Below, one piece after another: positions 1 to 25,010 of a stretch of DNA of 25,010 nt (its first letter is position 1; each line of letters starts with the position of its first letter). The position numbers and the translations under genes were made by a program. Origin of the DNA: a virus; IMG/VR virus record IMGVR_UViG_3300035198_000132, positions 1 to 25,010 of that record; one strand, 5' to 3'. The notes below the pieces were generated by a model. It was not told where the DNA came from, searched no databases, and was given only the letters and a program-made list of their open reading frames with translations.

Positions 1-590
1 TGCTCGCCTTCCGAGTAGGCTTTCCGCCAGAGTAGTTGAGGAAAACCCATCCCGCCATAATCCTTATATCTTTCCCATATATCGGTTATTTCCCTTTCCC
101 CTTCATAGGAATATTCCCCCTCCTTTGGATACACAACCTCAATGAGCTCGCCCTTTTGATTTTTATACCAGCCACAATACATCTTACCGCCAGCATCAAT
201 TCGCCAGAGCTCCCTTCCTCCCTTACCTAAAAAGTCCACTAAAACAGAATAAGTCCCGTGATTTCCGAAGCGAAACCTTGCTGTATCACAAATCTCGCTA
301 AAAGGAATATCCCAAGGGGAAATGGGCGTGCGGATGAGCCAGTCGGTGTGGAGGAATTCGTATTCAATGGGGTTATAGGAAGGTTCGTAATCCTCTGAGA
401 ACAGTCTTGTCGGCAGGGGGCATTGACATCTCGGGATATAAGTTTGAGCCACAAGACCCGAGAGGGCATACTCTACTTGGTAAGCGGATGGTTGTCCACA
501 AAAAGTAAAATAAACGCAGTTTGCCTTCTTTGGGTCGTTGCTCCAGCTGAATGAGAAGAGGAAGTGGGGAGCATAAAGGTAATAAATCAT
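1..590 (-). CDS. Unknown late protein, incomplete at left edge
   Basis: An uninterrupted reading frame runs from an ATG at 590 to the left edge, giving 196 codons with no stop in the window. Its start overlaps the stop of the upstream gene as ATGA, which is the usual junction in this operon. The protein begins MIYYLYAPHFLFSFSWSNDP and is rich in aromatic residues and scattered cysteines (around CGQ, IPRCQCP, ICDTARF, YCGWY). Near the visible end it becomes charged (PKEGEYSYEGEREITDIWERY). I see no signal peptide, clear membrane helix or recognisable catalytic motif. The frame is more convincing than the two shorter overlapping minus-strand ORFs here, because it continues the operon and has the coupled start. 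The function is unknown. Position after tail genes and a DNA-binding-like protein suggests a late or accessory role. Confidence 0.7.
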   Translation of the reverse strand, partial: MIYYLYAPHFLFSFSWSNDPKKANCVYFTFCGQPSAYQVEYALSGLVAQTYIPRCQCPLPTRLFSEDYEPSYNPIEYEFLHTDWLIRTPISPWDIPFSEICDTARFRFGNHGTYSVLVDFLGKGGRELWRIDAGGKMYCGWYKNQKGELIEVVYPKEGEYSYEGEREITDIWERYKDYGGMGFPQLLWRKAYSEGE

Positions 591-1141
591 TCCTCATCCT
601 CGCCCTCCAGTTCACGGATTTGTTTAGCGTATTGGCGGAGTTCAGGGAGGAGGGTTGAGATGACCGCTAATTCTTTTCCCTTGACCTCGCCTCCGTTCTC
701 TATTGTATCCCCTAACCTTTGCAGGAGGATGTCCACGATACGCTTGGCGAGAAGGTAGGTTTGAGCCAATCCCTCCGCATATTTGATTTTCTCCTGAACC
801 GCCCTTTCAAAGAGTTGGCGAGAGATTTCCTCCGCTCCCTTATCGGGGTTGAAATGGTTTTTGAAATGACGGCGGAAGCTGCTCTCGGGAATATTCTCGC
901 CGATGGTTTGGGAGTATGCCCACACTTGAGCGATACTCCCTGTGGCGAGGTAGTATTCCTCGTATTCCCGCCTACGAGGGGAATTACACACATTACAGCG
1001 TTTATCGGTTTTGAAAGCGGCGGATGCGGCGGATTTGCTTTTTTCTCCTGCATTTTCCGCCGCTTCTGCGAAGGTCTGAATGCCGAGTTCGGAAAGGACG
1101 GCGAGCCTTATCGCTATCTCTTTCATTTTATCCCTTTTCAT
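587..1141 (-). CDS. CxxC plus helix-turn-helix protein, possible small terminase or late regulator
   Basis: This is a 184-aa soluble protein. Residues 48-97 carry a CNVCNSP knuckle (C49, C52), then a predicted helix-turn-helix ending in the basic FRRHFKNHF. This layout (CxxC, SPxR, a helical segment, then an RHxKNH tail) is common in phage and bacterial proteins annotated as small-terminase-like or DNA-binding. The C-terminal third (about 120-184) is helical and ends in an acidic tail (ELEGEDEE), as expected of an oligomerising or partner-binding region. It abuts the stop of the tail hub gene (TAA then ATG), and its own stop overlaps the next start. A second ATG at residue 6 has a better-spaced AAGGG site, so the true start is uncertain. 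No other small-terminase candidate lies next to the large subunit. DNA binding is inferred from the motif, and the exact role is open. Confidence 0.6.
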   Translation of the reverse strand: MKRDKMKEIAIRLAVLSELGIQTFAEAAENAGEKSKSAASAAFKTDKRCNVCNSPRRREYEEYYLATGSIAQVWAYSQTIGENIPESSFRRHFKNHFNPDKGAEEISRQLFERAVQEKIKYAEGLAQTYLLAKRIVDILLQRLGDTIENGGEVKGKELAVISTLLPELRQYAKQIRELEGEDEE

Positions 1142-3094
1142 TTAGCTCACCTTCGTTCCGTTATATCTCGCCCTCATTGTTCGCTCGGTTGAGTTCGCTA
1201 TGACCTCTACTTTATCCACTCTGATTTTCCCATCCACGCCGTCTATCTCCACTAAATCGCCTGGCTTGACTACTGGCGGAGCAGGTGCCTCCCATTCGTA
1301 GGTCTTCTTTGTATGCATTTTCTTTGAGAGAACCTGTAAACGCTGTTGAACCGCCTCGGAGGTATTGAGGCTTGCGTCTACCTCTACATATTGCTTCCTA
1401 AATCCGATGTAGTCGTCGCTATCGGGGTTGTTTATGCTATCGGTATTGATTAGGAAACCACAGATGGGATAGCCGAGATAATCCTGACCGCAGACCCAAG
1501 CTTCGTTTATCTCGGGCGGTTCTGTCGTCTCTTTGAATTGGAACATTTTGAGGTAGACAACGCCAGCGGGAGGGGTTTGGTTCGCCTCTTCCGTCGTCTT
1601 CCAAAACTTCGCCACTATATCGGTATTATCTGGGTCGGGTTCAGGTCGGTAAGTCAGTTTTGCAATTGGATAGCCATTTGCGTCTACCGAGAAGGAAGCT
1701 ATGAGTTGCCAGCCAGTGAATTCAGCTATCCTTTCCAAGAGGTCAAGTGCGTTCGTTCCCTGTTCCACTTGCCAGAGGAAGCCCTGCTCTGGTGTGCCCT
1801 GCGGTAGTTTGAGGTTATTGGGGTCGGTAGCGGTCTCCACATCTATCCCAGCATAACCGCAGATGTCCTTGACTGCGTCGGTATGGAGAACGCCGTCATA
1901 AGCTGTGCCAGCGGGAAGGATTGTGTTGCGGAGTTTAAAGGCTATCCCTTGAGCGTTGAGTTCCCATTCCTTGCCATAAATGACCTCCTTCGCTGATGGC
2001 TCTAATAGATAGCCTGAGAAGATGGCGGTATCATCCCATTTGACGCCAAATCGGAGGTGCCGTTGAGGCGAGAGGGAGAGGTCGGGGTCTTTAACCCTTA
2101 TCCTTGCCTCTTCCTCCGAGATGTTGAGGGAATAGGTGAGGGAGAGATAGAGGGTCTTGCTCGTGATATCCACTGGCGTAGGTGCGGTCTCTCCCGTTGA
2201 GGATGGGAATGAGACCTTAAATTTCCTTGCCCAGCCGTTCTGACCCAACACGATTTTGACCCGCATATCCTGACCTGCGGATGGCGTCCATTCAGCGAAG
2301 TTGTCTTTATCCATTAGGAAGACAGAGGCGTTATAACCATCTATGAAGTATTGCTGTTGCTGAGTTGGAGGGTAGGGAGCAGTAAAGACAGGGGAAAGAG
2401 CGAAGGAAGCGCCGTCTGGGTCGGTAAGCGAGGAGTATTTGAACAGCTGGCGGGTAGGCGTCCAAAAGGTCATCTTGGGGTTGGAATTCTGAACGAGCCC
2501 ATCCTTTGAGACGATAAGAGATGGGCTTTCCTCCGAGAAAAATAGGAAGATATAGCGGTCGTCAAGCTCAATCGTTCTACACCAAAAAGTGAACCAGCCC
2601 TGTATCGGCTCCTCTGCTTTGCGAAGGGTTAAGACTTTGAGGTTTTGATATGAGCCATCGGGAAGGAGTTTCTGAACGAGTAGCCTCCCTTGATTGGATA
2701 GGTTGAAACGAAGCCCGATGGAGTATTCCCAGCTAATCCACCAAGTATGGACGGCATTGGGTTCAGAGTAAGCCCAAGCGGAAAAGAGGAAATTGAGAGG
2801 GAGTGTGTAGGAGTTGACCTGCTCGTATTGAACTATATCGTTTGAGCTCCACCAAAAATCGGTTGAGCCTCTGATTGCTACCTTATCCCAGAGGGGATAA
2901 TTTGAGAGGTCGGGGTAGAGCGAGCCATAGCTTTCCCCTGTGACCTCCTTTGGCAAACGAACAAGGAAGCCAGATGGATGGAGGGCACATTTATCCAAGA
3001 GCCAGCCAGGGGAATAGAAATCTTCCGAGATAGCAAAGCCCGGCTCATTGGCTTTTTTATCTTTTAATTGACACAAAACCGTCAAGTGAGCCAT
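1142..3094 (-). CDS. Tail hub / receptor-binding-like minor tail protein
   Basis: This is a 650-aa protein with no membrane segments. The N-terminal half (about 60-210) is rich in W, Y and F in beta-strand patterns and looks like a carbohydrate-binding or jelly-roll domain. The C-terminal half (about 300-640) resembles phage tail hub/late-control proteins: a beta-rich barrel (KTLYLSLTYSLNISEEEARIRV), then a helical segment of the type DAVKDICGYAGIDV and EQGTNALDLLERIAEFTGWQ. It closes with a strand-rich tail (PPVVKPGDLVEIDGVDGKI). Such hubs sit at the tail tip and link the tube to fibres. The ATG at 3094 lacks an obvious ribosome binding site and lies 39 nt after the holin gene, which is unusual here. 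Its position after the lysis genes separates it from the rest of the tail block. The hub call rests on architecture only. Confidence 0.55.
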   Translation of the reverse strand: MAHLTVLCQLKDKKANEPGFAISEDFYSPGWLLDKCALHPSGFLVRLPKEVTGESYGSLYPDLSNYPLWDKVAIRGSTDFWWSSNDIVQYEQVNSYTLPLNFLFSAWAYSEPNAVHTWWISWEYSIGLRFNLSNQGRLLVQKLLPDGSYQNLKVLTLRKAEEPIQGWFTFWCRTIELDDRYIFLFFSEESPSLIVSKDGLVQNSNPKMTFWTPTRQLFKYSSLTDPDGASFALSPVFTAPYPPTQQQQYFIDGYNASVFLMDKDNFAEWTPSAGQDMRVKIVLGQNGWARKFKVSFPSSTGETAPTPVDITSKTLYLSLTYSLNISEEEARIRVKDPDLSLSPQRHLRFGVKWDDTAIFSGYLLEPSAKEVIYGKEWELNAQGIAFKLRNTILPAGTAYDGVLHTDAVKDICGYAGIDVETATDPNNLKLPQGTPEQGFLWQVEQGTNALDLLERIAEFTGWQLIASFSVDANGYPIAKLTYRPEPDPDNTDIVAKFWKTTEEANQTPPAGVVYLKMFQFKETTEPPEINEAWVCGQDYLGYPICGFLINTDSINNPDSDDYIGFRKQYVEVDASLNTSEAVQQRLQVLSKKMHTKKTYEWEAPAPPVVKPGDLVEIDGVDGKIRVDKVEVIANSTERTMRARYNGTKVS

Positions 3095-3133
3095 TTAAGT
3101 TCAGATAATGGATGTTATGTTTACTTTATCGGT

Positions 3134-3496
3134 TTAGTCAGCGGAGTGGAGTTTTTCCTTGATTTTGTCAAAGACCTCTTGGAGCTTGGATTTGAGAGTG
3201 TCTTCGTCTACATCTATATTGACCTTAATGCCCATAGCGTTGAGGCGAGAAATGGCGTCCTTGACTTCTTGAACCGCCTTCTGCATTTTCTGGGAACCCT
3301 CTACCTTCTGCTGGAGCTTCTGCTCCATATTCTTGCCCCAGACCTCAGCTGCCTGGATTGCCTTCTCGTAGAGGATTTGCTCAAGCGTATCAGTGAGGAA
3401 GTTCGCCATAGCTGTGTTTTTCACCGCCTTTCTTATGAAGTATCCTAAACCAGCGAGAGCTAATCCCGCTATGCCAGTGGTGATGGTCTCTATCAT
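3134..3496 (-). CDS. Holin-like membrane protein, LLH type
   Basis: This 120-aa protein has one N-terminal hydrophobic helix (residues about 5-22, ITTGIAGLALAGLGYFI), then a long charged, mostly helical region (KAIQAAEVWGKNMEQKLQQK and onward) probably forming a coiled coil in the cytoplasm. One N-terminal transmembrane segment, an AxxAVxxAE-like stretch and an amphipathic tail match the LLH holin superfamily, which permeabilises the membrane so that the endolysin can reach the wall. Its ATG overlaps the stop of the preceding small membrane gene as ATGA, behind GGAGGTGATAAAGA. The amidase lies three genes upstream, so a lysis role fits. A structural membrane anchor is an alternative. Confidence 0.65.
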   Translation of the reverse strand: MIETITTGIAGLALAGLGYFIRKAVKNTAMANFLTDTLEQILYEKAIQAAEVWGKNMEQKLQQKVEGSQKMQKAVQEVKDAISRLNAMGIKVNIDVDEDTLKSKLQEVFDKIKEKLHSAD

Positions 3497-3750
3497 TCTT
3501 TATCACCTCCTTTCTCCTTTTCCTCCGAGAATTCTTGAAGGTATTCGTCTAATAGTCTCTGCTTTGCCCCTCTCGGGAGGGTCTCAACGAGCGATTTGAG
3601 GATGAGCTTCATTGTTTTGTTGAGGGTTTTGAGCTCGTCTAAAAGCTGGGGAATGGTGGCATTGAGCATTTTTATGCCGTAGTAGAGGAAGACCGCAACG
3701 ATAGCCCCTAAAGCGCCGTAGTCAAAGAGCGTTTTCAAGCCTTCGTCCAT
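3493..3750 (-). CDS. Small single-span membrane protein, second holin candidate
   Basis: This 85-aa protein has an N-terminal transmembrane segment (residues about 10-30, YGALGAIVAVFLYYGIKML), followed by a charged amphipathic helix (PQLLDELKTLNKTMKLILKS) and an acidic, lysine-rich tail. The layout resembles BhlA/UviB-like and other short phage holins. Its C-terminal codons (KGGDKE) also encode the ribosome binding site of the LLH-type holin that follows, and the two genes overlap by four bases, so they are probably translated together. The pair could be holin plus antiholin or a two-component holin. The sequence cannot tell which is which. Confidence 0.55.
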   Translation of the reverse strand: MDEGLKTLFDYGALGAIVAVFLYYGIKMLNATIPQLLDELKTLNKTMKLILKSLVETLPRGAKQRLLDEYLQEFSEEKEKGGDKE

Positions 3751-3751
3751 T

Positions 3752-3967
3752 TTAGCTCTCCTCTGGCAATTTAACTGGGTTGCCTTCCTTCACTTGAATG
3801 ATTATCTCGTCGCCTTTCCTCCAAGTGAAGTCTGCCTTATTTTTGATGGCAAGGCACCAGGGATGATAGAACTTTGTCGTCTCTGTTGGATTTCCATTCT
3901 CATCTAATCCTTCAGCTATCAGAGGCTGGTCAGGAGTTATCTCTTTCTTACAAATGTCGCATATCAT
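3752..3967 (-). CDS. Small zinc-knuckle (LIM-like) protein
   Basis: This is a 71-aa protein starting at ATG 3967, chosen because GGAGGTGATAAACAA directly precedes it. A longer frame to 4012 would overlap the upstream gene and lacks such a site. It opens MICDICKKEITPDQPLI and has CxxC (C3, C6) and, about 45 residues on, HxxC (FYHPWC), giving a C-C-H-C set suited to bind one zinc ion. The remainder is charged (RKGDEIIIQVKEGNPVKLPEES). Similar single zinc-knuckle proteins occur in phages without known function. It lies between an unknown virion-like protein and the holins. I infer metal binding from the residues and do not assign a role. Confidence 0.6.
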   Translation of the reverse strand: MICDICKKEITPDQPLIAEGLDENGNPTETTKFYHPWCLAIKNKADFTWRKGDEIIIQVKEGNPVKLPEES

Positions 3968-3984
3968 TTGTTTATCACCTCCCT

Positions 3985-4365
3985 TTAGGAAACTGGATGG
4001 ATAGCCAGCCAAATTTTGTATGAATATGTGCCTGATGTGGAGGAAGCAACGGCGTATGCTCTACAGAACTGAGCTGGTAAATAATCACTATTGTGATAGT
4101 TTGAACCTGCTGTTGTGCTTTGCCCAAAACGAGGTTGGTATATGCTAAAATCTTGCAGGTGTGAAATATACACCCCAAAACTTATTGTGCCTGGCGAACT
4201 TGATTCATTGCGTGCAGTTAGCACTACTCTTGCCTTCCCTTGTGCATTTAGAACAGGACCATAGAAATACTGGCTTGCCTGCAATGTTCCCTCATAGTAG
4301 TAATACTCTGATGCCTGAGCGACATCTACAACCATTCTTCCGCTGTCTTTGATTTGGTCTAACAT
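3985..4365 (-). CDS. Unknown beta-rich protein near lysis genes
   Basis: This 126-aa protein starts at ATG 4365 behind GGAGGTTGATAAG, a site encoded by the last codons of the amidase gene. The composition is rich in S, T, Y and G with alternating hydrophobic residues (ARVVLTARNESSSPGTISFGVYISHL; GTYSYKIWLAIHPVS). This suggests a small beta-sandwich such as a virion surface, fibre-tip or wall-binding module. There is no signal peptide, membrane helix or catalytic motif. It directly follows the amidase, so it might act on the same target (cell wall recognition) or be a tail-tip accessory. Both ideas are inference from composition and position. Confidence 0.5.
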   Translation of the reverse strand: MLDQIKDSGRMVVDVAQASEYYYYEGTLQASQYFYGPVLNAQGKARVVLTARNESSSPGTISFGVYISHLQDFSIYQPRFGQSTTAGSNYHNSDYLPAQFCRAYAVASSTSGTYSYKIWLAIHPVS

Positions 4366-4369
4366 CTTA

Positions 4370-4924
4370 TCAACCTCCTTTCATAAATTTGTCTATGGCG
4401 GAGGCGAGGGTTTGCATTAGCCTCTGCCGTTCGTTATCAGTTTGAAGGATTTTGTTCTCCTCATAATTGGTGATAAATCCCACCTCCACCAATATCGCTG
4501 GGATGCCCCATTGAGAGCAGAGACGGAGGACGCAAAAGCCCGTTTTATATCTCGCTGTATCCCTCTTTATACCCCTTGAGGTCGCCACTTTTCGCATATC
4601 GCTCTCCACCATCTCGGCGAATTTCTTGCCTTTGGGGTCGTCATCGTGGAACCAGACTTCCAATCCCCTTGCCCTTTCATCTCCAGCATTGAAATGGATT
4701 GAGACGAATGCGTCCTTGCCCTTCGCTATCTGTGGTCGGACGCCCAAAGGAACGAAAACATCGCCCCAGCGAGTGAGGATGACCTGATAGCCCAGTTTTT
4801 CAAGGAACCATTTGAGCGATAGGGAGTATTTCCAAGTGAGGTCTTTCTCCTTGACGCCAAACCCTACCGCTCCTGGGTCTGAACCGCCGTGCCCAGGGTC
4901 AATGACAATCGTTTTCTTTGCCAT
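4370..4924 (-). CDS. N-acetylmuramoyl-L-alanine amidase endolysin (Amidase_3)
   Basis: This is a 184-aa zinc amidase that cuts the bond between muramic acid and the stem peptide of peptidoglycan. Counted from the ATG at 4924, it shows the Amidase_3 signature. IDPGHGG gives ligand H12, E26 sits in GVKEKD, SIHFNA gives ligand H77, and VEVGFITN gives catalytic E147. A single catalytic domain fills the protein; there is no signal peptide and no separate wall-binding repeat, so a holin is needed for export. An earlier in-frame start would add ten residues. The 4924 ATG lies 11 nt after GGAGG and follows the upstream stop, so I prefer it. The neighbouring holin-like genes make this the lysis enzyme of the phage. 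Confidence 0.9.
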   Translation of the reverse strand: MAKKTIVIDPGHGGSDPGAVGFGVKEKDLTWKYSLSLKWFLEKLGYQVILTRWGDVFVPLGVRPQIAKGKDAFVSIHFNAGDERARGLEVWFHDDDPKGKKFAEMVESDMRKVATSRGIKRDTARYKTGFCVLRLCSQWGIPAILVEVGFITNYEENKILQTDNERQRLMQTLASAIDKFMKGG

Positions 4925-4931
4925 TTTCTCA

Positions 4932-5462
4932 TCAGCCTCCTTTATAGCCAGCAACCTTCTCCAGCCAGTCCTTAAAAATTTTCGTTATGTTTTCCTTATC
5001 CTCTGGGAGTATCTGGAGGAAAGGTCTGGCTGGGATGTGTTTAGTGCCGAACTGGTGATAGGGAGCGTATTCAACATTTGTGCCGATTATCAGCTCGGTC
5101 TTGGTTAGTTTCCTTATACTCCCTGTAGTCGGGGTTCTTGCTGTGACGGAACGCATAAGGGTGCCTGTATCAATTAGCGGTCGGATATTTCCCGCCATCA
5201 TTATCTCTATCGCTTTCTTTCTCGCTCTTTTCGCCCTTGCTGAGCTTCCCCTCCGATGGCGATATGCCCTTGCTCTGATAGAAGATGGCTTGAGGGGTGC
5301 CCATTTCTCTGGACGCCCGCCTACCCTGAAGGTCTCTGTGATTGAGCCGAGCATATATTCCTCCGATTTCTTTAATGGCTCAGTGAAATCTTTGAGACTA
5401 TCCATCAGCTGAGCCATTCTCGGGCTGATTTCGTCTTTGATGTTGAATTTGAGCTCTACCAT
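4932..5462 (-). CDS. Phage virion morphogenesis / tail completion protein (gpS-like)
   Basis: This 176-aa protein has the pattern of Mu gpG/P2 gpS-type virion morphogenesis proteins. The N-terminus is helical and there is a basic central region (SSIRARAYRHRRGSSARAKR). A conserved core reads IDTGTLMRSVTARTP, followed by VEYAPYHQFGTKHIPARPFL. The family helps complete the tail or join head and tail. In most phages it lies before the major tail gene; here it is displaced downstream of the tape measure and the Ig-domain protein. Its end (GYKGG) encodes the ribosome binding site for the amidase. Confidence 0.8.
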   Translation of the reverse strand: MVELKFNIKDEISPRMAQLMDSLKDFTEPLKKSEEYMLGSITETFRVGGRPEKWAPLKPSSIRARAYRHRRGSSARAKRARKKAIEIMMAGNIRPLIDTGTLMRSVTARTPTTGSIRKLTKTELIIGTNVEYAPYHQFGTKHIPARPFLQILPEDKENITKIFKDWLEKVAGYKGG

Positions 5463-5466
5463 CCTA

Positions 5467-7029
5467 TCACGCTCCCCAGATGATGTAGTGGAATTTGGTC
5501 GTGTAGTTGACGGCGGCGGACAGGTGGAGCTTGAAGTAGGATGAGGTTATCTCCTCTATGGAGACCGCAACGGGAACGGGACTTTCCAATATCCCCATCA
5601 CTTTTATGCTTGATGGAAGCCCTGAAGGAAGGTTGACTTTGACATCCTTGACATTTGCGGGTATATCCACTGAGCCGAGATAGATTTTGCCCGTGAAGTT
5701 CTCTATGGTTTGCTCGTCTTGGTTCCAAGTTGTTGCGGAGATGATTTGACCCGATACAGCTCTCGTGAGGGAAATCTTTTGCGTTGTCGCAGTGCCCGAA
5801 ACCTCAGTGTATGTTGTCGCTTGAGGTGTCGCTTGAACCTCTTCCGATTGAGCGAGGACATTGTTTGAGCTATCCTCTGCGTAGAGCCTTGCATAGTAGG
5901 TTGTGCCATTGGTCAATCCCGTTTGGATATGGGAAGTCTTATTGACATCGGTAAATGTGAGGTTGGCGACATCGCTACCGCCCGATGATGTCCCTATCTT
6001 GAGCCGATAGTGATGGAAGTTCGCTCCGTCGTATTTTGACCAGTTATAAGTGATTTGACCCGAGCCTGGGGTTGCGGATAAAGTGAGCGAGCCCGTTCCC
6101 GAGACGCTGATAGATACTGACGAGGATGTGGCGGGAGCAAGATAACCCACTTCGCCATTGAATTTCGCCTGATAGGAAAATGAGCCAGGTTGAAGCGTCT
6201 GATAGAAGTAGGCGACGCCATTTGTATCGGTTTGAGCGGTCGCTATGAGTGAGCCATCACGCCAGAGCTCAATGGTCTTGTTTTGATATTCATTTGAATA
6301 GGTTTGCGGGTCTAACTTGACCGAGATTTGGAATTGGACGCCAGCAGAAGCGGTTGAGGGAGCGGTTAAGGTGAGCGTCGCTTGTGCCCTATACCATTTG
6401 ACCTCTATCCAATCGCTGAGGGAACATCCATATTGGCTATCCCCAGCGAATTCCACCCTAACCTGAACATCAAGGACATTGGGATAGGAAGACCACCAAA
6501 GTGAGGGCGTGATTTGGACACTTGCAATTCCATTCGTGTTAGTTTGTGCGGTAGTAGTGTAAATGGTAGTGCCGAGCACACCTGCTGGGACAACAACGAA
6601 GGTGATTGTCTTGCCCGAGAGGGGATTATTGCCTGCTTTAAGTGTCGCTGTGAGGGTAGTGGGTCCTTCAGAGGGTGGGTCATTGATGACGGGATTGGGG
6701 TTAACTGATAGCGTGAGGGTTGTTTGGGTAACTCCGCCAACGGAGACACTTATCGTTCCCGATTGGTCAAGTATGTTATTGCTAACATCGTAGTCAATAG
6801 CCTTATAGACATATGTGCCAGCTGTGGATTTAGAGGTTGAGTAGGTGCGTGGCGTAGATGAGCCGAGTGTTTGCCAAGTCTGAATAGCAGTCCAAGTATT
6901 GCCTCCATCGGTGCTCTCGTAGAGGGTTAGATGGTGATGGAAAGTTCCGCCTGATGGAGGTGAAATCGTGATTGTATAGGTCTCGTTTAGTGCTGGGTTT
7001 GTCTTATCAACGGAAATTCCCAAAGCCAT
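5467..7029 (-). CDS. Ig-like and fibronectin III repeat virion protein
   Basis: This 520-aa protein is built almost wholly of beta-sandwich modules. An FN3/Ig-like domain spans about 1-97 (SVDKTNPALNETYTITISPP). Two Ig-like bacterial-type domains follow at about 105-215 and 217-310 (LTLTAPSTASAGVQFQISVK), both with the TDTNG/TNTNG turn usual in Big_3-type repeats. An FN3 domain spans about 313-402 (TYYARLYAEDSSNNVLA), and a last domain about 405-520. The first and fourth modules share a FHHxxL motif, hinting at internal duplication. Such proteins decorate tails or fibres and bind weakly to cell-surface sugars. The start ATG overlaps the tape measure stop (TAATG) behind GGAGGTGTCTACTA. A role as tail-tip or fibre adhesin is likely but not proved. 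Confidence 0.7.
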   Translation of the reverse strand: MALGISVDKTNPALNETYTITISPPSGGTFHHHLTLYESTDGGNTWTAIQTWQTLGSSTPRTYSTSKSTAGTYVYKAIDYDVSNNILDQSGTISVSVGGVTQTTLTLSVNPNPVINDPPSEGPTTLTATLKAGNNPLSGKTITFVVVPAGVLGTTIYTTTAQTNTNGIASVQITPSLWWSSYPNVLDVQVRVEFAGDSQYGCSLSDWIEVKWYRAQATLTLTAPSTASAGVQFQISVKLDPQTYSNEYQNKTIELWRDGSLIATAQTDTNGVAYFYQTLQPGSFSYQAKFNGEVGYLAPATSSSVSISVSGTGSLTLSATPGSGQITYNWSKYDGANFHHYRLKIGTSSGGSDVANLTFTDVNKTSHIQTGLTNGTTYYARLYAEDSSNNVLAQSEEVQATPQATTYTEVSGTATTQKISLTRAVSGQIISATTWNQDEQTIENFTGKIYLGSVDIPANVKDVKVNLPSGLPSSIKVMGILESPVPVAVSIEEITSSYFKLHLSAAVNYTTKFHYIIWGA

Positions 7030-8591
7030 TAGTAGACACCTCCGTAACCGAATTCATTCTGCATCCGCTGAAGCATTTGAGCGTCAGCCCAGTCTCGGGT
7101 CATTATATCGCCCTGAACAACTACGGGAGTGGCATACTGACGAGGTGGAAGTCCCCAAATTCTCCTGCGTCTCTCTTCACTGCTTATAGCCATCAGCCCT
7201 GTTTGATACTCCGCCACCTCTTTTTGAGCCCGTGTCCAGGGTGCAAGGTAATGGCGAGTGCCGAGATAGTAGCCAAGATAAGCCGCCCCCGCTCCCAGAG
7301 CGGCAGCGCCCGCTACCATTCCAAAGCCAGTAGCGATACCTCCCAAGACGCCACCATCAGCAGCTGCGCCAGCCCCAGCTCCTGCCCCAGCTCCCGCTGC
7401 GGCGCCTCCTATTCCTAATGCTTTCATAGCTGCGCCCGTGACGGTGGAAACAATCCCCAGCGCTCTCACAGCTTCAATCAATCGCATAACCCAAATGAAA
7501 GCATTCCCCAAAGAAGCAATAACGAGGGTAATAGCTGCGATGTAAGGCGCCCATTTGGCGAGTGCCTGAGCGAGCCATTGATGTTGAGCAAAGAAGTTCC
7601 CCAGCCAGACAACCATTTTCATAACCGTGTTAGCTATGCCGAAGATGGTGTTCCCCAGCGTCTCAAGTGCTGGTCGGTTCTGGGTTATCCATCTCATTAA
7701 GTTCTCAAAGAATTGACGGAAGAGTTGCATAAATTTGATAAGGTAGGGTGCGAGAGCGAAGCCAAGCTCTTCCCAAGCCTCACGAATTTGAGACCGCATT
7801 CTTTCCCAAGCCGCCGCAATCGTGTTGGCTTGGACTTGGAGGACAGGCTGAAGCTGTGAAGTTTGCTGGAGAAGGTTCTGAATAATTCTGTTGGCTTCGT
7901 CTGCTGAGAGCTCTACCTCTTCCATTCCGCCAGCAATCATAGCTCCCATTGCTTCCCCTGTTGCCCCCGCTTTTTCCATTTCCTTCTGCTGTCTCATCAT
8001 CGCCTGCGTGGTGAGTTCCTGTATCTCCTTCACATCCACTAATCCCATAGCTGCGTGCCTCAATGCCCGCGGCCAACCCTGAAGTGCCATCATAACAGCC
8101 TCTGCCATCTCGGTAATAGGTTGACCAGTAGCGGCGGCGAGCCGAGCTGCTACTGTCAAAGCATCTCGGAGGTCTATACCAGTCCTAAATGAGATACCTG
8201 AGAGGGTTCGCATAGCTTCCTTGACATCCTCAATGTAGAAGCCATATTTCTCCGAGAATTCCTTTGCCCAGCCAATCAGCTGTTGTGCCTTTTCCCTCCC
8301 GAATAAAGTTTCAAGTGAAAGCATAAACCTTTGCTCTTCCGCCGCCATCTGTCCAGCCTTCCAAGCTACCGCCCCCATAGCTGCGCCTATCGCCATTATC
8401 CCCATCGCTATTCTGCGAGTGAGCCCTTCTAACTCGCCCCACTGAGACATCGCTTGCCTCACGGCGACGGCTTTGGCATTCATTTTGTCAAGCCCAGTGA
8501 GGAGCTGTTGGTATCCGCCCGAGACCTTGCGGATAACCCCACTGGCGAGGTCTTGTGCTGAGATGATGAGTTTTAGTTCAGTCTCAGCCAT
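7029..8591 (-). CDS. Tail tape measure protein
   Basis: This is a 520-aa mostly helical protein with alanine- and glutamine-rich amphipathic stretches and hydrophobic segments (about 60-80, 350-370 and 415-445), including a GA-rich linker (AAAGAGAGAGAGAAADGG). The N-terminus (SAQDLASGVIRKVSGGYQQL) is typical of tape measure starts, and the IEDVKEAMRTLSGISFRTGIDLRDAL region is typical of TP901-like tape measures. It sets tail length and is probably ejected with DNA. With the usual rule of about 1.5 angstroms per residue, the tail tube would be near 80 nm, which is short. It begins directly after the stop of the -1 frame chaperone product (TAA then ATG). Confidence 0.85.
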   Translation of the reverse strand: MAETELKLIISAQDLASGVIRKVSGGYQQLLTGLDKMNAKAVAVRQAMSQWGELEGLTRRIAMGIMAIGAAMGAVAWKAGQMAAEEQRFMLSLETLFGREKAQQLIGWAKEFSEKYGFYIEDVKEAMRTLSGISFRTGIDLRDALTVAARLAAATGQPITEMAEAVMMALQGWPRALRHAAMGLVDVKEIQELTTQAMMRQQKEMEKAGATGEAMGAMIAGGMEEVELSADEANRIIQNLLQQTSQLQPVLQVQANTIAAAWERMRSQIREAWEELGFALAPYLIKFMQLFRQFFENLMRWITQNRPALETLGNTIFGIANTVMKMVVWLGNFFAQHQWLAQALAKWAPYIAAITLVIASLGNAFIWVMRLIEAVRALGIVSTVTGAAMKALGIGGAAAGAGAGAGAGAAADGGVLGGIATGFGMVAGAAALGAGAAYLGYYLGTRHYLAPWTRAQKEVAEYQTGLMAISSEERRRRIWGLPPRQYATPVVVQGDIMTRDWADAQMLQRMQNEFGYGGVY

Positions 8592-9103
8592 TTAGCCCTC
8601 CATCATTTCTCTTTCCTTTTCCGCTTGGAGGACTGCAACTGCGATAACTTCCCAGAAGGCGGAGAGGGGAAGGTCTCGGAGTTCAATGGGGTGGCGGTGG
8701 AGTTTGTCAAGGCAGATGGCAACAATTCCTCCCCACCACTTCCCAGCGTCAGTTTCACGAAAAAATCCAAGAGCTCTTCCCAATTAAGAACTCCGCAGAG
8801 TTCCATTGCCTTTGCAGATAGCCGATATATGAACCCTCCGACATAGTTTGCTAGCTCAAATAGCTCCTCCTCTGTCATCTCAGGCTCAACAAGGCATAAT
8901 TTTATCCATTTCACAGCTTCAAGGAGCTTTCTTGGTATCTTTTGCCCTTTGAATACTGTAGCAGGAGGGAGCATATCAATCTGCGTCATAACCTCTGCGA
9001 GCTTGGAAGCATCTCGGGGTTCACGAAGGCGAAACTTCACGCCCTCGTATTCCAACTCGGCTTCCTTCAGCGGTTTGTTTTTGAACTTCTCAATTATGCT
9101 CAT
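8592..9103 (-). CDS. Tail assembly chaperone, long form made by -1 frameshift (gpGT-like)
   Basis: This product reads zero frame from 9103 to 8759, slips back one base at TTTTTTC, and continues in the -1 frame to a TAA at 8594-8592, giving 170 aa (115 + 55). The -1 segment runs RETDAGKWWGGIVAICLDKL, then HPIELRDLPLSAFWEVIAVA and an acidic/basic helix. It is far more protein-like than the zero-frame tail it replaces. Its stop abuts the tape measure start. Tail phages commonly make a G and a GT chaperone by this mechanism at this exact position; GT bridges tail tube protein and tape measure. The frameshift itself is inferred from sequence. Confidence 0.7.
8603..9103 (-). CDS. Tail assembly chaperone, short form (gpG-like)
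   Basis: This is the 166-aa zero-frame product. Residues 1-115 form the folded chaperone part (ELEYEGVKFRLREPRDASKL; IKLCLVEPEMTEEELFELAN; AMELCGVLNWEELLDFF). After residue 115 the sequence turns into low-complexity S/T/P text (LTNSTATPLNSETFPSPPSG), as expected of DNA whose real constraint lies in the overlapping -1 frame. The protein lies between the major tail gene and the tape measure, the standard place for this chaperone. A related second gene lies at 18593-18952. Confidence 0.75.
   Translation of the reverse strand: MSIIEKFKNKPLKEAELEYEGVKFRLREPRDASKLAEVMTQIDMLPPATVFKGQKIPRKLLEAVKWIKLCLVEPEMTEEELFELANYVGGFIYRLSAKAMELCGVLNWEELLDFFVKLTLGSGGEELLPSALTNSTATPLNSETFPSPPSGKLSQLQSSKRKRKEK
8759..8765 (-). 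promoter_or_regulatory. Slippery heptamer TTTTTTC for -1 frameshift
   Basis: On the minus strand the zero-frame codons read GAT TTT TTC GTG (codons 113-116). The T TTT TTC heptamer fits the X XXY YYZ rule, so both tRNAs can re-pair as TTT TTT after slipping back one base. Reading then continues CGT GAA ACT to the TAA in front of the tape measure. G-rich sequence (GGGAAGTGGTGGGGAGG) lies about 15 nt after the site. CCACCGCCACCCC follows further on and could pair with it to make a stimulatory stem; I have not computed that fold. Confidence 0.65.
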
Positions 9104-9109
9104 CGCTCA

Positions 9110-9502
9110 TCAGGTCTTCGTCAATGCTCCAACGCCAACGAACTCCGCGTTCTCGGTCAAGGGGTTCGCCACCCTCAGTCCGTGTGTGCGGGGGATGGCT
9201 GTGCCAGAGAGGGTGACGGTCGTCGGGGTGGTGCCAGGGAAGGTAACAGCGAACTGGATCGAGACCTCTGTTGGATTAAGGAAAAGGTCTATGAAGCCGA
9301 GCGCAGCTTCTATGAGCTTCGTGCAGGTGATAGACCAGCCTCTCTGCCCTATCTCGGGGTGTTTCCACTCATCCTGCAGAGCGGTGGTATCAATGTGGTC
9401 TACTTCAAGCCTCAGCTCGCCCTCCGTGTAAGTTGCAAGGACATCCAAAGTGCCGTATTTCCATAGCGTGATGTCCTTTGCCACAAGCCTATAGGTTGGC
9501 AT
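9110..9502 (-). CDS. Major tail (tube) protein
   Basis: This is about 130 aa and beta-rich (MPTYRLVAKDITLWKYGTLD; VTFPGTTPTTVTLSGTAIPR), located between the tail terminator and the tail chaperones. That is the expected position of the tail tube subunit in short-tailed siphoviruses. Length and strand pattern fit a minimal tube fold (GELRLEVDHIDTTALQDEW near residues 28-47 resembles the exposed loop seen in many tube proteins). The start could be the ATG at 9502 (TGATG overlap with the upstream stop) or the TTG at 9505; GGAGGTGAAAT serves either. The call rests mainly on position. Confidence 0.65.
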   Translation of the reverse strand: MPTYRLVAKDITLWKYGTLDVLATYTEGELRLEVDHIDTTALQDEWKHPEIGQRGWSITCTKLIEAALGFIDLFLNPTEVSIQFAVTFPGTTPTTVTLSGTAIPRTHGLRVANPLTENAEFVGVGALTKT

Positions 9503-9945
9503 CAAATTTCACCTCCTTCGTGATTGATACGAATGTTCACGATACCCTTCGTAAAGGAAGGGTCGGAATAGTCAGTTGCGATGTCAGTGAATTCTATCGG
9601 CTCATTCTCCACTCGCTGGTCTCGGAGGAAGTCAACGAGAGCGTCAATGTATCGCAAAAGAACGCTGTTTCGTTCCCCTTTTTGCCCTACTGGTTCCCGT
9701 AGACATACCTGAATTTGGAAAGTAGAGAGAAAAACCTGCCTTTGAGCCGAGCTCTCCGCCCCAGGTGATGAGGAGATGAGGTAAACGATACAGGCTGGCG
9801 TGATGTCCCTATCGGGTGCGAATTCCTTCTCCTTTGCGAAAAGCCTGATTGGATTGAGCCCTCGCTGGGAAAGAAGGGAATTCAGCCCCGTTGTGGGGTC
9901 AGTTATGAGGTTGTAGAGGGAATTAGTGATGGAATAGAAGCTCAC
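9502..9945 (-). CDS. Tail terminator / Mu gp37-like connector protein
   Basis: This 147-aa protein starts at GTG 9945, which overlaps the TGA of the upstream gene (GTGA). The N-terminus is helical (ITNSLYNLITDPTTGLNSLL), then strands follow (ACIVYLISSSPGAESSAQRQ; TFQIQVCLREP). The C-terminus (DYSDPSFTKGIVNIRINHEG) ends in paired strands. This alpha/beta plan and its place after the gp36-like protein match tail terminator or minor tail proteins of Mu-like heads joined to siphovirus tails. The subunit would cap the tail tube and dock to the head. Confidence 0.6.
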   Translation of the reverse strand: MSFYSITNSLYNLITDPTTGLNSLLSQRGLNPIRLFAKEKEFAPDRDITPACIVYLISSSPGAESSAQRQVFLSTFQIQVCLREPVGQKGERNSVLLRYIDALVDFLRDQRVENEPIEFTDIATDYSDPSFTKGIVNIRINHEGGEI

Positions 9946-10379
9946 GCTGTATCACCAAACCCTTCATCTTTCTTTTTGAGCTTTATCAAGGGGTCAACGA
10001 GGTCGTGAAGATAGGATGGCTCTTCCCCGCCCTCAATTGCGTGCCTCACCAAGCCCTTGATTGCCCGCTTCCCTTCCACTATATCATCAAGCATACTCTC
10101 CACCTCGTCGCCTAATTCCTTGACCCAAGCTTCCTCCGCCTCCGTTAATGCCACCCTGCGAGCCCTCATAAGTAAATAAGCGGCGTATTGAGCTATGAGG
10201 GATTTCAAGCCAGCGGGAGGTGTCTCATCATCCGCTGGGAGGGTGAAGTAGGGAGCGAGACGGTCTTTCACTCTCGCCTCAGCGTTCTCAATAGCCCCAT
10301 TAATCTGGTCAATAGTGAAGCCGTAGCTGTCCCAGTCGTGAATAAATGGCTTGATGTCGGCGTCAGTTATCCACGCCAT
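9942..10379 (-). CDS. Mu gp36-like head-tail connector (DUF1320-like)
   Basis: This 145-aa helical protein opens MAWITDADIKPFIHDWDSYG and contains DQINGAIENAEARVKDRLAPYF, SLIAQYAAYLLMRARR and RAIKGLVRHAIEG. That spacing matches the DUF1320/gp36 family encoded after the capsid genes in Mu-like phages: an early D-x-x-x-F/Y helix, an E-A-E-A-R helix, and a YAAYLLxRAR helix. The family is considered a head-completion or adaptor protein. The gene overlaps its upstream neighbour by 17 nt and has only a weak ribosome binding site (AGGTGATACAGG), so it is probably translationally coupled. Confidence 0.75.
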   Translation of the reverse strand: MAWITDADIKPFIHDWDSYGFTIDQINGAIENAEARVKDRLAPYFTLPADDETPPAGLKSLIAQYAAYLLMRARRVALTEAEEAWVKELGDEVESMLDDIVEGKRAIKGLVRHAIEGGEEPSYLHDLVDPLIKLKKKDEGFGDTA

Positions 10380-10761
10380 CCTGTATCACCTGCCTTAATC
10401 TCTCTTCTACCTTCTCGGCGAGCTCGTTAGGGATAACAACACAGCTGCGGAAATAAATGTCCTCAAGCTCCTTTATGCCGAGTTCATTTTTGAAAACTGT
10501 GCAGAGAGGAATGTCAAGGTAAGTGTAGTTTTCCCAGTCTTTGCCCCTCAATTTCACAGCCTTATCGCAACTATACATATCGCTCTCAAAGTAGATGACT
10601 TCTGACCAAAGTCCTTCATAGGGTTCGCCTAATCCACATCGTAGGTCAGGGATGAGGTCTTTGAGGAGGGAAACTATTAGCTTGCCCGCCCTCAAGAGCT
10701 CTCTTCGCCCTTTAGCGAGATGTTTTGCTCCCTTCTTTAAGTGCGTGAGGATGGGATGCAA
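10363..10761 (-). CDS. Unknown late protein in connector region
   Basis: This is a 132-aa protein from a TTG start at 10761, placed by GGAGGGAAATAA directly upstream; that site is formed by the end of the previous gene. The N-terminus is basic and helical (THLKKGAKHLAKGRRELLRA). The middle is mixed with several aromatic residues and four cysteines (LRCGLGEPYEG, MYSCDKAVKL, IPLCTVF, FRSCVVIP), and the end is an acidic/basic helix (ELAEKVEERLRQVIQDGVDN). No family is recognised. The location between gp35-like and gp36-like genes suggests a small virion or assembly protein. Confidence 0.55.
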   Translation of the reverse strand: MHPILTHLKKGAKHLAKGRRELLRAGKLIVSLLKDLIPDLRCGLGEPYEGLWSEVIYFESDMYSCDKAVKLRGKDWENYTYLDIPLCTVFKNELGIKELEDIYFRSCVVIPNELAEKVEERLRQVIQDGVDN

Positions 10762-10950
10762 TTATTTCCCTCCTTTTTTCTTTGGCTTCTTCTCAGCGAG
10801 GTCTATCTCTCCGCCCTCATCCTCTACCAGCTCGGCAAGCTCTCGCTTTATAAGCTCCTCCGCTTGCTCATCGGGTAGCTCTATCACATCGCCAGCGAGA
10901 TAGTTCCGTGAGCCGACCGTCAATGTGGTTTTGAGCAATACTTTCACCAT
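10762..10950 (-). CDS. gp35-like small protein, copy 3
   Basis: This 62-aa protein opens MVKVLLKTTLTVGSRNYLAG. Its core pattern (a K-V-hydrophobic strand, then AGDVIELPDEQAEELIKREL) is shared with the proteins at 11000-11179 and 12031-12234. A lysine-rich tail (AEKKPKKKGGK) follows, whose last codons form the ribosome binding site of the next gene. Such short proteins after the capsid gene are common in Mu-like heads (gp35 position) and may be minor head or folding factors. The function is not established. Confidence 0.65.
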   Translation of the reverse strand: MVKVLLKTTLTVGSRNYLAGDVIELPDEQAEELIKRELAELVEDEGGEIDLAEKKPKKKGGK

Positions 10951-10953
10951 CTC

Positions 10954-11016
10954 TTAATTCCCTCCTTTCGGTGGCTTGGGTGCTTTAGGCTTGGGTGCTT
11001 TAGGCTTTCTTGCCAC
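10954..11016 (-). CDS. Possible 20-aa basic peptide
   Basis: A GTG at 11016 lies behind GGAGGTGGTAAGA and opens a 20-codon frame, ARKPKAPKPKAPKPPKGGN after the initiator. It overlaps the end of the previous gene and ends three bases before the next start. Its last codons supply the GGAGGG site for the following gene. The coding text is dominated by a 15-bp tandem repeat (10976-11005). A strong ribosome binding site and tight spacing argue for translation. Its size and repetitive composition argue that it may only be a coupling leader. Confidence 0.35.
   Translation of the reverse strand: MARKPKAPKPKAPKPPKGGN
10976..11005 (-). repeat. 15-bp direct tandem repeat, two copies
   Basis: The unit on the plus strand is TTGGGTGCTTTAGGC, repeated exactly at 10976-10990 and 10991-11005. 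On the coding strand it encodes two KPKAP-type blocks of the 20-aa peptide and overlaps the end of the gp35-like copy 2 gene. It probably arose by local slippage. Confidence 0.85.
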
Positions 11017-11179
11017 TCTTACCACCTCCTTCCGCAAGCTGTTGGATTTCCTCAACGATTTCCGCTACCTTCAGGTCGTCAACGAGGTAGCGTGCAACGA
11101 GCTCGGGAACCTCTATGATGTCCCCAGGCTTCATTGGGTTGCGTCCAAAAAGGTAGTCGGTCTTGAATTTGACCTTCAT
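11000..11179 (-). CDS. gp35-like small protein, copy 2
   Basis: This 59-aa protein starts at ATG 11179, which overlaps the methylase stop as ATGA behind GGAGGTGATGTCAA. It opens MKVKFKTDYLFGRNPMKPGD and continues IIEVPELVARYLVDDLKVAE, matching the GD-I-IEVPE-x-A-x-YL-x-x-L-x-VAE core of the related genes on both sides. A glycine/lysine tail (EGGGKSGKKA) ends it. The three related genes and their position after the capsid gene suggest a small head-associated family. Confidence 0.7.
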   Translation of the reverse strand: MKVKFKTDYLFGRNPMKPGDIIEVPELVARYLVDDLKVAEIVEEIQQLAEGGGKSGKKA

Positions 11180-12030
11180 TTGACATCACCTCCATTTGGG
11201 AGTTCGTAATTAAACCAGAGGCTTTCCGTTTTATGGGGAAGCCTACCTCCCGTCTGATTAGTGTTGGGGAGGCAAATCAACCGCTCAATATCAATCCTTT
11301 TCCATCCTGCATCCTCTAAAACCTTATAAGCAGGATGAGGATAGCCTGATAGCAATGCCTTCCCTTTAATACCGAGAAGGAGATTGAATAGGTCTTCGTA
11401 ATCCTCCACACTCAGCGGATATTTCATAGTGCCTTTGGAATAGGTAAGGGGGTAATAAGGAGGGTCAAGGTAAAAGAAGGTGTCTTCTCTGTCATAGCGA
11501 GGGATAACATTGCGAAAGTCGTCATTTTCTATTTGGACATTAGCGAGACGGCGATGGACTGCTTCCAACAAAATTTCGCTATTAGACCAAGTTTTTGCCC
11601 TTGTAGCTGTTTTAACTTCATATCCCCAGCTTTCCCCTTGTCTTCCAAATGATTGCCGTATTGTGAGAAAATAGTAATAAGCCCTTTCTACATCGTTTAA
11701 ATCATCTCTTTTTAGCATTTCCTTCGCATAATTGAATTCCTCTCGTGAAGAGAGTGTCCACGAGACCAGCTCGTAAAATCGTTTGAACTTCTCCTCATCC
11801 CTTACCACTCGGAAGAGATTGACCAAGTCTCCGTCTATATCGTTATAGACCTCTGCAGGGGATGGAGGTTTCCTGAATAATAGAACTGCCCCACCGCCAA
11901 AGACCTCTACATAGGTATGGTGCGGTGGTATCATTTTTAAAAGATGACGAGATAGATACCACTTCCCGCCTGGTATCGGTAGGAATGACCTGTTTATCTT
12001 TATCGGTTCCTCAGCGAAGCAGATGACCAT
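11176..12030 (-). CDS. DNA adenine methylase, D12 class (Dam-like)
   Basis: This 284-aa N6-adenine methyltransferase uses S-adenosylmethionine to methylate adenine in duplex DNA. The sequence shows IPGGKWYLSRHLLKMIPPHH (residues 19-38), a YVEVFGGGAVLLF motif (40-52) forming the cofactor site, EVYNDIDGDLVNLFRVV as the next D12 element, and the catalytic DPPY at 189-192. The length is normal for the class and no restriction partner is nearby, so it is an orphan enzyme. It lies inside the head operon between two gp35-like genes, which is unusual and typical of a cargo (moron) gene. Likely roles are protection of phage DNA from host restriction or marking DNA for packaging; both are inference. 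Confidence 0.9.
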   Translation of the reverse strand: MVICFAEEPIKINRSFLPIPGGKWYLSRHLLKMIPPHHTYVEVFGGGAVLLFRKPPSPAEVYNDIDGDLVNLFRVVRDEEKFKRFYELVSWTLSSREEFNYAKEMLKRDDLNDVERAYYYFLTIRQSFGRQGESWGYEVKTATRAKTWSNSEILLEAVHRRLANVQIENDDFRNVIPRYDREDTFFYLDPPYYPLTYSKGTMKYPLSVEDYEDLFNLLLGIKGKALLSGYPHPAYKVLEDAGWKRIDIERLICLPNTNQTGGRLPHKTESLWFNYELPNGGDVK

Positions 12031-12234
12031 TCAATCACCTTCCTTATACTTCGCTTTTCCCTTCCCTGTTGAGCTCATCGCATAGCGGGGTGGGTTGCCT
12101 GTTATTATCACTGGCTCCGCTATGCCCAGCTCCTCAAGGAAGTAGGCTAATGGCTCGGGGACTTGATAAATATCCCCTGCCTTCGCTTTCTCCTTTCCCA
12201 AGTCATATTCTTTTAGAAAGCGAACCGCTTTCAT
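12031..12234 (-). CDS. gp35-like small protein, copy 1
   Basis: This 67-aa protein starts at ATG 12234 behind GGAAAGGAGATAGAAA. It opens MKAVRFLKEYDLGKEKAKAG and continues DIYQVPEPLAYFLEELGIAE, the same plan as the two later copies (strand, A/P-GD-I-x-x-VPE, helix ending LG/LK-[IV]AE). The tail is polar (STGKGKAKYKEGD). It lies directly after the capsid gene, the position of gp35 in Mu. Its stop abuts the methylase start. Confidence 0.65.
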   Translation of the reverse strand: MKAVRFLKEYDLGKEKAKAGDIYQVPEPLAYFLEELGIAEPVIITGNPPRYAMSSTGKGKAKYKEGD

Positions 12235-12250
12235 TTTCTATCTCCTTTCC

Positions 12251-12301
12251 CTCTGGGGAGGGGGAAGAAAGGAGGTGAGCCCCAAGACCCCCTCCCCAGA
12301 G
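12251..12301 (-). ncRNA. Intergenic stem-loop after capsid gene, 14-bp stem
   Basis: CTCTGGGGAGGGGG (12251-12264) and CCCCCTCCCCAGAG (12288-12301) are exact inverted repeats, giving a 14-bp GC-rich stem with a 23-nt loop. On the transcript strand the loop contains CTCACCTCCTTTCTTCC, close to the 3' end of bacterial 16S rRNA. No T-run follows on the minus strand, so it is not a classical terminator. It may stabilise capsid mRNA or act in translation control. Confidence 0.6.
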
Positions 12302-12314
12302 TTCAGCGAAGAGG

Positions 12315-12335
12315 AAGGGAGGTGATTTCTCCCTT
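12315..12335 (-). ncRNA. Short stem-loop directly after capsid stop
   Basis: The minus strand reads AAGGGAG, AAATCAC, CTCCCTT, making a 7-bp stem. Loop and descending arm carry ATCACCTCC, again identical to part of the 16S rRNA tail. It begins a few bases after the capsid stop at 12341. Confidence 0.4.
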
Positions 12336-12340
12336 ATCTA

Positions 12341-13336
12341 TCAGGCTACTGTGGCTATAACCAGCCAGTTGGGATGATAGATGACGGGTAATCCATACTC
12401 GCCAACTATCACCCATACGCCTGCGGGGTCTTCCTCCATTGTGGTGAAGACGAACCTGCCAGGCTTGTGGTTGTTATAGAGGCTGGGTGCCTGTCTGAAC
12501 CCGCCGAAGTTGTCGCCCGCTTCTCCTAATGCCAAGAGGATGAACTTGTTGTCGGGAACGAACTTCGCTGTCGTTGTGCCATCCAAATCGGTGTAGAGTG
12601 CGTCGTAGACATAGAGCTTCTCAATGCCCAAGATGGTGGCGAATATCGTTGGGTCGGTGGGGTTGATGATGTTGCCCATTAGGAGGTTCCTGATGGCGGA
12701 GTTCTGAACCATATAAGCGAAGACGGTGGAATTGCAGAGCCCAACGATGTGGGTTCCGCCGTTCTGAGCGATTATCTGCTTCCAAGCGAGGACATTGCCG
12801 ATGACATCCGCTGTTGTGGTGGAGCTCCATAAGGGGGAAGCGGTGACCTTGTTAGTGGAGGGAATGCCATAGTCAACGGAGAAGGAATAGCCAGTGAGCG
12901 AAGAGATGAAGGTGATTGCTCCGTTGGTCAGAGCGGACATTATGAGCCATTCCTTCTCTATGTCAACTTGGCGGTTCAGCCTCACAACAGCCTCCGCAAC
13001 CTGTTTCTCAGCCGCAGCCGCATAGGTGCCAGGATAACGGAGATACTCCAATATGCTCTCCGTGAGGAGGGTCTTGGCTTTGATGAAGGCTGAGGGAGCG
13101 GTCTTGACCGTCTGGGGATAGAAGGGGACTATCCTTGCCTCTCCATCTCGGGGAACAAGTCCCGCCCTCTGCCTACCTCTATCCAAGACCTCCCAAGTGA
13201 AGTTATCGGTGAAGTCTGGCTCATCGGGTAGGAGCTGGGAGCCTATGAACTTCGGCGCAGGCGTTGCCTCTATGACCTTCTGAAGGACTATCGGTCTAAG
13301 CTGTGGATAATCAGCTATCGTAGGTAAACCAGGCAT
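12341..13336 (-). CDS. Major capsid protein (gpE family)
   Basis: This 331-aa protein forms the capsid shell. The N-terminal arm (LPTIADYPQLRPIVLQKVIE), the FTWEVLDRGRQRAGLVPRDG segment and the helix AAAAEKQVAEAVVRLNRQVD (the spine-helix-like stretch) fit gpE-type capsid proteins of the HK97 fold. Late strands include FVPDNKFILLALGEAGDNFG and RFVFTTMEEDPAGVWVIVGE. It starts at ATG 13336 behind the strong site GAGAGGAGGTGAATAAGTAA and follows the decoration gene, as in lambda (D then E). Two hairpins follow the gene, consistent with high expression. Confidence 0.85.
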   Translation of the reverse strand: MPGLPTIADYPQLRPIVLQKVIEATPAPKFIGSQLLPDEPDFTDNFTWEVLDRGRQRAGLVPRDGEARIVPFYPQTVKTAPSAFIKAKTLLTESILEYLRYPGTYAAAAEKQVAEAVVRLNRQVDIEKEWLIMSALTNGAITFISSLTGYSFSVDYGIPSTNKVTASPLWSSTTTADVIGNVLAWKQIIAQNGGTHIVGLCNSTVFAYMVQNSAIRNLLMGNIINPTDPTIFATILGIEKLYVYDALYTDLDGTTTAKFVPDNKFILLALGEAGDNFGGFRQAPSLYNNHKPGRFVFTTMEEDPAGVWVIVGEYGLPVIYHPNWLVIATVA

Positions 13337-13358
13337 TTACTTATTCACCTCCTCTCAA

Positions 13359-13667
13359 TTACAGGAATATACAGCCTTTAAGCTGGCTCTCAGCTGTGGC
13401 ATCCAAGCCCGTAATGGCACTGCGGTAGAATATGCCGTGAACGAGCATATTGGTTCCCACATCGCCATTAGTGGCATCTACATCCTCCATCAGGATGCCC
13501 ACAGCTGTCTGGCGTCCATCGGTAGCGGAAGCGGAATAAGGTCCATACTTTCCAGACGCCGTTATCTTGCCCAGGACTGTCCCTGCGGAGAGCTTATAGC
13601 CCTGAGCGATTGTGATGCGTATCCTCGCATCTACTCCGTGACCACTTGCTAAAAAGGTTGTAGGCAT
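13359..13667 (-). CDS. Head decoration protein (gpD-like)
   Basis: This 102-aa protein, HGVDARIRITIAQGYKLSAG followed by TVLGKITASGKYGPYSASATDG and ILMEDVDATNGD, shows the standard decoration-protein pattern: an early GxxLxxGTVLG turn, then the YxPxxxxxxDG turn and the A-V-GIL-x-x-x-V-D strand. Trimers sit on the capsid surface and stabilise it after DNA filling. It is placed directly before the capsid gene. The start at 13667 has GGAGGTGATGTTTGA. Confidence 0.85.
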   Translation of the reverse strand: MPTTFLASGHGVDARIRITIAQGYKLSAGTVLGKITASGKYGPYSASATDGRQTAVGILMEDVDATNGDVGTNMLVHGIFYRSAITGLDATAESQLKGCIFL

Positions 13668-13686
13668 TCAAACATCACCTCCTGAA

Positions 13687-14604
13687 TTATTTTTTGTTTT
13701 CCTCTAATACCGCTGGCTTCTTTGGGATGACATAACTTGCCATCCTCTCAGCCAGCTCTTCGTTGACCTTCTCTTCCGCCTCTTCGGGAGACATCGTCTT
13801 GGATTTCTCCTCAAAGAGGTCGTGAGCAGGACGCGCCTCAATGAGCTTGATTGCCTTCTCCAACTCCTCATCGGAGAGGGAGAGAAGGTATTCAGCCCAG
13901 GCGTCCTTTTCCGCTGGGAGGAGCTTGCCCTTCTCAATGTAGGAATTGACGAGAGACCAAACTCGCCTCTCTTTCTCCTCAGCGAGCTTCTTCTGGAGTT
14001 CCTTCTCCAACTCCGCTATCCTCTCCTTGAGCTGAGCATTCTCCTCCTCAAGCGTCTTGACCTTCTCTTGCCATTCTTTCACCTCTTCATCATCTCCTTT
14101 CTCTTGGCTTACTATGAGTTCCGAGAACTCTGGTGCCTCCTTGCCGAATTCCTCATAGTGGCGTCGGAGATGGTTATATACCGCCTGCTTGTCCTCAGCG
14201 GGTATATCAACGCCTCCTCTTGCCCCTTTGAGCGCCGCCATTGCGGCCACTACGCCACGCCAGACAACCTCAAATTTCCCCGTCTTCGTGTCAAACTCGT
14301 GATGAGGGAGTTTGTAGGAGCCGAAGTCCTGCGGGTTCTTATCGTCATACCAAGCGAAGCCCTCACGATACTTTGACCAATCTATCGTCTCCTTTGCACC
14401 AGAGCCATCGGAGGACGCCCATTTGCGTAGGCTTATCTCGGCTTTCTGAGCATCCCAAGGGTCGCTATCGTCAAGAGCATATTCCATTGAGTGGCGAACA
14501 GCTCCGAATTCCTCAATCTCCATCTTTTCCGTTTCCTCTGCGAGCTTCTTGAAATGCTCGGAAAGCCATCCAAAAGCCGAACTCATCGCTTCCTTCAATG
14601 CCAT
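13687..14604 (-). CDS. Nested scaffold protein, in-frame internal start
   Basis: Met172 of the protease gene (ATG at 14604) is preceded by AAGGAGGTGATAGTG, as strong as any gene start in the window, in an operon where such sites otherwise mark real starts. Initiation here would give a 305-aa product lacking the protease domain but keeping the middle module and the coiled coil. This mirrors lambda C/Nu3 and Mu I/Z, where the scaffold is the C-terminal part of the protease gene made separately. It is seen as sequence only; no product is shown. Confidence 0.65.
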   Translation of the reverse strand: MALKEAMSSAFGWLSEHFKKLAEETEKMEIEEFGAVRHSMEYALDDSDPWDAQKAEISLRKWASSDGSGAKETIDWSKYREGFAWYDDKNPQDFGSYKLPHHEFDTKTGKFEVVWRGVVAAMAALKGARGGVDIPAEDKQAVYNHLRRHYEEFGKEAPEFSELIVSQEKGDDEEVKEWQEKVKTLEEENAQLKERIAELEKELQKKLAEEKERRVWSLVNSYIEKGKLLPAEKDAWAEYLLSLSDEELEKAIKLIEARPAHDLFEEKSKTMSPEEAEEKVNEELAERMASYVIPKKPAVLEENKK

Positions 14605-15117
14605 CACTATCACCTCCTTTCCATTGGAGATTTTCTCGAAAAAACGAGCCACCCCCAGTCCACCAACTTTCTTGACTTGGGGGTGCGCTACTATTGCAAT
14701 AGCCCTTAAAGCCTTGCCATAGGAGGTCTTCGTCTCCTCGTCAACGAAGTCCATATAAATCTCGCAGGAAACCTTCTTCCAAGTGCCTCGTTTGATTTTC
14801 TCAAAAGCCTCTGGTTCAGTGATGACCGCATCGGCGTAGAGCTTTCCATCCTTCTCGTAGACATTTGTCACCCAGCCCACGATGGCATTAGCGTCATCCG
14901 TGTGGTTAACTTTAAGGGGAACCTCAAGCCCAACCTGATTTTTTAGGATTGCGAAATTCTCAGCGATTTTCTTGACATCTTCAGGGGTAAAGGCGGTGCC
15001 ACGATAGACGCCAGGAGCGAATACCTCCATTCCGTAGATATTGAATTGTTCTTCGCCTTCGCCAAATCTCTCAATCTTGACTTGATAGGGGTCGGTAATA
15101 AAGAATTGTTCGTTCAT
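13687..15117 (-). CDS. Prohead protease with scaffold domain (Mu gpI-like)
   Basis: This 476-aa protein has three parts. Residues 1-165 form a Mu gpI-like protease: GMEVFAPGVYRGTAFTPEDV, then VNHTDDANAIVGWV with likely catalytic H72, and TWKKVSCEIYMDF with likely nucleophile S117. Residues about 219-325 form a module frequent in phage maturation proteases (WDAQKAEISLRKWASSDGSG, the FGSYKLPHHEF strand, KGARGGVDIPAEDKQAVYNH). Residues about 345-400 are a strong coiled coil (EWQEKVKTLEEENAQLKERI and on), as in scaffold proteins, before an acidic tail. The enzyme would trim scaffold and itself inside the prohead. Its start overlaps the MuF stop (ATGA) behind GGAGGTTGATAGAAT. Confidence 0.85.
   Translation of the reverse strand: MNEQFFITDPYQVKIERFGEGEEQFNIYGMEVFAPGVYRGTAFTPEDVKKIAENFAILKNQVGLEVPLKVNHTDDANAIVGWVTNVYEKDGKLYADAVITEPEAFEKIKRGTWKKVSCEIYMDFVDEETKTSYGKALRAIAIVAHPQVKKVGGLGVARFFEKISNGKEVIVMALKEAMSSAFGWLSEHFKKLAEETEKMEIEEFGAVRHSMEYALDDSDPWDAQKAEISLRKWASSDGSGAKETIDWSKYREGFAWYDDKNPQDFGSYKLPHHEFDTKTGKFEVVWRGVVAAMAALKGARGGVDIPAEDKQAVYNHLRRHYEEFGKEAPEFSELIVSQEKGDDEEVKEWQEKVKTLEEENAQLKERIAELEKELQKKLAEEKERRVWSLVNSYIEKGKLLPAEKDAWAEYLLSLSDEELEKAIKLIEARPAHDLFEEKSKTMSPEEAEEKVNEELAERMASYVIPKKPAVLEENKK
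14604..14620 (-). promoter_or_regulatory. Internal ribosome binding site for scaffold
   Basis: The minus strand reads AAGGAGGTGATAGTG immediately before the in-frame ATG at 14604. It pairs with at least eight bases of the anti-Shine-Dalgarno sequence (TCACCTCC) and has usual spacing. Inside a coding region this is best explained as a deliberate start for a nested protein. Confidence 0.65.
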
Positions 15118-17054
15118 ATTCTATCAACCTCCTTAATCGTGAAATCCAAGCCGAGATGGATAATGTCGGAGAGAAGATAGGAAATCGTGCGGGAAGTAAT
15201 AGGATAACGCCCGCCATAGTCAATTATCATCCCTCCCCTTCTTTCACTTTTCCAAAAGATAAACTTTCCCTCTTTCCCTTCCTTTAATATCCTCTCTAAA
15301 CGAGGTAATCGCACTTTCATTTGATAATCCATTCCCTCCTTCCCAGCGATAACCTCTGCGAGAACCTTGCCCTCTTTGCCCTTGATAACGAGCTGGAGAG
15401 TTCTTTCCCCTTTGAGCTCGTCAGGGAGTTCCATAACCTCTTCCACCTCCTCTTCCTGCAAGGGAGCGAAAGTGAGACTTTGAGGGGAAGCAAAGTAAAA
15501 GCGTTCAATGAAAGGAATAACATCTTTGGGAATAGGAAATCCCTCCGCATACCTTTGAGCTGCTACAGCTGTATATTCCCACGGCGCAGTCAGAGCATAG
15601 TCGCTAATTATCGCTTCTTGTTCTATCCTTAAAACAAGCTGAACATAGAATTTACTAAACTCTTCCTTCTCTCTGTCGGTGGTAAGTAGATATTCAAATG
15701 GCGATGCCCTAAGATGCAATAGATGGTCTAATAACTCTATGAGGTCGCCTTCAGCCATCCCCCTTATCTCTTCTTTTGTATATCCCGTAAGAAAACGCAA
15801 CATTTTCTCATCCTGCTCAAGCAATATATTCCGTGCGTCATTGATTTTCTTTAAAAAGAGCTGTATCTCCTCCGCCCGATAGACTGTCTCGGGATAAATA
15901 TGCTGTAAGGAATGAGCTGTCTCGTGGAAATATAGCTCTGACTCGTTCGCTCCTCGTTGGTTAATGCAAATTAGGGGAGGTTTACCCCTCTCCGCAGGAC
16001 GGTAAAAACCTCCTGTATAGGCATCAGCTCCCCTCTCTGGGAAACGCCTGATGACCAATTCAATATCTTGGTTCTCTAATGCTTGCATTCGTGCCAGGCT
16101 CATCTGGGAAGTGACCTTTTCAAAATGGCGTTGAGCTTGTTTAACCTTCTGCTCCATTGCTCTCGGAGACATCGGCTCTCCATCCCATCTCCATTTCTCC
16201 ACCAACCTTTCAACTACCTGCGCCCTCAACGCCGAGATGGAAGGAAGGACTTTTTCAATTGCTACTTGCATAGATAATTTTCCGCCTGGAACGCCGAATC
16301 CCTTCTGAACCCAATCACCGCGAGAGGGAAGGTCTTCTGATTTCGGCACTCTCGCCAAGCTCCCCAAAAGAGGCTGGATATGACATCGGCATTGAAAGTG
16401 GAAGGGAGGAAGATAACCAGCTTCAAGCGTCGCTACATCCAATACTTTCCCGTCCAGCTCCCTACAATGCTCACAGACAAAGGGGTCAAGCGCTGCCACA
16501 ATGCGAACCTTCTCCACTCCCGCCTCAACGGCGCCGACCCAATGCCCGAGAGAGTAAGCGAAATTGATTTCCGTTGAGGCGATATTCCTTGCCCTCGCCA
16601 TTGCCAGCCCAACCTTTTCGTGGATATTTTTCGCTATGTCATTGGGATTGAGCCCTTCCTTTATTCCGTCCATCACCAACTCTTTGATTTTCGCCTTCGT
16701 TGTGTTTTCCTCTATCTTCACTTTCTCAGCTGCCAGCGCCTTGATGACCGCTGTGAGTTCGGGAGACCAGGGGTATCCTTTCTCTTGCAATTGATAGGGA
16801 AGCATAAGCCGTTGAACCCTCGCATATCCCCTTTGGAAAGCCTCCAGCATTGCATCCGCTAAATTCTGCTTCCAAATCTCTCGCAATCCTTTCCACACCA
16901 TCCTCACAATGCTCTCAACAGGTTGCCCCTCCGCTATCATCTGCTCTATATGTCCACTGCGGACGAGGGAATATTGGAGATAACGGGTCAATAAAGCCTC
17001 CTCCATCCTGTCCAGCTCTGCCTTCGTTCGCTGAAGCTCCTGCGGGGTAATCAT
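15114..17054 (-). CDS. Mu gpF-like head protein with C-terminal HExxH metalloprotease-like domain
   Basis: This 646-aa protein has, at its N-terminus, the minor head protein fold of the Mu gpF/SPP1 gp7 type (to about residue 235). ASTEINFAYSLGHW is followed by ALDPFVCEHCRELDGKVLDV and FHFQCRCHIQP, the usual CxxC and HxxCRC signature. A basic helical linker follows. The C-terminal part holds ELYFHETAHSLQHIYPE (H377, E378, H381) and, about 110 residues on, SDYALTAPWEYTAVAAQRYA with E493 as a possible third zinc ligand, the plan of gluzincin-type proteases. The last 130 residues are strand- and lysine-rich. Its start overlaps the portal stop (ATGA). The protein probably enters the capsid with the portal; whether the zincin acts in maturation or after injection is unknown. 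Confidence 0.8.
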   Translation of the reverse strand: MITPQELQRTKAELDRMEEALLTRYLQYSLVRSGHIEQMIAEGQPVESIVRMVWKGLREIWKQNLADAMLEAFQRGYARVQRLMLPYQLQEKGYPWSPELTAVIKALAAEKVKIEENTTKAKIKELVMDGIKEGLNPNDIAKNIHEKVGLAMARARNIASTEINFAYSLGHWVGAVEAGVEKVRIVAALDPFVCEHCRELDGKVLDVATLEAGYLPPFHFQCRCHIQPLLGSLARVPKSEDLPSRGDWVQKGFGVPGGKLSMQVAIEKVLPSISALRAQVVERLVEKWRWDGEPMSPRAMEQKVKQAQRHFEKVTSQMSLARMQALENQDIELVIRRFPERGADAYTGGFYRPAERGKPPLICINQRGANESELYFHETAHSLQHIYPETVYRAEEIQLFLKKINDARNILLEQDEKMLRFLTGYTKEEIRGMAEGDLIELLDHLLHLRASPFEYLLTTDREKEEFSKFYVQLVLRIEQEAIISDYALTAPWEYTAVAAQRYAEGFPIPKDVIPFIERFYFASPQSLTFAPLQEEEVEEVMELPDELKGERTLQLVIKGKEGKVLAEVIAGKEGMDYQMKVRLPRLERILKEGKEGKFIFWKSERRGGMIIDYGGRYPITSRTISYLLSDIIHLGLDFTIKEVDRI

Positions 17055-18340
17055 CTCGCCCTCCCTTCAGGTGGCACTTCCTCCACCTCTGGCGGATAGG
17101 TTTCCTCAGTGGCTGGTGGGGTTACCTTTGGCATCGGCGTAGAGGTCGGCGTCGGTGGAGAATAAGGCGGTAGATGGAGAGCTTGGCGAAGGATATTCTC
17201 GTCATCAGTCGTCCAATGCATTGCCCCAACGCTGTATAGTCGGAAAACGGCGTCTATGATTGGCTGGGGTTCAATCGGTTCGTCAAAGACTACCTCGCCC
17301 CAGTCATCTAATTGCCCGAAATTCAATGATATAAGTCGCCTAAACAATTGCTCTTCTAAAACTGCCTTCAATTCCCTAATGATACCGCCCAACATCTTTT
17401 GAAAGACTTCTTGGTGGACAGTCGCCTGAGCTCTCGTCCCGTATTGAGCCTCTGAAACGAGAAGGGAAGGAATGAGAAGAGCTCGCAAAATGAGGACATC
17501 CTGATAGCGAATAGCATTCTCATAAAAATCGCCACGCCCCTCAATTTCTTGGAATTTGATATCAGCTCCACCCGAGTAAACGAGAGAGTTGCGATTGTGT
17601 AAATCCTCAAGGATATGCCTCATCGCCTCAATGTATCTTTCCTCCCGCTGATGGATAGGACACCAAACATCCACTTCCGCTTGCGGGAGGGAGGCGATAG
17701 TAAGGGGAGTGGCAAGTCGTTCAAGATGGATATTCCAGCGTTGCTGTAGGAAGATTTTCGTCATCCAGGGGACATATGCGGGTCGGAGGAGGGAATTCCC
17801 GTAGGGATTTCCAAAATCAGATTGGAACGACCAAAGGATAAGTCGTTCAAGGGGAAGGTCTATCGCTTCCGTTCCAACTCGCTGTTTGATTTTTTGAATG
17901 TTTCCAAACTCATCTACCTCAATCCCGCCATAGACACTTATTGGATTGATAGCTTTCACCTTTTTAATCCCGATTTTTCCCTCTTCCTTTAGGGGTTTAT
18001 AGACAATTTCTGCTACCGAGAAGCCTGCCCAGAGAGCTGAAAGTAAATCCTGCACTACATCCTGAAGGGTTCCTTGCATCGCCTCTAAAACATTCTCAAC
18101 GAAGAGCTGAACCTCTGGATATGTCTCATTTTTGTATCCAACGAGACGAGATAAAATGGTGTTGCGAATGAATTCAACCCCTGCCCTTACCGTCGGGTCG
18201 GAACGATACATAGCCCAATAGACCCAAATGTTTACTTCCTCAGCGAAAAGATAAGGGTATCCTGCCCCCAATGGGTAGAGTGCCCCCATTGGGTAGTATG
18301 ACCAAATTCCAAGCGGTGCATATTGACTTATTTCTTTCAT
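17051..18340 (-). CDS. Portal protein, Mu gp29-like (DUF935)
   Basis: This 429-aa protein would form the dodecameric DNA channel of the capsid vertex. Typical DUF935 text includes WAMYRSDPTVRAGVEFIRNT, LLSALWAGFSVAEIVYKPL, ERLILWSFQSDFGNPYGNSL, LRPAYVPWMTKIFLQQRWNI and SLLVSEAQYGTRAQATVHQE. The C-terminus is a proline-rich tail (PPYSPPTPTSTPMPKVTPPA). The start ATG at 18340 is close behind GGGGG, a weak site for this operon, and just downstream of a terminator-like hairpin. The MuF gene overlaps its end. Confidence 0.85.
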   Translation of the reverse strand: MKEISQYAPLGIWSYYPMGALYPLGAGYPYLFAEEVNIWVYWAMYRSDPTVRAGVEFIRNTILSRLVGYKNETYPEVQLFVENVLEAMQGTLQDVVQDLLSALWAGFSVAEIVYKPLKEEGKIGIKKVKAINPISVYGGIEVDEFGNIQKIKQRVGTEAIDLPLERLILWSFQSDFGNPYGNSLLRPAYVPWMTKIFLQQRWNIHLERLATPLTIASLPQAEVDVWCPIHQREERYIEAMRHILEDLHNRNSLVYSGGADIKFQEIEGRGDFYENAIRYQDVLILRALLIPSLLVSEAQYGTRAQATVHQEVFQKMLGGIIRELKAVLEEQLFRRLISLNFGQLDDWGEVVFDEPIEPQPIIDAVFRLYSVGAMHWTTDDENILRQALHLPPYSPPTPTSTPMPKVTPPATEETYPPEVEEVPPEGRAR

Positions 18341-18344
18341 ATAA

Positions 18345-18388
18345 CCCCCAAAAGAAAAGAGCGGGAGACCTTTCGGTCTCCCGCTCTT
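18345..18388 (-). terminator. Rho-independent-type terminator before portal gene
   Basis: AAGAGCGGGAGACC (18357-18370) and GGTCTCCCGCTCTT (18375-18388) are a perfect 14-bp inverted repeat. On the minus strand the loop is GAAA, and the stem is followed by TTTCTTTT before GGGGG. That is a classical intrinsic terminator for minus-strand transcription. The plus strand lacks a matching T-run after the stem. It lies between the 59-aa gene and the portal start, so late transcription must read through, be antiterminated, or restart here. Confidence 0.75.
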
Positions 18389-18420
18389 CGGGTCAACCTC
18401 AAATTACATTATAACGCTTT

Positions 18421-18600
18421 TTATCTGTTTGTCAAGTTTTCCCTCAACCTCATCTGATAGGCAATAGCTTCCCCATCCTGAACGATTATTTCTATTGAGC
18501 CATAATAAAGACAGCGATTTTCCACAAACCAGCGAACCAAAAGTCTTATCAGCTCCTTCAGCTCCTCTGGCGCTTCCGCAAGCTCAAGAACCTTATTCAC
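18421..18600 (-). CDS. 59-aa unknown late protein
   Basis: A GTG at 18600 behind GGAGGTGAAAA opens a frame that ends in TAA at 18421. The protein starts NKVLELAEAPEELKELIRLL after the initiator, continues VRWFVENRCLYYGSIEIIVQ and ends in a basic tail (MRLRENLTNR). The plan is helix then two strands. The start overlaps the chaperone-like gene upstream in a different (+1) frame. The strong ribosome binding site shows it is a separate gene and not a frameshift extension. No family recognised. Confidence 0.6.
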   Translation of the reverse strand: MNKVLELAEAPEELKELIRLLVRWFVENRCLYYGSIEIIVQDGEAIAYQMRLRENLTNR

Positions 18601-18952
18601 TTTTCACCTCCATCCTTCCAACCTCTTCCTCTTCTAACATTCCGCAGAGCTCCAATGTCTTTTCCAAAAGGACGAAAATCAAAGCACCACTTTGCAGGGA
18701 CATCTCCACGAGCTCCTGAAACGACATCTTCGGCTCAACGAGAGAAGCCTCAACCCACACACAGGCAATAGCAAGGTCGGAGGGAATATCTATCACCTCA
18801 CCATTTGAGAGCTTGAAATTCTCCAAGCCCATAGAGTAAAGGCGGGTTTTCGCAAACAACCTCGCTATGTCAACCGCACTCCTTATCTCCCTCAACCTGA
18901 ACCTCTTGCCCTCATAAATGACCTCTGCTTCTTTTGTCTCTATGTTAGTCAT
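18593..18952 (-). CDS. Second tail-assembly-chaperone homologue
   Basis: This 119-aa protein is clearly related to the tail chaperone at 8603-9103. AEVIYEGKRFRLREIRSAVD matches AELEYEGVKFRLREPRDASK, VEASLVEPKMSFQELVEM matches IKLCLVEPEMTEEELFEL, and KTLELCGMLEEEE matches KAMELCGVLNWEE. It stops where the other copy reaches its slippery site, and no TTTTTTC or open -1 frame follows. It sits between the terminase and portal genes, far from the tail block. The start has AGAGGTGAAAA. A duplicated short-form chaperone, a regulator of it, or a gene from another phage's tail module are possible. Confidence 0.75.
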   Translation of the reverse strand: MTNIETKEAEVIYEGKRFRLREIRSAVDIARLFAKTRLYSMGLENFKLSNGEVIDIPSDLAIACVWVEASLVEPKMSFQELVEMSLQSGALIFVLLEKTLELCGMLEEEEVGRMEVKSE

Positions 18953-18967
18953 TTTTCACCTCTGCCT

Positions 18968-19084
18968 TTAATCCCAATAATCCCAGAAATTCTTATAAAA
19001 GCGATAAAACCAAATCGCAAATACCAAAAACCAAAAAATAACTCCGCAGCTTGCCCCTATCAGAAAACAATCAAGTTCACTCAT
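18968..19084 (-). CDS. 38-aa single-span membrane peptide
   Basis: ATG at 19084 overlaps the upstream stop (ATGA) behind GGAGGTGACAA. The peptide is MSELDCFLIGASCGVIFWFL followed by VFAIWFYRFYKNFWDYWD. Most of residues 6-30 is hydrophobic and would span the membrane once, leaving an aromatic, partly charged tail. It is too short for most ORF finders but the start site is excellent. Function unknown; membrane peptides of this size in late operons are sometimes lysis or exclusion factors, which is only a possibility here. Confidence 0.6.
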   Translation of the reverse strand: MSELDCFLIGASCGVIFWFLVFAIWFYRFYKNFWDYWD

Positions 19085-19341
19085 TTGTCACCTCCTACAT
19101 AGTAAAGCCCTCCATTGTTAACGAAGTTCTCATCTAACAGCTTGAGGAAATCCCCGAAACTCTTCAACCCAATCTTCCCGAGATGCCCGATATCCACTCC
19201 CGTAAGTAGACACCAGCCCATAAACTTGCTCCACAACCAGCGCCCCTCTCGTTCTCGGCTCTCTGGAGGAAGCCCTTGCAAGGTCTCCTTTGCCCATTTC
19301 ACCACATCAGCGAGGTCTATCTTCCGCTGGGATATGCTCAT
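19081..19341 (-). CDS. Small unknown protein downstream of terminase
   Basis: This 86-aa protein starts at ATG 19341, overlapping the terminase stop by four bases. The N-terminus is helical and basic (MSISQRKIDLADVVKWAKET), then comes a tryptophan-rich segment (GRWLWSKFMGWCLLTGVDIG) and a helix (KSFGDFLKLLDENFVNNGG). I see no HTH or metal motif. Coupling to the terminase suggests a packaging accessory or small head protein, but nothing in the sequence proves it. Confidence 0.6.
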   Translation of the reverse strand: MSISQRKIDLADVVKWAKETLQGLPPESREREGRWLWSKFMGWCLLTGVDIGHLGKIGLKSFGDFLKLLDENFVNNGGLYYVGGDK

Positions 19342-20627
19342 TTTATCACATCCCCAAATATGCTCTTCCCTCCCGCCACCTCAAACTTCACTCCCATCCT
19401 CAATCCCGCACAAGCCAATGCCAACGCCCAAGCTGCGTCATCGTGTCCCTTCGCTGAATAACTCTCCCGCTCTATTGAATGTAGCTGTAAAATCAACTCC
19501 TGATGTCTCGGTATCTTCAGCTCCCCTTTCTCAAACAGGCTCTTTAAGTTCGTCATCAAGCTCTCCTTGACCGCTCTTGTGAAATTCACGCCCTCTATGA
19601 GATTGCCCCAGCGTCTCTTCAACTCCTCCGCTAATGGCATACCCATTCCCGTCGCATCCACATAGACCTTTATCGGCTTATAGACCTTGATGTAATCCTC
19701 CACTTTCTTGAATGTCTCGTTGAACGGTATCTTAAAGAGGATGTCCAACTTATGGAGGAATGAGAAACCTTGAAATGGCTGGAAGACTATCGCTATCGCT
19801 GTGGCATCCCTCGTCCGCCCTATATCCGCACCGATATGGAAGTAGCCGTTTTTCGTTCCCGCTACAACGGGAGGGAACTCGTCTGTGATGACATTGAGGA
19901 GGTCGTCATAGGTAAAGAATGCACCAACATCGGAGAGGAAAGAGCATTCATATTCCTGTTGAAAGCCCTCTATCGTGGGGAATGAAGCGAATATCTCCTT
20001 CAAGGCTTGCGTCCCAAACTTCTCCACCCGCTCCTCCGTCGTCATATTCTCCGCTTCCTGCATTGCCCTCACGAGGTCGGTAGTGAATACGGGACAATGC
20101 CACCAGGGAACTCTGAACCGCTTATACTGGGGATACTTCTCTTTGTTTGTGTAAATCTCATAGAATAGCCCTCTCGCTCCCAGTGGCGTTGAGGCGATAT
20201 GCACTTCATAACCCCGTGAGGCGAGAGGAAGAGCAGCTATGAATATCTCCTCATCCTCACGGAAATGGGCGAACTCATCAAGGAAGAGATGACCAGATTT
20301 GCCTCTCAACCCAGATGAGCAAGGGAGGGAAAGAAGCCGTGAACCATTGGAAAATGCTATCTCTTGAAGGCTATCACGCACGAGGCGAATTTTCTTTCTT
20401 ATCTCCTTTGGCTGGGAATGATAGAGGAGGCGAGCATATCGGATTTTCTCCTCCGCATCCCGCTGGTTAAGGGAAAGATAGAGGGCTGAATAGCCTGGCT
20501 CGGAAAGGGCACGCTTCAGCCCCCGCCAGGCGAAGGCAAAGGAAAACCCCACCTGCCGAGCTTTCACTGTGATGGTAAATCGGCTTTTCTCCTGCAGGAA
20601 GGCGAACTGATATGGGTAGATTTCCAT
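19338..20627 (-). CDS. Terminase large subunit (gp28-like packaging ATPase/nuclease)
   Basis: This is a 429-aa motor from ATG 20627; a TTG at 20660 would add 11 residues but neither start has a good ribosome binding site. The ATPase part shows a Walker-A-like KARQVGFS (residues 22-29), Walker B HLFLDEFAHF with D117 and E118, and the coupling motif HIASTPLG. The nuclease part has GADIGRTRDA (D268), VYVDATGMG (D324) and KGHDDAAWALALA (D396/D397), the acidic set of an RNase-H-type nuclease. It cuts concatemeric DNA and pumps it through the portal. It is the first gene after the integrase palindrome, with a possible promoter immediately upstream. Confidence 0.9.
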   Translation of the reverse strand: MEIYPYQFAFLQEKSRFTITVKARQVGFSFAFAWRGLKRALSEPGYSALYLSLNQRDAEEKIRYARLLYHSQPKEIRKKIRLVRDSLQEIAFSNGSRLLSLPCSSGLRGKSGHLFLDEFAHFREDEEIFIAALPLASRGYEVHIASTPLGARGLFYEIYTNKEKYPQYKRFRVPWWHCPVFTTDLVRAMQEAENMTTEERVEKFGTQALKEIFASFPTIEGFQQEYECSFLSDVGAFFTYDDLLNVITDEFPPVVAGTKNGYFHIGADIGRTRDATAIAIVFQPFQGFSFLHKLDILFKIPFNETFKKVEDYIKVYKPIKVYVDATGMGMPLAEELKRRWGNLIEGVNFTRAVKESLMTNLKSLFEKGELKIPRHQELILQLHSIERESYSAKGHDDAAWALALACAGLRMGVKFEVAGGKSIFGDVIK

Positions 20628-20636
20628 ATCAGTTCT

Positions 20637-20664
20637 ATTATACGGTTTTAGGAAAATCAATCAA
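20637..20664 (-). promoter_or_regulatory. Possible sigma70-type promoter for late operon
   Basis: The minus strand carries TTGATT (20664-20659), a 16-nt spacer, then TATAAT (20642-20637). The ATG at 20627 is only nine bases after the -10 box, so a transcript from here would be leaderless or nearly so. This would fit the missing ribosome binding site of the terminase gene. The -35 match is imperfect. Confidence 0.4.
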
Positions 20665-20672
20665 GCAAGAAT

Positions 20673-20716
20673 TTGGAATTTAGACATAACATTATAATGT
20701 TATGTCTAAATTCCAA
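20673..20716. repeat. Perfect 44-bp palindrome at integrase 3' end
   Basis: The left arm TTGGAATTTAGACATAACAT plus TA, and the right arm TA plus ATGTTATGTCTAAATTCCAA, are exact complements over 22 bp with no spacer. The stop codon of the integrase (20706-20708) and its last codons lie inside it. It is AT-rich, and only TTCTTGCTTG follows on the minus strand, so a terminator is possible but not classic. A recombination site or dimeric protein-binding site is the main alternative. Confidence 0.9.
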
Positions 20717-22172
20717 GCTTTTCAAATGGGTCAAAGAGCTCTATCTTCCTTATGTTGAATTGGGTATCAATCTCTATCCTCTTAATAATAAACCGACAAA
20801 ACTCTTTCTGCTGTTCCCTCGTCAAGTCGTTCCATTCCAATTCTTGCACCATTTGGAAGATTATCTCCACATCCGCCACCCGCCGTCGTTCCCGAGCAAG
20901 CTCAAGCTGTCGCTCTAATGCTCTCCTTCTTTGCTCAAGCGTTTCCCATTTCTCATCAAACTTCTGCTTTTCAATCTTCCCTTCAGTGTAAAGCTCAATC
21001 AATCTATCCCTTGCCCTTTCAATCTCTTCCAATCGCTTCAATATACTCCCCTCGCTTTTGTGTGTTTCTACCCCTTCCCTTTGCTCCAATTCTTCCTTTA
21101 TCTTCGTCAATAATTCCCCTGAATTTTTCAACCGATAGAATATCTCCTCCGCTATCCACTCAATCTTATCAGTTCTTATGGAATAGCGAAAACCATCTTT
21201 CTGCTTTCTACACCTACAGGCGTAATAACCTACGCCTTCTCGCTTCCTATCTCTACCGTTCCCCAACATCCCCTTCCCACAAACAGGACATTTCAAAATC
21301 CCAGTAAGAAGATATGTTAAAGGAGAATAACGCCCTGGATGGCGAGCATATATTCGCTTACAAACATCCCACCATTCCTTAAATGGGATAATTGCTGGGA
21401 CTTCCTTTTCAACCCATATCCATTCCTCTAAATTCGTTTTGAGTGGGTGGGGATAATGTGTCTTTCTTATCCGTCCACGCCCCAATGCTGGTCTGCCTCC
21501 ATAAATTGGGTTATAGAGAATTCTACGAATTTCACTCGCGTGCCATTTGCCCCGACCTGAAGGTGTAGGAATACCTCTCCTCGTCAGCTCCTTTGCTATC
21601 TTCTCAGCTCCCATACGCTTCGCCATTTGGAAAATTTCCCGCACTACTTCCGCCTCCTCTTCCACGATTTCCATTTTCCCATCATTATACCGATAGCCAT
21701 ATACCCGTTGAGCTTGCCCATAACGATACCCTTGTTTCATTTTCTCCCAGCGTCCTCTCTGAGTGCGTCTTATAATCATCATCCTTTCCCAACGCCCAAT
21801 GAGAGCCAACAGGTCGGAGATAAAATCATCCTGCTCGTTCTCAAAGGAAAACTCTTGCGTCGGTGTAATCACCTTTACCCCCGCCTTCTTTAAAGCTGCT
21901 TTCAACATTCCGTATTCAATGAGGTCGGTAGGACGAGCAAGTCGGTCAAAATCCACAACGCAAATCGCTTGAAACTCAGGAAGACGAGCTAAAAGATTTT
22001 GCAATGCAGGACGCTTCTGAATAGTCGTTCCCGAGCCTACTTCACGGAAGACTTCATATTCCCAACCCCTCTGGCGAGCCAGCTCAGTTAAGAGACGTTC
22101 CTGCGTCTCTAAACTATTCCCTTCCTCCTCCTGAAGTTCTGTGGAAACCCTGCAGTAAATCGCTACTCGCAT
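20706..22172 (-). CDS. Large serine recombinase (phage integrase)
   Basis: This 488-aa site-specific recombinase inserts or excises phage DNA through a serine nucleophile. The resolvase domain (1-150) opens MRVAIYCRVSTELQEEEGNS, with S10 as nucleophile and the CVVDFDRLARPTDLIEYG motif. The recombinase domain (about 160-265) contains VYGYRYNDGKMEIVEEEAEV, KELTRRGIPTPSGRGKWHAS and IRRILYNPIYGGRPALGRG. A zinc ribbon follows (LKCPVCGKGML, then YYACRCRKQ). A long coiled coil (about 375-440) precedes the end, and it controls synapsis in such integrases. The start has only a weak ribosome binding site and lies two bases after the upstream stop, so it is probably coupled. It follows the repressor in the same direction. 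Confidence 0.92.
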   Translation of the reverse strand: MRVAIYCRVSTELQEEEGNSLETQERLLTELARQRGWEYEVFREVGSGTTIQKRPALQNLLARLPEFQAICVVDFDRLARPTDLIEYGMLKAALKKAGVKVITPTQEFSFENEQDDFISDLLALIGRWERMMIIRRTQRGRWEKMKQGYRYGQAQRVYGYRYNDGKMEIVEEEAEVVREIFQMAKRMGAEKIAKELTRRGIPTPSGRGKWHASEIRRILYNPIYGGRPALGRGRIRKTHYPHPLKTNLEEWIWVEKEVPAIIPFKEWWDVCKRIYARHPGRYSPLTYLLTGILKCPVCGKGMLGNGRDRKREGVGYYACRCRKQKDGFRYSIRTDKIEWIAEEIFYRLKNSGELLTKIKEELEQREGVETHKSEGSILKRLEEIERARDRLIELYTEGKIEKQKFDEKWETLEQRRRALERQLELARERRRVADVEIIFQMVQELEWNDLTREQQKEFCRFIIKRIEIDTQFNIRKIELFDPFEKLGI

Positions 22173-22173
22173 A

Positions 22174-22548
22174 TCATTTCTTTTTCTTTCTCTCTATTGC
22201 TCCGAGAGTGGGGATAATATCTACCTTCGGCTTTTGCAGTCGCTCTTCCTGTTGGGGTGGAAGACTTACTTGTGGGGTTTGGGGAATTGTAGTAGGATTT
22301 TGAGCTCGCAATTGCCTTTTCGCTTTCCATTGCTTTATCAGAGCGGTAATATATGCTCCTGCCACAAGTCCTTTGATAAACACCTCAATGGAAAACAATA
22401 TCCAAACCAAGCCGACCGTTATAATCAGCCCAGGCAAGCCCAGAAACAGCGTAGCGGGAACTCCCAGGAAAAACAACATCCCCAGATAGAGACCGCATCC
22501 TGTATTAGTTAAAACTTTCTCTATTTCCTGCCTCTGGGGATCTTGCAT
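22174..22548 (-). CDS. Small membrane protein, two helices, before integrase
   Basis: This 124-aa protein starts behind TGGAGGTGATTTGAG. Residues about 17-60 are strongly hydrophobic (GCGLYLGMLFFLGVPATLFL, then GLPGLIITVGLVWILFSIEV), giving two or three membrane spans. A proline/glutamine-rich cytoplasmic tail follows (IPQTPQVSLPPQQEERLQKP), ending in IERKKKK. No family recognised. Its place in the lysogeny transcript suggests expression from the prophage; superinfection exclusion is a reasonable but untested idea. Confidence 0.6.
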   Translation of the reverse strand: MQDPQRQEIEKVLTNTGCGLYLGMLFFLGVPATLFLGLPGLIITVGLVWILFSIEVFIKGLVAGAYITALIKQWKAKRQLRAQNPTTIPQTPQVSLPPQQEERLQKPKVDIIPTLGAIERKKKK

Positions 22549-22584
22549 CTCAAATCACCTCCATATCAATGATACCAAATCCCC

Positions 22585-22925
22585 CTACGGATTGCATACC
22601 TTACACGGCATATAACCCTGCGAAATTGCCTCCTCTCGGGTGCGGAAATATACTCTGTTCGTTGGTGAAATCTTCTGAGCCCATTGACAATCGGGTCGAT
22701 GGAACTTCATAGTGCGGGAATTCCCAATATACCCACTTGCTATTGGCATCGTTTGAGGCTGTGTTTGAACTTGTTGCTGTGTAGGGTATGTTGTCAGCGG
22801 TTGGGTCGGAAATGAGGGAGTTTTAGGCTGGGGAACAGGGCGTAGAAGTGCCCAGAGAAAAAGCCCAAAGAGAATTATGATGATAACTCCCAAACAGCCA
22901 ATTAAATTCTTATTTTGCGTTCCAT
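22585..22925 (-). CDS. Membrane-anchored zinc-knuckle protein (Ada metal-binding-like), apparent frameshift near start
   Basis: The C-terminal half (about 50 residues) reads YIGNSRTMKFHRPDCQWAQK, SPTNRVYFRTREEA and GYMPCKVCNP. This is the Ada-type zinc-binding module, with HxxxC and CxxC as likely ligands, found in many secreted or membrane proteins. It is preceded by one hydrophobic helix (VIIIILFGLFLWALL) and a P/Q/T-rich linker. The best start is ATG 22925, after TAAGGAGGCGAGT, but that frame ends after seven codons. One added A in the AAAA run (22913-22916) would join it to give MERKNKNLIGCLGVIIII. Without that, only a TTG at 22893 with no ribosome binding site is available. Either the gene is frameshifted, or one base is missing in the sequence. 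Confidence 0.6.
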
Positions 22926-22935
22926 ACTCGCCTCC

Positions 22936-23601
22936 TTACCTCAAAAATCTCTTGATTTCCACTACCTTCCCAATTATCCGCATCCGCATCGGCGGGCTGA
23001 CTTCTATATTAGGATATGCTGGGTTGAGGCTCTCTAAAACAACCTTCCCTGCCTGCAACCGATACCGCTTTACAGTGCTTTCCCACCCACCATCAGTTTC
23101 AATGGAAACTACGATAATATCTCCATTGGTTGCCGTGTCCTGGGGTCGGATGATAAGGAAATCGCCAGGCAAGATAAAGGGTGCCATACTATCCCCTTCG
23201 GCTCGGATAGCAAAAGCTGCGCCTGGAGCTTCTCCTTCATAAAGAGGGACATAACCTAATGGGGCAACTTCTGGCTCAATTGGATTTCCGCAGGGAACCA
23301 CAGCAATAACGGGAATTAATGGGCTGGGCTGTTTTCTTACAACTTCCACTTCTTTATCCTCTTTATAAGTGGAAATTCCCAACAGTTTTAAAACTTCTTG
23401 TCGGGGGATATTCATAGCGTCGGCTAATCGGAATAAGGTGTCAATGTTGGGTCTGACTATTCCATCCTCAATCGCATAAAGATGGGAACGGGAAACACCT
23501 GCCTTCTCAGCTAACCGCTTTATTGTGTAGCCGACCCGTTGCCGATTTTTAACTACCCATTCAGCGATTTTTTGTTTTTCCTCAATCATCATCAAGAGCA
23601 A
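22936..23601 (-). CDS. CI-like repressor (XRE HTH plus S24 self-cleaving domain)
   Basis: This 221-aa repressor keeps the early promoter off in the lysogen. The XRE-type HTH spans about 20-75 (GYTIKRLAEKAGVSRSHLYA then IEDGIVRPNIDTLFRLADAM). The S24/LexA-like part begins near 95, with a Cys-Gly cleavage site (C104-G105 in VVPCGNP), nucleophile S138 (EGDSMAPF) and general base K178 (STVKRYR). RecA-stimulated cleavage on DNA damage would lift repression. Start: a TTG at 23601 lies nine bases after GGAGG, while the ATG at 23592 is too far away, so I choose TTG. It is divergent from the Cro/HipB-like gene. Confidence 0.9.
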   Translation of the reverse strand: MLLMMIEEKQKIAEWVVKNRQRVGYTIKRLAEKAGVSRSHLYAIEDGIVRPNIDTLFRLADAMNIPRQEVLKLLGISTYKEDKEVEVVRKQPSPLIPVIAVVPCGNPIEPEVAPLGYVPLYEGEAPGAAFAIRAEGDSMAPFILPGDFLIIRPQDTATNGDIIVVSIETDGGWESTVKRYRLQAGKVVLESLNPAYPNIEVSPPMRMRIIGKVVEIKRFLR

Positions 23602-23673
23602 AGTTAATCACCTCCTATTCTTTTATGTAGTTCAATTTTTAGACATTGTTTCAAAAAATTTTGTTCCAAATAT

Positions 23674-23702
23674 TTGACGATTGTCTTTATTGTGTTTATA
23701 AT
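23674..23702 (+). promoter_or_regulatory. Early promoter (sigma70 type) with overlapping operator candidate
   Basis: TTGACG (23674-23679), a 17-nt spacer and TATAAT (23697-23702) make a near-consensus promoter directed to the plus-strand early genes. A short palindrome GACGATTGTC (23676-23685) overlaps the -35 box and is a candidate binding site for the repressor or the Cro-like protein. A related half-site, GACATTGTTTC, lies at 23642-23652 toward the repressor gene. Confidence 0.75.
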
Positions 23703-23737
23703 GTGTATTAGAATAGAACAGGAGGTGATTTTTAAAA

Positions 23738-23968
23738 ATGCAAGTAGCTCCATCTATTGAGTTTGAAGCTGCCCAATTTCTAAAAAGGTTGGGGAAGATG
23801 ATACAAGAGGAAAGGAAACAAAGAGGGATGAGACTGGTTGATGTATTTGCCCTCTCGGGTGTTGCTCCTTCCTCTCTACGGCTTATAGAACGGGGGGAAT
23901 ATAAAGGTTTTGCAAGCATTTACAAAGTGCTACGAGCTTTGGGTTTTACCCTGGAGGTGTCAAAATGA
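23738..23968 (+). CDS. Cro/HipB-like HTH regulator
   Basis: This 76-aa XRE-type DNA-binding protein opens MQVAPSIEFEAAQFLKRLGK, then MIQEERKQRGMRLVDVFALS, GVAPSSLRLIERGEYKGFAS and IYKVLRALGFTLEVSK. The HTH covers about residues 15-72, nearly the whole protein. It is the first plus-strand gene behind the early promoter, so it is the likely lytic regulator opposing the repressor. The ending GFTLEV is like HipB-type antitoxins, but no toxin gene follows. The ribosome binding site is ACAGGAGGTGATTT. Confidence 0.85.
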   Translation: MQVAPSIEFEAAQFLKRLGKMIQEERKQRGMRLVDVFALSGVAPSSLRLIERGEYKGFASIYKVLRALGFTLEVSK

Positions 23969-24147
23969 ACCGCCCTACCCCAAAACCAACCCCTGAATTC
24001 ACCCCTGAGGAAAGGATGGCTGGCGTCGTCCGTATTCTCATTGAGGCGGCGCTGGCTAAAATGCAAAGAATGAAAAAAGAAGCGGACGAGGTTTCCGAGA
24101 AGGTTTCCTCGTCCGCTTCTTCTTTATCCCCAAAAGAAAGGAGGTGA
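23965..24147 (+). CDS. 60-aa early protein with internal hairpin
   Basis: ATG at 23965 overlaps the HTH stop (ATGA) behind GGAGGTGTCAAA. The protein begins MNRPTPKPTPEFTPEERMAG and continues VVRILIEAALAKMQRMKKEA into a serine-rich tail (SSSASSLSPKERR). It is a proline-rich head plus one amphipathic helix. A 15-bp inverted repeat lies within its last third. The stop codon overlaps the ribosome binding site of the next gene. Function unknown. Confidence 0.55.
   Translation: MNRPTPKPTPEFTPEERMAGVVRILIEAALAKMQRMKKEADEVSEKVSSSASSLSPKERR
24077..24121 (+). terminator. Strong hairpin inside early gene, terminator-like
   Basis: AAGAAGCGGACGAGG (24077-24091) and CCTCGTCCGCTTCTT (24107-24121) are perfect inverted repeats of 15 bp around a 15-nt loop. 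A-run AAAAAA precedes the stem and CTTTATCC follows, so it could act on either strand, although the U-tract is poor. It lies inside the 60-aa reading frame, whose translation would pass through it. Confidence 0.6.
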
Positions 24148-24152
24148 AAAGA

Positions 24153-24500
24153 ATGTCCTTGATGACCAGGGCTGAGAGACGAGAGCGGGAGATGATTATT
24201 GACCAAATCCTTGAGCTGTGGCAGGAGCTCAAGGGATACTGCCTCCCGCATATCCGCAACTCCCTCCGTTACTACTTTGGGATTTCCGTCCCAGAAGATG
24301 TCTCGGAAGCGGAGTTGCGTGGAGCTCTGCTTGGCATCTCAGCCCCAAATGGAATTCTCAGAGCATACAAAAATATGCTCTGGGAAAAGAGATGCCTGGA
24401 ACAATACCGCCTCCGCAGGCTGGAAGAGAGGGAGGCGGTAAGGACGGAGTTCGTGCCGTCCATTTCCCAGCCCAAGCAGGAGATGGACTGGGGAATTTGA
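24153..24500 (+). CDS. Unknown early protein
   Basis: The start chosen is ATG 24153, eight bases after GGAGG (AAAGGAGGTGAAAAGA); a GTG at 24144 would overlap the site itself. The 115-aa protein is highly charged: MSLMTRAERREREMIIDQIL, ELWQELKGYCLPHIRNSLRY, LLGISAPNGILRAYKNMLWE, QYRLRRLEEREAVRTEFVPS. The short motif VSEAELRGALLGISAPNG has a phage replication-accessory feel but I cannot name the family. It lies in the early transcript just before a possible recombination gene. Confidence 0.6.
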   Translation: MSLMTRAERREREMIIDQILELWQELKGYCLPHIRNSLRYYFGISVPEDVSEAELRGALLGISAPNGILRAYKNMLWEKRCLEQYRLRRLEEREAVRTEFVPSISQPKQEMDWGI

Positions 24501-24512
24501 CCGAGAGACGGA

Positions 24513-24532
24513 GAGGTGGTGCCCGCCACCTC
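24513..24532 (+). other. Short hairpin between early genes
   Basis: GAGGTGG (24513-24519) and CCACCTC (24526-24532) can pair around TGCCCG. No T-run follows. It lies 30 bases before the start of the next gene and might influence coupling or RNA stability; it may also be chance. Confidence 0.35.
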
Positions 24533-24562
24533 CCTAAACAAAACTAAAAGGAGGTGTTTCTT

Positions 24563-25010
24563 GTGAAAAATTATAACGAAAAAGTGCAAATTGTCAAGCG
24601 AGAGGAAGCTCTCTCGCCCGCCCTCTCAAAGGAGGAAATCCTTGCGAGAGGGAAACAGGTCAAGGAAAGCTGGGAGGCATACTCCCAGCTCGTCAAGGAA
24701 TTAGCTGAACGGGGAGACTTCATTGAATTCCGTTCAAAGAAAACGAAGGAACAAAAGACACTCCCTACGAAAAACTGGTTTCTCAAGCTGGCCCTGGTAT
24801 TTGACCTCTCCATCCTTGAGCCGACCGTCGTCTCCAATGCTGGTGATAGAGACGACACGAAACCATACAAGGTTAGGGTCACAGTTGAGCGAGCAGGAAG
24901 GCGTGTTTCCGCTACAGGAGCTTGTGCCCCAGCGGAATTCATTGCCAGAGGAGAAACCACAAGAGCCAAATCCTTCGCTTTGCAGACTGCTGAGACCAGA
25001 GCGATGAACA
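24563..25010 (+). CDS. Early gene, incomplete at right edge; possible recombination/replication protein
   Basis: GTG at 24563 follows AAAGGAGGTGTTTCTT and opens 149 codons without a stop up to the window end. The protein runs MKNYNEKVQIVKREEALSPA, LSKEEILARGKQVKESWEAY, then TLPTKNWFLKLALVFDLSIL, VTVERAGRRVSATGACAPAE and RAKSFALQTAETRAMN at the edge. A short strand domain followed by an ALQTAETRAMN-type segment is familiar from phage and archaeal proteins tentatively linked to single-strand annealing or recombination (ETRA-x-N-RA type motifs). I cannot name the family with certainty. The early position fits DNA metabolism. Confidence 0.55.
   Translation, partial: MKNYNEKVQIVKREEALSPALSKEEILARGKQVKESWEAYSQLVKELAERGDFIEFRSKKTKEQKTLPTKNWFLKLALVFDLSILEPTVVSNAGDRDDTKPYKVRVTVERAGRRVSATGACAPAEFIARGETTRAKSFALQTAETRAMN

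Follow-up and report, generated by a model that had tools for sequence, protein, structure and literature searches.

Why would a phage encode a second homologue of its tail assembly chaperone beside its terminase? The question is raised by ORF A (18593..18952, minus strand), an open reading frame of 119 aa with an ATG start and a good Shine-Dalgarno sequence, that lies between the genes of the large terminase (TerL; 19338..20660, minus strand) and the portal (17051..18340, minus strand). The window, meaning the whole stretch of DNA that was analysed, comprises positions 1 to 25,010 of IMG/VR record IMGVR_UViG_3300035198_000132 and is also referred to here as the 25-kb record. It includes the phage's own chaperone, ORF B (8603..9103, minus strand; G part plus zero-frame tail), next to the gene of a 520-aa tape measure protein (7029..8591, minus strand) and that of a protein which, by position, is the probable tail tube protein (9110..9505, minus strand).

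Fold of ORF A and kinship with the phage's own chaperone

Local alignment of ORF A with ORF B gave a score of 163, compared to a mean of 30.3 (sd 5.4) and a maximum of 68 in 2000 shuffles, which rules out chance similarity between the two. Inside the record, ORF A matches ORF B with an E-value of 2.6e-16 and 39% identity over residues 4-111, or nearly all of ORF A, and the three motif blocks that the first-pass annotation had named are all present. The AlphaFold model of ORF A has a pLDDT of 85.6 and that of ORF B, which is confident over the first 110 residues, a pLDDT of 69.2. The top four solved structures are identical for the two models: YqbN (3klu; Z scores of 8.1 for ORF A and 7.7 for ORF B), the HK97 tail assembly chaperone (2ob9; 7.5 and 6.4), 3fgx (6.3 and 5.8), and 5ir0 (4.6 and 4.6). 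Below these four matches there is a gap, with the next row for ORF A at a Z score of 2.4. Foldseek alone found no PDB match under E 0.001 for the ORF A model; the fold was settled by a VIA second look and by matches to viral structures (BFVD), many of which are named tail assembly chaperone. The proposal of the first-pass annotation, that a second tail-chaperone homologue lies between terminase and portal, is borne out by the shuffle test, by the match inside the record, and by a fold that is common to the two proteins rather than unrelated. The fold predicted for ORF A is that of gpG of lambda and of TP901-1, of the HK97 protein, and of YqbN. In those systems, a single gene of the tail operon yields both G and a frameshifted GT, whereas ORF A is a lone G that has no T partner.

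Searches of Pfam, NCBIfam, PHROG, PADLOC, and PDB sequences gave no match for ORF A, and searches of Pfam, NCBIfam, PHROG, and PDB sequences returned nothing at a meaningful E-value for ORF B. Further, tblastn against 50,697 phage records gave no match for either. Pattern scans of viral contigs, based on ORF A, ORF B, the tape measure, and alignments of A/B and of the A lineage, found no relatives; the pair of ORF A and ORF B was therefore not seen in a second phage, and ORF A is found in one phage record only. Judged from sequence and predicted structure, ORF A is a second tail assembly chaperone homologue in this phage. It has the G-domain fold and is homologous to a chaperone whose gene has the usual position between tube and tape measure; it differs from a tail chaperone in having no frameshift with T extension and in its gene place, which is between TerL and portal and not between tube and tape measure.

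Chromosomal lineage of ORF A

A profile of ORF A and ORF B first found a bacterial contig (L008); two further genomes were then found among 291 of its phylum. The chaperones of these three genomes (G212, L017:10382-10774; G213, L016:1270-1650; G006, L008:9965-10354) share the G domain of ORF A. In all three, the gene follows that of the tube, precedes that of a putative mini tape measure, and combines a slip site, TTTTTTC (or T7C), with a T domain in the -1 frame, whereas both features are missing from ORF A beside TerL. The same arrangement is seen in ORF B, where a TTTTTTC -1 slip site (8759..8765, minus strand) leads into a -1 frame T domain (8592..8759, minus strand) that is conserved in the three chromosomal relatives; the motif IV..CL...RHP.E...WE is common to all four. 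ORF A is 80, 70, and 63% identical to the G212, G213, and G006 chaperones, respectively, over all aligned columns (88, 75, and 68% over the core), versus about 40% to ORF B. In the tree, ORF A and the G212 chaperone are grouped with 100% bootstrap, making them sisters, and a root that places ORF A outside the three chromosomal chaperones is only marginally disfavoured (AU p 0.0545). Identity and tree reject ORF A as a local duplicate of ORF B. The term duplication used in the first-pass annotation is thus inexact: the nearest kin of ORF A are chaperones of the G212 type (80-88%). These comparisons place ORF A within the chaperone lineage of a GTA-like element from bacteria.

Ungapped DNA identity of 81% to the G212 chaperone gene spans 18622..18941 (minus strand), its limit lying 2 nt short of that gene's slip run. 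T run, slippery run, and T domain are all absent from ORF A, which therefore corresponds to the G domain only and is a homologue of this domain rather than a complete chaperone gene. The earlier observation that ORF A lacks both the frameshift and the extension, with slip site and T domain present in ORF B, stands. The remaining domain has been under constraint. Between ORF A and the G212 chaperone, dN is 0.15 and dS is 1.20, and the branch of ORF A carries 5 polarised amino-acid changes versus 25.4 +/- 2.7 expected without selection, when third-position changes on that branch are matched by unselected changes and polarised with the other two genomes. Of 68 core positions that are invariant in the three chromosomal chaperones, ORF A keeps 63. 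Part of this constraint may be older than the loss of the T domain.

Among the 291 genomes of the phylum, the chaperone together with a close capsid gene occurs only in G212, G213, and G006. Each of these has three separate sets of phage-derived genes (contigs L008, L016, L017, L018, L020, L021, and L025-L027). One set encodes a terminator, the tube, G/GT, a protein of 167-197 aa, a fibre, an amidase, small holin-like proteins, and TerL, along with a sigma-70 region-4-like regulator in L008 and L017. A second set is a lone portal, and a third includes protease/scaffold, decoration, capsid, and connector genes. In G212, about 136 kb of a single contig separate the portal from the head set, and the tail set lies on a different contig. 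A DUF6785 gene flanks TerL and a DUF2092 gene flanks the portal in all three genomes, while Wzc-like or Fur genes adjoin the head cluster. The divergence of the flanking genes is about equal to that of the phage-type genes, for which dN is well below dS, and no integration or replication genes were seen in those parts of the cluster surroundings that were read. The genes occupy several loci, of which some consist of one gene, and appear to be inherited vertically, with conserved host genes at their flanks. Gene transfer agents (GTAs) are known to be scattered in this way: the phage-origin structural genes of the Rhodobacter and Caulobacter GTAs likewise lie at several places in the chromosome, including single-gene ones (PMC11841831). 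By its gene pattern, the chromosomal element resembles a GTA and is here termed a putative one; it differs from the Rhodobacter and Caulobacter GTAs in belonging to another phylum. A literature search found no GTA for Armatimonadota or Fervidibacter, where Armatimonadota as the host phylum is a guess from protein style.

Two further features of the chromosomal clusters were observed. At the tape-measure place, each has a basic protein of 167-197 aa (L017:10871-11386, L016:1750-2253, L008:10457-11050) with no family match; such a protein alone at this place would imply a very short tail. In the gap between capsid and connector, the head clusters carry several tandem relatives (L025:9892-10351, L027:8972-9445, L026:8559-9065) of the small phage proteins at 12031-12234 and 10762-10950.

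Comparison of the phage with the G212 element reveals a mosaic. Identity is 92.9% for TerL, 85% for the capsid, 81% for the fibre, 82% for the amidase, and 88.6% for the connector, which is higher than between G212 and its sister genomes where such pairs were compared. The three chromosomal versions of portal, tube, and chaperone are 71-82% alike among themselves, and their phage counterparts stand well apart: the phage portal is 60-65% identical to chromosomal portals (themselves 80-82% alike), the probable tube protein 32-35% to chromosomal ones (themselves 77-80% alike), and ORF B 39-43% to the chromosomal chaperones. No GTA-type counterpart of the phage tape measure was found. ORF A is therefore the sole proximal-tail gene of GTA type in the 25-kb record and, since portal, tube, ORF B, and probably the tape measure are not of this type, it has no GTA-type client there. 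The sharing of genes suggests that G212-like bacteria are probably hosts of the phage.

The slot between terminase and portal

TerL, an 86-aa gene (19081..19341, minus strand), a gene of roughly 60 aa, and the portal are conserved in two relatives of the phage, L003 and L004, with 93% DNA identity for the 86-aa gene in both. In the window, the roughly 60-aa gene encodes 59 aa (18421..18600, minus strand) and overlaps the end of ORF A. Between these two small genes lies a slot that is bordered by GGAGGTGA(A/C)AARTGA repeats, which are Shine-Dalgarno/start sequences. The upstream border, GGAGGTGACAAATGA (19081..19095, minus strand), is a Shine-Dalgarno-type repeat, and the downstream border, GGAGGTGAAAAGTGA (18597..18611, minus strand), is the Shine-Dalgarno sequence and start of the 59-aa gene, within which the 3' end of ORF A falls. 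What the slot holds differs from phage to phage. In the window, it contains a 38-aa single-TM ORF (18968..19084, minus strand), which is the first cassette gene and is ATGA-coupled to the preceding 86-aa gene, and ORF A. In L003 it contains nothing, and in L004, a close relative, it contains about 3 kb (L004:671-3729) that encode Cas11, Csf2, Csf3, a CysH-like PAPS reductase, and Csf1. These are a type IV CRISPR-Cas set, an inter-element conflict system. A pattern scan for the slot flanks found only L003 and L004 plus two chance matches. Given that the slot is empty in L003 and filled with other cargo in L004, ORF A is accessory cargo. A variable cargo slot makes an essential role in the phage's own head gate or tail unlikely.

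Several other features of this region were noted. A perfect TTGACA-16-TATAAT promoter with a strong terminator hairpin directly after it (18356-18435, minus strand) stands just before the portal, an arrangement that is kept in L003 and L004, the stem sequence of L004 being different but its pairing retained; this is possibly a late promoter under antitermination control. A 44-base perfect palindrome (20673-20716) lies between a serine recombinase gene and TerL, beside a promoter-like site: could it be an operator or a recombination site? Additionally, a MuF-like head protein has a variable C-terminus, comprising 646 aa with HETAH in the window (15114-17054, minus strand), 267 aa without the extension in L003 (L003:3368-4171), and 654 aa with HEYAH in L004 (L004:5276-7240), and the C-terminus is perhaps an exchangeable metallopeptidase cargo domain.

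Possible roles of a lone G domain

The reading that we favour, with a probability of roughly 40%, is that ORF A acts in trans on the tape measure or GT of GTA type and disturbs tail assembly of that element. In tail assembly, G binds the tape measure and forms a coat on it, the tube protein is recruited by T, and a defined ratio of G to GT is critical (PMC4493119). Blockers of tail assembly are encoded by phages and satellites, as exemplified by Tab (PMC10884400), Tai (PMC11364771), and Rta of the satellite PLE (PMC12987554). ORF A would have been taken from the tail module of the GTA-like element and carried as cargo between TerL and portal. Its product would still oligomerise and would bind the tape measure or GT of the GTA lineage, not that of the phage. 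Lacking the tube-recruiting T domain, it could form an unproductive coat on the GTA tape measure and shift the G:GT ratio, such that tails of the GTA or of a related element fail. The parts common to both, namely capsid, terminase, and distal tail (81-93%), would then become available for phage particles. Since known systems already make G in excess over GT, more G may be harmless, which counts against such poisoning. That ORF A is specifically a phage-encoded anti-GTA factor, a dominant-negative G-only inhibitor whose action frees the shared parts for the phage, is a tentative extension that we regard as doubtful. Of the roles offered in the first-pass annotation, blocking of tail assembly stays viable, the most natural target being the tail of another element and not the phage's own.

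The closest functional parallels to such a role were likewise considered, and both a stand-alone satellite chaperone and a terminase-side tail blocker are already known. The latter, Tab of phage JBD26, is encoded among terminase genes and blocks tails at the tape-measure step (PMC10884400). ORF A is like Tab an accessory gene among terminase genes, a likeness of position and an analogy only; Tab, encoded on the minus strand, has a promoter of its own and an anti-Tab partner, whereas ORF A is co-oriented with TerL. On the question of a Tab- or Tai-type inhibitor, no PADLOC model matched ORF A.

Rather improbable, in our view, is that ORF A came in recently as a passenger, a fragment picked up through recombination with the chromosomal element, along with TerL and the distal tail genes, and has no selected function. 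Gene exchange between the phage and the G212 element is clear, the slot is variable among relatives, the C-terminus of ORF A is built from the Shine-Dalgarno sequence of its neighbour, and the gene occurs in a single record, all of which speaks for a passenger. However, the ORF is intact and has its own ribosome site, the synonymous divergence from G212 of about 1.2 implies that the split is not recent, the invariant core positions are retained at 63 of 68, and the cut coincides with a domain border directly upstream of the slip site, so that the G fold remains complete.

A positive role is suggested by the other known system and seems to us improbable. The structure 5IR0, among the top matches of ORF A (Z 4.6), comes from the Vibrio satellite PLE1, whose chaperone is a stand-alone and satellite-encoded protein (PMC12987554) that, as proposed for ORF A, works in a cell where the tail of another element is built. 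ORF A could similarly supply G for tails with GTA-type parts or for chimeric particles, such as the chimeric tails that PLE builds (PMC12987554) by pairing the chaperone with its own tape measure, and mixed particles are plausible given fibre, amidase, major capsid protein (MCP), and TerL that are 81-93% identical. Unlike PLE, however, the phage has a full tail set with its own tape measure and a complete B/T chaperone, and a GTA-type tape measure is absent from the 25-kb record. Moreover, ORF A without T could not recruit tube alone, and L003 does without ORF A at the slot.

Finally, it is conceivable from the shared fold and about 40% identity that ORF A forms mixed oligomers with ORF B and so modulates or helps tail assembly of the phage itself, with TerL-side genes possibly co-expressed with late genes, but this is the reading we consider least probable, as ORF A tracks the chromosomal chaperones and not ORF B, the phage tube and ORF B share no more than 32-43% identity with their chromosomal counterparts and no GTA-type equivalent of the tape measure was found, and ORF A is cargo that is absent at the slot in both L003 and L004.

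If ORF A does act in trans on GTA-type tails, one half of a frameshift chaperone would have been turned against, or to the use of, a GTA, and phage and GTA would be in direct conflict at the tail-assembly step, in parallel to Tab, Tai, and PLE. Should the anti-GTA reading hold, ORF A would possibly be the first phage-encoded anti-GTA factor. A further outcome of the analysis is a putative GTA-like element, split over loci and apparently vertically inherited, with which the phage swaps capsid, terminase, and fibre genes, and, as a natural G-only variant, ORF A makes the G:GT ratio rule testable.
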